Assembly: GCF_019352895.1 (NCBI RefSeq)
Contig: NZ_JAAAFX010000015.1
Location: 1-64,000, forward strand
Length of the DNA: 64,000 nt
From: Variovorax boronicumulans
Lineage (GTDB): Bacteria; Pseudomonadota; Gammaproteobacteria; Burkholderiales; Burkholderiaceae_C
Direction: 5' to 3'
The notes under the pieces are model-generated. The model worked only from the letters and a program-made list of their open reading frames with translations. It had not been told where the DNA came from and ran no database searches. The number at the start of each line of letters is the position of its first letter. Position 1 is the stretch's first letter. Below are positions 1-64,000 of this stretch, in pieces. The translations under genes were made by a program, and so were the position numbers.

Positions 1-783
1 CTCAAGGACCGCGGGATGACGCACACCCGGGTCGGCCAGCTCGCGCTCGCGGCGGCCGGCGTGGTCGATGCCTTCGCCTGGGTGCTGCTGGCGCTGGTGG
101 TGGCGCTGGCCAGCGCGGGCGGCGGCTGGGCCGCCTTCGGGCGCATCGCCTGCGGGCTGGCCGTGCTGGTGGCCGTGGTGTTCCTGGCGGTGCGGCCCCT
201 GCTGGCCTGGGCGCTGCGCCGCTACGCGCCCGACGGCGCGCCCTCGCCGATGCTGCTGGCCGGCCTGATGATCGGCCTGTTCGCCTGCGCCATGGTCACC
301 GAATGGCTGCACCTGCATGCGGTGTTCGGTGCCTTCCTGTTCGGCATCAGCCTGCCGCGCGACAACCGCTTGCTGCATGCGCTGGTCGAGCGCCTCGAGC
401 CGCTGTCGGTCATCGTGCTGATGCCCATCTTCTTCGCGCTGGCCGGGTTGGGCACGCACTCAGGTGCCTTCGCCAATGCCGGCCTCGGCGCGCTGGGCCT
501 GATCCTGCTGGTCGCGACCGTGGGCAAGATCGTCGGCGGCGCGGCCGGCGCGCGGGTCTGCGGCTACGACTGGCGCGAAAGCCTGTCGACCGGCGCGCTG
601 ATGAACTCACGCGGGCTGATGGAGCTGATCGTGATCAAGGTCGGCCTCGACGCGGGACTGATCGGTCCCGAGCTGTTCACGATGCTGCTGGTGATGGCGC
701 TGGCGACGACCGCGGCCACCGGGCCCCTGCTGACGCTGATCGAGCGGCGCGGCAGTGTGCGGGTCGGGCGCGCGGCACGCTGA
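1..783 (+). CDS. Cation:proton antiporter (CPA2/KefB-like), 5'-truncated
   Basis: The reading frame is open from the first base, so the gene starts outside the window and only about the last 260 codons are present. The protein is a string of hydrophobic membrane segments. The stretch HAVFGAFLFGISLPRD, about 100 codons in, is typical of the Na+/H+ exchanger fold of the CPA2 family, which exchanges Na+ or K+ for H+ across the inner membrane. The sequence ends just after the last membrane segment (LLTLIERRG), so there is no C-terminal TrkA-N/RCK nucleotide-binding domain as in KefB or KefC. It stops about 50 bases before the next gene. The substrate ion cannot be told from this fragment. Confidence 0.85.
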   Translation, partial: LKDRGMTHTRVGQLALAAAGVVDAFAWVLLALVVALASAGGGWAAFGRIACGLAVLVAVVFLAVRPLLAWALRRYAPDGAPSPMLLAGLMIGLFACAMVTEWLHLHAVFGAFLFGISLPRDNRLLHALVERLEPLSVIVLMPIFFALAGLGTHSGAFANAGLGALGLILLVATVGKIVGGAAGARVCGYDWRESLSTGALMNSRGLMELIVIKVGLDAGLIGPELFTMLLVMALATTAATGPLLTLIERRGSVRVGRAAR

Positions 784-830
784 CGACCGACGGCACAATG
801 CGTGCCAACGAATCAATTCAAGCCAAGGGA

Positions 831-2168
831 ATGGACGCCATGGAAGCAAGCCAGGAATGCGACGTGCTGGTGATCGGCGGCGGACCCGCCGGCTCGACCA
901 TCGCCACGCTGCTCGCGCGCCAGGGACGGCGCGTCGTGATGCTCGAGAAGGCGCACCACCCGCGCTTCCACATCGGCGAGTCGCTGCTGCCGGGCAACGT
1001 CGAGCTGTTCGAGAAGCTGGGCGTGCGCGACCAGGTCGAGAAGATCGGCATGCCGAAGTTCGGCATCGAGTTCGTGCCGCCCGACCTGCCCTACCGCAGC
1101 TACGTCGATTTCTCCGAGGGCTGGAACCCGAAGCTCGACTCGGCCTGGCAGGTGCGCCGTTCGGAGCTCGACGAGCTGCTGTTCCGCAACGCGACGAAGG
1201 AGGGTGCGCTGACGCTCGAGGGCGCGCAGGTGCGGCAGGTCGATTTCGACGACGGCGGCGCCACGGTGCAGGCGGTGCTCGACGACGGCGCGCGCCGCAG
1301 CTGGCGCGCGAAGTTCGTGGTCGATGCGAGCGGGCGCGACACGCTGCTGGCCACCAAGCTCCAGTCCAAGAAGAAGAACACCGAACACAACAGCACGGCG
1401 CTGTTTGGCCACTTCCGCGGCGCGCGCCGGCTCGAGGGCAAGCGCGAGGGCAACATCAGCATCTGCTGGTTCGAGCACGGCTGGTTCTGGTTCATCCCGC
1501 TGGTCGACGGCACGACCAGCGTGGGCGCGGTGTGCTGGGCCTACTACCTGAAGGCGCGCGACAAGCCGCTCAAGGACTACTTCCACGACACCATCGCGCT
1601 GTGTCCCGAACTGGCCGACCGCCTGAAGGACGCGACCCTGGTCGACGACGTGGTGCACGCCACCGGCAACTTCAGCTACGCCAGCACCCACGCCACCGGC
1701 GAGCGCTACCTGATGGTGGGCGACGCCTTCACCTTCATCGACCCGATGTTCTCCTCGGGCGTGTTCCTCGCGATGCAGAGCGCCTTCGACGGTGCCGAAC
1801 TGGTGGCCACCGCGCTCGACCGGCCGGCCGAGCTGCCGGCCGCGCGCCGTGCGCTGGAAAAGCGCATGCGCGTCGGCCCGCGCGACTATTCGTGGTTCAT
1901 CTACCGGGTCACGAACCCGACGATCCGCGACATGTTCATGCACCCGAACAATGCCTTCAACGCCAAGCAGGGGCTGATGTCGCTGCTGGCCGCCGACATC
2001 CACAACCAGGGGCCGGCCTACCGGCAGTCGCTGCGGATGTTCAAGCTGATCTACTACTTCGTATCGCTGATCCATCCGCGCCGCACCTATGCCGGCTGGA
2101 AGCGGCGCGCCGGCAACATCCGCGACCACGGCGCGCTCAAGGGCGAGACGATCCAGACCTCGGATTGA
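831..2168 (+). CDS. FAD-dependent oxidoreductase, halogenase-like
   Basis: This is a single-component-type FAD-binding protein of 445 residues. It has a dinucleotide-binding GGGPAG at residues 16-21, the GESLLP loop (49-54) shared by flavin halogenases and related hydroxylases, and a WFWFIP segment (218-223) that matches the W-x-W-x-I-P signature of flavin-dependent halogenases. K76 lies in a MPKFG segment about where the catalytic lysine of halogenases falls. GDAFTFIDPMFSSG near residue 300 is the usual second FAD contact. The AAGGGA ribosome site fits ATG at 840 (spacing about 9) as well as ATG at 831; both are in frame. No flavin reductase or natural-product genes are adjacent, so the substrate is unknown and a hydroxylase or reductase role is possible. 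Confidence 0.8.
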   Translation: MDAMEASQECDVLVIGGGPAGSTIATLLARQGRRVVMLEKAHHPRFHIGESLLPGNVELFEKLGVRDQVEKIGMPKFGIEFVPPDLPYRSYVDFSEGWNPKLDSAWQVRRSELDELLFRNATKEGALTLEGAQVRQVDFDDGGATVQAVLDDGARRSWRAKFVVDASGRDTLLATKLQSKKKNTEHNSTALFGHFRGARRLEGKREGNISICWFEHGWFWFIPLVDGTTSVGAVCWAYYLKARDKPLKDYFHDTIALCPELADRLKDATLVDDVVHATGNFSYASTHATGERYLMVGDAFTFIDPMFSSGVFLAMQSAFDGAELVATALDRPAELPAARRALEKRMRVGPRDYSWFIYRVTNPTIRDMFMHPNNAFNAKQGLMSLLAADIHNQGPAYRQSLRMFKLIYYFVSLIHPRRTYAGWKRRAGNIRDHGALKGETIQTSD

Positions 2169-2290
2169 GGTCAGGCGGATGCCCCGGCACGCGGCGCGGA
2201 CGAAAGTCGGGCGCGCCGCCGAGGCCGCGCTTTTGCGCTAAAACCCGAAGCTGACCCGTTACTTTTTCTGCGCCGCAAGGCGGATCCGAC

Positions 2291-3196
2291 ATGCAATCCT
2301 TCGACGTCGACGACATCGTCCGCGCACTGCGCGACGCACGCCATGAATGGCGCGACTCGCAAAAACGCTCGCGCGAACCCGTGGGCCGTGAATTTCCCTC
2401 GCGCGAGGCCCTGACCGAGATCGTCGAGGCGCTCAAGGGCGCGCTGTTCCCGATGCGGCTGGGCCCGCCCGACCTGCGCCACGAGAGCGAGGATTTCTAT
2501 GTGGGCCACACGCTCGACGCGGCGCTGATGGGCCTGGTCGCGCAGGCCCGGCTCGAGCTGCGCTACGTGGGGCGCCAGCAGTCGCTCGACGAGATGGCGA
2601 TCGACGCGCAGGCCAGCGCGGCCGTCAAGGCCTTCGGCGCCTCGCTGCCGCAGATCCGCCGCCTGCTCGACAGCGACGTGCTGGCGGCCTACCAGGGCGA
2701 CCCGGCGGCGCGCAGCGTCGACGAGGTGCTGCTGTGCTATCCGGGCGTGCTGGCAATGATCCACCACCGCCTCGCGCACCGGCTCTACGGCCTGGGCCTG
2801 CCGCTGCTGGCGCGCATCGTGGCCGAGCTGGCCCACGGCCAGACCGGCATCGACATCCATCCGGGCGCGACCATCGGCGCGGGCTTCTTCATGGACCACG
2901 GCACCGGCGTGGTGATCGGCGAGACGGCCGTGATCGGTGAGCGCGTGCGCCTCTACCAGGCCGTGACGCTGGGCGCCAAGCGCTTCCCGACCGATGCCGA
3001 AGGCCATCTGCAGAAGGGGCTGCCGCGCCATCCGGTGGTGGAGGACGACGTGGTGATCTACGCCGGCGCGACGATCCTGGGGCGTGTGACGCTGGGCAAG
3101 GGCGCGACCATCGGCGGCAACGTCTGGATCACCGACGACGTGCCCGCGGGCGCCAGCGTCACGCAGGCCAGCCTGCAAAAGAAGCCCTGCACCTGA
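2291..3196 (+). CDS. cysE: Serine O-acetyltransferase
   Basis: This 301-residue protein transfers acetyl from acetyl-CoA to L-serine, the step before sulfide incorporation into cysteine. A helical N-terminal part (to about residue 180) precedes a left-handed hexapeptide-repeat domain. In DIHPGATIG...FMDHGTG the histidine H203 corresponds to the catalytic histidine of CysE. The chain ends in a short tail (QKKPCT) after the last repeat, where the family places its cysteine-sensitive C-terminus. The gene stands alone, about 120 bases after the flavoprotein gene. A sulfate-uptake operon lies 4.5 kb downstream, so sulfur assimilation is represented twice in this neighbourhood. The symbol rests on family recognition; the longer EpsC-type subfamily is the close alternative. 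Confidence 0.92.
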   Translation: MQSFDVDDIVRALRDARHEWRDSQKRSREPVGREFPSREALTEIVEALKGALFPMRLGPPDLRHESEDFYVGHTLDAALMGLVAQARLELRYVGRQQSLDEMAIDAQASAAVKAFGASLPQIRRLLDSDVLAAYQGDPAARSVDEVLLCYPGVLAMIHHRLAHRLYGLGLPLLARIVAELAHGQTGIDIHPGATIGAGFFMDHGTGVVIGETAVIGERVRLYQAVTLGAKRFPTDAEGHLQKGLPRHPVVEDDVVIYAGATILGRVTLGKGATIGGNVWITDDVPAGASVTQASLQKKPCT

Positions 3197-3208
3197 GTCC
3201 TACGTTCT

Positions 3209-3220
3209 GAGACATGTCTC
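3209..3220. promoter_or_regulatory. 12-bp perfect palindrome upstream of the DsbA-like gene
   Basis: GAGACATGTCTC is a perfect 12-base palindrome lying 41 bases before the start of the DsbA-like gene and 12 bases after the cysE stop. Its position fits an operator at the promoter of the downstream gene. No regulator is identified and chance cannot be excluded. Confidence 0.3.
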
Positions 3221-3260
3221 GGGGTCATACTGTGCGTTCCGCCTCTCTCTGGAGAACGCC

Positions 3261-3809
3261 ATGAATGCCGCAGTCAATCCGAAGCGCCTGCTCGAACCCG
3301 ACGAGACGACGGACCACGTGCTCGGCCCGCACGGCGCGCGCGCCACGCTGGTCGAGTACGGCGATTTCGAGTGCCCCTCGTGTGCACAGGCCTACCCCGC
3401 CGTGAAGATCATGCTGGACCACTTCGGGCCCAAGGTGCGCTACGTGTTCCGGCACTTCCCGCTGCGCGAGGTGCACCCGCACGCCGAGCTGGCGGCCGAG
3501 GCCGCCGAAGCCGCGGGCGCGCAGGGCAAGTTCTGGCCCTTCCACGACCTGCTGTTCACGCACCCGCATCGGCTGGGCGAAGCGCATCTGCGCGAGCATG
3601 CCCAGCAGGCGGGCCTGGACATGGCGCGCTTCGAGAACGAGCTGCGCGACCATGTCTACCTGCAGCGCGTGCAGGAGCAGATGCAGGTCGCGACGCAGCT
3701 GCGCGTGCGCGCCACGCCGACCTTCTATCTCAACGGCGAGTTCGTCGACGTGTCCTTCGGGCTCCAGCACCTGCAGCGGGCCATCGAGCGCGTGCTCGAT
3801 CCGGCCTGA
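3261..3809 (+). CDS. DsbA-family thioredoxin-fold protein, cytosolic
   Basis: The 182-residue protein has a thioredoxin fold with the redox pair C38-P-S-C41 in the context DFECPSCAQAYP, as in the DsbA/FrnE-like superfamily. The cis-proline loop is RATPTFYLNG near residue 152. There is no signal peptide, so unlike classical DsbA it should act in the cytoplasm, as a thiol-disulfide oxidoreductase or a glutathione-type detoxification protein. Similar domains occur fused to NhaA antiporters. A good ribosome site (TCTGGAGAACGCC) precedes ATG 3261. The neighbouring FMN reductase begins 40 bases downstream, suggesting a small redox-related transcription unit. The physiological partner is not evident. 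Confidence 0.85.
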   Translation: MNAAVNPKRLLEPDETTDHVLGPHGARATLVEYGDFECPSCAQAYPAVKIMLDHFGPKVRYVFRHFPLREVHPHAELAAEAAEAAGAQGKFWPFHDLLFTHPHRLGEAHLREHAQQAGLDMARFENELRDHVYLQRVQEQMQVATQLRVRATPTFYLNGEFVDVSFGLQHLQRAIERVLDPA

Positions 3810-3848
3810 GCCCTTTTCTTCCACTTCCATTTCTTCTGGAGAGATTGC

Positions 3849-4397
3849 ATGAGTCAGTACAAGATCGCGGTCGTCATCGGCAGCCTGCGCAAGGATTCGT
3901 TCAACCGCAAGCTGGCGCTGGCGCTGGCCCACCTCGCGCCCTCGGACTTCACCTTCGAGCACCTGGAGATCGGTGACCTGCCGCTCTACAACCAGGACGA
4001 CGACGGCAACCAGGCGCCGGCCGTGAAGCGGCTGAAGACCGAGATCGCGGCGGCCCAGGGCCTGCTGTTCGTGACGCCGGAATACAACCGCTCGGTGCCG
4101 GGCGTGCTGAAGAACGCGATCGACCATGCCTCGCGGCCCTATGGCCAGAACGCGTGGGGCGGCAAGCCGGCCGGCGTGATCGGGGTGTCGGTGGGCGCCA
4201 TCGGCACCGCGCTGGCGCAGCAGCACCTGCGCAACGTACTGGCCTACCTCGACGTGCCGACGCTGGGCCAGCCCGAGGCCTTCATCCAGAACAAGGAAGG
4301 GCTGTTCGACGACAAGGGCCACGTGTCGGACGCCAGCAAGCAGTTCCTGCAGAGCTGGGTCGACAAGTACGTGGCCTGGGTCAAGACACACAACTGA
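3849..4397 (+). CDS. NADPH-dependent FMN reductase
   Basis: This is a flavodoxin-like fold protein of 182 residues of the NADPH-dependent FMN reductase family (ChrR/YieF/AzoB-like quinone or azo reductases). The phosphate-binding loop GSLRKDSFNRK is at residues 11-21 and the second FMN-contacting segment TPEYNRSVPGVLKN is near residue 77. Members reduce quinones, chromate or FMN with NAD(P)H in the cytoplasm and often serve as antioxidants. A GGAGAG ribosome site precedes ATG 3849. The gene follows the DsbA-like gene on the same strand and ends at a GC-rich hairpin facing azoR. Confidence 0.88.
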   Translation: MSQYKIAVVIGSLRKDSFNRKLALALAHLAPSDFTFEHLEIGDLPLYNQDDDGNQAPAVKRLKTEIAAAQGLLFVTPEYNRSVPGVLKNAIDHASRPYGQNAWGGKPAGVIGVSVGAIGTALAQQHLRNVLAYLDVPTLGQPEAFIQNKEGLFDDKGHVSDASKQFLQSWVDKYVAWVKTHN

Positions 4398-4543
4398 ATA
4401 CGCGCATGAACCTGCCGCGCACCCCGATCCCGCATCTGCGGTCCTCACCGCACGGGTGTGCGGCTCCGGTCCACAACTCAGGTTTGGCAGGCTCGGGGCG
4501 CTCGCGACGGTTCCTGCGCGCGTTCTGAGCGCTGTGCCTTGAC

Positions 4544-4561
4544 GCGGGCCCGAAGGCCCGC
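4544..4561. terminator. GC-rich hairpin between converging genes
   Basis: GCGGGCC, loop CGAA, GGCCCGC forms a perfect 7-bp stem between the FMN reductase (plus) and azoR (minus), six bases beyond the azoR stop. There is no clear T run on either side, so it may stall or stabilise transcripts rather than act as a strong intrinsic terminator. Confidence 0.45.
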
Positions 4562-4566
4562 CGGGT

Positions 4567-5214
4567 TCAGGCAGCGAGTTGGGTGACGGCCTGGTTGGCC
4601 GCTTCGGCCGTGGCGGCACGGATGTCGGCGCGGGCCGACTCGATGGCCGCGGCCTTGGGGGCTTCGCCCATCGCCAGGCCCTCGGCACGCACGATGCGCA
4701 CGTCGGTGATGCCGAAGAAGCCGAACACCACCTTGAGGTAGCTTTCCTGGTGCTCAGCGGCCTGGCCGCCTTCGCTGGTGGAGTAGATGCCGCCGCGCGA
4801 AGAAGCCACGATCACGGTCTTGCCGCCGGCCAGGCCGACCGGGCCCTTGTCGGTGTACTTGAAGGTGCGGCCGATCTGCGCGAGGCGATCGATCCAGGCC
4901 TTGAGCTGGGTCGGGATGCTGAAGTTGTAGAGCGGTGCGCCCACGACGATCACGTCGGCGGCCAGGAACTGGCTCACCAGCTTTTCCGAGACCGCGTTCT
5001 CGCGCTTCTGCGCTTCGGTGGGTTCGGCCTGCAGGCCGACCTTGATGCCCAGCGCGTTGGCATCGAAATGGTTGGGGGTGTCGACGGCCAGGTCGAGGTA
5101 GTCGACCGTGGTGTCGGGGTGCACACGGCGCCATTCGGCGACGATGTCGGCCGTGAGTTGGCGGGAGACGGAATTGGTACCCAGAACGCTGGCGTCCACT
5201 TGCAGCAGTTTCAT
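4567..5214 (-). CDS. azoR: FMN-dependent NADH:azoreductase/quinone reductase
   Basis: This 215-residue flavodoxin-fold enzyme begins [20 protein letters not shown], whose serine-rich loop binds FMN phosphate as in Azo[18 protein letters not shown] (about residues 97-113) is the family signature at the flavin face, and SSRGGIYS near residue 143 is the other FMN loop. AzoR reduces azo dyes and quinones with NADH and protects against thiol stress. It is transcribed away from a LysR-type gene 133 bases upstream, the standard arrangement for a regulator controlling its neighbour. Length matches the family (about 200-210 residues). Confidence 0.92.
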
Positions 5215-5289
5215 GATCAGTCGCTCACTTTCGATTCAGAAGGGTCGGCACGGAAGGCCGGCATGGAGAGAATTCTATTTTTGAGACCA

Positions 5290-5319
5290 GTGGCTGATAA
5301 GTCGGTAAATTTGAGCCAC
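5290..5319. promoter_or_regulatory. Inverted repeat in the azoR/LysR divergent promoter region
   Basis: GTGGCT (5290-5295) and AGCCAC (5314-5319) form a 6-bp inverted repeat with an 18-base spacer between the divergent azoR and LysR genes. The surrounding bases are AT-rich for this genome. It is a candidate LysR binding site; the T-N11-A consensus was not resolved with certainty. Confidence 0.35.
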
Positions 5320-5347
5320 ATCGTTCTCTATTTGGGACAATAAGCCG

Positions 5348-6322
5348 ATGCAGGACCTCAACGACATGGTTTTCTTCGCCGAAGTGGCGGAACGGGGCGG
5401 CTTCACCGCCGCCAGCAAGGCGCTGGGCGTGCCCAAGTCGCGCCTGTCGCGGCGGGTGGCCGATCTCGAGGCCTCGCTGGGTGTGCAGCTGCTCCAGCGC
5501 AGCACGCGGCGCCTGTCGCTCACGCCCGCGGGCGAGCTCTACCTGCGCTACTGCCTCGAGATGCGCGACGCCGCCCAGGCCGCTTCCGAGGCCGTGTCCC
5601 AGGTGCAGACCGAGCCGCGCGGCACGGTGCGCATCACCTGCCCGGTGACGCTGGCGCAAAGCAGCGTGGGGCCCCTGCTGCCGGTGTTCATGCGCCGCTA
5701 TCCCGGCATCCGCATCGAGATGCGCGTGCTGAACCGGCCGGTGGACCCGGTGGAGGAGGGGATCGATCTGGCCCTGCGCGTGCGCCCGTCGATCGAGGAC
5801 AGCGCCACGCTGGCGGCCCGCAACTTCGGCGAGAGCCGCGGCATGCTGGTGATGAGCGCCGAGCGGCTGCCGCACCAGGGGCCGCTGCAGGGGCCGGAAG
5901 ACCTGGCGCGCATCGACACGGTGGCCATGTCCGCCGGCGACGGCCGCGCCACCCTGGCGCTGGCCGGCCCCGACGGCCGCACGCACCAGGCGGTGCACCA
6001 CCCGCGCTACGTGGCCGACGACCTGCTGACGCTCAAGATCGCGATCATGCAGGGCGTCGGCGCCGGCATGCTGCCCGACTACATGTGCCGCCGCGAGCTG
6101 GCGAGCGGCGAACTGGTCGAAGTGCTGCCCGGCTGGGCGCCGCAGGCCGGCGTGGTGCACGCGATGTACGCGCCGCGCCGGGCGCTGGTGCCGGCGGTGC
6201 GCCACCTGCTCGATTTCCTGGCCGAGCACCTGGACGGGCACGAGCCGGTGGGCTGCGCGAGCGAGGAAGAAGCGGCGCTGCGGGTCGCGCTTAGTGCCAA
6301 AACGACATATTCAAACAATTAG
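5348..6322 (+). CDS. LysR-family transcriptional regulator
   Basis: A 324-residue LysR-type regulator with an N-terminal winged helix-turn-helix (residues 1-60, including AASKALGVPKSRLSRRVADL) followed by a periplasmic-binding-protein-like effector domain (about 90-300). It belongs to the subgroup beginning with a DLNDMVFFAEV-type N-terminus, common in Burkholderiales, which often senses aromatic or quinone compounds. It is divergent from azoR and probably controls it, with an inverted repeat between them. The peroxiredoxin gene begins 73 bases downstream on the same strand. The effector is unknown. Confidence 0.92.
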   Translation: MQDLNDMVFFAEVAERGGFTAASKALGVPKSRLSRRVADLEASLGVQLLQRSTRRLSLTPAGELYLRYCLEMRDAAQAASEAVSQVQTEPRGTVRITCPVTLAQSSVGPLLPVFMRRYPGIRIEMRVLNRPVDPVEEGIDLALRVRPSIEDSATLAARNFGESRGMLVMSAERLPHQGPLQGPEDLARIDTVAMSAGDGRATLALAGPDGRTHQAVHHPRYVADDLLTLKIAIMQGVGAGMLPDYMCRRELASGELVEVLPGWAPQAGVVHAMYAPRRALVPAVRHLLDFLAEHLDGHEPVGCASEEEAALRVALSAKTTYSNN

Positions 6323-6335
6323 ATATTCGTTTGTT
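6307..6335 (+). promoter_or_regulatory. AT-rich promoter-like segment before the peroxiredoxin gene
   Basis: An unusually AT-rich patch overlaps the LysR stop codon and lies 60-90 bases before the peroxiredoxin start. It has ATATTC twice (6307 and 6323, period 16) and an inverted AACAA/TTGTT pair (6314-6318, 6331-6335). This fits the promoter and a regulator site for the peroxiredoxin gene. The regulator is not identified. Confidence 0.35.
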
Positions 6336-6395
6336 ATCCGAGCCGGCCTTCCCACAATCGGTGCTCCAACCCCATTCCACTGAGGAGCGACGACC

Positions 6396-7037
6396 ATGGC
6401 CACCCTTCGACTCGGCGACACCGCCCCCGATTTCCTGCAGGACTCCAGCGAAGGTCCGATCCAGTTCCACCAGTGGGCTGGCGATTCGTGGGTCGTGCTG
6501 TTCTCGCATCCGGCCGACTTCACGCCGGTCTGCACCACTGAGCTGGGCAAGACGGCGGCGCTGTCGGGTGAATTCGCCAAGCGCGGCGTGAAGCCGATCG
6601 CCGTGAGCGTGGACCCGGTCGACAAGCACCAGGGCTGGATCGCCGACATCAACGAGACGCAGAACACCACGGTGAACTTCCCGATCCTGGCCGATGCCGA
6701 CCGCAAGGTGGCCGACCTGTACGACATGATCCACCCGAACGCCTCGACCACCGCCACGGTGCGCAGCGTGTTCATCATCGATCCGAAGCACGTGGTGCGC
6801 ACCACGCTGACCTACCCGGCGAGCACCGGCCGCAACTTCGACGAGATCCTGCGCGTGATCGATTCGCTGCAGCTCACCGACAGCCACAAGGTCGCGACGC
6901 CCGCCAACTGGAAGGACGGCGACGACGTGGTGATCATCCCCAGCCTGCAGGACCCGGCCGAACTGGCCCAGCGTTTCCCCAAGGGCTTCAAGGCCGTGCG
7001 TCCGTACCTGCGCGTCACGCCCCAGCCGAACAAGTAA
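6396..7037 (+). CDS. 1-Cys peroxiredoxin (Prx6 type)
   Basis: A 213-residue peroxiredoxin that reduces hydrogen and organic peroxides in the cytoplasm. The peroxidatic cysteine is C46 in the PVCTTE motif (Prx6 subfamily consensus) and it is the only cysteine in the chain, so the enzyme must be of the 1-Cys type and need an external thiol for recycling. The conserved threonine (T43) sits three residues before it. The extended C-terminal domain (from about residue 170) is the dimerisation arm typical of Prx6. GAGGAG ribosome site precedes ATG 6396. Its position beside azoR, the FMN reductase and the DsbA-like gene groups several antioxidant proteins. Confidence 0.93.
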   Translation: MATLRLGDTAPDFLQDSSEGPIQFHQWAGDSWVVLFSHPADFTPVCTTELGKTAALSGEFAKRGVKPIAVSVDPVDKHQGWIADINETQNTTVNFPILADADRKVADLYDMIHPNASTTATVRSVFIIDPKHVVRTTLTYPASTGRNFDEILRVIDSLQLTDSHKVATPANWKDGDDVVIIPSLQDPAELAQRFPKGFKAVRPYLRVTPQPNK

Positions 7038-7040
7038 GCG

Positions 7041-7097
7041 ATGAAGCTGGCGTTGATCACCGGCGTGCGAGCGCTGTCCCGCAGGCTGGCGCCGTGA
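7041..7097 (+). CDS. Possible 18-codon leader peptide
   Basis: ATG at 7041 opens an 18-codon frame (MKLALITGVRALSRRLAP) whose TGA shares GTGA with the GTG start of the next gene. The overlap would allow translational coupling, and the frame begins three bases after the peroxiredoxin stop. The ribosome site is weak, there is no homology evidence, and such short frames arise by chance in GC-rich DNA. Confidence 0.2.
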   Translation: MKLALITGVRALSRRLAP

Positions 7098-7669
7098 CCC
7101 ATCGCGTCGTCATCGTTCCGGGCTGGCGCGATTCGGGTCCGGGCCACTGGCAGAGCCTGTGGGCCGAGGGCCTGGCCGACGCCGCGCGCGTGGTGCAGGA
7201 CGACTGGGTGTCGCCCCGGCGCGAATCCTGGATCCGGGCGATCGGCGACCTGATCCTGGCGCAGGACGCACCGGTGGTCGTGGCCGCCCACAGCCTGGGC
7301 TGCATCGCGGTCGCGCACCTGCCGCCACCGGTGGTCGAGCGCATCGCCGGCGCCCTGCTGGTGGCCCCGGCCGACCCCGAGCGCCGGGCGGCGCTGGCCG
7401 ATTTCGCGCCGGTGCCCTACGCCGCGCTGCCCTACCGCAGCGTCGTGGTGGCCAGCAGCAACGACCCCTTCTGCCCGGTGCGCCTGGCCGGTGCCTATGC
7501 GCGGGCCTGGGGCAGCGAATTCGTCCGCATGCAGAATGCGGGCCACATCAACGTCGACTCGGGGCACGGGGACTGGCCGCTCGGCCTGGCACTGCTCCAG
7601 TCGCTGACCGAAGCGCCCAGCCAGATGCTGGCGGGCCGAACCTCTTCAGAACCTTTGGCAACCTCATGA
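7094..7669 (+). CDS. YdeN/RBBP9-type serine hydrolase
   Basis: A 191-residue single-domain alpha/beta hydrolase of the RBBP9/YdeN family. The nucleophile is S67 in the elbow AHSLG. The acid is probably in the segment NDPFCP (around residue 137) and the histidine in GHINVDSGHGDW (around 151-162), which is the family-typical C-terminal signature. The start is GTG, as the frame has no suitable upstream ATG. The stop overlaps the sbp start as ATGA, so the hydrolase is translationally coupled to the sulfate-binding protein and belongs to the sulfate-uptake operon. Substrates of this family are poorly known; a role in sulfate-ester or thioester handling would be pure guesswork. Confidence 0.85.
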   Translation: MTHRVVIVPGWRDSGPGHWQSLWAEGLADAARVVQDDWVSPRRESWIRAIGDLILAQDAPVVVAAHSLGCIAVAHLPPPVVERIAGALLVAPADPERRAALADFAPVPYAALPYRSVVVASSNDPFCPVRLAGAYARAWGSEFVRMQNAGHINVDSGHGDWPLGLALLQSLTEAPSQMLAGRTSSEPLATS

Positions 7670-8670
7670 CTTTCAGAATCAAGACCCTCCTCGTCGCCGT
7701 CGCCTTCGCCGCGGCCGGCTCCGCCGCGCTGGCGCAGACCACGACCCTGCTCAACGCCTCGTACGACGTGGCGCGCGAGTTCTACAAGGACATCAACCCG
7801 GCCTTCATCGCGAGCTACAAGAAGGCCACCGGCAAGGACGTGAAGGTCGACCAGGCGCACGGCGGCTCGAGCGCCCAGGCGCGGGCGGTGGGCGACGGCC
7901 TCGACGCCGACGTCGTGACCATGAACACCACCACCGACATCGACTACCTGGCCGGCCTCGGCGTGGTGGCCAAGGACTGGTCCAAGCGCTTCCCCGACAA
8001 CGCATCGCCGACCACCTCGACCATGCTGTTCCTGGTGCGCAACGGCAACCCCAAGGGTATCAAGGACTGGGACGACCTGACCAAGCCCGGCGTGCAGGTC
8101 GTGGTGGTCAACCCCAAGACCGGCGGCAACGGCCGCTATGCCTACCTTGCGGCCTGGGGCTACGTGAAGAAGAAGGGCGGCAGCGATGCGCAGGCCGCCG
8201 AGTTCGTGGGCAAGCTGTTCAAGAACGTGCCGGTGCTGGGCAAGGGCGGCCGCGACGCCACCACCATCTTCCTGCAACGCAACATCGGCGACGTGCTGAT
8301 CACCTTCGAATCCGAAGTGCTGTCGATCGACCGCGAGTTCGGCGCCGGCAAGGTCGACGCCGTCTACCCCTCGATCAGCGTGCTGGCCGAAAACCCGGTG
8401 GCCGTGGTCGAGCGCACCGTGGCCAAGAAGGGCACCGCCGACGTGGCCAAGGCCTACCTCGACTTCCTGTACTCGGAAGAGGGCCAGGAAATCGCCGCCA
8501 AGCATGCGCTGCGCCCGCGTTCGCCGGCCGTGCTCAAGAAGTACGCCAGCACCTTCAAGCCGGTGCAGCTGTTCACGGTGCAGGAACTGTTCGGCAGCCT
8601 GGCCGAAGCGCAGAAGGTGCACTTCAACGACGGCGGCCAGTTCGACAAGATCTACACCGTTGGCAAGTGA
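7666..8670 (+). CDS. sbp: Sulfate ABC transporter periplasmic binding protein
   Basis: A 334-residue periplasmic binding protein for sulfate (or thiosulfate). The Sec signal peptide runs to about residue 23 (ending SAALAQ). The mature part begins LLNASYDVAREFYKDINPAF and contains QAHGGSSAQARAV, the sulfate-contacting loop of the Sbp/CysP family. The start ATG overlaps the preceding hydrolase stop. A set of hairpins, including a repeat element, lies in the 121-base gap before cysT, which would allow the binding protein to be made in excess of the membrane parts. Sbp and CysP cannot be told apart safely from sequence alone. Confidence 0.92.
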   Translation: MTFRIKTLLVAVAFAAAGSAALAQTTTLLNASYDVAREFYKDINPAFIASYKKATGKDVKVDQAHGGSSAQARAVGDGLDADVVTMNTTTDIDYLAGLGVVAKDWSKRFPDNASPTTSTMLFLVRNGNPKGIKDWDDLTKPGVQVVVVNPKTGGNGRYAYLAAWGYVKKKGGSDAQAAEFVGKLFKNVPVLGKGGRDATTIFLQRNIGDVLITFESEVLSIDREFGAGKVDAVYPSISVLAENPVAVVERTVAKKGTADVAKAYLDFLYSEEGQEIAAKHALRPRSPAVLKKYASTFKPVQLFTVQELFGSLAEAQKVHFNDGGQFDKIYTVGK

Positions 8671-8771
8671 CGCGCCCCTCGGGCGGCGGCGCATGGCGTG
8701 CCGCCTTCTTCCTTCCCCCTGCCGGGGGACAACACCAGCGGTCCGGCGAAGCCGGTTCCGCGGTGCTCCAC
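8671..8771 (+). repeat. Hairpin-rich intergenic repeat element, degenerate copy
   Basis: The gap between sbp and cysT holds three successive hairpins: GGCGGC...GCCGCC (about 8684-8705), CCCCCTGCCGGGGG (8715-8728), and GCGG-t-CCGGC-gaa-GCCGG-tt-CCGC (about 8738-8762). The part from 8715 to about 8769 aligns well with the 84-bp element found twice between livH and livM, sharing the run AAGCCGGTTCCGCGGT exactly or nearly so. Its location between a binding-protein gene and permease genes is like REP elements in maltose-type operons, where they stabilise the upstream mRNA. Confidence 0.7.
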
Positions 8772-8791
8772 GACTGATACAGACTAAAATC

Positions 8792-9673
8792 ATGAGCGGA
8801 ACCACTTCTTCGGCGCTGTCGTCCGCGACAGCGCCGCTTTCGCGTCCGGGGCGGCGCAACAACCGCGTGCTGCCGGGCTTCAACCTGACGCTCGGCTATT
8901 CGCTGCTGTACCTCTGCCTGATCGTGCTGATCCCGCTGTCGGCGCTGGTCTTCAAGACCTTCACGCTGACCTGGGACCAGTTCTGGGTGGCCGTGACCGC
9001 GCCGCGCGTGATGGCGTCCTACCGGCTGACCTTCGGCGCCTCGCTGATCGCGGCGCTGGTCAACCTGGTGTTCGGCCTGCTGCTGGCCTGGGTGCTGGTG
9101 CGCTACAAATTTCCGGGCAAGAAGATCATCGACGCGCTCGTCGACCTGCCTTTCGCGCTGCCGACCGCGGTGGCCGGCATCTCGCTGACCGCGCTGCTGG
9201 CCGGCAACGGCTGGGTCGGCCAGTACCTCGAGCCGCACGGCATCAAGCTGGCCTTCACGCCCGCGGGCGTGGTGATCGCGCTGATCTTCGTCGGGCTGCC
9301 CTTCGTGGTGCGCACGGTGCAGCCGGTGCTCGAGGACACCGAGAAGGAACTGGAAGAGGCCGCCACCTCGCTGGGCGCCACGCGGCTGCAGACCTTCACC
9401 CGCGTGATCTTCCCGTCGATCCTGCCGGCGCTGCTGACCGGCTTCGCGATGGCCTTCGCGCGCGCGATCGGCGAGTACGGCTCGGTGATCTTCATCGCGG
9501 GCAACATGCCCATGATCTCGGAGATCACGCCGCTGATCATCATCGGCAAGCTCGAGCAGTACGACTACGCCGGCGCGACCGCGGTGGCGCTGGTGATGCT
9601 GGCGATTTCCTTCCTGCTGCTGCTGGTGATCAACGGTCTCCAGGGCTGGCAACGCCGCCGTTCGGAAAGCTGA
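8792..9673 (+). CDS. cysT: Sulfate ABC transporter permease CysT
   Basis: A 293-residue inner-membrane permease of the sulfate/thiosulfate importer (CysT/CysU). About six membrane segments follow a polar N-terminus. [15 protein letters not shown] (around residues 124-138) and the EAATSLGA cytoplasmic loop (about residue 190), which contacts the ATPase CysA, are family signatures. ATG 8792 gives the usual length. It is followed after one base by cysW, and together with cysW and cysA forms the channel and motor for sulfate delivered by the upstream binding protein. Confidence 0.95.
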
Positions 9674-9674
9674 C

Positions 9675-10577
9675 ATGAGCGCTCCCCAAAAAGTCATCCG
9701 CCGCGCCAATGCCGGCACCACCGAAGCGCCCTGGGTCCGCTGGACGCTGATCGGCATCGCGCTGCTGTTCATGTTCCTGTTCCTGATCCTGCCGCTGGCC
9801 GCGGTGGCGACCGAGGCCTTGCGCAAGGGCTTCGGCGCCTACCTCGAGGCGCTCAAGGAACCCGACGCCTGGAGCGCGATCCGGCTCACGCTGATCACCG
9901 CCGCCATCGCGGTGCCGCTGAACCTGGTGTTCGGCGTCGCGGCGGCCTGGGCCATCGCGAAGTTCGAGTTCCGCGGCAAGGCCGTGCTGACCACGCTGGT
10001 CGACCTGCCGTTCGCGGTGTCGCCGGTGGTCGCGGGCCTGATCTACGTGCTGGTGTTCGGCGCCCAGGGCTGGTTCGGCCCGTGGCTGGCCGCGCACGAC
10101 ATCAAGATCATCTTCGCGGTGCCCGGCATCGTGCTGGCGACCGTGTTCGTGACCTTCCCCTTCATCGCGCGCGAACTGATCCCGCTGATGCAGGCGCAGG
10201 GCACCGACGAGGAGCAGGCCGCGATCGTGCTGGGCGCGACCGGCTGGCAGACCTTCTGGCGCGTGACGCTGCCCAACATCAAGTGGGGACTGCTGTACGG
10301 CGTGATCCTGTGCAACGCGCGCGCCATGGGCGAGTTCGGTGCGGTGTCGGTGGTTTCGGGCCACATCCGCGGCCAGACCAACACCATGCCGCTGCACGTC
10401 GAGGTGCTCTACAACGAGTACCAGTCGGTCGCGGCCTTCGCCGTGGCCTCGCTGCTGGCCATCCTGGCGGTGGTCACGCTGGTCATCAAGTCGGTGATCG
10501 AGTGGCGCCACGAGCGCGAGATGAAGGCCATTGCCGAACTGCCCCCTGAGCGTCCGCCGGAACCCAGCGCGGCCTGA
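9675..10577 (+). CDS. cysW: Sulfate ABC transporter permease CysW
   Basis: A 300-residue permease that pairs with Cys[18 protein letters not shown] (about residue 114) and the loop [16 protein letters not shown] with the EAA-like coupling motif are typical of CysW. About six membrane helices are visible, with a short basic C-terminus. Start ATG 9675 is one base after the cysT stop, so translation is coupled. cysA follows 18 bases later with its own ribosome site (AGAGAAAGAACC). Confidence 0.95.
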
Positions 10578-10595
10578 CAGAGAAAGAACCAGATC

Positions 10596-11696
10596 ATGAG
10601 CATCGAAATCCGCAACGTCAGCAAGCAGTTCGGCGACTTCCGCGCGCTGAACGACGTCAATCTCGACATCGCCTCCGGCGAGCTGGTCGCGCTGCTGGGC
10701 CCCTCGGGCTGCGGCAAGACCACGCTGCTGCGCATCATCGCCGGCCTGGAAACGGCCGACCAGGGCAGCATCCTGTTCTCGGGCGAGGACACCACCGACG
10801 TGCATGTGCGCGAGCGCCAGGTCGGCTTCGTGTTCCAGCACTACGCGCTGTTCCGCCACATGACCGTGTTCGAGAACGTGGCCTTCGGCCTGCGCGTGAA
10901 GCCGCGCAAGGAGCGCCCGTCGGACGCGCAGATCAAGCAGAAGGTGACCGACCTGCTGAAGCTGGTGCAACTCGACTGGCTGGCCGACCGCTACCCCTCG
11001 CAGCTGTCCGGCGGCCAGCGGCAGCGCATCGCATTGGCGCGCGCGCTGGCGGTGGAGCCCAAGGTGCTGCTGCTCGACGAGCCCTTCGGCGCGCTCGACG
11101 CCAAGGTGCGCAAGGAACTGCGCCGCTGGCTGCGCCGACTGCACGACGAACTGCACGTCACCTCGATCTTCGTCACCCACGACCAGGAAGAGGCGCTCGA
11201 GGTGGCCGACCGCGTGGTGGTGATCAACAAGGGCAAGATCGAGCAGGTCGGTTCGCCCCAGCAGGTCTGGGACCATCCGGCGAGCCCCTTCGTCTACGGC
11301 TTCCTGGGCGACGTGAACCTGTTCCATGGCCGCGCCCACGAGGGCGAGGTGCAGCTCGAAGGCATCCGCCTGCAGTCGCCCGAGCACAGCAGCGTGCAGG
11401 ACAGCAAGGCGCTGGCCTATGTGCGACCGCACGACCTGACGGTCGAGCGCTACGTCACGGGTTCGACGGCCGGCGGCCTGGTCGCGACGATTTCGCGTGC
11501 GATCGTGGTCGGACCGATCGCGCGGCTGGAACTCCTGCCGGTCGAATCGAATCAGCATAATCCTGCGTCCGGAACCATCATCGAAGCGCAACTCCCTGCG
11601 CAACAGTTCCGGGACCTGGGTCTGGTCGAGGGCGACACGGTTGTCGCCACGCCACGCAAGGCCAAGGTATTCGTGGAAGACTGGGTATCCCCTTGA
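10596..11696 (+). CDS. cysA: Sulfate ABC transporter ATPase CysA
   Basis: A 366-residue ATPase energising the CysTW channel. Walker A GPSGCGKT is at residues 35-42, the Q-loop at FVFQHYALF, the ABC signature LSGGQ at 137-141, and Walker B VLLLDEP just after residue 155. The C-terminal third is a TOBE-type regulatory domain (PHDLTVERY). The stop codon overlaps the TTG start of dsbB, which makes dsbB the last gene of the operon. Confidence 0.95.
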
Positions 11697-12190
11697 TCTC
11701 TTGGTATTTCGCGGCGCCGCGCCGCGCCCTGGCGCTGATCTGTCTGGCCTGCGTGGCCATGCTGGCCTTTGGCATGTACCTGCAGCATGTGGTCGGGCTC
11801 GAGCCCTGTCCGATGTGCATCGTGCAGCGCTATGCGCTGGTGCTGGTGGCCGTCTTCACCGGCCTGGCCGCGTTGACGGGCAAGCCGGTGGTCCAGAAGA
11901 CGGCGGTCGCGCTGGCGCTGGTCACGGCCGTCGGCGGCGCCTACACGGCTGCGCGGCAGAGCTGGCTGCAGTGGTACCCGCCCGAGTTCGGCTCCTGCGG
12001 CCGCGACATCTACGGGATGATCGAGACCTTCCCGCTGCAGCGCGCCATCCCCATGATCTTCCGCGGCAGCGGCGACTGCACCAAGATCGACTGGACCTTC
12101 CTGGGCCTGTCGATCGCCAACTGGTCCTTCGTCTGCTTCGTCGGCTTCGCGCTGCTGCTGGTCGTGCTGCTGTTCAGGCGCGCGCGCTGA
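11693..12190 (+). CDS. dsbB: Disulfide bond formation protein B
   Basis: A 165-residue, four-helix inner-membrane protein that reoxidises DsbA with quinone. The periplasmic cysteine pairs are C39-P-M-C42 and C102/C129, matching the CxxC and long-loop cysteines of DsbB. R45-equivalent (VQR, residues 44-46) follows the first pair as in the quinone-binding site. The start must be TTG at 11693, overlapping the cysA stop (TTGA), because the next ATG lies inside the first membrane segment. Coupling of dsbB to a sulfate transporter operon is unusual functionally but both concern sulfur and thiols. Confidence 0.92.
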
Positions 12191-12203
12191 GGTCTGCCTG
12201 CGT

Positions 12204-13070
12204 TCAGAGCGTGGGCAGCAGGGCGCCGACGGCCGCCAGCGTGCCGTTGCTCTGGCCCATCGGTGCCTTGGTCTGCGTGAGGTAGGCCGTCACCAGCAGC
12301 GGCGGCCGCTTCGGCGGCCAGACGATGGCCACGTCGTTGTTGGTCCCGAAGGCACCGCCCCCCGTCTTGTCGCCCACCAGCCAGCCGCCCGGCAGGCGTG
12401 CGCGCAGCCGATCGTCGCCGGTGCGGTTCGCCAGCAGCCAGTCGCGCAGCCGGTCGCGTGAAGGCGCCTTCAGTGCGTCGCCGAGCAGCAGCGTCTGCAG
12501 CAGGTCGAGCATGGCGGCGGGTGTCGTCGTGTCGCGCGGATCGCCGGGAGTGGCTTCGTTGAGCGTGGGCTCGTTGCGGTCCAGCCGCGTGGTCGGGTCG
12601 CCGAGCGAACGCAGGTAGGCCGTCAACGTGGCCGGGCCGCCGAAGCTGCCCAGCATCAGGTTGGCCGCGGCGTTGTCGCTCTGCGTGATGGCGGCTTCGC
12701 ACAGTGCGCCCATGGTCATGCGGCTGCCGACCTTGGGTTCGGTGAGGGGCGAATGCGGCAGGATCGCCGAGCGTTCGATGGCCAGCGTGCGCTCCAGCGT
12801 TTCCTGGCCCGCATCGATGCGCTGCAAGACCAGCGCCGCGGCCAGCCACTTGAAGGTGCTGCACATCGGGAAGCGCTCGTCGGCGCGATGGCCCGTACGG
12901 CGCCCGGTCGCGGTGTCGAGGATGCACACGCCGAGCCGGCCGCCGCTCTCGGTTTCGATGCGCTGGAGGTCCTGCTCGATGGTGTTTTCGCTCGGCTTCC
13001 TGGCGCTGGAGGCGCTCGCCAGGCCTGCCAGCATGCCGCCCGCGGCCAACGAGAAGATGCGTCTTTGCAT
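12204..13070 (-). CDS. bla: Class A beta-lactamase
   Basis: A 288-residue serine beta-lactamase that hydrolyses beta-lactams in the periplasm. All class A motifs are present: S71-T-F-K74 (active serine), S131-D-N133, E167-P-T-L-N171 (omega-loop general base) and K235-T-G237. C70, just before the nucleophile, equals Ambler position 69, where carbapenemases of the KPC/SME group form a disulfide with C238; here the partner position is glycine, so that bond is absent. The N-terminus (QRRIFSLAAGG) looks like a twin-arginine export signal. No AmpR/PenR-type regulator is adjacent. The spectrum of activity cannot be read from the sequence. Confidence 0.93.
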   Translation of the reverse strand: MQRRIFSLAAGGMLAGLASASSARKPSENTIEQDLQRIETESGGRLGVCILDTATGRRTGHRADERFPMCSTFKWLAAALVLQRIDAGQETLERTLAIERSAILPHSPLTEPKVGSRMTMGALCEAAITQSDNAAANLMLGSFGGPATLTAYLRSLGDPTTRLDRNEPTLNEATPGDPRDTTTPAAMLDLLQTLLLGDALKAPSRDRLRDWLLANRTGDDRLRARLPGGWLVGDKTGGGAFGTNNDVAIVWPPKRPPLLVTAYLTQTKAPMGQSNGTLAAVGALLPTL

Positions 13071-13222
13071 AGGTCAACTTTTTGAGTGGTGGGTCGAGCG
13101 TCGAACGATAGCGAATGGCGCGCGCTGCAGCCAGCGCGGCAGGGGGTGGGGCGACGAGTGGCGGCCCGGGCTGTGGCGGCAAGCGCACGCAGGCCCCGTC
13201 CAGGCGCGGGCGCGCCGCGGCC

Positions 13223-13915
13223 CTACAGCGGCAGCGTGTCGAAGGACGCGTAGGCCGTGGCCAGCCAGGTCTTCACGCGCTGGCGCTCCAGCAGGCCCAG
13301 TGCATGCGGGCCTTCGCGGTCGTTGACGGCCTTCCAGAAGCTGCTGTTCTGCGCGTCGATCTTGCGCATGCTGGCCTCGTGCAGGCGCGGCAGCGCGATC
13401 ACGCGGGCGCCGTGCGCGCTGGCCTTGGCCAGCGACTGCGAGGCCAGCAGCATGCCGAAGTCGCTGCCGCGGCCGTAGTTCTGCACCACGATGTAGTTGG
13501 GGCGCTCGCCGAAGGTGTCGATCAGCGTGCCCAGCAGGTCGGTGGAGTCGCGGCCGTCGTCCAGCACATGCCAGAAGTTGACCGCCACGCCCATCTCGGC
13601 GAACAGGTCGAACAGGTCCGACTCCTTGATCCAGCGCGACAGCGGTGCCAGCGTCTGCGCCGCGAGGTCGACGATCACGCTCTGCGTGGGGTTGCTCTCG
13701 AAGCCATTGACCACCTTGTCCAGGCCCTCGAAGCTGTCGACCACCACCGGCGAGGCGAAGCCCTCGTAGAAGCGGGTGAAGGAGCTGTGCGAACGGTCGG
13801 TGTCGAAGCCGGTGAAGGGCCGGCTGTGATCGATGAAGTACTGCGCCAGCACCCGTGCGGTGACCGACTTGCCGACGCCACCTTTTTCGCCGCCGATGAA
13901 ATTGAGGGAGCTCAT
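13223..13915 (-). CDS. TraL/ParA-like P-loop ATPase
   Basis: A 230-residue MinD/ParA-superfamily ATPase. The deviant Walker A KGGVGKS is at residues 11-17, with the signature lysine K11, and the switch-like segment GFDTDRSHSSF follows near residue 36. It lacks a DNA-binding N-terminal helix-turn-helix and no parB lies nearby. The overall pattern is closer to TraL/MobD-type mobilisation ATPases than to chromosome-partitioning ParA. ATG 13915 is preferred over an upstream in-frame ATG at 13990 because the P-loop then falls at the usual position. It starts 65 bases after hipA on the same strand, so it may be co-transcribed with the toxin-antitoxin pair. Confidence 0.75.
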   Translation of the reverse strand: MSSLNFIGGEKGGVGKSVTARVLAQYFIDHSRPFTGFDTDRSHSSFTRFYEGFASPVVVDSFEGLDKVVNGFESNPTQSVIVDLAAQTLAPLSRWIKESDLFDLFAEMGVAVNFWHVLDDGRDSTDLLGTLIDTFGERPNYIVVQNYGRGSDFGMLLASQSLAKASAHGARVIALPRLHEASMRKIDAQNSSFWKAVNDREGPHALGLLERQRVKTWLATAYASFDTLPL

Positions 13916-13979
13916 GAGGGTGTGCCTGGTCAGGGGTTGGGAAGAAGGGGAGAGGAAGGTCAGGAACCTGTGAAGCATT

Positions 13980-15281
13980 TTAGGTGCCACGTCGCGCCAG
14001 GCCCTGCAGCAGGGCGTGATCGCGCAGCCGGGTCTGGAGCCGGGCCTTCCACGGCGCAGGCAGCGCGGCGGCCTCGATCATCGCGGGCCAGGCGGTGCGT
14101 GCGGCACGTACCGTGTCCGTGATGGCGCGGCGCACCCGCGGCTCGTGCAGGCCGGCGGCAAAGCAGAAGGCCCGCACGCGTGCGGGCGTGAACAGCGCGC
14201 TGCGCGCCGCCGGGGTGCGTGCACCCGGTGCGGCTGGCATCAGCGGCAGGCCATGGCCTTCGACGCCCTGCATGGCCGCATAGGCCACGATGTCGTAGGC
14301 CGGCGCGAAGCGCGGCGTGCGGCCGTCGGGGTAGAGCAGGCCGAAGTTCTTCAGGTGTGCATCGGGGTTGCCCAGCAGGTCGTTCACCACCAGCCGGCGC
14401 AGCAACTCGAGCACAGCCGCTTCGCCCAGCGAGGGGAATGCCTGCATCGCCAGCGCCATGTCGAGGTAGCTGGCGCCGTACTTGTGCTGCGGGTCGATCG
14501 CCAGCACCTGGGCGAAGTCCTCGAAGTGGATGCGCTTGGCGCCGTCGCGGTCGAAGCGGGTCACGGCCAGGAACGCGGGTTCGTCGGGCAGCGCGTAGCT
14601 GTGCTCGGCGTGGATCGCGGCCAGCGGTGCGAGCTCGGCATGGCAGACCTCGACCCCGGCGGCGCGCGCCATCTCGAGCGAGAGCATCTCCAGCTGCGGC
14701 ATGTGCGGCCGGCCCGCCACCGGCAGCTTGGCGATCACGCGCGTGCTCTTGCCCGCGCGGGTGCGCGCCACGTAGCGCCCACCCTGGCGCCGCAGCCCCA
14801 GCTTGGGCTGCACGCCCGACACCGAGATGCCCTGGAGCAGCGGCAGCTCGACCACCGACATCTCCAGCGCATCCTGGTCCTGGGTGATCAGGCGCTGCAG
14901 CGTGGCGCGGTCGACCGTGGTCGGGCGCGCGCTGACCGCGCCCGGCAGGTCGCCGCCGCAGGCCGCGAGCAGCTCGAAATGATCGTCCTCGCGGCAGCCG
15001 CGCAACTGCGCGATGTGGGTGCGCAGCACGCCTTCGGGCAGCAGGTTCTGGAAATAGGGCGGCAGCTTGCCGGCCTGGGCGTTGAACAGCGGATTCTTGA
15101 CGTCGCTCCAGAGCGCCGATTGCGCCGAGGCGTCGGCCGCCAGCATCGAGAGCGACAGCACCTCGGCGGGCGGTGCCGCGACCAGCGCCGGATCGGCCAC
15201 GAAGCGGCACAGGTCGGCGTACTGGAACAGCTGGCCGAAGGGCCGGCCGCCGAGCGCGATCTCGAGGATCTTGACGTTCAT
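13980..15281 (-). CDS. hipA: HipA-type serine/threonine kinase toxin
   Basis: A 433-residue kinase of the HipA family. E. coli HipA phosphorylates glutamyl-tRNA synthetase and induces dormancy; the target here is not known. The N-terminal subdomain (residues 1-100) precedes a glycine/serine loop VSGVQPK (154-160) that carries the autophosphorylation-type serine, a lysine K185 (VIAKLP), the catalytic segment NPDAHLKN (305-312, D307) and the Mg-binding D330 (PAYD). All key residues are present, so the kinase should be active. The ATG overlaps the hipB stop (ATGA), so both are made from one message with the antitoxin first. Confidence 0.93.
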   Translation of the reverse strand: MNVKILEIALGGRPFGQLFQYADLCRFVADPALVAAPPAEVLSLSMLAADASAQSALWSDVKNPLFNAQAGKLPPYFQNLLPEGVLRTHIAQLRGCREDDHFELLAACGGDLPGAVSARPTTVDRATLQRLITQDQDALEMSVVELPLLQGISVSGVQPKLGLRRQGGRYVARTRAGKSTRVIAKLPVAGRPHMPQLEMLSLEMARAAGVEVCHAELAPLAAIHAEHSYALPDEPAFLAVTRFDRDGAKRIHFEDFAQVLAIDPQHKYGASYLDMALAMQAFPSLGEAAVLELLRRLVVNDLLGNPDAHLKNFGLLYPDGRTPRFAPAYDIVAYAAMQGVEGHGLPLMPAAPGARTPAARSALFTPARVRAFCFAAGLHEPRVRRAITDTVRAARTAWPAMIEAAALPAPWKARLQTRLRDHALLQGLARRGT

Positions 15282-15592
15282 GAGGCGGGCGAGGGGGGCT
15301 TGCCCGGCGGGCTCGCCGCCACCGCCGCCCCCACGCGCGTGGCCACGGGCCGGTAGGCCGGATCGTCGGCCGCGCGGCCGGGGGCGCCGAAGCCGCGGGG
15401 GGCGAGATGGAATTCCAGCTCGAGCGCATCGGCCAGCGCCAGCAGCGACGAGAGCTGGGGGTTGGCCTGTGGGCCCAGCGCATTGCGCACCGAGCGCTCG
15501 GTCAGGCCCGCGCGCTGCGCGACCTGGTCGAGCGTGAGCCCGAGCGCATCGCGCCGCGTCGCCAGTTGCTCGATCAGTGCCTTTTTGTCCAC
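15278..15592 (-). CDS. hipB: HipB-type helix-turn-helix antitoxin
   Basis: A small HTH_3/XRE DNA-binding protein. The helix-turn-helix is about residues 8-60 (LTLDQVAQRAGLTERSVRNA), followed by a Pro/Ala-rich tail that is longer than in E. coli HipB. It should neutralise HipA and repress its own promoter. The start is uncertain: GTG at 15592 gives 104 residues beginning MDKKALIEQL; an in-frame TTG at 15616 would add eight residues but lies inside the palindromic operator. An ATG at 15600 is out of frame. The stop overlaps the hipA start by four bases. Confidence 0.88.
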   Translation of the reverse strand: MDKKALIEQLATRRDALGLTLDQVAQRAGLTERSVRNALGPQANPQLSSLLALADALELEFHLAPRGFGAPGRAADDPAYRPVATRVGAAVAASPPGKPPSPAS

Positions 15593-15604
15593 GGCAACAT
15601 AATA

Positions 15605-15635
15605 CCTTTTTTCCAAAAAAAGGAAGTATGTTTCC
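15605..15635. promoter_or_regulatory. Probable hip autoregulatory operator
   Basis: CCTTTTTT (15605-15612) and AAAAAAGG (15616-15623) form a perfect 8-bp inverted repeat with a 3-base centre. It is immediately followed by GGAA-N6-TTCC (15622-15635). The block lies between the lipoprotein stop and hipB, is strikingly AT-rich, and resembles in position the palindromic HipB operators (TATCC-N8-GGATA in E. coli), though not in exact sequence. Confidence 0.6.
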
Positions 15636-16411
15636 TATTGTTTGGCCATCGACAGGAAGGGGCCCAGGCTGCCCATGAGCCAGCCCTGGGCGAAGTCGAG
15701 CGCGGCACGGCGGTATTTCTCGTCGGCCTGCGCCGCCAGCAGGTCCAGTCGCGCCACGACCTTCGACAGCTCGCGGTCCACCAGCAGGTTGCGGCCGCGC
15801 TCGCTGACCTCGGTGGCCAGCAGCAGCGGCTGGCCGTCGGGGCCGGTCCTGGAGCCGATCAGCCACAGCGAGATCTCCATGTTGCGTGCCGCGCGGTAGC
15901 TGTTCTCGGCATTCACGCCGTCGATCATCGTCTGCTCCCAGGTGTCGCCGTTGGCCTGCTTGAGCATGGTGGCCCAGCCGTACACCAGCGCGGCGACCCG
16001 GTCCCCGGCGTAGGGTGGCGGGCCGGCGTCGAAGGCCAGGCGCACCGCATCGATGCCGCTGGTGCCGCGCAGCGCCGCCAGCGGCGTGCCCTGCATGACC
16101 GCGTTCCAGGTGCGCTCGGTCGCGTCCTCGGGGCTGGCGGCCCACTTGCGCCATTCGCGCGGATTGCGGCGGTAGAGCGAGAGCTGCACCCGGCGGATCG
16201 ACTGCAGGTTGTCGCGCAGTGCCAGGTTCGCGATCCGGTTGGCGCCGGATTGCCGCCACTCGCGGCCGTCGTAGTTTTCGGCCCGTTCGGTGCTGCGGTT
16301 GGCGGCACAGCCGACCAGGCCGAGCGCCAGCGCGGCCATGACGGCGATCCGCGTGCGACGCAGCGTCGAGGAGCGGTGTTCGCGGGCTCGTGGAAAGAGG
16401 GAATCGCGCAT
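15635..16411 (-). CDS. Putative lipoprotein of unknown function
   Basis: I do not recognise a named family. The 258-residue product has a basic N-terminus, a hydrophobic segment and a lipobox LVGC with C35 as the lipidation cysteine. The mature part is mostly helical with many arginines and tryptophans (REWRQSG, REWRKWAAS) and no enzymatic motif that I can see. It is divergent from smc, sharing a 104-base promoter region, and lies directly before hipB on the same strand. ATG 16411 is chosen over an in-frame start at 16462, which would extend into the smc leader region. Confidence 0.7.
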   Translation of the reverse strand: MRDSLFPRAREHRSSTLRRTRIAVMAALALGLVGCAANRSTERAENYDGREWRQSGANRIANLALRDNLQSIRRVQLSLYRRNPREWRKWAASPEDATERTWNAVMQGTPLAALRGTSGIDAVRLAFDAGPPPYAGDRVAALVYGWATMLKQANGDTWEQTMIDGVNAENSYRAARNMEISLWLIGSRTGPDGQPLLLATEVSERGRNLLVDRELSKVVARLDLLAAQADEKYRRAALDFAQGWLMGSLGPFLSMAKQ

Positions 16412-16515
16412 GGTGTGCACGTTATCATCGCGGCCTCGGGCGGCAGCCGGCCGGCTGTGCATTTTTCCTTACAAATCAAGACCTTGGCTTCCCGGCCAAG
16501 TCGGAACGACCCCTC

Positions 16516-20028
<3,513 letters not shown>

Positions 20029-20044
20029 TCGGGTCCCGCACAAC

Positions 20045-21142
20045 ATGAGCAGCCTCACCGTCGCCCTCGCCATCCTGGGCGGACTCGTTCTCGCCGGCCT
20101 GGTGGCCTTCAACACCTGGTCTTCGCGCCGCAATGCACCGCGCCAGCCCGATGCGCCGCCGCCCACCGGGCTCGACCCCGCTTCCGCCGGCGAGCGCGCC
20201 GACGACGGGCCCACGCTGCACGTCGACCCGCACCCCGTGCCGGGCAACGAACGCCACGAGCCCTTGTTCGACCCCGACCTGCCCGCGCCCACGGCGCTGC
20301 CGATCCCCACGGCCGACCGCCGCGGCGGGCTCGACCCGCTGATCGACGTGATCGCGCCGGTCTCGCTCGACGGACTGGTCTCGGGCGATGCCGCCATCGC
20401 CGCCATGCCGGCCACGCGCCGCGCGGGCAGCAAGCCGGTCGCGATCGAAGGCCTCAACGAGCACAACGGCGAATGGGAGCCGCCGGTGGCGGGCCAGCGC
20501 TACGGCGCCTTCCAGGTCGGCGTGCAGCTGGCCAACCGCACCGGCGCGCTCAACGAGATCGAGTACTCGGAGTTCGTGGTCAAGGCCCAGGCCTTCGCCG
20601 ACACCCTCAACGGCGCGCCCGAATTTCCCGAGATGCTCGACGAGGTCGCGCGCGCCCGCGAGCTCGACCAGTTCGCCAGCGCGCACGATGCGCAGCTGGG
20701 CTTCGTGCTGCGCGCGCGCCATGCGGCCTGGAGCCCCGGCTATGTGCAGCAGAACGCCGCGCGGCTGGGTTTCGTGGCCGGGCTGATCCCGGGCCGCATG
20801 GTGCTGCCGGCTGGGGAAGCGGGACTGCCGCCGCTGATCGGCCTGTCCTTCGACACCCAGGCCGCGCTGGCCGACGACCCGGCGCAGTCGGCGATCCGCG
20901 AACTCACGCTGAGCCTCGACGTGCCGCAGGTCGACCGTGCCGAGCGCCCCTTCGTGCGCATGCGCGAGTCGGCCGCCACGCTGGCGCGCGAGATGGACGG
21001 CGTCGTGACCGACGGCGACGGCCAGCTGCTGCGCGACGAGACCATGGACGTGATCGGCGCCGACCTCGAGGAGCTCTACGACATGCTCGACTCGCGCGAC
21101 CTGGGCGCGGGCTCGGCGCTGGCGCGGCGCCTGTTCAGCTAG
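20045..21142 (+). CDS. zipA: Cell division protein ZipA-like
   Basis: A 365-residue protein with an N-terminal membrane anchor (residues 4-24), a Pro/Asp-rich linker (about 30-150) and a C-terminal FtsZ-binding-like domain (about 210-340). ZipA tethers the FtsZ ring to the inner membrane. The identification rests on this layout, on the C-terminal domain pattern and on the smc-zipA-ligA gene order, which is conserved in gammaproteobacteria and Burkholderiales; sequence similarity in this family is weak. ATG 20045 lies 16 bases after smc. An unusual feature is a run of acidic and proline residues in the linker, as in other ZipA proteins. Confidence 0.82.
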   Translation: MSSLTVALAILGGLVLAGLVAFNTWSSRRNAPRQPDAPPPTGLDPASAGERADDGPTLHVDPHPVPGNERHEPLFDPDLPAPTALPIPTADRRGGLDPLIDVIAPVSLDGLVSGDAAIAAMPATRRAGSKPVAIEGLNEHNGEWEPPVAGQRYGAFQVGVQLANRTGALNEIEYSEFVVKAQAFADTLNGAPEFPEMLDEVARARELDQFASAHDAQLGFVLRARHAAWSPGYVQQNAARLGFVAGLIPGRMVLPAGEAGLPPLIGLSFDTQAALADDPAQSAIRELTLSLDVPQVDRAERPFVRMRESAATLAREMDGVVTDGDGQLLRDETMDVIGADLEELYDMLDSRDLGAGSALARRLFS

Positions 21143-21240
21143 ATGATTTTTCCGGCGTCGCGTACATGTCCTGTCGCTTCGCCTCCTGTGACTGCCGCGG
21201 TCGGTTCACGCCGGCGCGCGGTGTGCCCGTTCCCGATTGA

Positions 21241-23352
<2,112 letters not shown>

Positions 23353-23473
23353 ACCTTGCACGGCTTCGACGGTTTTTGCCGGGCGGACTTACGCGGTGTT
23401 ACCGGGGTTTGCGTGAGGGACGTCAGCAGAATGTATTTTTGGCGCCGAATGGCGTTGAAAGAAGGAGATTGCT

Positions 23474-23947
23474 ATGAAGATGAACATGCGTCGGTTGGTC
23501 ATGGGCCTGGGCCTGAGCGCCGTGGTGGTGCTGGCCGGATGCGCGGCCTATCCCGCGGGCACCTATTACGACGGCGGCGGCTACAGCAGCGGCGGCTACA
23601 GCGGCAATGCGTACGGCTATGGCGGCGGCTACAACGCCTATGAGGGCGGCTACTACCCCGGCGCGGCCCCGGTCATCATCCAGCAGCCTCCGGTCTATGT
23701 GAACGGCGGCGGCTACTATCGTCGGCCCGACTACCGGGGTGACTACCGTGACCGCGATCGCGGCGACAACGGCCGTCCGGGCTACAACCGCCCGCCGAAC
23801 CGGCCGCCGCAGAACGTGGACCGGCCGAACCGTCCCGATCCGCGTCCGCCGGTCGTGCGTCCGAACCGGCCGGCGCCGTCCTCGGGCTATCCTCAGGTCA
23901 TCCCTGGTCCGTCGGTGGTGCAACCCAATGGCCAGTACAACAACTGA
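23474..23947 (+). CDS. Gly/Tyr- and Pro/Arg-rich lipoprotein, unknown function
   Basis: A 157-residue predicted lipoprotein with lipobox LAGC (C23). The mature chain is of low complexity: a Gly-Tyr-Ser-rich half (about 28-80, repeated GGY/SGG units) followed by a Pro-Arg-Asn-Asp-rich half (about 85-145). No enzymatic domain is visible. Such proteins are common surface or periplasmic proteins in Comamonadaceae and are annotated only by composition. A strong ribosome site (GAAGGAGATT) precedes ATG 23474. Deformylase follows 24 bases later and may be co-transcribed. Confidence 0.8.
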   Translation: MKMNMRRLVMGLGLSAVVVLAGCAAYPAGTYYDGGGYSSGGYSGNAYGYGGGYNAYEGGYYPGAAPVIIQQPPVYVNGGGYYRRPDYRGDYRDRDRGDNGRPGYNRPPNRPPQNVDRPNRPDPRPPVVRPNRPAPSSGYPQVIPGPSVVQPNGQYNN

Positions 23948-23971
23948 GCCTTGAAAAGCGATAGACCGACA

Positions 23972-24511
23972 GTGACCGTTCGAGACATCCTGAAGATGGG
24001 CGATCCGCGCCTCTTGCGCGTCGCCCAGCCCGTGGCCGCCTTCGACACCGACGAACTGCACCTGCTGGTGCGCGACATGTTCGAGACCATGCATGCGGTC
24101 AACGGGGCCGGCCTGGCCGCACCGCAGATCGGGGTCGACCAGCAGATCGTGATCTTCGGCTCCGGCGAGGCCAATCCCCGCTATCCCGACGCGCCGGTGG
24201 TGCCGCGCACGGTGCTGCTCAACCCGGTGATCACGCCGCTGGGCGATGAAGAGGACGAGGGCTGGGAGGGCTGCCTGTCGGTGCCCGGCCTGCGTGGCGT
24301 GGTGCCGCGCTTCGCGAACATCCGCTACACCGGCTTCGACCTGTACGGCGACCCGGTCGACCGCACGGTGAGCGGCTTCCACGCACGCGTGGTGCAGCAC
24401 GAAGTCGATCACCTGCTGGGCAAGCTCTACCCGATGCGGGTGCGCGACTTCACGCGCTTCGGTTTCACCGAGGTGTTGTTCCCGGGGCTCGACGCGTCCG
24501 ACGACGACTGA
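23972..24511 (+). CDS. def: Peptide deformylase
   Basis: A 179-residue Fe/Zn hydrolase that removes the formyl group from nascent proteins. All three motifs are present: GAGLAAPQ (45-52), EGCLS (99-103, metal ligand C101) and HEVDH (143-147, metal-binding histidines and catalytic glutamate). GTG 23972 gives the typical N-terminus [16 protein letters not shown]; an in-frame TTG at 23951 would add seven residues not seen in the family. It is one of possibly several deformylases, since this gene is not next to fmt. Confidence 0.93.
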
Positions 24512-24530
24512 TCGAGAACCCGCGGCCGGC

Positions 24531-24935
24531 TCAGTTGTACTTGCCTGCGGCGCCGCCCACGCTCAGGCGACCCGCGCCCAGGAAGGCCACCGCGACCGCG
24601 CCGAACAGGAACATGCCCTGCAGTTCGAGCGCCCAGCCGCCGCTCTTGCCGAGCGCGAACAGGTCGGCCGTGTGCACCAGCCAGAGTGCCACCAGCATGT
24701 TGATCACGATGATCAGCGCGGCTGGGCGGGTATAGAGGCCGATGATCACCAGCGCGGGCGCGACGATCTCTCCGATGTAGACCAGATAGGCCAGCGCCGA
24801 GGGCAGGCCGTGCGAGGCCAGCATGCCACCCACGCCGCTGACGCCCGTGCTGAGCTTGGAAATGCCGTGCAGCAGGATCAGGATGCCCAGCGCCAGGCGC
24901 AGGACGAGTTTTCCGGTGTCGTCGGAACGGGTCAT
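24531..24935 (-). CDS. DoxX-family membrane protein
   Basis: A 134-residue membrane protein with four hydrophobic helices and the N-terminal segment LRLALGILILLHGISKL, characteristic of the DoxX/YphA family. Members are linked to quinone or thiol redox balance, often with oxidoreductases, but have no settled biochemical activity. ATG 24935 has a ribosome site (AAAGGAC) eight bases upstream; an upstream in-frame start at 25001 is not supported. It converges with deformylase and diverges from the amino-acid binding protein. Confidence 0.88.
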   Translation of the reverse strand: MTRSDDTGKLVLRLALGILILLHGISKLSTGVSGVGGMLASHGLPSALAYLVYIGEIVAPALVIIGLYTRPAALIIVINMLVALWLVHTADLFALGKSGGWALELQGMFLFGAVAVAFLGAGRLSVGGAAGKYN

Positions 24936-25075
24936 GTCAAAAGTCCTTTCAAGCCAAGAGGGCCGCATTGTGGGCCAAGTTCGCGCCGTTGCGCACAACA
25001 CGTGCGTCGACGCCCCTGCATCTGCACGGACGCCGGCCGCCCCGTAAACTGCGCGGGCCGTCTTTCGAGGAATCC

Positions 25076-26116
25076 ATGCCCATGAACAAAACGTTTCGCC
25101 CCGCCCTGGCCGTCCTGGCCTCCACCCTTGCGCTGGCCAGCGCCGCGCCCGCCTTCGCCGGCAAGGTGCTCGACACCGTCAAGCAGCGCGGCAGCGTCAA
25201 GTGCGGCGTCACCAACGGCGTGGCCGGCTTCTCGGCACCCGACACCCAAGGCAACTGGTCGGGCCTGGACGTCGACACCTGCCGCGCCGTCGCCGCCGCC
25301 GTGCTGGGCGACGCGAAGAAGGTCGAGTTCGTGCCGCTGAATTCGCAGCAGCGCTTCTCGGCGCTGCAGGCCGGCGAAGTCGACATCCTGGCGCGCAACA
25401 CGACCTGGAACCTCACGCGCGACGCCTCGCTGGGCTTCCACTTCACCACCATCAACTACTACGACGGCCAGGGCTTCCTGGTGCCCAAGAAGATCAAGGT
25501 CACGAGCGCCAAGCAGCTCAAGGGCGCGACCATCTGCACCCAGTCGGGCACCACCAACGAGAAGAACGTGGCCGACTGGTCGAAAGCCCAGGGCATTCCG
25601 GTCAAGACCGTCGTGTTCGAGAGCTTCGAGGCGTCCTTCAAGGCCTTCTTCGCGGGCCGCTGCCAGGCCTTCACCACCGACACTTCGGCGCTGGCCGGCC
25701 TGCGCAACAAGGAAGCGCCGAACCCCGACGACTACATCATCCTGCCCGAGCTGATCTCCAAGGAACCGCTCGCACCCCTGGTGCGCCGCGGCGACGACGA
25801 GTGGTTCGCGATCGTCAAGTGGGTGCCCAACGCGCTGATCGAGGCCGAGGAGGCCGGCATCACCCAGGCCAACATCGACGAGCTCAAGCGCAGCAGCAAG
25901 GACCCGGCGCAGCAGCGGCTCGTGGGCACGGGCGACGACCTGGGCAAGCTCCTGGGCCTGGACAAGGACTGGTCCTACCGCGCGATCAAGGCCGTGGGCA
26001 ACTACGGCGAGATCTTCGAGCGCAACGTCGGTCCGAAGTCGGTGCTCAAGCTGCCGCGCGGTGCGAACAACCTCTGGAACAAGGGCGGCCTTCTGTACGC
26101 GCTGCCGGTCCGGTGA
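25076..26116 (+). CDS. aapJ: Amino-acid ABC transporter binding protein (AapJ-like)
   Basis: A 346-residue periplasmic binding protein of the general L-amino-acid (Aap/Bzt) type. The Sec signal peptide ends near residue 24 (APAFAG). RGSVKCGVTNGVAGFSAPD at the mature N-terminus and the pattern DVDTCRAVAAAVLGD are typical. It is followed by two permease genes that make up an AapQ/AapM pair. A second ATG at 25082 is equally possible. The binding protein should capture glutamate, aspartate, glutamine or several amino acids; specificity is not readable here. Confidence 0.9.
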   Translation: MPMNKTFRPALAVLASTLALASAAPAFAGKVLDTVKQRGSVKCGVTNGVAGFSAPDTQGNWSGLDVDTCRAVAAAVLGDAKKVEFVPLNSQQRFSALQAGEVDILARNTTWNLTRDASLGFHFTTINYYDGQGFLVPKKIKVTSAKQLKGATICTQSGTTNEKNVADWSKAQGIPVKTVVFESFEASFKAFFAGRCQAFTTDTSALAGLRNKEAPNPDDYIILPELISKEPLAPLVRRGDDEWFAIVKWVPNALIEAEEAGITQANIDELKRSSKDPAQQRLVGTGDDLGKLLGLDKDWSYRAIKAVGNYGEIFERNVGPKSVLKLPRGANNLWNKGGLLYALPVR

Positions 26117-26158
26117 TCGCGTCGGGCCGCCTGAGCCATCTGGACGGGCTCTGACCGG

Positions 26159-27163
26159 ATGAGTGATTTCGTGCCGGCATCCCGCCGTGCCGTCTGGCGC
26201 GGGCGCGCCTTGCAGCTTCTGCTGATCGCCGCGGTGGCGGGGGGCGCCTTCTGGCTCGTGCACCACGCGCTCGAGACCCTGCGCGCGCGCGGCGTGCGTT
26301 CGGGTTTCGATTTCCTGCTGCAGTCGGCCGGCTTCGACATCTCCGAAGGCTGGCTCGATTTCGATTCGGGCCAGCCCTTCTGGCGCGCCTTCCTCGCGGG
26401 CCTGATCAACACCGTGCGCGCGGCGGTGCCGGCCGCGCTGATCGCCGTGGCCTTCGGCACGCTGCTGGGCATCGGCCGGCTGGCGCCGCATGCGCTGCTG
26501 CGCGGCCTGTGCGCGACCTACGTCGACACCGTGCGCAACGTGCCGCTGCTGGTGCAGATGCTGATGCTGTACTTCGCGCTGACCCAGCTGCTGCCGGACT
26601 CGATGGAAGCGATCGAGCTGCTGCCGGGCGTCTGGCTCAGCAAGGGCGGGCTCGCGCTGCCCTGGCCGCTGCGCGAGCCGGGCGCGTTCTGGCCCAGCGG
26701 GCTCGACTGGCCCGAGCAGGGCGGCTTCAACGTCACGGGCGGCGCGGCGCTGAGCCCCGAGTACCTGGCGGTGGTGGGCGCGCTCGCGCTCTACACCGCG
26801 GCCTTCGTGGCCGAGATCGTGCGCGCGGGCATCGCCTCGGTGTCGTCGGGGCAGAAGCTCGCGGCGCAGGCGCTGGGCCTGTCGTCCGGCCAGCAGCTGC
26901 GCATCGTGGTGCTGCCGCAGGCGCTGCGCGTGATCGTGCCCTCGCTGACCAACCAGCTGCTGAGCCTGACCAAGAACTCCTCGCTGGCGGTGGCGGTGGG
27001 CTACCCCGAGCTGGTCTCGGTGGCCAACACCTCGCTCAATGCCACCGGCCGCGCCTTCGAATGCATCGCGGTCGTGATGCTCGTCTACCTGCTGCTGTCG
27101 CTGGCCATCTCCGCCGCGATGAATTTCTACAACGCGCGCGTCGCCTTGCGGGGCTGGCAATGA
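26159..27163 (+). CDS. aapQ: Amino-acid ABC transporter permease (AapQ-like)
   Basis: A 334-residue inner-membrane permease of the polar amino-acid family. The large periplasmic insert (about residues 150-200) between membrane segments is typical of AapQ/BztB and longer than in His/Glu-type permeases. The ATPase-coupling loop is GQKLAAQALGLSSGQQLR near residue 236. It starts 42 bases after the binding protein, and its stop overlaps the start of the second permease (ATGA). Confidence 0.9.
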   Translation: MSDFVPASRRAVWRGRALQLLLIAAVAGGAFWLVHHALETLRARGVRSGFDFLLQSAGFDISEGWLDFDSGQPFWRAFLAGLINTVRAAVPAALIAVAFGTLLGIGRLAPHALLRGLCATYVDTVRNVPLLVQMLMLYFALTQLLPDSMEAIELLPGVWLSKGGLALPWPLREPGAFWPSGLDWPEQGGFNVTGGAALSPEYLAVVGALALYTAAFVAEIVRAGIASVSSGQKLAAQALGLSSGQQLRIVVLPQALRVIVPSLTNQLLSLTKNSSLAVAVGYPELVSVANTSLNATGRAFECIAVVMLVYLLLSLAISAAMNFYNARVALRGWQ

Positions 27164-28230
27164 GCACGGCACCGCCGCCGCTCGCCAGCGCCTCGAAGCG
27201 CTGGACCGCCGAGCTGTTCGGCTCGCCCTGGCGTGCGCTGGCCTCGGTGCTGCTGCTGCTCGCGATCGGCTGGGCGGCCCTGCATGCCTTCGAATGGGCC
27301 GTGCTGCATGCGGTGTTCCGTGCCGACGCCGAGGCCTGCCGCGCGGTGCGCCATGGCGCCTGCTGGGGCGTGGTGGCCGAGAAGTGGCGGCCGATGCTGT
27401 TCGGCCGCTATCCCTACGAGGCGCAATGGCGGCCGGCCGTGGCCGTCGTGGTGCTCTCGGCCGTCACCTTGTTGAGCGCCTGGCCGCGCAGCTGGCGCTG
27501 GTGGCTGCTGCCGCTGTGGGTGCTGGCGCTGGCACTGTTCGTGGTGCTGATGCGCGGCGGCGTGGCCGGCCTGGCCTACGTGCCGACCAACCGCTGGGGC
27601 GGCCTGCCGCTGACCATCGGCCTGGCGGTGGTCGGCCTCGCGATGGCCTTCCCGCTGGCACTGCTGCTCGCGCTCGGGCGGCGCTCGCAATGGCCCGCGG
27701 CGCGGGCGCTGTGCGCCACCTACATCGAACTGGTGCGCGGCGTGCCGCTGATCTCGGTGCTGTTCATGGCGTCCTTCCTGCTGCCGCTGCTGTGGCCCGC
27801 GGGCTGGCAGCCCGACGTGCTGGTGCGCGTGCTCGCGGGCCTGTCGCTGTTCGTCGCGGCCTACCTGGCCGAGATCATCCGCGGCGGCCTGCAGGCCGTG
27901 CCGCGCGGCCAGACCGATGCCGCGGTGGCGCTGGGCTTCGGCCGCTGGCCGGTGCAGCGCGACATCGTGCTGCCGCAGGCACTGCGGCTGGTGGTGCCGG
28001 CGCTGACCAACAACGTGGTGGGCACGCTCAAGGACACCTCGCTGGTCACTGTGGTCGGCCTGTTCGAGCTCACCGGCGCGCTGGGCCTGGCGCTGGGCGG
28101 CGACCCGACCTGGCGGCCCTTCTACCTCGAGGGCTACCTGTTCCTCGCGCTGGTGTACTGGGTGATGTGCTTCGGCCTGTCGCGCTACAGCGCCTGGCTC
28201 GAGCGGCGGCTGGGCGCGGGCAACCGGTAG
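27160..28230 (+). CDS. aapM: Amino-acid ABC transporter permease (AapM-like)
   Basis: A 356-residue permease that pairs with the preceding one. The N-terminal third has extra membrane segments and a loop with two cysteines; the C-terminal part carries the coupling loop GQTDAAVALGFGRWPVQRD and the segment LKDTSLVTVVG typical of AapM/BztC. The expected ATPase gene (aapP) does not follow: the next gene, nine bases away, is glnD on the opposite strand. The ATPase must be supplied from elsewhere in the genome. Confidence 0.9.
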   Translation: MSTAPPPLASASKRWTAELFGSPWRALASVLLLLAIGWAALHAFEWAVLHAVFRADAEACRAVRHGACWGVVAEKWRPMLFGRYPYEAQWRPAVAVVVLSAVTLLSAWPRSWRWWLLPLWVLALALFVVLMRGGVAGLAYVPTNRWGGLPLTIGLAVVGLAMAFPLALLLALGRRSQWPAARALCATYIELVRGVPLISVLFMASFLLPLLWPAGWQPDVLVRVLAGLSLFVAAYLAEIIRGGLQAVPRGQTDAAVALGFGRWPVQRDIVLPQALRLVVPALTNNVVGTLKDTSLVTVVGLFELTGALGLALGGDPTWRPFYLEGYLFLALVYWVMCFGLSRYSAWLERRLGAGNR

Positions 28231-28239
28231 CCGGCCGCG

Positions 28240-30846
28240 CTAGGCCGAAAGGGCCTCGATCAGCTCGGTCTCGATCGCGAGCTGGGCGCGCTGCCCCTGC
28301 AGCTCGGGTCCGCTGAGCAGGAAGGTGTCTTCCACCCGTTCGCCCAGGGTCGTGACCTTGGCCAGCTGCAGGTTCAGCTGGTGCCGGGCCAGCACGCGCG
28401 CCACCGCGTAGAGCAGGCCCGCGCGGTCGCTGGCCGAGATGCTCAGCAGCCAGCGCTGGGCCTTGTCGTCGGGGATCAGGCTGATGCGCGGCTGGATCGG
28501 GAAGCTGCGCACGCGGCGCGACACCCGGCCCATGCTCGGCGCCGGCAGCGCGCCGGCCTCGGCCAGCGTCTTGGTCAGGCCGGTCTCGACCATGCTGATC
28601 AGGTCGCGGTAGTGCTCGGGCGCATAGGCCGTGACGATCTGGAAGGTGTCGAGCGCGTAGCCGTTGGTCGCGGTGTGGATCTTGGCGTCGAGAATGCTGA
28701 ACGAGGACTGGTCGAAGTAGCCGCAGATGCGCGCGAACAGATCGCGCTGGTCGGGCGTGTAGACCACCACCTGCAGGCCCTCGCCCACGGGCGAGAGCCG
28801 GGCCCGCACGATCGGCGCGGCCTTGGGGTCGACCGGCACGCCCTTGTGCGGCACGTGACGCGACAGCTGCTTGGTGTGCCAGGCGATCTCCGAGGCGTCG
28901 TGGCGCATGAAGTAGCCCACGTCCAGCGTCTCCCACAGGCCCTTGTGCACCTCGAAGGGCATGGCATGCAAGGCGAGCTGCACCAGCGCCTCGCGCTTGC
29001 GGGCCTCGATCTCGGCGTCGGGGTCGGGCAGGTGGCCGCCCAGCGCGCGCGAGGTGGCGCGGTAGAGGTCCTCCAGCAGCTTGCCCTTCCAGGCGTTCCA
29101 CACGCGCGGCGAGGTGCCGCGGATGTCGGCGATGGTCAGCAGGTACAGCGCGGTCAGGTAGCGCTCGCTGCCCACGCGCTTGGCGAAGGCGGCGATCACC
29201 TCGGGGTCGCTCAGGTCCTGCTTCTGCGCCACCGTGCTCATGGTCAGGTGCTCGGTGACCAGGAACTCGATCAGCTTGCTGTCTTCGCGGCTCACCGCGT
29301 GCAGCCGGCAGAAGCGCTGCACGTCGCGTGCACCCAGCGTCGAATGGTCGCCGCCGCGGCCCTTGGCGATGTCGTGGAACAGCGCCGCCACGTAGAGCAT
29401 CCAGGGCTTGTCCCAGCCGGCCGCGAGCTGCGAGCAGAAGGGGTACTCGTGCGCATGCTCGGCGATGAAGAAGCGCCGCACGTTGCGCAGCACCATCAGG
29501 ATGTGCTGGTCGACCGTGTAGACGTGGAACAGGTCGTGCTGCATCTGGCCCACGATGTCGCGGAAGGGGCGCAGGTAGCGCCCCAGCACCGAGGTCTGGT
29601 TCATCAGCCGGAACGCGTGCGTGATGCCGCGCGGCTGCTGCAGGATGCGCATGAAGGTCGCGTGGTTCGCCGGGTCGTTGCGGAACTTGGCGTCCATCAC
29701 CGAACGCGCGTTGTAGAGCGCGCGCAGCGTGCGTGCCGACAGGCCCTTCACGCCGATGGTCTTCTGGTAGAGCAGGAAGGTCTCGAGGACCGCGTGCGGA
29801 TGCTTGAGGTACAGGTCGTCGCTTGCGACCTCGATCATCCCGGCCTTCTCGAAGAAGCGCTCGTTGATGGGCGTCGGTTCCTCGGCCTGCGGCTTGAGCC
29901 GTTCGCCGATGTTGAGCAGCAGGATCTGGCTGAGCTGCGTGACCGCCTTGGCGGCCCAGTAGTAGCGGCGCATCAGCGCCTCGCTGGCCTTGCGCTGCGA
30001 CAGGGCCTCGTAGCCGAAGGTGGCGGCCACGGCCGTCTGCAGGTCGAACACCAGCCGGTCCTCGCGCCGGTTGGCCGTGACGTGCAGGCGTGCGCGGATC
30101 AGGCTCAGCAGCGCCTCGTTGCGCTTGATCTGCTGGACCTCGAAAGCGGTCGCCAGGCCGTTCTTCGCCAGGTCTTCCCAGCGCTTGCCGAAACCCGCGG
30201 CCTTGGTCATCCAGAGCACGGTCTGCAGGTCGCGCAGGCCGCCCGGCGATTCCTTGCAGTTGGGTTCGAGCGCGTAGGGCGTGTCGTCGAACTTCTGGTG
30301 GCGGTGCCGCATCTCCTGCGACTTGGCCGTGAAGAAGGCCTGCGGGTCGATGGCCGCGCAGAAGCGCTTGCGGAAGGCCGTGTAGAGCTTCTTGTCGCCG
30401 GTGATCAGGCGCGATTCGAGCAGCGAGGTCTGGACCGTGACGTCCTTGGCCGCCTCGTCCAGGCATTCCTCCAGCGTGCGCACGCTGGAGCCGATCTCCA
30501 GCCCCGCGTCCCAGCAGCGGCCGATGAAGGCCTCGAGCCGCGTCGGGTCGACGTTCGAGGCATGCACCTCCGGCAGCAGCAGCAGCACGTCGACGTCGGA
30601 GTAGGGGAACAGCTCGCCGCGGCCGAAGCCGCCGACCGCCACCAGCGCCAGGTCGTTGCCGAAGCCGGCATCGTCCCAGAGCGTGGTCAGCGTTTCGTCG
30701 GCGAGCGCCGAGAACTGGCGCAGCGTGGCGTGGACGCTGCGCGTGGGCGCATGGCCATGGCGCAGCGTGTCGAACAGCGCGAGCTTCTGTGCGCGATGGG
30801 CTTCGCGCAAGGACGCCACGTCGACCGTGTTGGCGACTTCGATCAC
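28240..30846 (-). CDS. glnD: [Protein-PII] uridylyltransferase
   Basis: An 868-residue bifunctional nitrogen sensor that adds or removes UMP on PII according to glutamine level. The nucleotidyltransferase motif GGFGRGELFPYSDVD has the metal ligands D84 and D86 (G72-G73 loop). A central HD hydrolase domain contains LFHDIAKGRGGDHS, and two ACT domains that sense glutamine occupy the last 200 residues. Length matches the family. It lies 19 bases after map on the same strand, forming a map-glnD pair as in many betaproteobacteria. Confidence 0.96.
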   Translation of the reverse strand: MIEVANTVDVASLREAHRAQKLALFDTLRHGHAPTRSVHATLRQFSALADETLTTLWDDAGFGNDLALVAVGGFGRGELFPYSDVDVLLLLPEVHASNVDPTRLEAFIGRCWDAGLEIGSSVRTLEECLDEAAKDVTVQTSLLESRLITGDKKLYTAFRKRFCAAIDPQAFFTAKSQEMRHRHQKFDDTPYALEPNCKESPGGLRDLQTVLWMTKAAGFGKRWEDLAKNGLATAFEVQQIKRNEALLSLIRARLHVTANRREDRLVFDLQTAVAATFGYEALSQRKASEALMRRYYWAAKAVTQLSQILLLNIGERLKPQAEEPTPINERFFEKAGMIEVASDDLYLKHPHAVLETFLLYQKTIGVKGLSARTLRALYNARSVMDAKFRNDPANHATFMRILQQPRGITHAFRLMNQTSVLGRYLRPFRDIVGQMQHDLFHVYTVDQHILMVLRNVRRFFIAEHAHEYPFCSQLAAGWDKPWMLYVAALFHDIAKGRGGDHSTLGARDVQRFCRLHAVSREDSKLIEFLVTEHLTMSTVAQKQDLSDPEVIAAFAKRVGSERYLTALYLLTIADIRGTSPRVWNAWKGKLLEDLYRATSRALGGHLPDPDAEIEARKREALVQLALHAMPFEVHKGLWETLDVGYFMRHDASEIAWHTKQLSRHVPHKGVPVDPKAAPIVRARLSPVGEGLQVVVYTPDQRDLFARICGYFDQSSFSILDAKIHTATNGYALDTFQIVTAYAPEHYRDLISMVETGLTKTLAEAGALPAPSMGRVSRRVRSFPIQPRISLIPDDKAQRWLLSISASDRAGLLYAVARVLARHQLNLQLAKVTTLGERVEDTFLLSGPELQGQRAQLAIETELIEALSA

Positions 30847-30865
30847 GTGGGCGTCTCCCGGTCGA

Positions 30866-31690
30866 TCAGGTGGCCGTCGCGGTCACGAAGGACGGCAGCG
30901 GCGGGCTGCCCGCCGACAGCGTCAGCACCTCGTAGCCGGTCTCGGTCACCAGCACGCTGTGCTCCCACTGGGCCGACAGCGAATGGTCGCGGGTGACGAT
31001 GGTCCAGCCGTCGTAGTTGCCGCCCTTGGCGTCTTCCTTGATGTCGCGCTTGCCGGCGTTGATCATCGGCTCGATGGTGAAGATCATGCCGGGCTTGAGT
31101 TCTTCCATGGTGCCCGGGCGGCCGTAGTGCAGCACCTGCGGCTCTTCGTGGAACTTCTGGCCCACGCCGTGGCCGCAGAACTCGCGCACCACCGAATAGC
31201 CCTGGGCTTCGGCGAACTTCTGGATCGCGTGGCCGACGTCGCCCAGGTGCGCGCCGGGGCGCACCTGCAGGATGCCGTGCCACATCGCCTCGTAGGTCAC
31301 CGAGCACAGCCGCCTGGCCGCGATCGAGGCGTCGCCGATCACGAACATCCGGCTGTTGTCGCCGAACCAGCCGTCCTTGATGACGGTGACATCGATGTTC
31401 ATGATGTCGCCCTTCTTCAGGGGCTTGTCGTTCGGGATGCCGTGGCACACCACGTGGTTGACCGAGGTACACAGCGACTTGGGGAAGGGCACCGAACTCG
31501 CGCCCAGGTAGCCGACCGTGGCCGAGGTGGTGCCTTGGCCGACCATGTACTCCGAGGCGAGGCGGTCGATTTCGTTGGTGGTGATGCCGGGCTTGATGAA
31601 CGGGGTGAGGTAGTCCAGCACCTCCGAGGTCAGGCGGCCGACTGCGCGCATGGCCGCAATGCCTGCCGCGTCGTGATAGGTAATGCTCAT
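30866..31690 (-). CDS. map: Methionine aminopeptidase, type I
   Basis: A 274-residue cobalt/iron-dependent peptidase that removes N-terminal methionine. The five metal ligands are visible: D100, D111, H174, E207 and E243. HVVCHGIPND near residue 79 carries the substrate-binding histidine. ATG 31690 yields the usual MSITYHDAAGI start; the longer frame to 31792 reaches into the purL promoter region. The order map-glnD without rpsB beside it, and divergent to purL, is the local arrangement. Confidence 0.96.
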   Translation of the reverse strand: MSITYHDAAGIAAMRAVGRLTSEVLDYLTPFIKPGITTNEIDRLASEYMVGQGTTSATVGYLGASSVPFPKSLCTSVNHVVCHGIPNDKPLKKGDIMNIDVTVIKDGWFGDNSRMFVIGDASIAARRLCSVTYEAMWHGILQVRPGAHLGDVGHAIQKFAEAQGYSVVREFCGHGVGQKFHEEPQVLHYGRPGTMEELKPGMIFTIEPMINAGKRDIKEDAKGGNYDGWTIVTRDHSLSAQWEHSVLVTETGYEVLTLSAGSPPLPSFVTATAT

Positions 31691-31881
31691 GGCCCAATTA
31701 TCCCATCCGGCATCGCGGCGGGCTGGCGGGCGCATGCATGACCTCTGGCCGGCCGATGGTGCGGGCCGGCGGCTAAAATTCCGGGTTTCCACCGACGGCC
31801 CCAGTCAGCGGCTCTCCGGTGCGCTTTTCGTTCTTTCTTCTTTCACAACCAGCCCAGCCGGCCCCGCCAGCCCATCCGACC

Positions 31882-34800
31882 GTGACGCAGCCTTCCCACA
31901 CCGCCCAACCCGTCGTGACCGTGTTCGAGGGCGGCAGCGCACTCAGCGACTTCCGCGCGCGCCAGCTGCTGCCCCGGCTGCAGGCCATCGAACCGAAGAT
32001 CGAGGCCCTCGCGGCCCGCTTCGTCCACCTGGTCGTGACCGATGCCGCGCCCGATACCGCCGCGCGCGAGCGCTTCGCGGCCCTGCTGAGCTATGGCGAG
32101 CCCTTCGCGGCGCCCAGGAGCGCGACCGAACTGGTCGTCACGCCGCGCCTCGGCACCGTGTCGCCCTGGGCGTCCAAGGCCACCGACATCGCCCACAACT
32201 GCGGCCTGGCGCTGCGCCGCGTCGAGCGCGTCGTGCAGTACCACCTGAGCCTGAAGTCGCCGCTGATCGGCAAGGCCCCGGTGCTCGAAGGCGAGAAGCT
32301 GCTGGCGGTGGCCGGCCTGCTGCACGACCGCATGACCGAATCGGTGCTGCCCGCGCTCGACGGCGCCGCCGCGCTGTTCGCCGAGCTCGATGCGCAGCCG
32401 ATGGTGCAGGTCGACGTGCTGGGCGGCGGTCGCGCGGCCCTGGTCTCGGCCAACACCACTTTCGGCCTGGCGCTGGCCGAGGACGAGATCGACTACCTGG
32501 TCGAGGCCTTCACCAGGCTCGGGCGCAACCCCAGCGACGTCGAGCTCATGATGTTCGCCCAAGCCAACAGCGAGCATTGCCGCCACAAGATCTTCAACGC
32601 CGACTTCGTGATCGACGGCCAGCAGCAACCGATCAGCCTGTTCGGCATGATCCGCCACACCGAGAAGCAGAACCCCCAGCACACCGTGGTGGCCTACGCC
32701 GACAACGCGTCGATCATGGAAGGCCAGCAGATCGAGCGCTTCGTGGCCCGCACCGACGCGAACGGCGCGCGCTACGACAAGGAAAGCGCGCTGAGCCACG
32801 TGCTGATGAAGGTCGAGACGCACAACCACCCGACCGCCATCTCGCCCTTCCCCGGTGCCTCGACCGGCGCCGGCGGCGAGATCCGCGACGAGGGCGCGAC
32901 CGGCCGCGGCTCCAAGCCCAAGGCCGGCCTGACCGGCTTCACCGTGTCCAAGCTCTGGCCGGAAGAGGGTCACTACGGCAAGCCCGCCCACATCGCGAGC
33001 CCGCTGCAGATCATGACCGAGGGTCCGCTGGGCGGCGCCGCCTTCAACAACGAATTCGGCCGGCCCAACCTGCTGGGCTACTTCCGCGAGTACGAGCAGG
33101 CGATTGAAAGCGATGCCGACACCGTGCAGCGCGGCTACCACAAGCCCATCATGATCGCGGGCGGCCTCGGCAGCATCGACGCCACGCAGACGAAGAAGAT
33201 CCTGTTCCCCGCGGGCTCGCTGCTGATCCAGCTGGGCGGCCCCGGCATGCGCATCGGCATGGGCGGCAGCGCCGCCAGCTCGATGGCCACCGGCGCCAAC
33301 GCGGCCGAGCTCGACTTCGACTCGGTGCAGCGCGGCAACCCCGAGATCGAGCGCCGTGCGCAGGAGGTCATCAACCACTGCTGGCAGCAGGGCGCGGCCA
33401 ACCCGATCCTGGCGATCCACGACGTGGGTGCGGGCGGCCTGAGCAACGCCTTCCCCGAACTCACCAACGACGCCGGCCGCGGCGCGCGCTTCGACCTGCG
33501 CGCGGTGCCGCTGGAAGAGTCGGGCATGGCGCCCAAGGAAATCTGGTGCAACGAGAGCCAGGAGCGCTACGTGCTGGCCATCGCGCCCGAGTCGCTCGAA
33601 CAGTTCAAGGCCTTCTGCGATCGGGAGCGCTGCCCGTTCTCGGTGGTGGGCGTGGCGACGGAGGCGCGCCAGCTGCTGGTGGCGGACGAGGGCGCAGGCG
33701 CCCAGCCCGTCGACATGCCGATGGACGTCCTTTTGGGCAAGCCGCCCAAGATGCTGCGCGACGTGAAGACCGTCGCGCGCAAGTTCAAGCCGCTCGACCT
33801 GACCGGCGTGTCGCTGCAGAAGGCCGCGATCGACGTGCTCTCGCACCCGACCGTGGCCTCGAAGCGCTTCCTGATCACCATCGGCGACCGCACCGTCGGC
33901 GGCCTCAGCCACCGCGACCAGATGGTCGGCCCGTGGCAGGTGCCGGTGGCCGATTGCGCGGTCACGCTGGCCGACTACAGCGGCTTCGGGGGCGAGGCCA
34001 TGAGCATGGGCGAGCGCACGCCGCTGGCCGCGCTCGACGCGCCGGCCTCGGGCCGCATGGCGGTGGCCGAGGCCATCACCAACCTGCTGGCCGCGCCGAT
34101 CGAGCTCTCGCGCGTCAAGCTCTCGGCCAACTGGATGGCGGCCTGCGGCGAAGCCGGCGAGGACGCCGCGCTCTACGAGACCGTGAAGGCGGTCGGCCTC
34201 GAGCTGTGTCCGGCACTGGGCATCTCGATCCCGGTGGGCAAGGATTCGCTGTCGATGCGCACGCAGTGGTCGGACGGCGCCGAGAAGAAGAAGGTCAGCT
34301 CGCCGGTGAGCCTGATCGTCACCGCCTTCGCCACGCTGGCCGATGTGCGGGGCACGCTCACGCCGCAACTCGACCGCGACGAGGCCGACACCACGCTGGT
34401 GCTGATCGACCTGGGCCGCGGCCGGCACCGCATGGCGGGCAGCATCCTGGCGCAGACCCTGGGCCAGAGCGGCGACACCGTGCCCGACCTCGACCATCCC
34501 GAAGACCTCGTGAACCTGGTCAAGGCGGTGAACCTGCTGCGCGCCGAGGGCAAGATCCTCGCGCTGCACGACCGCAGCGACGGCGGCCTGTTCGCGGCCA
34601 CCTGCGAGATGGCCTTTGCGGGCCAGGTCGGCGTGGCGCTCAACGTCGACATGCTGGTCACCGAAGGCGACGGCATCTCCGACAGCCGCATGGAAACCGG
34701 CGACGCCAAGAACTGGGCCCAGCAGGTCAGCGCGCGGCGCGAGGAACTCACGCTCAAGGCCCTGTTCAGCGAAGAGCTGGGCATGGTGCTGCAGGTGCGC

Positions 34801-35892
34801 ACGGCCGAGCGCAACGAAGTCATGCAACTGCTGCGCGCCCACGGGCTGAGCGCCCACAGCCATTTCGTCGGCAAGACCCGGCCGGCCAGCTCGCCGCTCG
34901 AGGTCGGCAAGGGCAAGATCGAAGTCTGGCGCGATGCCAAGTCGGTGTTCAGCGCGACGCTGCACGACCTGCACCAGGTCTGGGACTCGGTGAGCTGGAA
35001 GATCGCGCGCGAGCGCGACAACCCGGCCTGCGCCGATGCCGAGCACGCCGCCGCGGGCGAGCCCTCGAACCCGGGCCTGCACGTGTTCCTGCCGAACGCA
35101 CAACCGGCCGCGCCGGCCATCCTGCAGTCGCGTCCCAAGGTCGCGATCCTGCGCGAGCAGGGCGTCAACTCGCATGTCGAGATGGCCTATGCCTTCACCG
35201 AGGCCGGTTTCGAGGCCTTCGACGTGCACATGACCGACCTGCAGACCGGCCGTGCCGACCTGGCCGATTTCAAGGGCGTGGTCGCCTGCGGCGGCTTCAG
35301 CTACGGCGACACGCTGGGCGCGGGCATCGGCTGGGCACGCAGCATCACCTTCAACCCCAAGCTCTCGGAACAGTTCCAGGCCTTCTTCGGCCGTGCCGAC
35401 ACCTTCGGCCTGGGCGTGTGCAACGGCTGCCAGATGTTCGCCGAGCTGGCCGACATCATCCCGGGTGCCGAAGCCTGGCCGCGCTTCACCACCAACCAGA
35501 GCGAGCGCTTCGAGGCGCGGCTGGCGATGGTCGAGGTGCTGGAGTCGCCCAGCATCTTCTTCGGCGGCCTCGCCGGCAGCCGCCTGCCGATCGCGGTGGC
35601 GCACGGCGAGGGCTATGCCAACTTCAAGCACCGCGGCGACGCGACGAAGGCCATCGCGGCCATGCGCTACGTCGACAACCACGGCCAGCCGACCGAGCAG
35701 TACCCGTTCAACCCGAACGGCAGCGCGGGCGGCCTGACCTCGGTCACGACCGCGGACGGCCGCTTCACTGCCGTCATGCCCCATCCGGAGCGCGTGTTCC
35801 GCAACATCCAGATGAGCTGGACCTCGGAAGACAAGAGCGGTTGGAGCCCGTGGATGCAGATCTGGCGCAATGCGCGCAAGTGGGTGGGCTGA
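31882..35892 (+). CDS. purL: Phosphoribosylformylglycinamidine synthase
   Basis: A single-chain (large type) FGAM synthase of about 1336 residues, catalysing the fourth step of purine synthesis with ATP and glutamine. An N-terminal PurS-like domain ([17 protein letters not shown]), two AIRS-like synthetase halves ([17 protein letters not shown] near residue 315) and a C-terminal glutamine amidotransferase with the nucleophile C1180 in GVCNGCQMF are in the expected order. The start is unclear: GTG 31882 gives a normal N-terminus; GTG 31819 would add 21 Pro/Ala-rich residues. Neither has a good ribosome site. Confidence 0.95.
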
Positions 35893-35967
35893 CCCCACGC
35901 CAGGCTGCCATCGATTCGTGTGCGCTGGCGCACTGCGCATGCCCCCGGCGGCCTCGATGATCACCCG

Positions 35968-36870
35968 ATGCTGAATCGCCGTGACTTCGTGGGGGCCCTG
36001 GGTGCCGTTCTTCCGCTGGCCGACGCGCTGTCGGCCGAGCCTTTCCTTGCATTGAAGCCATCGCCGCGCATGCCGGTGCTGTTCGTCGGCCATGGCAGTC
36101 CGATGAATGCGATCGGCGACAACGCCTACCGGCGCAGCTGGCAGGCGCTGGGCGCGGAGTTCGGCCGCAGGTATCCGACGCCACAACTGATCCTGTGCGT
36201 GTCGGCCCACTGGCTCACGCAGGGCGGCTGGTTCCTCACCGCGATGGCGAAGCCCAAGACGATCCACGACTTCGGCGGCTTCCCGCAGGAAGTGTTCGAC
36301 CAGCAGTTTCCCGCCCCCGGCTCACCTGCCGCTGCCGCGGAGATCGCGCAGTTCGTGCGCCAGCCGGTCGGCGGCACGGCCCTGGGGCTCGATCGCGAGG
36401 AGTGGGGCTTCGACCACGGCACCTGGTCGGTGCTCAAGCCGATGTTCCCGCAGGCGCAGATTCCGGTGGTGCAGCTGAGCATGGACTACAGCCGCACGCC
36501 GGCCGAGCACGCGATGATGGGCCGGCAACTCAAGGCCTTGCGCGAGCGCGGCGTGCTGATCGTGGGCAGCGGCAACCTGGTGCACAACCTGCGCGTGACG
36601 CGCCGCGGCACCGCGCCGGACCAGGCCTACGACTGGGCCCATGCCTTCGATCGCATCGTGACCGAGCAACTGGAGAAGGGCGATCTGGCGTCGCTGCCGC
36701 GCTTCCAGTCGCTGGGCGCCGTGGCGCAGCAGGCGCACCCGACGCACGAGCACTACCTGCCGCTGCTCTATGCAGCCGGAGCGGTCGATGCGGGCAAGGA
36801 AGCGCCACGCTTCTTCAACGCCGACTTCCAGTCGGCGTCCATCTCGATGCGTTCCGTCGTCTGGGGCTGA
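35968..36870 (+). CDS. DODA/YgiD-type extradiol dioxygenase with Tat-like signal
   Basis: A 300-residue member of the 4,5-DOPA extradiol dioxygenase (LigB superfamily, YgiD) group. The metal-binding segments are HGSPMNA (near residue 36), SAHW (near 74) and HPTHEHYLPLLYAAG near the C-terminus. The enzymes open catechol rings or have uncertain substrates. The N-terminus MLNRRDFVGALGAVLPLADA looks like a twin-arginine export signal, absent from the cytosolic YgiD. ATG 35968 is used; the frame is open upstream to 35920 without homology. It is the last plus-strand gene before a minus-strand block and may not be co-transcribed with purL. Confidence 0.85.
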   Translation: MLNRRDFVGALGAVLPLADALSAEPFLALKPSPRMPVLFVGHGSPMNAIGDNAYRRSWQALGAEFGRRYPTPQLILCVSAHWLTQGGWFLTAMAKPKTIHDFGGFPQEVFDQQFPAPGSPAAAAEIAQFVRQPVGGTALGLDREEWGFDHGTWSVLKPMFPQAQIPVVQLSMDYSRTPAEHAMMGRQLKALRERGVLIVGSGNLVHNLRVTRRGTAPDQAYDWAHAFDRIVTEQLEKGDLASLPRFQSLGAVAQQAHPTHEHYLPLLYAAGAVDAGKEAPRFFNADFQSASISMRSVVWG

Positions 36871-36879
36871 ACGCGGCGC

Positions 36880-37332
36880 TCAGCAATAGCGCTGCAGCAG
36901 CGGCCGCGCCATGCGCGGGTCGGTGGCCTGCTTCGGGTCCCACGACCACATCGACAGCGTGCCCATGATCGCGGTGCGCTCGACGCCACCGTTCTGCGCG
37001 TAGAGCCGGCTCTGCACGTTCTGGGCGCGGCGGCCGCGGCAGTCGATGGCCACCAGGTAGGCCAGCGAGCGGTAGCTGCCCAGCAGGCCGGCCTCGCGTT
37101 CCTTCTCCATGTCGACCAGCACCAGCACGGCCGGGTAGGCGCGGTCGTCGTCGGTGTTGTGGTTCTGGACTTCCACCAGCCCGCGGCGATCGACATAGAT
37201 GCCCCGCACCTCGCGGCCGAACTGCATGCCTTCGAGCGCTTGCCAGCGCTCCGGTGCGGGCTGGGCGCCGACGGAAACGTTCAGCAGCGCCCAAAGCGCC
37301 ACGCCGGCCAGGCGGGAAATGGAAATTCTCAT
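36880..37332 (-). CDS. Small secreted protein, surface-adhesin-E-like
   Basis: A 150-residue protein with a Sec signal peptide (cleavage near residue 23, VSVGAQ). The mature part has the pattern GREVRGIYVDRRGLVEVQNH and YLVAIDCRGRRAQNVQSRLY, which is reminiscent of the small surface-adhesin protein E domain found in many Burkholderiales. Two cysteines (in IDCRG and the terminal YC) could form a disulfide. The function is unknown. It lies downstream of the ppiC terminator on the same strand, so it has its own promoter. Confidence 0.7.
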   Translation of the reverse strand: MRISISRLAGVALWALLNVSVGAQPAPERWQALEGMQFGREVRGIYVDRRGLVEVQNHNTDDDRAYPAVLVLVDMEKEREAGLLGSYRSLAYLVAIDCRGRRAQNVQSRLYAQNGGVERTAIMGTLSMWSWDPKQATDPRMARPLLQRYC

Positions 37333-37347
37333 GGGGCCTCGCGGATC

Positions 37348-37384
37348 GAAAAAAAGAAAAGGCGGCACGAGGCCGCCTTTTACA
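37348..37384 (-). terminator. Intrinsic terminator after the PpiC-like gene
   Basis: Read on the minus strand, GGCGGC, a 5-base loop, then GCCGCC is followed by TTTTCTTTTTTTC. It stands 17-50 bases after the stop of the PpiC-like gene. This is the clearest intrinsic terminator in the window, and ends the selO-to-ppiC run. Confidence 0.88.
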
Positions 37385-37400
37385 CGAGCTCAGCCGTCGA

Positions 37401-38186
37401 TCACTCGATCTTTGCCTTGGCGCGCAGCTCTTCTTGATACTTCTGCAGGCGTTGCTGCTGCAGCTGCTGCGTGATCTGCGGTTTGACTTCGTCGATCTTC
37501 GGCAACTCGGCCTGGCGGATGTCGTCGACGCGGATGATGTGGTAGCCGAACTGCGACTTGATCGGGGCCGGCGTGGTCTCGCCCTTGCCCAGCTTGATCA
37601 TGGCTTCCGAGAATTCGGGCACGAAGCTCGCGGGGTTGGCCCAGTCGAGGTCGCCACCGTTGGCACCCGATCCCGGATCCTTGCTCTGCTTCTTGGCGAT
37701 GTCCTCGAACTTCGCGCCCTTCTTCAGGTCGGCGATGATCTTCTTGGCTTCGTCTTCGGTCTCCACCAGGATGTGGCGCGCCTTGTATTCCTTGCCGCCG
37801 TTGGCCGCCACGAACTTGTCGTATTCGGCCTGCACGTCGGCATCGGTCACCGGATGGGTCTTGCGGTAGTTGTCGAACAGGGCGCGGATCAGGATGGCCT
37901 GGCGGGCGAGTTCGAGCTGGCTCTTGTAGTCGTCGCTGGCGTCCAGGCTCTGCTTCTGGGCTTCCTGCATGAACACTTCGCGGGCGATGACTTCCTCGCG
38001 CAGCTGCGGTTCCATTTCCGGCGTCACGGGACGGCCCGCGGCAGCCAACTGCTGGGCCAGCACTTCCATGCGGGCCTTGGGCACGGCTTTGCCGTTGACG
38101 ATCGCCACGTTTTGCGCAAACGCGCCAACGGAAGCTGCGCTCAGCACGAGGGCTGCTGCCAGGGTCTTCAGGGTAGGTTGTTTCAT
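37401..38186 (-). CDS. Periplasmic peptidyl-prolyl isomerase (parvulin, PpiC/SurA-like)
   Basis: A 261-residue exported parvulin-type prolyl isomerase that helps outer-membrane or periplasmic proteins fold. The signal peptide ends near residue 25 (GAFAQ). A SurA-like N-terminal helical region (about 26-130) precedes the parvulin domain (about 135-225, with ARHILVETEDEA and FGYHIIRVDD). The C-terminus is a glutamine-rich helix. It is the last gene of the minus-strand run that starts at selO and is followed by a strong terminator. Confidence 0.9.
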   Translation of the reverse strand: MKQPTLKTLAAALVLSAASVGAFAQNVAIVNGKAVPKARMEVLAQQLAAAGRPVTPEMEPQLREEVIAREVFMQEAQKQSLDASDDYKSQLELARQAILIRALFDNYRKTHPVTDADVQAEYDKFVAANGGKEYKARHILVETEDEAKKIIADLKKGAKFEDIAKKQSKDPGSGANGGDLDWANPASFVPEFSEAMIKLGKGETTPAPIKSQFGYHIIRVDDIRQAELPKIDEVKPQITQQLQQQRLQKYQEELRAKAKIE

Positions 38187-38294
38187 GGAATGGTCCTTAG
38201 GACTCGCAGGGTGAGATCGCGCAAAGCGCAGTGGTGAAAGGGGGTGTCTCGTGCCGCCGTAGGAGAGGGCGGTCCGCGAAGGAAATCGTGCGGC

Positions 38295-38558
38295 TCAGAG
38301 CGTTTCGATGGCGATGGCGTGAACGCCCTCGGCGATGAAAAAGTGCAGCGCATCATACACAAGCCGATGCCGCGCCACGCGGGGCTTTCCGGCGAATTCG
38401 GGGCTGGCGATGCGGACCCTGAAATGGGTCCCGTAGCCCTCGGCGCCGGCGCCCGCATGGCCCGCATGCGCGGCGCTTTCGTCGATCACTTCGAGGGTGG
38501 TGGGCTGCAGCTTCTCGCGCAGCACCGCGTCCAGCTGGGCGGCGGTGTAGAGCGTCAT
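38295..38558 (-). CDS. BolA-family protein
   Basis: An 87-residue BolA-like protein. Family members partner with monothiol glutaredoxins to bind Fe-S clusters or regulate cell shape. [20 protein letters not shown] and HRLVYDAL give the BolA fold pattern (a C/H-type metal ligand H is in GTHF and RHR). A short Gly/Ala/His-rich insert ([11 protein letters not shown]) distinguishes it. The ATG overlaps the stop of yciB (ATGA), so it is coupled to that gene. Confidence 0.9.
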
Positions 38559-39097
38559 GCGGCGGGCGTGTCTTCGGATTTCAGGTGGGGTGCGATGTAG
38601 AGCCCCTGCGCGATCAGGAACACGATCGGGAAGGCGTAGCCCCAGAGCTTGAAGTTGACCCAGGCCTCGGTGCTGAAGTACAGCGCGACGTAGCCGTTGA
38701 TGACCGCCATGAACAGGCAGTAGCCGATCCAGGCGATGTTGAGGTGGGTCCAGATGCGTTGCGGCAGTTGCAGCTGTGCGCCCAGCATGGCCTGCAGGAA
38801 GTTCTTGCGGAAGCCCCACAGCGCCACGGCCAGCGCGATCGCCATCGCGCCGTACAGCACGGTCGGCTTCCACTTGATGAAGCGGTCGTCGTGCAGCACC
38901 AGCGTCAGCGTGCCGAACAGCAGGATCAACACCAGCGTCGCCTTCTGCATGGTCTGCAGCTTGCGCTCGATGGCATAGGTGATGACCATCTGCAGCACGG
39001 TGGCGCCCATCAGCACCGCGGTCGCGACATAGATGTCGGCCAGCTTGTAGGCGCCGAAGAACAGCAGGATGGGGAAGAAGTCGAGGATCAGTTTCAT
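38555..39097 (-). CDS. yciB: Septation protein A / YciB (IspZ)
   Basis: A 180-residue inner-membrane protein with five or six helices. The N-terminus [19 protein letters not shown] and the internal [17 protein letters not shown] are the YciB/IspZ signatures. It affects cell-envelope synthesis and septation in enterobacteria and Shigella, with an unresolved biochemical role. It lies 16 bases after msrB on the same strand and overlaps the BolA gene. Confidence 0.94.
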
Positions 39098-39113
39098 GCG
39101 GAGCGGGGAGGCG

Positions 39114-39542
39114 TCAGTCCTTGCGGGGTTCGAAATCCAGCGACGCCGAATTCATGCAGTAGCGTAACCCGGTCGGCGTGGGGCCATCCGGAAACACATG
39201 GCCGAGGTGGGCGCCGCACTGGGTGCAGACATTCTCGGTGCGCGTCATGCCGTGCGAGCGGTCGACGATGTTGGTGATGGCGCCGGGCACGGCTTCTTCG
39301 GAGAAGCTGGGCCAGCCGCAGCCGGCGTCGAACTTGGTCGCGGCCTCGAACAGCTTGGCGCCGCAGCACACGCAGTGGTAGGTGCCGTCGTCCCAGTGGG
39401 CTTCGTACTTGCCGGTGAAGGGGCGCTCGGTCGCGGCATGGCGCGTGACCTCGAAGGCGCCTTTCTCGGCGCCTTTCTCGGCCAGCAGCGCCTTCCATTC
39501 GGCATCGGTCTTCTGGATCTTGGGGGTGGAAGGGGAGGTCAT
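39114..39542 (-). CDS. msrB: Peptide methionine-(R)-S-oxide reductase
   Basis: A 142-residue MsrB that repairs R-methionine sulfoxide. Zinc is bound by two CxxC pairs, C57/C60 and C106/C109. The catalytic cysteine is C129 in [10 protein letters not shown], and GCGWPSF (C75) may provide the resolving cysteine. There is no export signal, so it works in the cytosol. The ATG overlaps the selO stop by four bases (ATGA), so methionine repair is coupled to SelO. Confidence 0.95.
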
Positions 39543-41020
39543 GAGGAGCAGCTGATTTCGATCGTGGAGGCCCAGTCGGGCGGGAATCCGGCATAGGCGT
39601 CGTGGCCGGCGTGTTCTTCAAATGGGGTTTCGAGCAGTTTCAGCAAGGTGGCGACCCCCGAGAAGTCCTTGGCCGCGGCCAATTCGATCGCCTGCTGGCC
39701 CAGGTGGTTCCGCAGCACGAATTTGGGATTGGCGGCGTGCATGGTCGTGGCGGCTGCCGCCGAGGGCAGGCCCGCGTGCCGTTGCGTGAAGGTGGCGAGC
39801 CAGGCGTCGATGCCCGCCGGGTCGACGAACAGGTCGCGCACCGGCTGCAGGTCGCCCGTGGCCATGGCGTCGGACAGGCGGCGCCAGAAGATCGTCCAGT
39901 CCGTCCGCTCGGCGGCCAGCACCCGCAGCACGCCGTCGACCAGTGGCCGGTCGGCTTCGCCGGCATCGGAAAGGCCCAGCTTGGCGCCCATGCGGGCGTC
40001 GAACTCGCGCGGGAAGACCGTCTTGTACGACTCGAGCGCGGCGATCGCCAGTTCCTGGTCGCCGATCAGCGGCAGCAGCGCCTGGGCCAGGCAGAACAGG
40101 TTCCAGTAGGCCACGTTGGGCTGCTGGTTGAAGGCGTAGCGGCCTTGCGTGTCGCTGTGGTTGCAGATGTGGGCCGGGTCGAAGCCGTCGAGGAACTGGA
40201 ACGGGCCGTAGTCGATGGTGAGCCCGAGGATGCTCATGTTGTCGGTGTTCATCACGCCGTGGCAGAAGCCCACCGCCTGCCAGCGGGCCAGCAGCGCGGC
40301 CGTGCGTTCGCTCACGGCCTCGAGGAAGGCTGCGTAGGCGTTGCCGCCGAAGCGCTCGGTGTGGCGGCAGGCCGGGTAATGGCGGTCGATCACGTGGTCG
40401 GCCAGCGCGCGCAGCTCGTCGATGCGCTCGGCGGCCGCGAAATGCTCGAAGTGGCCGAAGCGGATGAAGCTGGGTGCGACCCGCGCTACGACGGCAGCGG
40501 TCTCCAACGCTTCACGGCGCACGGGTTGGTCGGAGCCGGTCACGCTGAGCGCGCGGGTGGTCGGGATGCCCAGGCCGTGCATGGCTTCGCTGCAGAGGAA
40601 TTCGCGGATGCTCGAGCGCAGCACGGCGCGGCCGTCGCCGCCGCGCGAGTAGGGCGTGCGGCCCGCGCCCTTGAGCTGCACCTCGAGTCCGCCCTCGGCC
40701 TCGCCGATCGCGATCGCGCGGCCGTCGCCCAGCTGGCCGGCCCAGACACCGAACTGGTGGCCGCTGTAGACCGTGGCGTAGGGCTGGGTGCCGGCGATCG
40801 GCAGGCTGCCGGTCAGGGCCGCGAGGGTGCGCTCCGACTGTCGCCATTCGGCGGGCAGGCCGAGTTCGCGCGCCACCGCGTCGCTGTGGCCGACCCAGTA
40901 GGGCGCGGGCAGGGGGGTGGGGCGCAGGGCGGTGAAAAAGGCGGGACCCAGGGTGGTGAAGCCGGGTTTCCAGCGCAATCCCAGGTCGGCAACCTCGAGG
41001 TCTTCGGCAAGCAGGCTCAT
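39539..41020 (-). CDS. selO: Protein adenylyltransferase SelO/YdiU
   Basis: A 493-residue pseudokinase-fold enzyme that transfers AMP to proteins, linked to redox-stress protection in E. coli and yeast. [20 protein letters not shown] and [19 protein letters not shown] are diagnostic. The bacterial protein carries no selenocysteine; the C-terminus ends in cysteine (EISCSS) as in many bacterial members. It is translationally coupled to msrB. A 64-base gap separates it from the AraC gene upstream, so it could start its own operon. Confidence 0.95.
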
Positions 41021-41084
41021 GACCGGATTGTCCGGCAGAGCGCGAAACCCCTGGCCGAGCGGGCCATCCCCGGCCCTGGGACGG

Positions 41085-42179
41085 TCAATGGCTCAGCGAC
41101 GGCGTGTGCCAGATCCGTGCCCGGTACTGCGCGGGCGGCAGGCCGAACCAGCGCTTGCAGGCGCGGAAGAAGTTGCTGCTGTCGACGAAGCCCAGCAGGT
41201 CGGCCACGTCGGTCAGCGTGTGGCGGTCTTCGGCCAGGTACTGCTGTGCCAGCTCGCGGCGCGTGCGGTCGAGCAGCGACTGGTAGGACACCGATTCCTC
41301 CTGCAGCCGGCGCTGCAGCGTGCGCTCGGCCAGCCCGAGGCCGGCGGCCACGTCCTGGCGGCGCGGCTCGCCCTGCTGCAGGCGGCGCGCGATCTCGGCG
41401 CACACCAGGGTGCTGGTGGTGGTCTGGCCCAGCAGGTTCAACTGGTCGTCCAGCAGGTGTTCCTGCATCTGGCCCAGCGCCGGGTGGTGGGTGGGCAGCG
41501 GCATGGTCATGTCGGCTTCCGACAGCAGCATGCGGTTGGCGACCGCGTTGAAGCCCACGTCGCAGCCGAAGGCCTCGCGGTGCAGCCGGTCGCTGGCCGG
41601 GGTCGGGTAGACGAACTCCATGGCCAGCGGCTGCAGTTCGCGCCGCGTGAGCCACTGGCATTGCATCAGCGTGGTCAGCAGCGCGTACTCGACGCGCTGG
41701 CGCGGGATCGGCAGGCTGCCGCCGTTGTGCGACATCACCAGCCAGCAGCCGCGCGTGTCGGACTGCAGCGAGAAGGCGGTCGCATCCGAGATCACCGCCA
41801 TGTAGCGCGTCAGCCGCACCAGCGCGGCGCCCAGGTCGGGGCTGCAGGCCATCGCATGGCCGACCGTGCCCAGCTTGCTGTGCGTGGCGGCCAGGTCGCG
41901 GTGCAGGCCCAGCGTGGTCTTGCCGGCGCGCGCCAGCGCGAGCTGCCAGAGCACGGTGATCTCGTCGACCGGGATGCGGGCGTTCTGGCGCAGCAGCGAG
42001 TCGGGTTCGAAGCCGGCATCGCGCAGCAGCGACGGCACGTCGAGCCCCTCGGCCTCGAACATCGACAGCACGCCTTCGAGCCAGGCGGCGGAGCTGGTGC
42101 GAAGTTCCGGCTGTTGCGCGCAACCGGGTCGGCGCAGCGGCCGACGCGGATGGCGAGAGATTTGGGCTCCTGAAGTCAT
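41085..42179 (-). CDS. AraC-family transcriptional regulator
   Basis: A 364-residue regulator with an N-terminal effector domain of the arabinose-binding-like (PF12625) type (about 35-220) and a C-terminal double HTH domain (about 265-360, ending [22 protein letters not shown]). It is divergent from the esterase gene with a 134-base gap and probably controls it and perhaps the downstream catabolic genes. The effector is unknown; the family includes regulators of fatty or aromatic acid catabolism. ATG 42179 is chosen since no better start exists. Confidence 0.9.
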
Positions 42180-42313
42180 TGCTTTGGCTCGCTTGCGATA
42201 GCGGGGAAAACGGCGACCGTTCCTAGAATTTTGACGGGTTCGATGGCTTCGCAGTATGGGTCACCGGACACCAATCCAGAAATTCCGATTAACCCGGTGT
42301 GGATACAACAAGA

Positions 42314-44122
42314 ATGAACGAGACAAAAAAGACAGCGGTGGGCGCACGCGCGCTCGCTTCGACATTGGCGGCAACCGCCTGCCTGGTCCTCGCGGCCTGC
42401 GGCGGTTCCGGTGGCTCGTCCCAGGCGGCACCGACGCCGCCACCCACCACCCCGACCCCCACGCCGCCGGCCGCCGACGGGCCGATGGTGCGCCAGACCA
42501 CGGCCGGCAAGATCGAGGGCGTGGACGACAGCGCGCGCACCGGCACCTGGTCCTGGAAGGGCGTTCCCTTCGCCAAGCCGCCGGTCGGCGCCCTGCGCTG
42601 GCGCGCACCGGTCGAGCCCGAGGCCTGGAGCGGCATCCGCCCCGCGGCGACCTTCGGCAACGCCTGCCTGCAGCTCGGGCGCCTGTTCGGCCCAGGCGAG
42701 AACAACACCTACGACGCCACCATCGGCACCACGCTGGGCCAGCCGGTGGGCAGCGAGGACTGCCTGTATGTCAACGTCTGGCGCCCGGCCACCACCGACG
42801 CGAAGCTGCCGGTGCTGCTGTTCGTCCACGGCGGCAGCAACATCTCGGGCTACACGGCCGACCCGCTGTACGACGGCGCGGCCCTGGCCAAGGCCGCCAA
42901 CGCGGTGGTGATCACCACCAACTACCGGCTCGGCCTGCTGGGCTTCCTGAACGTGCCGCAGCTGCGCACCGGCGGGACGGCGGGCGACGACTCGGGCAAC
43001 TTCGCGCTGCTCGACATCCTGGCGGCCCTGCGCTACATCCAGGCCAACGCCGCGGCCTTCGGCGGCGATGCGGGCAACGTCACGCTGTCGGGCGAATCGG
43101 CCGGCGCCACCAACCTGCTGGCGCTGATGACCTCGCCGATGGCCAAGGGGCTGTTCCACAAGGTCTTCGAGATGAGCGGCGGGATCTCGCTGGCGAGCAA
43201 CCTGCCAACCGGCACGCTGCCGACGCTGACGCCGGCCTCGACGAAGCAGGGCGAAACCCTGCTCGAGAGGTTGCTGGTCGCCGACGGCACGGCAGTGGAT
43301 GTCGCGGCCGCGCGCACCTACCTGGCGACACGCACCCCCGCCCAGGTGGCCGACTACCTGCGCGCCCAGGAGGGCAAGGCGCTGCTGCGCGTGGTCCAGG
43401 CCGCGGGCCTGAACAGCGCGAATCCCATTCCCGACGGCACGGTGATCCCGACCGACCCGATCGGCGCCATCGCCGCCGGCAACTACATCCAGGTGCCGGC
43501 CCTGACCGGCAACACGCGCGACGAGGGCAAGCTGTTCGCGGGCCTGCTGGGTTCGCTCGGCATCCCGGGTTTCAAGGCAGGCTGGATCGTCGACGACGCC
43601 AAGCGCTTCAAGATGATGTACGACTACAACCCCGATGCGGCGCCCACGCTCACCGTGGAAGACATCATCGACCCTTCCTACCTGCCGGTAGACACGGTGG
43701 GAACGGGCTACAACGCGGCCACCGGCCTGATCACGCGCGGCCTGTTCGAGGCCAACCGCGACAACCTGCTGGGCGCGATGAAGCAGCACCAGTCGAACAT
43801 CTGGCACTACCGCTTCGACTGGGCCCAGGCCCCGTCACCGTGGAACGATGTCTACGGCGCGGCCCATGCCTTCGACCTGGCCTTCGTGTTCGGCAACTTC
43901 GGCCCGGCGCTGCTCACCAACGCCGAGTTCAGCCAGGCCAACAAGCCCGGGCGGATCGCGTTGTCGAACGCGGTCATGGCCAGCGTCGGCGCCTTCATGC
44001 GCAACGGCGACCCGAACACGCCGGCGCTGGGCGCGAACTGGGCGCCCTGGCCGGCGCAATTGCGGCTCGACGCCACGCTGTCGGACGCGAAGATCACGCC
44101 CGTGGCCGCCGCGCCGAATTGA
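42314..44122 (+). CDS. Exported carboxylesterase (type B, lipoprotein)
   Basis: A 602-residue carboxylesterase/lipase-type-B hydrolase with a lipobox LAAC (C29) followed by a Thr/Pro-rich linker (to about 55), so the enzyme is anchored on the cell surface or in the periplasm. The nucleophile is S262 in GESAGAT. FVHGGSN (about residue 173) forms the oxyanion hole, and the catalytic histidine is probably in GAAHAFDL. It would release an acid from an ester outside the cell, for uptake by the downstream transporter. ATG 42314 is used; an in-frame GTG at 42299 is possible. Confidence 0.9.
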   Translation: MNETKKTAVGARALASTLAATACLVLAACGGSGGSSQAAPTPPPTTPTPTPPAADGPMVRQTTAGKIEGVDDSARTGTWSWKGVPFAKPPVGALRWRAPVEPEAWSGIRPAATFGNACLQLGRLFGPGENNTYDATIGTTLGQPVGSEDCLYVNVWRPATTDAKLPVLLFVHGGSNISGYTADPLYDGAALAKAANAVVITTNYRLGLLGFLNVPQLRTGGTAGDDSGNFALLDILAALRYIQANAAAFGGDAGNVTLSGESAGATNLLALMTSPMAKGLFHKVFEMSGGISLASNLPTGTLPTLTPASTKQGETLLERLLVADGTAVDVAAARTYLATRTPAQVADYLRAQEGKALLRVVQAAGLNSANPIPDGTVIPTDPIGAIAAGNYIQVPALTGNTRDEGKLFAGLLGSLGIPGFKAGWIVDDAKRFKMMYDYNPDAAPTLTVEDIIDPSYLPVDTVGTGYNAATGLITRGLFEANRDNLLGAMKQHQSNIWHYRFDWAQAPSPWNDVYGAAHAFDLAFVFGNFGPALLTNAEFSQANKPGRIALSNAVMASVGAFMRNGDPNTPALGANWAPWPAQLRLDATLSDAKITPVAAAPN

Positions 44123-44226
44123 GCGTGCCGTCCAGTGCGGGTTTGTGTCATTGTGGAAGCTTCAAAAGCTTGCGTGAATCTGCGGTCGGTAAGCTTTTCA
44201 AAGTTATTTCACACAGGAGTTTGTAG

Positions 44227-45870
44227 ATGCTGGGTTTGATGCAAGACCAACCGTTGTTGATTTCGTCCCTGATCGAATTCGCCGAACGTCACCACGGCGA
44301 CGGCGAAATCGTGTCGCGGCGGGTCGAAGGCGACATTCACCGCTACACCTGGGCCGACGTGGCCCGGCGTTCGCGCCAGGTGGCCAGTGCGCTGGACGGC
44401 GAGAACCTGCTGTTCAGCGACCGTATCGCCACGCTGGCGTGGAACGGCTACCGTCACCTGGAGCTCTACTACGGGGTCTCGGGTTCGGGCCGCGTGCTGC
44501 ACACCATCAATCCGCGCCTCCACCCCGAGCAGATCGCCTGGATCGCCAACCATGCCGAAGACCAGATCCTGTGCTTCGACCTGAGCTTCCTGCCGCTGGT
44601 GCAGGCCGTGCATGCCAAGTGCGCCACGGTCAAGAAGTGGATCGCGCTGTGCGACGCCGACAAGCTGCCGGCCGACAGCGGCATCCCCGGACTGGTCAGC
44701 TACGAGGCCTGGATCGGCGACCAGCCCACCGACTACGCCTGGCCCAGCTTCGACGAGAACTCGGCCTCCAGCATGTGCTACACCAGCGGCACCACGGGCA
44801 ACCCCAAGGCCGCGCTCTACAGCCATCGCTCGACCATCCTGCACGCCTACGCGGCCGCTCTGCCCGACGTCATGGGCCTGTCTGCACGTGATTCGGTGCT
44901 GCCGGTGGTGCCGATGTTCCACGTCAACGCCTGGGGCATCCCGTACTCGGCCGCGCTGACCGGTGCCAAGGTGGTCTTCCCCGGCCCGGCGCTCGACGGC
45001 AAGTCGGTCTACGAACTGATCGAGGCCGAGAAGGTGACCTACGCCGCCGGCGTGCCCACCGTCTGGCAGATGCTGCTCACGCACATGAAGCCGGCCGGCC
45101 TGCGTTTCACGACGCTCAAGCGCACGGTGATCGGCGGCTCGGCCTGCCCGCCGGCCATGATCCATGCCTTCCAGCAGGACTATGGCGTCGAGGTGCTGCA
45201 CGCCTGGGGCATGACCGAGATGAGCCCGCTGGGCACGCTGTGCACGCTCAAGAACAAGCACCTGTCGATGTCGGCCGATGCGCAGGATGCGATCCGCCTC
45301 AAGCAGGGCCGGGCGATCTTCGGCGTCGACATGAAGATCGTCGACGGCGACGGCAAGGAACTGCCCTGGGACGGCAAGGCCTACGGCGACCTGCTGGTCA
45401 AGGGACCGTGGATCGTCAAGGAATACTTCAAGGCCGAGGGCGGCAACCCGCTGGTGCCCGACGCGCAGGGCCGCGGCTGGTTCCCCACGGGCGACGTGGC
45501 GACCATCGACGCCGACGGCTTCCTGCAGATCACCGACCGCAGCAAGGACGTGATCAAGTCCGGCGGCGAGTGGATCAGCTCGATCGACATCGAGAACATC
45601 GCGGTCGCGCATCCGGCGATCGCCATGGCGGCCTGCATCGGCGTGTTCCATCCCAAGTGGGACGAGCGCCCGGTGGTGGCAGTGGTCAAGCGCCCGGGCG
45701 CCGAGGTCACGCGCGAGGAACTGCTCAAGTTCTACGAAGGCAAGACCGCCAAGTGGCAGATCCCCGACGACGTGATCTTCGTCGAGGCGATCCCGATCGG
45801 TGCCACTGGCAAGATCCTCAAGACCAAGCTGCGCGAGCAGCTCAAGGGCTACAAGCTGCCCGGGCTCTGA
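44227..45870 (+). CDS. Acyl-CoA ligase (AMP-forming, AlkK/DmdB-like)
   Basis: A 547-residue ANL-superfamily ligase that activates a carboxylic acid with ATP and CoA. The P-loop YTSGTTGNPKA is at 185-195. HAWGMTEMSPLG (about 322-333), the hinge TDRSKDVIKSGGEWISS (about 436-452) and the catalytic lysine near the end (GKILKTKL) complete the set. It resembles the medium-chain (AlkK) and methylthiopropionate (DmdB) types; chain length is not readable. An ACACAGGAG ribosome site precedes ATG 44227. It lies between an exported esterase and Liv-type uptake genes. Confidence 0.92.
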   Translation: MLGLMQDQPLLISSLIEFAERHHGDGEIVSRRVEGDIHRYTWADVARRSRQVASALDGENLLFSDRIATLAWNGYRHLELYYGVSGSGRVLHTINPRLHPEQIAWIANHAEDQILCFDLSFLPLVQAVHAKCATVKKWIALCDADKLPADSGIPGLVSYEAWIGDQPTDYAWPSFDENSASSMCYTSGTTGNPKAALYSHRSTILHAYAAALPDVMGLSARDSVLPVVPMFHVNAWGIPYSAALTGAKVVFPGPALDGKSVYELIEAEKVTYAAGVPTVWQMLLTHMKPAGLRFTTLKRTVIGGSACPPAMIHAFQQDYGVEVLHAWGMTEMSPLGTLCTLKNKHLSMSADAQDAIRLKQGRAIFGVDMKIVDGDGKELPWDGKAYGDLLVKGPWIVKEYFKAEGGNPLVPDAQGRGWFPTGDVATIDADGFLQITDRSKDVIKSGGEWISSIDIENIAVAHPAIAMAACIGVFHPKWDERPVVAVVKRPGAEVTREELLKFYEGKTAKWQIPDDVIFVEAIPIGATGKILKTKLREQLKGYKLPGL

Positions 45871-45890
45871 AACCCTGTCGGCGCGGCTTT

Positions 45891-45906
45891 CCTACCGAAG
45901 GGTAGG
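45891..45906. promoter_or_regulatory. Palindrome CTACC-N4-GGTAG after the ligase gene
   Basis: CCTACC-GAAG-GGTAGG is a 6-bp inverted repeat, 21 bases past the ligase stop and 95 bases before the first binding-protein gene. The same CTACC-N4-GGTAG recurs 20 bases after the first binding-protein gene. It may be a shared operator or a short RNA hairpin. Confidence 0.4.
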
Positions 45907-46001
45907 TCGACCGTGCCGATGGCCTTCCGCGCGGGCCGTGGCCTGAACCCCTGGCCCGCGATTCTTTTCCGTTCTATTTCATCGCAGGAGACAAAACAGT
46001 C

Positions 46002-47234
46002 ATGAAGTTCCCGTTGCAGGCCGTCGCAGCCGTCGTTCTCGTATCCGCCGCCGCAGGCGCATTCGCCCAAAAGGGCGAGACGGTCAAGATTGCCTGGCTC
46101 GACCCGCTGTCCGGCCTGATGGCCGCCGTGGGCACCAACCAGCTCAAGACCACGCAGTACTTCGCCGAAGAGTTCAACAGGAAGAACCTCTCGGGTGTGA
46201 AGTTCGAGATCGTCGCCATCGACAACAAGCTGAGCCCGCAGGAAACCACCAGCGCGCTGCGCTCGGCCATGGACCAGGGCGCCCGCTACGTGATGCAGGG
46301 CAACGGTTCGGGTCCGGCGCTGGCGATCATGGATGCGATCGAGAAGAACAACGCGCGCAATCCGGGCAAGGAAATGCTCTACATGAACTACGCGGCGGTC
46401 GATCCCGACCTGACCAACGCCAAGTGCAGCTACTGGCACTTCCGCGTGGACGCCGACACCTCGATGAAGATGGAAGCCCTGACCACCTTCATGAAGGACC
46501 AGACCGACATCAAGAAGGTCTACCTGATCAACCAGAACTACGCGCACGGCCAGCAGGTTGCGAAGTACGCCAAGGAAAACCTCAAGGTCAAGCGGCCCGA
46601 TGTGCAGATCGTCGGCGACGACCTGCATCCGCTGGCCCAGGTGCGCGACTTCGCGCCCTACATTGCCAAGATCAAGCAGTCGGGCGCCGACACCGTGATC
46701 ACCGGCAACTGGGGCTCCGACCTGTCGCTGCTGATCAAGGCCGCCAATGACGCGGGCCTGAGCAACGTCAAGTTCTACACCTACTACGCCTACGGCGCGG
46801 GTGCGCCGACGGCCATGGGCGCGGCCTCCGAGGGCAAGGTCTACACCGTCAGCTACGCCCACTACAACATGGGTGGCGACATGCAGAAGAGCATCGACGG
46901 CTACAAGAAGAAGCTCAACGACGACATGGTCCAGACCTCGATCCACCATGTGTTCGCGCTGCTCGACAACGCCTTCGCGCAGACCAAGTCGACCGACCCG
47001 GTCAAGGTCGCGGCGGCGCTGGAAGGCATGAAGCTCAAGAGCTTCAACGGCGAGATCGAGATGCGCAAGTCCGACCACCAGCTGCAGCAGGGCCTCTACA
47101 TCACGCGCTGGGAGAAGAAGAGCGCGAAGTACCCCTACGATGCCGAGAACACCGGCTACACGCTGGCGCCGGTCAAGTACTACGAGTCCTACGTAGCCAG
47201 CACGCCGACCTCGTGCCAGATGAAGCGTCCCTGA
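46002..47234 (+). CDS. Liv-type ABC transporter binding protein, copy 1
   Basis: A 410-residue periplasmic binding protein of the branched-chain amino-acid family (type I fold). The signal peptide ends near residue 22 (AGAFAQ). The mature N-terminus KGETVKIAWLDPLSGLMA is typical of Leu/Ile/Val- and urea/amide-type receptors, and DNKLSPQETTSALR follows the first lobe. It is the first of two tandem paralogues that share long identical stretches. Given the genes around it, the ligand may be an organic acid and not an amino acid. Confidence 0.92.
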   Translation: MKFPLQAVAAVVLVSAAAGAFAQKGETVKIAWLDPLSGLMAAVGTNQLKTTQYFAEEFNRKNLSGVKFEIVAIDNKLSPQETTSALRSAMDQGARYVMQGNGSGPALAIMDAIEKNNARNPGKEMLYMNYAAVDPDLTNAKCSYWHFRVDADTSMKMEALTTFMKDQTDIKKVYLINQNYAHGQQVAKYAKENLKVKRPDVQIVGDDLHPLAQVRDFAPYIAKIKQSGADTVITGNWGSDLSLLIKAANDAGLSNVKFYTYYAYGAGAPTAMGAASEGKVYTVSYAHYNMGGDMQKSIDGYKKKLNDDMVQTSIHHVFALLDNAFAQTKSTDPVKVAAALEGMKLKSFNGEIEMRKSDHQLQQGLYITRWEKKSAKYPYDAENTGYTLAPVKYYESYVASTPTSCQMKRP

Positions 47235-47253
47235 GATGGTGCACGGCGAAGTT

Positions 47254-47275
47254 CTACCGCGCGGTAGGATTTTTC
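47254..47275 (+). promoter_or_regulatory. Palindrome CTACCGCGCGGTAG followed by a T run
   Basis: CTACCGCGCGGTAG (47254-47267) is a perfect 14-base palindrome, followed by GATTTTT. It lies 20 bases after the first binding-protein gene. As RNA it would be a short terminator or attenuator; as DNA it matches the operator-like element at 45891. Confidence 0.45.
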
Positions 47276-47337
47276 CGTGCCGCCTGTCGCGTGGGCGATA
47301 GAAACGCTCTCTCCGAGGCGGCCGTTACGGGCATTCC

Positions 47338-47367
47338 CTGACGGTCCGACCTGCAAAGGCTTGTAAT
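47338..47367 (+). promoter_or_regulatory. Putative sigma-70 promoter of the second binding protein
   Basis: CTGACG (47338-47343) and TGTAAT (47362-47367) are separated by 18 bases, about 38 bases before the start of the second binding-protein gene. The -10 matches five of six consensus bases; the -35 is weaker. It would allow separate expression of the second copy. Confidence 0.35.
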
Positions 47368-47404
47368 CTCGCTCGCACTCAGACCAACGACCCAGGAGAC
47401 AACC

Positions 47405-48637
47405 ATGCAATTTCCAGTCAAGTTTCTCGCCGCCTCCCTGATTGCCGCCAGCGCCGCCGGCGCCTGGGCCCAGCAGGGCGAAACCGTGAAGATCGCATGG
47501 CTCGATCCGCTGTCGGGCCTGATGGCCTCGGTCGGGACCAACCAGCTCAAGACCTTCCAGTTCCTGGCCGAGGAGTTCAACAAGAAGAACGTGGCCGGCG
47601 TGAAGTTCGAGATCATCGGCATCGACAACAAGCTGAGCCCCCAGGAAACCACCAGCGCGCTGCGCTCGGCCATGGACCAGGGCGCCCGCTACGTGGTGCA
47701 GGGCAACGGCTCGGGCCCGGCGCTGGCGATCATGGACGCGCTCGAGAAGCACAACGCGCGCAACCCCGGCAAGGAAGTGCTGTACGTCAACTACGCCGCG
47801 GTCGACCCCGACCTGACCAACAGCAAGTGCAGCTACTGGCACTTCCGGCTCGACGCCGACACCTCGATGAAGATGGAAGCCCTGACCACCTTCATGAAGG
47901 ACCAGGCCGACATCAAGAAGGTCTACCTGATCAACCAGAACTACGCGCACGGCCAGCAGGTCTCGAAGTACGCCAAGGAAAACCTCAAGGCCAAGCGGCC
48001 CGATGTGCAGATCGTCGGCGACGACCTGCATCCGCTGGCCCAGGTGCGCGACTTCGCGCCCTACATCGCCAAGATCAAGCAGTCGGGCGCCGACTCGGTG
48101 ATCACCGGCAACTGGGGCTCCGACCTGGCGCTGCTGATCAAGGCCTCGAACGACGCCGGCCTGAACGTCAAGTTCTACACCTACTACGCCGTGACCACCG
48201 GCACGCCGACCGCCATGGGCGCGGCCTCCGACGGCAAGGTCTACCAGGTGGGCTACAGCCACTACAACGCGCCCGGCCCGATGGTGCCGCTGATGGCCGA
48301 GTTCAAGAAGAAGTTCAACGACGACCTGTACACGGCCGACGTGTACACCGTCTACGCCATGCTGAGCGAGGCCTTTGTGCGCGTGAAGTCGACCGAGCCG
48401 GCCAAGGTGGCGGCGGTGCTCGAAGGCATGAAGTTCAAGAGCTTCAACGGCGACGTCGAGATGCGCAAGGCCGACCACCAGCTGCAGCAGGGCTTGTTCA
48501 TCACGCGCTGGCAGAAGACCGATGCCAAGAACCCCTACAGCCCGGAGAACACCGGCTACACGCTGGCACCGGTCAAGTACTACGAGGCCTATGTATCGAG
48601 CACGCCCACCAGCTGCGAGATGAAGCGGCCCTCCTGA
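47405..48637 (+). CDS. Liv-type ABC transporter binding protein, copy 2
   Basis: A 410-residue paralogue of the preceding gene, same length. The signal peptide ends AGAWAQ (residue 22). Most of the first 235 residues match copy 1, and a stretch of about 100 bases near 47987 is nearly identical in DNA to one near 46589. About residues 255-340, which include ligand-site parts, differ most. Recent duplication followed by change of specificity, or gene conversion of the core, is the likely history. A strong terminator follows before livH. GGAGACAACC precedes ATG 47405. Confidence 0.92.
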   Translation: MQFPVKFLAASLIAASAAGAWAQQGETVKIAWLDPLSGLMASVGTNQLKTFQFLAEEFNKKNVAGVKFEIIGIDNKLSPQETTSALRSAMDQGARYVVQGNGSGPALAIMDALEKHNARNPGKEVLYVNYAAVDPDLTNSKCSYWHFRLDADTSMKMEALTTFMKDQADIKKVYLINQNYAHGQQVSKYAKENLKAKRPDVQIVGDDLHPLAQVRDFAPYIAKIKQSGADSVITGNWGSDLALLIKASNDAGLNVKFYTYYAVTTGTPTAMGAASDGKVYQVGYSHYNAPGPMVPLMAEFKKKFNDDLYTADVYTVYAMLSEAFVRVKSTEPAKVAAVLEGMKFKSFNGDVEMRKADHQLQQGLFITRWQKTDAKNPYSPENTGYTLAPVKYYEAYVSSTPTSCEMKRPS

Positions 48638-48659
48638 CGCGCACCCGCGCCTGAGTGTC

Positions 48660-48695
48660 GAGGCCCGACTTCACAACTCGGGCCTTTTTCTTTTC
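48660..48695 (+). terminator. Intrinsic terminator after the second binding protein
   Basis: AGGCCCGA (48661-48668), a 9-base loop, TCGGGCCT (48678-48685), then TTTTCTTTTC. It lies 23 bases after the stop codon and ends 17 bases before the livH start. It should reduce permease expression relative to the binding proteins, or separate the two transcripts. Confidence 0.85.
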
Positions 48696-48711
48696 ACCAC
48701 CGTACGGAACG

Positions 48712-49665
48712 ATGAACGTCGAATTCTTTGTCATCTCCCTGCTCAACGGCGTCAGCTACGGGCTGCTGCTGTTCATGCTGAGCTCGGGCCTCACGCTCAT
48801 CTTCAGCATGATGGGCGTGCTCAACTTTGCGCACACCAGCTTCTACATGCTCGGTGCCTACCTGGCTTACACGATCTCGGGCCTGGTCGGCTTCTGGCCG
48901 GCCCTGATCCTCGCGCCCCTGGTCGTGTTCGCGCTGGGCGCCGCCTTCGAGCGCTACAGCCTGCGCCGGGTCCACAAGTACGGCCATGTGCCGGAGCTGC
49001 TGGTGACCTTCGGCCTCTCGTACCTGATCCTCGAGGTGGTGCAGCTGCTGTGGGGCCGCTCGACGGTGCCCTACGGCCTGCCGACCCAGTTGCAGGGTCC
49101 GCTGTTCACGCTCTACGGCACGCAGTTCCCCAAGTCGCGTTCCTTCATCATGCTGGTCGCCATGCTGATGCTGGTGTCGGTGTGGCTGCTGCTCACGCGC
49201 ACCCGCATCGGGCTGGTGATCCAGGCCGCGCTCAAGAACCCGGAAATGGTCGAGGCGCTGGGCCACAACGTGCCGCGCGTGTTCATGCTGGTGTTCGGCG
49301 GCGGTGCGGCGCTGGCCGGGCTGGCCGGCGTGATCGGTGGCAACACCTACGTCACCGAGCCGGCGATGGCCGCCTCGGTGGGCTCGATCATCTTCGTGGT
49401 GGTGGTGGTCGGCGGCATGGGCTCGCTGGCCGGCGCCTTCCTGGCGTCGCTGCTGATCGGCATCGTCCAGACCTTCGCCGTGGCCATGGACTATTCGGTC
49501 GCCACCGGGCTCCAGGGCCTGGGCGTGGCCGTGACCGAGCAGACCTTCGGCTACGAGCTGATGAAGCTCACCATCTCGCAGGTCGCCCCGATCCTGCCGT
49601 ACCTGTTCCTCGTGCTGATCCTGATTTTCCGCCCTAAAGGCCTGCTCGGCACCCGCGAAGATTGA
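48712..49665 (+). CDS. livH: Branched-chain-type ABC permease LivH
   Basis: A 317-residue inner-membrane permease of the LivH family, with eight or so hydrophobic helices. NGVSYGLLLFMLSSGLTLIF near the N-terminus and VVVVVGGMGSLAGAFLASLL (about 225-245) are typical. The start ATG 48712 follows the terminator; an in-frame start at 48655 would put 19 residues encoded by that hairpin onto the protein. livM comes 236 bases later, after a double repeat element. Confidence 0.93.
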   Translation: MNVEFFVISLLNGVSYGLLLFMLSSGLTLIFSMMGVLNFAHTSFYMLGAYLAYTISGLVGFWPALILAPLVVFALGAAFERYSLRRVHKYGHVPELLVTFGLSYLILEVVQLLWGRSTVPYGLPTQLQGPLFTLYGTQFPKSRSFIMLVAMLMLVSVWLLLTRTRIGLVIQAALKNPEMVEALGHNVPRVFMLVFGGGAALAGLAGVIGGNTYVTEPAMAASVGSIIFVVVVVGGMGSLAGAFLASLLIGIVQTFAVAMDYSVATGLQGLGVAVTEQTFGYELMKLTISQVAPILPYLFLVLILIFRPKGLLGTRED

Positions 49666-49673
49666 GATGAAGA

Positions 49674-49757
49674 ACCACCCCCGAAGCGCCTGCGGCGCCT
49701 CCCCCTCGAGGGGGCGATACCAGCGGCCCGACAAAGCCGGTTCCGCGGTATCCCTGG
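49674..49757 (+). repeat. 84-bp intergenic repeat, copy 1 of tandem pair
   Basis: The unit contains three hairpins: GCGC-ctgc-GGCGC type, CCCCCTCGAGGGGG, and GCGGCCCGA...AAGCCGGTTCCGC. It abuts a second copy exactly. About 80 of 84 positions agree between copies. A more divergent copy lies in the sbp-cysT gap. It is non-coding, as it separates livH from livM. Confidence 0.9.
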
Positions 49758-49841
49758 ACCACCCCCGATGCGCCTGCGGCGCTTCCCCCTCAAGGGGGCG
49801 ATACCAGCGGCCCGGCAAAGCCGGTTCCGCGGTATCCCTGG
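49758..49841 (+). repeat. 84-bp intergenic repeat, copy 2 of tandem pair
   Basis: The second 84-base unit begins immediately after the first. The four differences I count are A/T in GAAGCG/GATGCG, C/T before the CCCCCT arm, G/A in CTCGAG/CTCAAG, and A/G in CCCGACA/CCCGGCA. The third difference weakens the middle hairpin slightly. The 60 bases after it, up to livM, hold nothing that I can assign. Confidence 0.9.
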
Positions 49842-49901
49842 CCTCGAGATCTGCCGGTTTCATGTGTCGTGTGTCACGCAATGGCGTGCTGGAAAACTGA
49901 G

Positions 49902-51221
49902 ATGAATTCAATTGCATCCGCGTCGGCGCCCGTGCGCTACCACCGCTTCAAGCCCTGGAACCTCGGCCGCATCCTGGTGTGGTCGCTGTTCGCCATCGCG
50001 CTGATCGTCGCGCCGATGCTGTTCCGCAGCAGCCTGGCGCTGACCATGCTCTCGCAGATCGGCTACCTGATCATCATCTGCCTGAGCTACAACATGCTGC
50101 TGGGGCAGGGCGGCATGCTGAGCTTCGGCCATGCGGTCTACACCGGCCTGGGCTCCTTCATCGCCATCCACACCATGAACCTGGCGGCCAAGGGCAGCAT
50201 CCCGGTGCCGCTGGTGCTGATCCCGCTGGTCGGCGGGCTGGGCGGCATGTTCTTCGCGATCCTGTTTGGCTACGTCACGACCAAGAAGTCGGGCACCACC
50301 TTCGCGATGATCACGCTGGGCCTGGGCGAACTGGTGGCCTCGATGGCGCTGATGTTCCCCACCTTCTTCGGTGGCGAGGGCGGCATCACCACCAACCGGG
50401 TCTACGGCACGCCTCTCTTCGGCCTGGACTTCGGCTCGCAGACGCAGGTGTACTACCTGATCGCGGTCTACTGCTTCATCTGCACCGCGCTGATGTTCGC
50501 CTTCACCGGCACGCCGCTGGGCCGGATCCTGAACGCGGTGCGCGACAACCCCGAGCGCGTCGAGTTCATCGGCTACAACACGCAGCGCGTGCGCTACACG
50601 GCCTTCATCATCGCGGGATTCTTCGCCGGCATCGGCGGCGGGCTGGCCTCGATCAACTTCGAGATCGTCAACGCCGCCGACAGCCTCAACGGCCTGCGCT
50701 CGGGCGGCTACCTGCTGTTCACCTTCCTGGGCGGCGCGACCTTCTTCTTCGGGCCGATCATCGGCGCGGTGCTGCTGGTGTTTGCCTCGATCCTGCTGTC
50801 CGAGCTCAGCAAGGCCTGGCTGCTGTACCTGGGCCTGATCTTCCTGTTCATGGTGATGTTCGCGCCGGGCGGCGTGGCCAGCCTGATCATGATGAACCTG
50901 CGGGTGGCCAAGTTCGGCCTCTTCAAGCCCTTCTGGAAGCTCTACGCCGGGCTGTTCGCGACCGGTGCCGTGCTGGTCGCCGGCGTGGCCAGCGTGGTCG
51001 AGATGATCTATCACATGCAGCTCAACGCGGCCCTGGGCCCGACGGTGCGCTTCTTCGGTTTCACGCTCGACACCTCGAGTGCGACGACCTGGGCGGTCTC
51101 GATCGGCCTGATGGTGGTCGGCGGGGTGTTGATGGAAATCGTGCGTCGCCGCTTCGTGCGCGAATGGGGCGCGGCACAGGAAGTGATCGAGCGCGAGATC
51201 AAGCGCGGGGAGACGGCATGA
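49902..51221 (+). CDS. livM: Branched-chain-type ABC permease LivM, extended
   Basis: A 439-residue permease that pairs with LivH. The core (about 20-335) has the LivM pattern MLLGQGGMLSFGHAVYTGLG and GYNTQRVRYTAFIIAGFFAG. A C-terminal extension of about 100 residues with two more hydrophobic helices is unusual; typical LivM proteins end near residue 330-350. ATG 49902 is right after a short unrelated frame. The stop overlaps the livG start (ATGA). Confidence 0.92.
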   Translation: MNSIASASAPVRYHRFKPWNLGRILVWSLFAIALIVAPMLFRSSLALTMLSQIGYLIIICLSYNMLLGQGGMLSFGHAVYTGLGSFIAIHTMNLAAKGSIPVPLVLIPLVGGLGGMFFAILFGYVTTKKSGTTFAMITLGLGELVASMALMFPTFFGGEGGITTNRVYGTPLFGLDFGSQTQVYYLIAVYCFICTALMFAFTGTPLGRILNAVRDNPERVEFIGYNTQRVRYTAFIIAGFFAGIGGGLASINFEIVNAADSLNGLRSGGYLLFTFLGGATFFFGPIIGAVLLVFASILLSELSKAWLLYLGLIFLFMVMFAPGGVASLIMMNLRVAKFGLFKPFWKLYAGLFATGAVLVAGVASVVEMIYHMQLNAALGPTVRFFGFTLDTSSATTWAVSIGLMVVGGVLMEIVRRRFVREWGAAQEVIEREIKRGETA

Positions 51222-51997
51222 GCGCCACATTGAACTACGCGCTGGAACTCAAGGACCTGCGCAAGAACTTCGGCAAGACCGAGATCATCCGCGGCGCCAA
51301 CCTGGCGGTGAAGGCCGGCGAGCGCGTCGCGATCATCGGGCCCAACGGCGCGGGCAAGTCCACGCTGTTCAACCTCATCAGCGGCCGGCTCACGCCGACC
51401 AGCGGCGACGTGCTGCTCAACGGCCAGCGGGTCAACGGCATGCGGCCCTATGAGATCAACCGCATGGGGCTGTCGCGCAGCTTCCAGATCACCAACATCT
51501 TCCCCAAGCTCAGCGTCTTCGAGAACCTGCGCTGCGGCGTGCTGTGGAGCCTGGGCTACCGCTACACCTTCCTGCGTTTCCTGTCGAAGCTCGACGACGC
51601 CAACGAGCGCACCGAGCAGCTGATGCGCCAGGTGGGCCTGGACCGCAAGCGCGACGTGCTGGCGGTGAACCTCACCTACGCCGAGCAACGCGCGCTTGAG
51701 ATCGGCGTGACCATCGCCGGCGGCGCCAGCGTGATCCTGCTGGACGAACCGACGGCCGGCATGAGCACGACCGAGACCGCGCACTTCATCGCGCTCATCA
51801 AGGAGGTGACCGTGGGTCGCACGCTGTTGACGGTGGAACACGACATGGGTGTGGTGTTCGGCCTGGCCGACCGGATCGCGGTGGTGGTCTATGGCGAGGT
51901 GATCGCCTTCGACACGCCGGCCGCGGTGCGTGCCAACGCGAGAGTGCAGGAGGCCTATCTGGGCTCCTCGGTCGCCGACGCGCAGGGAGGCCACTGA
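51218..51997 (+). CDS. livG: Branched-chain-type ABC ATPase LivG
   Basis: A 259-residue ATPase. Walker A GPNGAGKS is at 41-48. The signature is the degenerate LTYAEQRALE, normal for LivG proteins, and Walker B is VILLDEPTAGM. The D-loop and H-loop (TVEHDMGVV) are intact. It overlaps livM and is followed one base after its stop by livF. Together they form the ATPase pair of the importer. Confidence 0.93.
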   Translation: MSATLNYALELKDLRKNFGKTEIIRGANLAVKAGERVAIIGPNGAGKSTLFNLISGRLTPTSGDVLLNGQRVNGMRPYEINRMGLSRSFQITNIFPKLSVFENLRCGVLWSLGYRYTFLRFLSKLDDANERTEQLMRQVGLDRKRDVLAVNLTYAEQRALEIGVTIAGGASVILLDEPTAGMSTTETAHFIALIKEVTVGRTLLTVEHDMGVVFGLADRIAVVVYGEVIAFDTPAAVRANARVQEAYLGSSVADAQGGH

Positions 51998-51998
51998 C

Positions 51999-52700
51999 AT
52001 GCTCAAGCTCCAGGACCTCCACGCCTACTACGGCAAGAGCCATGTGCTGCATGGCGTTTCCTTCGGCGTCCAGCCCGGCGAGATCGTCGCGCTGCTGGGC
52101 CGCAACGGCTCGGGCCGATCCACCACCGCCAAGGCCATCATGGGCCTGGTGCATGCCGAGGGCGGCCTGCACTGGAAGGGCCAGGACATCCTGCGCCGCA
52201 AGGCCTACGAGATCGCGCACCTGGGCATCGGCTACGTGCCCGAGAACCGCGAGATCTTCCCCAAGCTCACGGTGCACCAGAACCTGCTGCTGGGCCAGAA
52301 GGGCAAGGCGGCGGTCAAGTCCAGCCGCTGGTCCTTCGACGACATGTACGCGATGTTCCCGCGCCTCAAGGAGCGCCAGCACAACGAGGCCGGCGTGCTC
52401 TCGGGCGGCGAGCAACAGATGCTCACGCTGTGCCGCACGCTGATGGGCGACCCCGACCTGATCATCATCGACGAGCCCACCGAAGGCCTGGCGCCGAAGA
52501 TCGTCGAGCTGGTGGGCGAGTACCTCAAGCGGCTCAAGGACCGCGGCGTGTCGGTGCTGCTGATCGAGCAGAAGCTCACCATCGCGATGCAGATCTCCGA
52601 CCGCGCGCTGGTCATGGGCCATGGCAGCATCGTGTTCGACGGCACGCCCGATGGCCTGCGCGCCGATGCGGCCACGCGCAAGGAATGGCTCGAGGTGTAA
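51999..52700 (+). CDS. livF: Branched-chain-type ABC ATPase LivF, Walker A Lys to Arg
   Basis: A 233-residue ATPase with signature LSGGEQQ (134-140) and Walker B LIIIDEPTEGL. The Walker A motif reads GRNGSGRST (34-42), so the usual catalytic lysine is R40. All other motifs are normal. Such a change usually weakens ATP binding, though it may be a lineage habit and the partner LivG is intact. ATG 51999 is used, one base after the livG stop. About 215 bases without a gene follow, including a promoter and operator for the next gene. Confidence 0.92.
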   Translation: MLKLQDLHAYYGKSHVLHGVSFGVQPGEIVALLGRNGSGRSTTAKAIMGLVHAEGGLHWKGQDILRRKAYEIAHLGIGYVPENREIFPKLTVHQNLLLGQKGKAAVKSSRWSFDDMYAMFPRLKERQHNEAGVLSGGEQQMLTLCRTLMGDPDLIIIDEPTEGLAPKIVELVGEYLKRLKDRGVSVLLIEQKLTIAMQISDRALVMGHGSIVFDGTPDGLRADAATRKEWLEV

Positions 52701-52770
52701 GTGAAAGGGCCGGCCGCCTGCACTGGGGGCCCGGACTTGCACGACTTGTCCCTCCAGCGACTGGGTGACA

Positions 52771-52798
52771 TTGCCCGGTGGCCGGAAATGCCTAGAAT
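52771..52798 (+). promoter_or_regulatory. Putative sigma-70 promoter of the FadB-like gene
   Basis: TTGCCC (52771-52776) and TAGAAT (52793-52798) are separated by 16 bases. The predicted transcription start falls at about 52805, inside the palindrome just downstream, 110 bases before the FadB-like start codon. Match to consensus: 4 of 6 and 5 of 6. Confidence 0.55.
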
Positions 52799-52803
52799 TC
52801 CGG

Positions 52804-52826
52804 AAAAAAAGAACAGTCGTTCTTTT
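52804..52826. promoter_or_regulatory. Palindromic operator AAAAGAAC-N4-GTTCTTTT
   Basis: AAAAGAAC (52807-52814) and GTTCTTTT (52819-52826) form a perfect 8-bp inverted repeat with centre AGTC. It overlaps the predicted transcription start, which is ideal for repression. The GAAC-N4-GTTC core resembles sites of TetR-type regulators of fatty-acid catabolism; that link is inference. Confidence 0.55.
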
Positions 52827-52915
52827 CGGAGACAGTCCCCGCCGGGCGCCCTGCGTCCGGGCGTGGGCGCTCCGCGGTTCATCCTCTCCAACCCTCTCAT
52901 TCGAAGGAAAGCAGC

Positions 52916-55021
52916 ATGACGGCTGAATACAAAGTGCTCGGCGAGGTCGCCGTGATCACGCTGGCCAACCCCCCGGTCAACGGCCTGGGCTTTGCGACGC
53001 GCGTGGGCATCACCGACGGACTGGCGAAGGCGCTGGCCGACGACGCGGTGAAGTCGGTCGTCATCACCGGTGCCGGCAAGGCCTTCTCGGGCGGCGCGGA
53101 CATCAAGGAATTCGGCACCGCCAAGGCGCTGCAGGACCCGAACCTGCTGAGCGTGATCCTCGCGCTCGAAGCCTCGACCAAGCCGGTCGTGGCCGCGATT
53201 CACTCGGTCTGCATGGGCGGCGGCCTCGAGCTCGCGCTCGGCTGCCACTACCGCGTGGCCGCACCGGGCACCAGCGTCGCGCTGCCCGAAGTCAAGCTGG
53301 GCCTGCTGCCCGGCGCCGGCGGCACGCAGCGCCTGCCGCGCGTGCTCGGCGTCGAGACCGCGCTGAACATGATCGTCAGCGGCGAGGCCGTCAAGAGCGA
53401 AGTGCTGGCCAGCCTGCCTGGCCAGAAGCTGTTCGACGCGCTGTCGGCCTCGGCCGAATCGCTGTTCGACGAAGCCGTGGCCTTCGCGAAGTCGGTCGCC
53501 GGCAAGACCGGCGATGCGCTGCCGCTGGTGCGCAACCTGCCGTGCAAGCACCCGCAGGGCGACGCCTACTTCCAGTTCGCGCGCAACATGGTCGGCGGCA
53601 TGTCGAAGAACTACCCGGCGCCGTTGAAGTGCGTCGATGCCGTCGAAGCCGCGGCCAAGATGAAGTTCGACGACGGCCTGGCCGAAGAGCGCCGCCTGTT
53701 CACCGCGCTGATGTTCACGCCCGAATCGCTGGCGCTGCGCCACCTGTTCATGGCCGAGCGCGCCGCGAGCAAGATCCCCGACGTGGCCGACGACACGCCC
53801 AAGCGCGAGATCAAGTCGGTGGCCGTGATCGGCGCCGGCACCATGGGCGGCGGCATCTCGATGAACTTCCTCAACGCCGGCGTGCCGGTCAAGATCCTCG
53901 AGATGAAGCAGGAGGCGCTCGACCGTGGCATCGCCACCATCAAGAAGAACTACGAAGCCCAGGTCAAGAAGGGCAAGCTCAAGCAGGACAAGTACGAGCA
54001 GCGCATGGCGCTGCTGAGCACCACGCTGAGCTACGACGACCTCAAGGACGCCGACCTGATCATCGAGGCCGTGTTCGAGGAGCTCGGCGTCAAGGAAAAG
54101 GTCTTCGGCGAACTCGACCGCGTGGCCAAGCCCGGTGCGATCCTGGCGTCGAACACCTCGACGCTCGACGTCGACAAGATCGCGGCCTTCACCAAGCGTC
54201 CGCAGGACGTGGTGGGCATGCACTTCTTCAGCCCGGCCAACGTGATGAAGCTGCTGGAAGTGGTGCGCGGCGCCAAGACCGGCAAGGACGTGCTGGCGAC
54301 CGTGATGGGCGTGGCCAAGAAGATCAAGAAGACGGCCGTGGTGTCGGGCGTGTGCGACGGCTTCATCGGCAACCGCATGATCGAGCAGTACTCGCGTCAG
54401 GCCGGCTTCCTGCTGGACGAAGGCGCGACGCCGCAGCAGGTCGACCGTGCGGTCGAGAAGTTCGGCTTCGCGATGGGCCCGTTCCGCATGGGCGACCTGG
54501 CCGGCAACGACATCGGCTGGGCGATCCGCAAGCGCCGCGCCACCGAGCGCGCCGACATGAAGTACAGCAAGACCGCCGACAAGCTCTGCGAGCTGGGCCG
54601 CTTCGGCCAGAAGACCGGCGCGGGCTGGTACGACTACCAAGCCGGCAAGCGCGACGCGATCCCGAGCCAGGTCGTGCTCGACCTGATCGCGCAGCACCGC
54701 AAGGACGAAGGCATCACGCCGCGCAAGATCAGCGACGAGGAAATCGTGCAGCGCCTGGTCTACGCCCTGGTCAACGAAGGCGCGCACATCCTCGAGGACG
54801 GCATCGCCTCGAAGGCGGGCGACATCGACATGGTCTACCTCACGGGCTACGGTTTCCCGATCTGGCGCGGCGGCCCGATGCACTACGCGGGCCAGGTCGG
54901 CCTCTACAACGTGGCCGAGGCGATGAAGCGCTTTGCCCGGAACCCGCACGACGATGCGTCGTTCTGGGAGCCGGCACCGCTGATCCGCAAGCTGGTGGCC
55001 GAAGGCAAGTCCTTCGCCTGA
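52916..55021 (+). CDS. Bifunctional enoyl-CoA hydratase/3-hydroxyacyl-CoA dehydrogenase (FadB-like)
   Basis: A 701-residue beta-oxidation enzyme. The N-terminal crotonase domain (about 1-190) has GGADIKEFG and [13 protein letters not shown] with the [16 protein letters not shown] segment, so both catalytic glutamates are present. The central Rossmann domain has GAGTMGGG (306-313), and C-terminal dehydrogenase parts follow ([15 protein letters not shown]). It should hydrate and then oxidise an acyl-CoA. GAAGGAAA precedes ATG 52916. The M20 gene and the thiolase follow on the same strand. Confidence 0.94.
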
Positions 55022-55037
55022 AGCAGCAGGCCACACC

Positions 55038-56516
55038 GTGCTGAAGCGAGCGTTCGTCGGATTGCTGGGCGTCGTGGTGGTGCTGGCCGCCGCGATGGCG
55101 GTCAACACCTGGCGCACGCCCTCGCAGCAGGTGGCGGTGGCGGCCCCGCCGCCGCTGGCCATCGACCTCGACGCGGCCGTGCAGCGCCTGTCGGGCGCGG
55201 TGCAGTTGCGCACGGTCTCCAGCCTGGAGAACGTGGCGCAGAGCGAGGCCGAGTTCGACAAGCTCCATGCGCTGCTGGCGCAGCAGTTCCCCAAGCTGCA
55301 TGCCGTGCTGAAGAGGGAAGTGGTCGGCAGCAAGGCGCTGCTCTATACCTGGGCCGGCAGCGACCCCAGCGCCGCGCCGGTGGCGCTGCTTGCGCACCAG
55401 GACGTGGTGCCGATCGCGCCGGGCACCGAGAAGATGTGGACCGTCGCGCCCTTCAGCGGCACCGTGCAGGAAGGCTTCGTCTGGGGCCGCGGCACGCTCG
55501 ACAACAAGAGCAACCTGATGGCCCAGTTCGAGGCCGTCGAGATGCTGGTGGCCGCGGGCTTCCAGCCGCGCCAGACCGTCTACTTCGTCTTCGGCGACGA
55601 CGAGGAGGTCAGCGGCCTGCGCGGCGCGCTGCCGATCGCCCAGCTGTTGAAGTCCCGCGGCGTGCGGCTCGAGTGGGTGCTCGACGAGGGCCTGCTGGTG
55701 CTCGACGGCGTGCTGCCGGGCCTGAGCAAGCCCGCGGCGCTGATCGGCCTGGCCGAGAAAGGCTACGCCACCTTCTTCCTCTCGCTCGACACGGCGCCCG
55801 GCCATTCGTCGATGCCGCCCGCGCACAGCGCGATCGGCCAGATGAGTGCCGCGCTGGCCCGGCTCGAGGCCACGCCCATGCCGGGCGGGATCCAGGGTGT
55901 CGCGCGTTCGATGTTCGGCACGCTGGCGCCCGAGATGGGCGGCATCAACCGCTTCATGCTCACCAACCTCTGGCTGACCGCACCGCTGGTGCAGTCCCAG
56001 TTGGAGAAGAGCCCGAGCAGCAACGCGATGCTGCGCACCACCACGGCGCTGACCATCGTCAAGGCCGGCAACAAGGACAACGTGCTGCCCGGCCGCGCCG
56101 AGGCGGCGGTGAACTTCCGCGTGCTGCCCGGCGATTCGCTGCAGAGCGTCGAGGCGCATCTGCGCAAGACGCTGGCCAACGACGCGATCCAGATCGAGGC
56201 CTACCCGGGCAACTCGGAGCCTTCGCCGGTGTCACCCACCGAAGGCCGTGGCTACGCCACGATCGCGCGCTCGGTGCGCGAGGTCTTCCCCGAGGCCGTG
56301 GTGGCGCCGGGCCTGATGACCGCGGCCACCGACTCGCGCCACTTCAGCCTGGTCAGCGACGCGGTCTACCGCTTCTCGCCGCTGCAGATGAAGGGCGAGG
56401 ACCTGGCGCGCTTCCACGGGACCAACGAGCGCCTGGCGGTGGCCAACTACGCCCGGATGATCCAGTTCTATCACCAGGTCCTGCGCAGCACCGGTTCGGC
56501 CGCGGCCGCGCAGTGA
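55038..56516 (+). CDS. M20-family metallopeptidase, membrane-anchored
   Basis: A 492-residue Zn-dependent M20 peptidase of the carboxypeptidase-S type. A single N-terminal membrane helix (about 5-22) anchors it. Metal-binding segments are [17 protein letters not shown] and GDDEEVSG, with the dimerisation lid in between (about 235-350). It starts at GTG 55038, only 16 bases after the FadB-like gene, and is followed by a thiolase, an unexpected position for a peptidase in a beta-oxidation cluster. It may hydrolyse an N-acyl amino acid, which would fit the cluster, but this is a guess. Confidence 0.88.
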
Positions 56517-56550
56517 CCTCTTTCCCTTCCATTCTCCAAAGGACCTCACC

Positions 56551-57726
56551 ATGACCCGCGCCGTCATCGTTTCCACCGCCCGCACGCCGCTCGCCAAGAG
56601 CTGGAAGGGTGCCTTCAACATGACGCACGGCGCCACGCTGGGTGGCCATGCGGTGCAGCACGCGGTGGCGCGCGCCGGCATCGACGGCGCCGAGGTCGAC
56701 GACGTGATCATGGGCTGCGCCACGCCCGAAGGCGCGACCGGCTCGAACATCGCGCGCCAGATCGCGCTGCGCGCCGGCCTGCCCATCACCACCTCGGGCA
56801 TGACCATCAACCGCTTCTGCTCCTCGGGCCTGCAGACCATCGCCACCGCGGCCCAGCGCATCATCGCGGGCGAGGGCGAGGTCTATGTGGCCGGCGGCGT
56901 CGAGAGCATCTCGTGCGTGCAGAACGAGGCCAACCGCCACATGATCACCGACCCGTGGCTGGTCAAGCACAAGCCCGAGATCTACTGGAACATGCTGCAG
57001 ACCGCCGAGCAGGTCGCCAAGCGCTACAACATCGGCCGCGACGCGATGGACGAGTACGGCGCCGCCAGCCAGCAGCGCGCCACCGCCGCGCTGGAAGCCG
57101 GCCGCTTCAAGGACGAGATCGCCCCGATCACCGTGCTGGCCGGCGTGGCCGACCCGGTGCTGGGCCTGCGCACCAAGGAAGTCACGGTCGAGAACGACGA
57201 AGGCATCCGCGCCGGCACCACCAAGGAAGGCATCAGCGGCATCCGCTCGGCCATGCCTGGCGGCCTGATCTCGGCCGGCAACGCCAGCCAGTTCTCCGAC
57301 GGCGGCGGCGCCTGCGTGCTGGTCGACGAAGCCTATGCCGAGCGCAAGGGCCTGAAGCCGCTGGGCCGCTTCCTCGGCTTCGCGGTCGCGGGCTGCGAAC
57401 CCGACGAGATGGGCATCGGCCCGGTGTTCGCGATCCCCAAGGTGCTGAAGAAGCTGGGCCTGACGGTCAACGACATCGACCTGTGGGAACTCAACGAAGC
57501 CTTCGCGGTGCAGGTGATCTACTGCCGCGACAAGCTGGGCATCCCGGCCGACCGCCTCAACGTGGATGGCGGCGCCATCGCCGTGGGCCACCCCTACGGC
57601 GTGAGCGGCCAGCGCCTCACGGGCCACGCGCTGATCGAAGGCAAGCGCCGCGGCGCGAAGAAGGTCGTGGTCACGATGTGCATCGGCGGCGGCATGGGTG
57701 CTGCGGGCGTGTTCGAAGTGATCTGA
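56551..57726 (+). CDS. Acetyl-CoA acyltransferase (thiolase)
   Basis: A 391-residue thiolase that splits 3-ketoacyl-CoA. The nucleophile is C90 in [10 protein letters not shown]347 sits in GHPYGVSG and C377 in [13 protein letters not shown], so all three catalytic residues are present. NEAFAVQ is the fourth motif. It completes the ligase-hydratase-dehydrogenase chain; only the acyl-CoA dehydrogenase is missing here, and one occurs at the end of the window. A bidirectional terminator follows. Confidence 0.94.
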
Positions 57727-57748
57727 TCTTCGAATCACTGCGGCAAGC

Positions 57749-57787
57749 AAAAGGCCGCGTCGGGCCTCCAGCCCGGCGCGGCCTTTT
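57749..57787. terminator. Bidirectional terminator between thiolase and the DLH fusion gene
   Basis: AAAAGGCCGCG and CGCGGCCTTTT flank an inner GGGC-ctcca-GCCC hairpin. The A run and T run serve both strands. It lies 23 bases after the thiolase stop and 12 bases after the minus-strand gene's stop. Confidence 0.85.
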
Positions 57788-57798
57788 CGCATCCGCGC

Positions 57799-59043
57799 CT
57801 AGGCGGAATGCGCCCAGTTGGCCATCAGCGTGTTCGATGGCAGCTGTTCGTCGAGCAGCTTGCGCGCGGTCTCCACGCCGGCCACTGGCAGCCCGGTCGG
57901 ATCCAGCTTGCCGATCTGCACCAGCACGCTGGCCTGGTCCCAGTAGATGTGCTCGTGGTAGAGCTTGTCGCCGCGGAACTTCACGATGGCGACCAGCGGG
58001 ATCTCCACGCGTTGGCCGGTGGGCGGCACGCCCGGCAGCAGCCAGTCGATCTCGCAGCTGTGGGTGAAGCAGAACAGCATCTCGTCGACGATCTGGCTGG
58101 TGCCCACGGTGCGCGAGATCGGGATCAGCGTGGTGTCGGGCGGGTTCGCATCCACGAAGTGGTGGCGGTAGAAGCGCGACAGCAGCCGGTGGCCCACGCC
58201 GCCGGTCATCGTCGGGATGTGGTTGACGTAGGGCTCGGCCACCATCGTGGCCATGGTGGCCTCGACGTCGCGGGTGGCGAATTCATGCTCGCAGTGCTTG
58301 TCCCACAGCGCGGAGAAGTCGTAGTGCGGCCCCAGCACCTTGCGGAAGGCCGCGATGCTGCGCTGGTGCGCCATCAGGGCCGAAGGCTTGTGGAAATGCT
58401 CGCTGCCGGCGCGCGCGAAGGCGTGGTCCGCGCCGGGGTAGACGTAGAGTTCCACACCCGCGCGTCCCTGCAGCGCCTGCAGGATGGCGTCGCGCGCCGC
58501 CGGCGGGCAGAAGCCGTCCTGCTCGGCGATGTGCAGCACCAGCGGCTTGCCCGTGAGGGCCTTGGCCTCGTCCAGCGCCTGTTCGATGCCGACGCCGTAG
58601 TAGGCCACGGCCACCTCGCAGTCGGTGCGGCAGGCCGACAGGTAGGCCAGCTTGCCGCCCAGGCAGAAGCCCAGCACGCCCGCTTGGCCCGCGAAGGCCG
58701 GCAGGGTGCGCAAGGCGTCCAGCGCGGCCTGGATGTCCTCCACGCCCTTGGCCTCGTCGAAGCCCTGGTAGAGCGCCAGCGCGCGGTCGAACTGCGATTC
58801 ATCGAGTTCGATGCCGGCTTCCTGGCGCCAGAAGAGATCGGGCACCAGCGCGACATAGCCTTCCTCGGCGTAATAGTCGGCCAGCTCGCGCATCGTCTTG
58901 TTGACGCCGAAGATCTCCTGCGCGATGACGATGCCCGGACCCTTGCCCGCGGCGGGCAGGGCGAGGTAGGCGCCGAATTCGCCGCTGCCGTCGGCGGCGC
59001 GCAGGGTCAGGCGGCTTGCTTGCGCCTCGGATGTGGTGCTCAT
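57799..59043 (-). CDS. Dienelactone hydrolase fused to an NTF2/SnoaL-like domain
   Basis: A 414-residue fusion. The N-terminal half (1-235) is a dienelactone hydrolase with the triad C127 (GFCLGG), D176 (EQDGFCP) and H207 (GADHAF), plus E44 of the family (AQEIFG). The C-terminal half (about 240-414) looks like a SnoaL/NTF2-type domain (FYRHHFVD, WLLPGVPPTGQRVEIP, KLYHEHIYWDQ). It is the last gene of the SDR-StyA-flavin reductase operon and its ATG overlaps the flavin-reductase stop (ATGA). In known indole clusters a cofactor-free enzyme cleaves the ring intermediate to anthranilate; this protein is a candidate, unproven. Confidence 0.88.
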   Translation of the reverse strand: MSTTSEAQASRLTLRAADGSGEFGAYLALPAAGKGPGIVIAQEIFGVNKTMRELADYYAEEGYVALVPDLFWRQEAGIELDESQFDRALALYQGFDEAKGVEDIQAALDALRTLPAFAGQAGVLGFCLGGKLAYLSACRTDCEVAVAYYGVGIEQALDEAKALTGKPLVLHIAEQDGFCPPAARDAILQALQGRAGVELYVYPGADHAFARAGSEHFHKPSALMAHQRSIAAFRKVLGPHYDFSALWDKHCEHEFATRDVEATMATMVAEPYVNHIPTMTGGVGHRLLSRFYRHHFVDANPPDTTLIPISRTVGTSQIVDEMLFCFTHSCEIDWLLPGVPPTGQRVEIPLVAIVKFRGDKLYHEHIYWDQASVLVQIGKLDPTGLPVAGVETARKLLDEQLPSNTLMANWAHSA

Positions 59044-59603
59044 GGGTTGGGGTTTCCTTGGGGGTGCAATGTGGTGTAGCGGCCGTCTGCATAGAGCAGC
59101 GGCGCATGGCGTCCCGGGTGCAGTTGTACGGCCTTGATCTCGCCGATGATCACGGCGTGGCTGTGCGCGACCATCATCTCGTCGACCACGCAGTCGAAGG
59201 CCACCAGCGCATCGCGCAGGATGGGCGCGCCGGTGGTCAGGGTGTCCCACAGCGCCGTCTCGAACAGCTCGCCGGTGCCGGGCCCGGCGCCGCCGAAGCG
59301 CCCCGCCAGATCGGCATGGTGCGTGGCCAGCAGGTTCACGCTCATGCGCCGGCTCTCGGTGATGCCACGGAAGGTGCTGCCGTTGAGGTTGATGCAGGTC
59401 AGCAGGCGCGCGGGCTCCGCCGACAGCGCCGTGACGGCCGTGGCCGTGAGGCCCGTGGGCCGCTGCCCGTCAGTCGTGGCGACGATGCACACCGCGCCCG
59501 CGAGCCGGCGCATGGCCAGCCGGAAGTCGGCCGGCGGCAGGCACGCGGCCCGGCGCAGGGCCTGCAGCGGGGGCAGGGCGGCAGGCGCTTCGACCACGCT
59601 CAT
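59040..59603 (-). CDS. Flavin reductase (HpaC/StyB type)
   Basis: A 187-residue NAD(P)H:flavin oxidoreductase that supplies reduced FAD to the neighbouring monooxygenase. The pattern FRLAMRRLAGAVCIVATTDG and GLTATAVTALSAEPARLLTCIN is typical of the flavin_reduct fold; GRYTTL is at the end. It overlaps by four bases with both neighbours (ATGA on each side), so production is coupled to the oxygenase. Confidence 0.92.
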   Translation of the reverse strand: MSVVEAPAALPPLQALRRAACLPPADFRLAMRRLAGAVCIVATTDGQRPTGLTATAVTALSAEPARLLTCINLNGSTFRGITESRRMSVNLLATHHADLAGRFGGAGPGTGELFETALWDTLTTGAPILRDALVAFDCVVDEMMVAHSHAVIIGEIKAVQLHPGRHAPLLYADGRYTTLHPQGNPNP

Positions 59604-60850
59604 GCCGCAGCCTCCTCGGCCGGTGCGACCTGCGCGAGGTAGGCATCGACCAGGTCCGGGCGCATGAAGAAGTTCGCGTAGTCGGTCGGGTCGTTGAAGC
59701 CGTTGACGATGCGTCGCGCCACCGCGGGCAAGGCAGCGGCGCTGCCCAGCAGCCGCATCACATGCGGGGGCGGCGGCGCCAGCATGGCGTTGGTCCAGCC
59801 GCTCACATGCGTGCCGTAGCCGTTCCAGAAGCCCTCGAAGGTGTGCTGCATGAAGCGCTCGTCGAAGGCGGCCTGCCCCTGCGCGACGATGGCGGTCTCC
59901 ACCGCGTGCGCGAATTTCGCGGCATTGTTCGAGCCCTGGCCCGTGATCGGGTCGTTGAGCATCACCGCATCGGCCATGCCCATCACCAGCCGTCCGCTGG
60001 GCAGGCGCCCGACCGGCTTGCGCACCGTCGGCGGGAACGCGCCGCTGAGGAGGCCGTTGGCGTCGGTGAGTTCCACCTGCGCGCAACGCTCGGCTTCCCA
60101 TGGCAGGAAGCGCCGCAGGATCTCCAGTGAGCGCGCCAGGTGCTCGGCGGGGCTGCGGACGTCGGCCCAGCAGTCCATGGGGCCGCCCGGGACGCCTTCG
60201 AACACCATGATTTCGCAGGGGCCGCTGTGCGTGAGCGCCGGGAAGACGAAGTACTCGCCCACCCCTGGGATCAGGTTGAAGCTCACCGCGCTGTGCTCCT
60301 CGCGCGGCCGCATGCCGTGCACGTAGGTGAGGGCCAGGGCGCGCTGGGGCCGGTCGTAGGGGCTGCGGTCGGCGTCGCGCTCGAACATCTTGGCGATGGC
60401 GCCCTTGCCGGCCGCCACGATCACCAGGTCATGTTCGCGTGTCCACTGCTCCAGGTCCTCGATCTCGGCATCCTTGAAGAGCAGCTGGCCGCCGCGCTGG
60501 CTGAAGGCCTCCATCCAGCCGGGCAACTTGACGCGCTGGTCGACCGACTGCGCGACATGGTCCAGCCGGTGGCTCCAGCTCAGCGCCTTCACGCCCGCCT
60601 GCTCGGGGTGGGGCACGGCGAAGGAAATGCCCTCCACCGGCGGGCAGTCCTGTTCCCAGAAGGCCAGGCCGCGGTCCCGCTCCAGCTGCAGGCTGTCATG
60701 GAACATGCATTGGCTGGACATGACCTTGCCGCCGCGGATGTCGTCCGCCGAGCGGTTCGAGACCACGGTCACGCCATAGCCCCGGGCCTGCAGGCCTAGG
60801 GCGAGTTGCAGGCCGGACTGGCCGGCGCCGACGATGAGGATGTTGCGCAT
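59600..60850 (-). CDS. StyA-like styrene/indole monooxygenase, FAD-dependent
   Basis: A 416-residue external flavoprotein monooxygenase, equal in length to StyA of Pseudomonas (415). FAD-binding GAGQSG is at 8-13, followed by a StyA-type pattern: SPYDRPQRALALTYV (about residue 164) and NDPITGQGSNNAAKFA (about 300). Using reduced flavin from the next gene it would epoxidise styrene or oxidise indole. The set of partner genes (SDR, fusion hydrolase, AraC regulator) fits indole oxidation better than styrene degradation, as no styrene-oxide isomerase or aldehyde dehydrogenase is present. Confidence 0.9.
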   Translation of the reverse strand: MRNILIVGAGQSGLQLALGLQARGYGVTVVSNRSADDIRGGKVMSSQCMFHDSLQLERDRGLAFWEQDCPPVEGISFAVPHPEQAGVKALSWSHRLDHVAQSVDQRVKLPGWMEAFSQRGGQLLFKDAEIEDLEQWTREHDLVIVAAGKGAIAKMFERDADRSPYDRPQRALALTYVHGMRPREEHSAVSFNLIPGVGEYFVFPALTHSGPCEIMVFEGVPGGPMDCWADVRSPAEHLARSLEILRRFLPWEAERCAQVELTDANGLLSGAFPPTVRKPVGRLPSGRLVMGMADAVMLNDPITGQGSNNAAKFAHAVETAIVAQGQAAFDERFMQHTFEGFWNGYGTHVSGWTNAMLAPPPPHVMRLLGSAAALPAVARRIVNGFNDPTDYANFFMRPDLVDAYLAQVAPAEEAAA

Positions 60851-60876
60851 GGGTGTCTCCAGTGGTTTCGTGGGGG

Positions 60877-61674
60877 TCAGGCCATCAGCTTGGGGATGGC
60901 CGGCTCGAAGGATTCGGGACCCATGGCCGAGTAGCCGCCATCGACGGCGTAGTCCGCCCCGGTGACGAAGCTGGCGTGGTCGGAGCACAGGAACAGCACC
61001 ACCTGCGCCACCTCTTGCGGGTCGCCCACGCGGCGCAGCATGTGGAAGGGCGCGGCCACGCGGTCGGTCTTGGCGCGGTCGCCTTGGCTCAGCTGGTCCA
61101 TGATGGCCGACCAGGTCCAGCCGGGCGAGACGCTGTTGACGCGGATGTTGTCGGGCGCCAGGTCCAGCGCCATGTTGCGCGTGAGCTGCACCAGCGCGGC
61201 CTTGCTCGTGGGATAGAGCCAGCGGCCGGTCTGGGCCACCTTGGAGGAGATGCTGGTGAAGTTCACCACCGCCCCCCCGCCACTGCGGCGCAGGTGCGGC
61301 AGCACCGCCTGCAGCATCACGACGGCGCTGGCCACGTTCACATTGAGCGCCGTGAGCCAGTCCGCACGCGGCGATTCGACGCCGTTGTCGACGTAGCTGC
61401 AGGCCAGGTTGACCAGGAAGTCCACCCGGCCGAAACGCGCAGCGGTCTCGTCGGCGCAGGCCCGGACCTGGGCGTCGTCGGTGATGTCGGTGCGGCGGAA
61501 CCACACCTTGTCGTCGCCGCCGCAACTCGCGGCGACGCGCGCGCCGCCTTCGGCATCGATGTCGGCCAGCGTCACCCGCACCCCGGCCTCGTGCAACGCG
61601 CGCACCACGCCCGCGCCGATGAGGGTCGCCCCGCCGGTCACGATCGCCACCTTGTCCTGCAAGCCCTTGAACAT
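60877..61674 (-). CDS. Short-chain dehydrogenase/reductase
   Basis: A 265-residue classical SDR. The cofactor motif TGGATLIGAG starts at T13, S143/S144 and Y154-x-x-x-K158 form the active site, and the acidic ADID after the second strand suggests NAD(H). In the operon it precedes the monooxygenase by 26 bases and is the first gene read from the AraC-controlled promoter. It would oxidise a dihydrodiol or alcohol made by the monooxygenase; by analogy with IifB this is indole dihydrodiol, inferred from context. Confidence 0.92.
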   Translation of the reverse strand: MFKGLQDKVAIVTGGATLIGAGVVRALHEAGVRVTLADIDAEGGARVAASCGGDDKVWFRRTDITDDAQVRACADETAARFGRVDFLVNLACSYVDNGVESPRADWLTALNVNVASAVVMLQAVLPHLRRSGGGAVVNFTSISSKVAQTGRWLYPTSKAALVQLTRNMALDLAPDNIRVNSVSPGWTWSAIMDQLSQGDRAKTDRVAAPFHMLRRVGDPQEVAQVVLFLCSDHASFVTGADYAVDGGYSAMGPESFEPAIPKLMA

Positions 61675-61687
61675 CGCCGTCTCCTTT

Positions 61688-61711
61688 TATCGTTGGGATG
61701 GCCGAACGATA
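61688..61711. promoter_or_regulatory. Inverted repeat TATCGTT-N10-AACGATA
   Basis: Perfect 7-bp arms (61688-61694 and 61705-61711) lie 14-37 bases upstream of the SDR start codon, between it and the direct repeat. It may be a second operator near the transcription start of the SDR operon. Confidence 0.45.
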
Positions 61712-61734
61712 GGCAGGGCGGGGCGCGCGCGGGG

Positions 61735-61769
61735 TCCGGAAAGCGCAGGCCGGATCCCGAATGCGCAGG
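61735..61769. promoter_or_regulatory. 15-bp direct repeat, period 20: AraC-type operator
   Basis: TCCGGAAAGCGCAGG (61735-61749) and TCCCGAATGCGCAGG (61755-61769) agree at 13 of 15 positions and are 20 bases apart, two helical turns. This is the classic form of AraC/XylS-family operators. It lies between the SDR operon and the AraC gene, 61-95 bases upstream of the SDR start and 68-102 bases upstream of araC. Confidence 0.65.
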
Positions 61770-61836
61770 TCTTTACCGGGCGCCGAGGGCCGGCCCCGAT
61801 GTGCAGGAAGGGGCCTTTTGATAGATTGTCTGCACC

Positions 61837-62856
61837 ATGCTGACCCGGCCCGCTTCGCTGCCCCTGTCGCGCTTCAGCCTGTTCCACACCCGCGACGTGG
61901 ACCAGGCGCGCGAAAGCGTGGCGCGGGTGTTCTGCCCCCACGTGCTCAACACCTGCCACCCGCGCGATGCGCTGGACGCCCGCCACCACAGCGCGCCGCT
62001 GGGCGCGGACGCCAGCCTCAACTACGTGCAGTACGGCCCGGCCGTGGAGATCGACCCCGGCCATCTGGGCAGCTTCTACCTGCTGCAGATTCCCCTGCGC
62101 GGCGGCGCCACCGTCTGGTGTGGCGGCAAGGAGGTGCGGGCCGACCGCAGCATGGCCTCCCTGCCATCGCCCACCGAATCCCTGCGCATGCAATGGGCCG
62201 ACGACAGCCCCCACCTGATCGTGCGTTTCTCGCAGGCCGCGGTGGTGGCGCAACTCGCGCAGCTGGCGCAGTGCGAGGTGCAGGGCCCGCCGGTCTTCGA
62301 GCCCGGCGTGCGGCTGGACGAACCCTCCGTCGCCCCCGCCGTGGCCTTCGTGCGCTACCTCTGCGACGCGCTGGACGGCGACCCGGGCTTTGCCGGCTCT
62401 GCGCTGGCCCGCCAGGCGGAAAGCTACCTGATCTCCACCTTGCTGCTGCAGCTGCCGCACAGCCACCGGCCGGTGCTCGACGCCTCGGCCCGGCGGGCCC
62501 TGCTGCCGCGCACGGTGCGCCGGGCCCAGGAGTTCATGCGCGCCCATGCCGCCGAGCCCTTCACGCTGGTCGACCTGTGCCGCCATCTGGGCGTGAGCGC
62601 GCGGGGCCTGCAGCAGGCCTTCGCTGCCGCCACCGGCGAAAGTCCGATGGCGTACTGGCGGGGGATGCGCCTGGACCTGGTGCGCCAGGCGCTGGTGGGC
62701 GGGGCGATCCGCGCGGAGCCCGGCGCCCTGGCGCGGCTGGCCGAACGCTACGGCTTCTTCCATGCGGGCCATTTCGCGGCCCACTACCAGCGGCGTTTTG
62801 GCGAGCGCCCGGGCGATACGGCACGTGTCTTCAAGGAGTCAGGGCCGCCGCATTGA
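61837..62856 (+). CDS. AraC-family regulator of the monooxygenase operon
   Basis: A 339-residue regulator with an N-terminal AraC-binding-like domain (PF14525 type, about 10-190) and a C-terminal double HTH (about 235-335, FTLVDLCRHLGVSARGLQQA). It is divergent from the SDR-StyA-flavin reductase-fusion operon and should activate it when an aromatic inducer binds. The direct repeat in the 162-base gap is the likely binding site. Indole clusters of Acinetobacter and Cupriavidus also carry an AraC regulator. ATG 61837 is the only good start. Confidence 0.93.
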   Translation: MLTRPASLPLSRFSLFHTRDVDQARESVARVFCPHVLNTCHPRDALDARHHSAPLGADASLNYVQYGPAVEIDPGHLGSFYLLQIPLRGGATVWCGGKEVRADRSMASLPSPTESLRMQWADDSPHLIVRFSQAAVVAQLAQLAQCEVQGPPVFEPGVRLDEPSVAPAVAFVRYLCDALDGDPGFAGSALARQAESYLISTLLLQLPHSHRPVLDASARRALLPRTVRRAQEFMRAHAAEPFTLVDLCRHLGVSARGLQQAFAAATGESPMAYWRGMRLDLVRQALVGGAIRAEPGALARLAERYGFFHAGHFAAHYQRRFGERPGDTARVFKESGPPH

Positions 62857-62901
62857 TTCCAGTACATTGCTCGGCTTGTCTCCTTCCAGCACGGCACGGC
62901 C

Positions 62902-64000
62902 ATGACGTTTCGCTCCACCCTCGACTTCCTGCTCTATGACTGGCTCGATGCCGAGTCGCTCAACCAGAACGAGCGTTTCGCCGACCATTCGCGCGAGACC
63001 TTCGACGCAGTGCTCGACACCTGCGAGCGCATCGCGCGCGAGAAGTACGCGCCGGCGAACCGCATCGTCGACACGCAGGAGCCGCACTTCGACGGCGAGA
63101 AGGTGATCCTGCCGCAGGCCACGCACGACGCCCATGCGGCCTTCGCGGGCTCGGGCATGCTCAGCGCCGCGCAGGACTACGAGATCGGCGGCATGCAGCT
63201 GCCCTACACCGTGCAATCGGCGGCCAACGCCTTCTTCGCGATGGCCTCGGTCAGCATCGGCTCGAACATGCTGACCAGCGGCAACGCCAACCTGCTGATG
63301 GTGCACGGCACCGACATGCAGAAAGAGGTGTTCGCCAAGAACGAATTCTCGGGCCGCTGGGCCGGCACCATGTGCCTGTCGGAGCCGCAGGCCGGTTCTT
63401 CGCTGAGCGACGTGGCCACGCGCGCCGTGCCCGACGGGGCCGATTTCCAGGACGACCCGCTGGGCCCGCGCTACCGCCTGACCGGCAACAAGATGTGGAT
63501 CTCGTCGGGCGACCACGAGCTGACCGAGAACATCGTGCACATCGTGCTGGCCAAGATCCCCGACGCCGACGGCAAGCTGGTGCCGGGCACGCGCGGCATC
63601 TCGCTGTTCATCGTGCCGAAGAAGATGGTCGACACCTCGGGCGCGCTCACCGGTGAGCGCAACGACGTGGCGCTGGCCGGCCTCAACCACAAGCTGGGCT
63701 GGCGCGGCACCACCAACACGCTGCTGAACTTCGGCGAGGGCAGGTACCCGGTCGACGGCAAGGCCGGCGCGGTGGGCTACCTGGTCGGGCAGCCCGGCAA
63801 GGGCCTGCACTGCATGTTCCACATGATGAACGAGGCGCGCATCGCCATCGGCATGGCGGCCTCGATGCTGGGCATGGCCGGCTACGAGGCCTCGCTGGCC
63901 TATGCCAGGCAGCGCCCGCAGGGCCGACCCGTGGGCCCGGCCGGCAAGGACGCGGCCAGGCCGCAGGTGCGCATCATCGAGCATGCCGACGTGCGCCGCA
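62902..64000 (+). CDS. Acyl-CoA dehydrogenase (DmdC-like), 3'-truncated
   Basis: An open frame from ATG 62902 to the window edge, 366 codons so far. It has the acyl-CoA dehydrogenase pattern GTMCLSEPQAGSSLSDV (about residues 154-170) and NKMWISSGDHE (about 196-206). The N-terminus FRSTLDFLLYDWLDAESL is that of the long (about 600-residue) dehydrogenases related to DmdC, used on methylthiopropionyl-CoA and long-chain acyl-CoA. It is the missing oxidation step for the FadB-like enzyme and thiolase upstream. A fair ribosome site is not obvious. The true end lies outside. Confidence 0.9.
   Translation, partial: MTFRSTLDFLLYDWLDAESLNQNERFADHSRETFDAVLDTCERIAREKYAPANRIVDTQEPHFDGEKVILPQATHDAHAAFAGSGMLSAAQDYEIGGMQLPYTVQSAANAFFAMASVSIGSNMLTSGNANLLMVHGTDMQKEVFAKNEFSGRWAGTMCLSEPQAGSSLSDVATRAVPDGADFQDDPLGPRYRLTGNKMWISSGDHELTENIVHIVLAKIPDADGKLVPGTRGISLFIVPKKMVDTSGALTGERNDVALAGLNHKLGWRGTTNTLLNFGEGRYPVDGKAGAVGYLVGQPGKGLHCMFHMMNEARIAIGMAASMLGMAGYEASLAYARQRPQGRPVGPAGKDAARPQVRIIEHADVRR

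Follow-up and report, generated by a model that had tools for sequence, protein, structure and literature searches.

An iif/ind-type operon for the probable conversion of indole to anthranilate in Variovorax boronicumulans, with a predicted XylS-like operator

Results

An intact indole gene set faces a divergent AraC-type gene

As judged from its encoded proteins, the segment 57799..62856 of the window (the whole 64,000-nucleotide stretch of Variovorax boronicumulans DNA that was analysed) is an intact copy of the known gene set that converts indole to anthranilate. The genes and candidate control elements are, in order from the regulator:

61837..62856, forward strand: AraC/XylS-type regulator (IifR-like), 339 aa, divergent from the operon
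61754..61767, reverse strand: upstream predicted operator half-site, TGCGCATTCGGGAT, at a 20-bp period with the promoter-proximal half-site
61734..61747, reverse strand: promoter-proximal predicted operator half-site of the direct-repeat motif, TGCGCTTTCCGGAC
61706..61711, reverse strand: possible −10 element of the operon promoter, TATCGT, chosen by eye from its position, without a consensus −35
61681..61686, reverse strand: ribosome-binding site AAGGAG 5′ of the SDR gene, found by eye
60877..61674, reverse strand: short-chain dehydrogenase (SDR), iifB-like, 265 aa (Pfam adh_short_C2, 3e-59)
59600..60850, reverse strand: StyA-like oxygenase, an iifC/indA-like indole monooxygenase (group E flavoprotein), 416 aa (Pfam Smoa_sbd, 1e-48)
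59040..59603, reverse strand: flavin reductase, 187 aa (Pfam Flavin_Reduct, 1e-34)
57799..59043, reverse strand: DLH+NTF2 fusion, iifA-like, 414 aa (Pfam DLH, 6e-43, and SnoaL_2, 6e-6)

A preliminary description of this DNA had proposed a four-gene operon facing a divergent AraC gene, and its domains, gene order, ATGA overlaps and short gap were all borne out. The regulator carries AraC_binding_2 (3e-43) and HTH_18 (2e-15) domains and is separated from the SDR gene by 162 bp; 26 bp lie between the SDR and oxygenase genes, and ATGA overlaps join the oxygenase to the reductase gene (59603-59600) and the reductase to the fusion gene (59043-59040). This arrangement appears to be more than chance, because 12 of 80 related loci keep the exact gene order together with the window's reductase type, although two of the 12 (L014 and L015) are records with the same strain name, E41.

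Four of the five proteins match the Acinetobacter iif system

The preliminary description had called for comparison with IifA-D and IifR and had inferred that the genes perform the same conversion. We used as reference an A. baumannii record (L002) that is the published iif operon; this identification rests on eight Lin et al. 2015 primers, each of which matches with 0-2 mismatches. The window proteins are 57% identical to IifB (SDR, over 263 aa), 58% to IifC (oxygenase), 60% to IifA (DLH/NTF2 fusion, full length), 31% to IifR (AraC protein, over 323 aa) and 27% to IifD (flavin reductase). The proposed equivalence held for the oxygenase, SDR and fusion and for homology of the AraC protein, but not for the reductase. 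The comparison covered the Acinetobacter iif proteins; no Cupriavidus oxygenase occurred among 54 plasmid records or the 80 related loci. Since the features of iif/ind clusters are present (an IifC-related oxygenase, a dedicated flavin reductase, an IifB-related SDR, IifA and an AraC/XylS regulator), the operon is very probably of the iif/ind type.

The Acinetobacter iif operon (iifABCDE/iifR; A. baumannii ATCC 19606 and Acinetobacter sp. O153) shares with the window a homologous SDR, oxygenase, DLH/NTF2 fusion and AraC-type regulator. It differs in gene order (A-B-C-D-E, versus B-C-D-A in the window), in possessing iifE, which the window operon lacks, and in the regulator gene, which is described as lying downstream rather than upstream and divergent. 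The two flavin reductases fall into separate clades of the reductase tree. Because of this and the 27% identity, we regard the window reductase as other than an IifD orthologue, and there is evidence that the flavin reductase has been exchanged. IifD orthology is not essential to iif/ind clusters: the Alloyangia cluster L005 also carries a non-IifD reductase type.

Closer relatives occur within Variovorax. The cluster of Variovorax sp. UMC13 (L011), a strain whose genus the host groups with, has the identical five-gene order at 89-97% identity and no notable difference. Nine tandem-oxygenase Variovorax clusters (L003, L004, L060, L062, L069, L071, L078, L079 and L090) share the order of divergent AraC and SDR genes, oxygenase, reductase and DLH/NTF2 fusion. 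They have two oxygenases and an IifD-type reductase, which in L003 is fused to the second oxygenase; the single oxygenase of the window is accompanied by a free-standing reductase of the other type. VpStyA1/VpStyA2B of strain EPS probably belongs to these tandem clusters. More distantly, the dho and ipo genes of the Pseudomonas syringae WHOP island (dhoAB/ipoABC/whpR) are reported to be homologous to iif genes (PMC12538310 section 3.1), but are described in separate operons and with a porin-like ipoC, unlike the window. WhpR, encoded beside them, reportedly represses most WHOP operons (PMC12538310), a point against the activator role proposed for the window's AraC protein.

Proposed pathway and the fate of anthranilate

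Pathway chemistry has been described in relatives (PMC6221969; PMC7225977; PMC12538310 section 3.1; PMC10934121), and by analogy we infer that the window proteins catalyse the same reactions. The flavin reductase would supply reduced flavin to the StyA-like oxygenase, which would epoxidise indole; hydrolysis would give indole-2,3-dihydrodiol, and the SDR would oxidise this to 3-hydroxyindolin-2-one. The DLH/NTF2 protein would then use O2 to form anthranilate. The AraC-type protein would sense indole or an intermediate, bind the pair of direct-repeat half-sites immediately 5′ of the promoter and activate the operon. As no tryptophanase was found in the genome, the indole would come mainly from outside.

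Anthranilate would then enter a 2-aminobenzoyl-CoA route encoded elsewhere in the genome. Alternatively, the operon may serve detoxification without carbon use, with indole converted to anthranilate that is excreted. Up to anthranilate the two readings agree. No anthranilate dioxygenase close to AntA was found, the genome search with pCAR1 AntA giving two partial matches (33 and 36%), which favours excretion. Against it stands the C13 gene group, which contains a gene above the NCBIfam cut-off for salicylyl-CoA 5-hydroxylase/oxidoreductase (57% identical to an Alloyangia homologue), a benzoate-CoA-ligase-family gene just under its model cut-off, an acyl-CoA-dehydrogenase-family gene and a RidA gene (58%). 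We take this group, on its gene content, to be a 2-aminobenzoyl-CoA-type cluster away from the operon, and we consider excretion without carbon use a possible but rather unlikely outcome.

The oxygenase carries the indole-monooxygenase fingerprint

The window oxygenase reads S45-Q47-M49-V72-I75-A100, matching six of six residues of the indole-monooxygenase fingerprint as given in PMC13101512. At the positions of the styrene-monooxygenase fingerprint (N46-V48-H50-Y73-H76-S96) it matches none of six (S-Q-M-V-I-A), while the six styrene-type sequences (four annotated as StyA and two taken from a Rhodococcus record without annotation) all read N-V-H-Y-H-S. The oxygenase tree, built without SkaA, likewise set the window protein apart from these six, and its closest solved structures are 7z4x (603 bits) and 9lrq (541 bits), compared with 140 bits for StyA 3ihm. 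The conversion of indole to anthranilate, as first proposed, is therefore supported by the iif protein identities and the fingerprint, together with the tree.

The fingerprint also bears on whether the operon's main substrate is indole itself or a substituted indole (for example skatole or a compound resembling auxin). IifA-like fusions do adjoin other front-end oxygenases, namely a Rieske system on pCAR1 and a 3-hydroxyanthranilate 3,4-dioxygenase in Caballeronia. However, skatole enzymes such as the monooxygenase SkaA reportedly lack the fingerprint that the window oxygenase has in full (PMC13101512), and an Acinetobacter plasmid homologue, taken as skatole-type, reads STFGLG at these positions and is 37% identical to the window oxygenase. 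We therefore set the substituted-indole reading aside as improbable. Styrene or aryl-sulfide oxidation is hardly credible: the oxygenase is in the StyA family and related Variovorax oxygenases are reported to accept styrene and sulfides as substrates in vitro (PMC6017014), but the styrene fingerprint is absent, the tree separates the protein from styrene-type sequences, the SDR and DLH/NTF2 partners match iif counterparts, and a genome search for styrene-oxide isomerase (StyC), run without a positive control, gave no match.

Both halves of the IifA-like fusion are conserved

As late as 2024, IifA was described as a 'putative cofactor-independent oxygenase' (PMC10934121). The DLH domain of the window fusion contains a hydrolase triad, C127-D176-H207, whose residues are kept in all 28 full-length fusion sequences, window included. 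The NTF2 half is even better conserved than the DLH half; it is barely above the SnoaL Pfam cut-off (27.2 versus 27 bits). In an AlphaFold model (18 sequences, mean pLDDT 65) only the DLH half is good, and the NTF2 half is mostly at pLDDT <50. The best 50 of 1261 matches in a PDB fold search were dienelactone hydrolases and, by their titles, mostly other alpha/beta-hydrolases.

A predicted operator for the AraC-type regulator

The window's AraC protein is 54% identical to the regulator of Variovorax L003 and is homologous to IifR, with orthology plausible. In A. baumannii, IifC was reportedly not observed when IifR was missing (PMC4577076). Because identity to IifR is 31% and the nearest NCBIfam model is AndR, the anthranilate-dioxygenase regulator (149 bits, far below the cut-off of 350), anthranilate or some other compound might be what induces the operon.

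In the AraC-SDR intergenic region we predict a new operator, a direct repeat of TGCG-N6-GGAY with a 20-bp period. Its 12 fixed letters occur exactly in 32 of 69 such regions (window included) versus 0.01% of shuffles, which indicates non-randomness and not independence, because the motif was derived from the same 69 regions and many of the loci are related; start codons in this analysis were extrapolated from tblastn hits. Acinetobacter iif matches 10 of the 12 letters. A stricter form occurs once in the 6.5-Mb genome.

Beyond the 69 regions, we examined 20 loci with 200 shuffles each. Four (L023, L039, L064 and L066) were excluded as their extrapolated first-gene start lay off the contig, which voids their p values (0.28 to 0.99). 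A significant repeat was present in seven of the 16 usable regions (six at p ≤0.01, one more at ≤0.05) and absent from nine, including an iif cluster from Burkholderia, L006, that has an AraC gene of its own, and two loci without an oxygenase of the window's type (L007 and L008).

The predicted operator fits the XylS-type layout, in which a pair of direct repeats sits beside the promoter at a spacing of about two helical turns. XylS is reported to bind two direct repeats of TGCAN6GGNTA (PMC4225500); both systems thus appear to have two TGC-N7-GG repeats upstream of the promoter, with half-sites that differ (TGCG-N6-GGAY in the window, TGCA-N6-GGNTA in XylS/Pm).

Discussion

The cluster is a further, well-formed example of an already known pathway. 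To this it adds a testable predicted operator for the regulator, evidence of flavin reductase exchange, and a conservation pattern in IifA of an intact hydrolase triad beside an even better kept NTF2 half. We think it fairly likely that a single XylS-like operator code, two copies of YGCG-N6-GGAY spaced 20 or 21 bp apart, is common to the indole-monooxygenase operons of alpha- and betaproteobacteria and of actinobacteria. Their divergent AraC-type regulators would read this code, which would have been kept while the genes behind it changed in the type of reductase, in the number of oxygenases (one or two) and in the presence or absence of IifA. Indole is a widespread signal of bacteria and plants. 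If the shared code is real, indole-responsive promoters would become predictable from sequence.

The operon resembles the published iif cluster

As judged from its sequence, the window operon is an iif/ind-type indole operon, another example of a known cluster type, with a probably substituted reductase. All five genes of the preliminary description lie where it placed them, and are coupled as it described. On the minus strand, the four operon genes span 61674 down to 57799 in the order SDR, StyA-like oxygenase, flavin reductase and DLH/NTF2 fusion, with a 26-bp gap between SDR and oxygenase and 4-base ATGA overlaps at the following two junctions; the divergent AraC-type gene starts 162 bp away from the SDR. 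All five proteins carry clear Pfam domains, with the NTF2/SnoaL half alone marginal. No further iif-type gene was recognised with NCBIfam models in the flanks (10 ORFs on the left, 8 on the right), so the five-gene set looks self-contained. Matches at 1e-30 were obtained for 6/10 left ORFs (including FadB/FadJ-like, thiolase, M20 peptidase and acyl-CoA ligase) and 3/8 right ORFs (reductase family, SDR and c-di-GMP phosphodiesterase).

The published iif operon was recognised in an A. baumannii record (L002) with eight primers from Lin et al., 2015, which match it over 20 to 25 bases with 0 to 2 mismatches apiece. The proposed likeness to the iif proteins held for the SDR (57% identity), oxygenase (58%), DLH/NTF2 protein (60%) and AraC regulator (31%), but not for the flavin reductase (27%). 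Identities to a Variovorax paradoxus cluster (L003) are 77% (SDR), 65% (oxygenase), 27% (reductase), 73% (DLH/NTF2) and 54% (AraC). Among solved structures, the oxygenase is nearest to 7z4x (603 bits), which we take to be the indole monooxygenase VpIndA1, then to 9lrq (541 bits); StyA (3ihm) scores 140 bits. PDB 9lrq was deposited as 'Alanine-phosphoribitol ligase', a name that looks wrong, since by eye the sequence almost matches A. baumannii IifC.

PMC13101512 gives S46-Q48-M50-V/I73-I76-A96 as the fingerprint of indole monooxygenases and N46-V48-H50-Y73-H76-S96 as that of styrene monooxygenases. The window oxygenase reads S-Q-M-V-I-A at these positions in a 121-sequence alignment that takes its numbering from StyA of Pseudomonas sp. 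VLB120. The full indole fingerprint occurs in 97/121 sequences, the styrene fingerprint in 6 (four annotated StyA and two from an unannotated Rhodococcus record) and other combinations in 18. Grouping with another substrate class would have spoken against indole; in a tree rooted on the six styrene-type sequences, these form their own group and the window oxygenase stands apart from them. It pairs with that of Variovorax sp. UMC13 (support 0.999) inside a 17-sequence clade (0.998), mostly Comamonadaceae with one Myxococcus.

The flavin reductase was probably replaced

The 99 reductases collected with five queries were placed in a midpoint-rooted tree, where the window reductase falls in a 16-member clade (support 1.0) inside a 59-member half (1.0). 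That half also holds the reductase of a Phaeobacter styrene cluster. A. baumannii IifD falls in the opposite half of 40 (0.983), together with StyB of Pseudomonas VLB120 and Rhodococcus 1CP. Because the two lie in different halves, the operon's reductase has probably been replaced rather than merely diverged.

Distribution of the cluster

Among the best 80 of at least 560 matches in a genome-contig scan, whose shares are not general frequencies, 12 loci (L011-L016, L018-L021, L025 and L026, with L014 and L015 sharing one strain name) have the window's gene order and reductase type, and 22 have IifA (21/67 of those showing at least 4 kb either side of the oxygenase). The genes after the oxygenase were inspected in four IifA-less clusters. 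They encode a PF04199 cyclase and an amine-oxidase-like protein in Azospirillum (L009), an amine-oxidase-like protein and a thiamine-diphosphate enzyme in Arthrobacter (L049), a sulfatase in L041, and a luciferase-like monooxygenase and second flavin reductase in L054. The Azospirillum locus resembles the Providencia cluster, which according to PMC9871250 contains an oxidoreductase as well as a PF04199 cyclase.

The oxygenase occurs in 16 of the 61 genomes compared (the host plus 60 relatives, with 37 in the genus and 24 outside). All 16 belong to the genus, and at E 1e-100 the oxygenase is found in 0/24 outside it. Twelve of the 16 carry two copies and four, including the host, carry one. The coordinates in one same-genus genome are exactly those of Variovorax sp. 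UMC13 (L011), from which we infer that the host belongs to the genus of that strain. A record named as a myxobacterium, Myxococcus sp. RHSTA-1-4, has an SDR 82% and an oxygenase 73% identical to those of the window; a related reductase or IifA was not found at this locus, and horizontal transfer is possible.

The IifA-like protein

Residues C127, D176 and H207, which from motif and family knowledge we take to be the dienelactone hydrolase catalytic triad, are invariant in 28 full-length IifA-like sequences (window included). The NTF2 half is the better conserved, agreeing with the window residue at a mean of 82%, against 69% for the DLH half. The invariant triad and well-conserved NTF2 half suggest that both halves likely matter. 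We speculate that the hydrolase half would bind and deprotonate 3-hydroxyindolin-2-one and help release the lost carbon, and that the NTF2 half would form part of the pocket.

The host genome has a second such gene, 72% identical, at C3:

L115:9114-10328 (C3 about 1502113-1503327), second IifA-like DLH/NTF2 gene, lone

Its product is 82-87% identical to the IifA proteins of tandem-oxygenase Variovorax clusters and groups with them (support 0.999). The genes beside it look by eye like those of a LysR-type regulator and an MFS transporter.

Related modules occur on plasmids. On pCAR1 (L007), an SDR and a DLH/NTF2 gene lie behind a Rieske oxygenase, a reductase and an isochorismatase-type gene, and antA lies within the same 15 kb; here a different front-end oxygenase seems to be followed by the last two iif steps as a module. 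On a Caballeronia sp. Sq4a plasmid, a nearby 3-hydroxyanthranilate 3,4-dioxygenase suggests a hydroxylated indole as substrate for the SDR and DLH/NTF2 pair. Trichormus (L107) and Sphingomonas (L106) plasmids encode stand-alone NTF2 proteins that lack a DLH half and share 55-58% identity with the C-terminal half of the window's IifA-like protein.

Indole source and fate of anthranilate

Tryptophanase was not found in the host genome by a search that gives a hit in E. coli and passes its cut-off in one of 14 control genomes, nor was a close AntA homologue found there. A gene at C13 scores above the NCBIfam cut-off for 'bifunctional salicylyl-CoA 5-hydroxylase/oxidoreductase'. It is grouped with genes of the acyl-CoA-dehydrogenase family and the benzoate-CoA-ligase family (the latter at 356 bits vs. 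a cut-off of 375), a RidA gene (58% to Alloyangia) and, read by eye, MarR and enoyl-CoA hydratase genes. Since 2-aminobenzoyl-CoA hydroxylase is a relative of this enzyme, the C13 cluster would likely be a sink for anthranilate.

A predicted operator

Alignment of 12 AraC/SDR intergenic regions revealed a repeated TGCGC...GGAT block. Across 69 regions with an AraC gene divergent from an SDR or reductase gene, the window among them, GCG-N6-GGA occurs twice, with a period of 20 or 21 bp, exactly in 32 and with at least 11 of the 12 letters in 54. With 100 dinucleotide shuffles of each region, all 12 letters were reached in 0.01% of cases and at least 11 in 0.3%, and six alternative spacing pairs gave exact matches in at most 1/69 and 11 or more letters in at most 6/69. 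For the 47 distinct site pairs that match in at least 11 letters, the median distance upstream of the extrapolated next start codon is 61 bp (range 13-242). The window half-sites match in 12/12 letters:

61767-61754, first predicted operator half-site
61747-61734, second predicted operator half-site

The stricter form TGCGY-N5-GGAY, twice, has a single match in the 6.53-Mb genome, at the window site, and its reversed control has none. Outside these 69, 16 further regions were usable: six carry the repeat at p ≤0.01, one of them being A. baumannii iif itself (10/12 letters, 41 bp before iifA), and one further at ≤0.05; nine, a Burkholderia iif cluster among them, have no repeat at p ≤0.05.

The layout is of the same kind as that of XylS sites: according to PMC4225500, XylS binds a pair of direct repeats, TGCAN6GGNTA, of which the second shares two bases with the -35 box. 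In the window, a TATCGT seen by eye about 22 bp beyond the repeat is a possible -10 element. Neither 'operator' nor 'direct repeat' appears in the main text of the papers describing IifR and WhpR, and a literature search for the two regulators gave no further paper about them among the 20 matches listed of 162. As a finding, the window cluster is sound and mostly ordinary.
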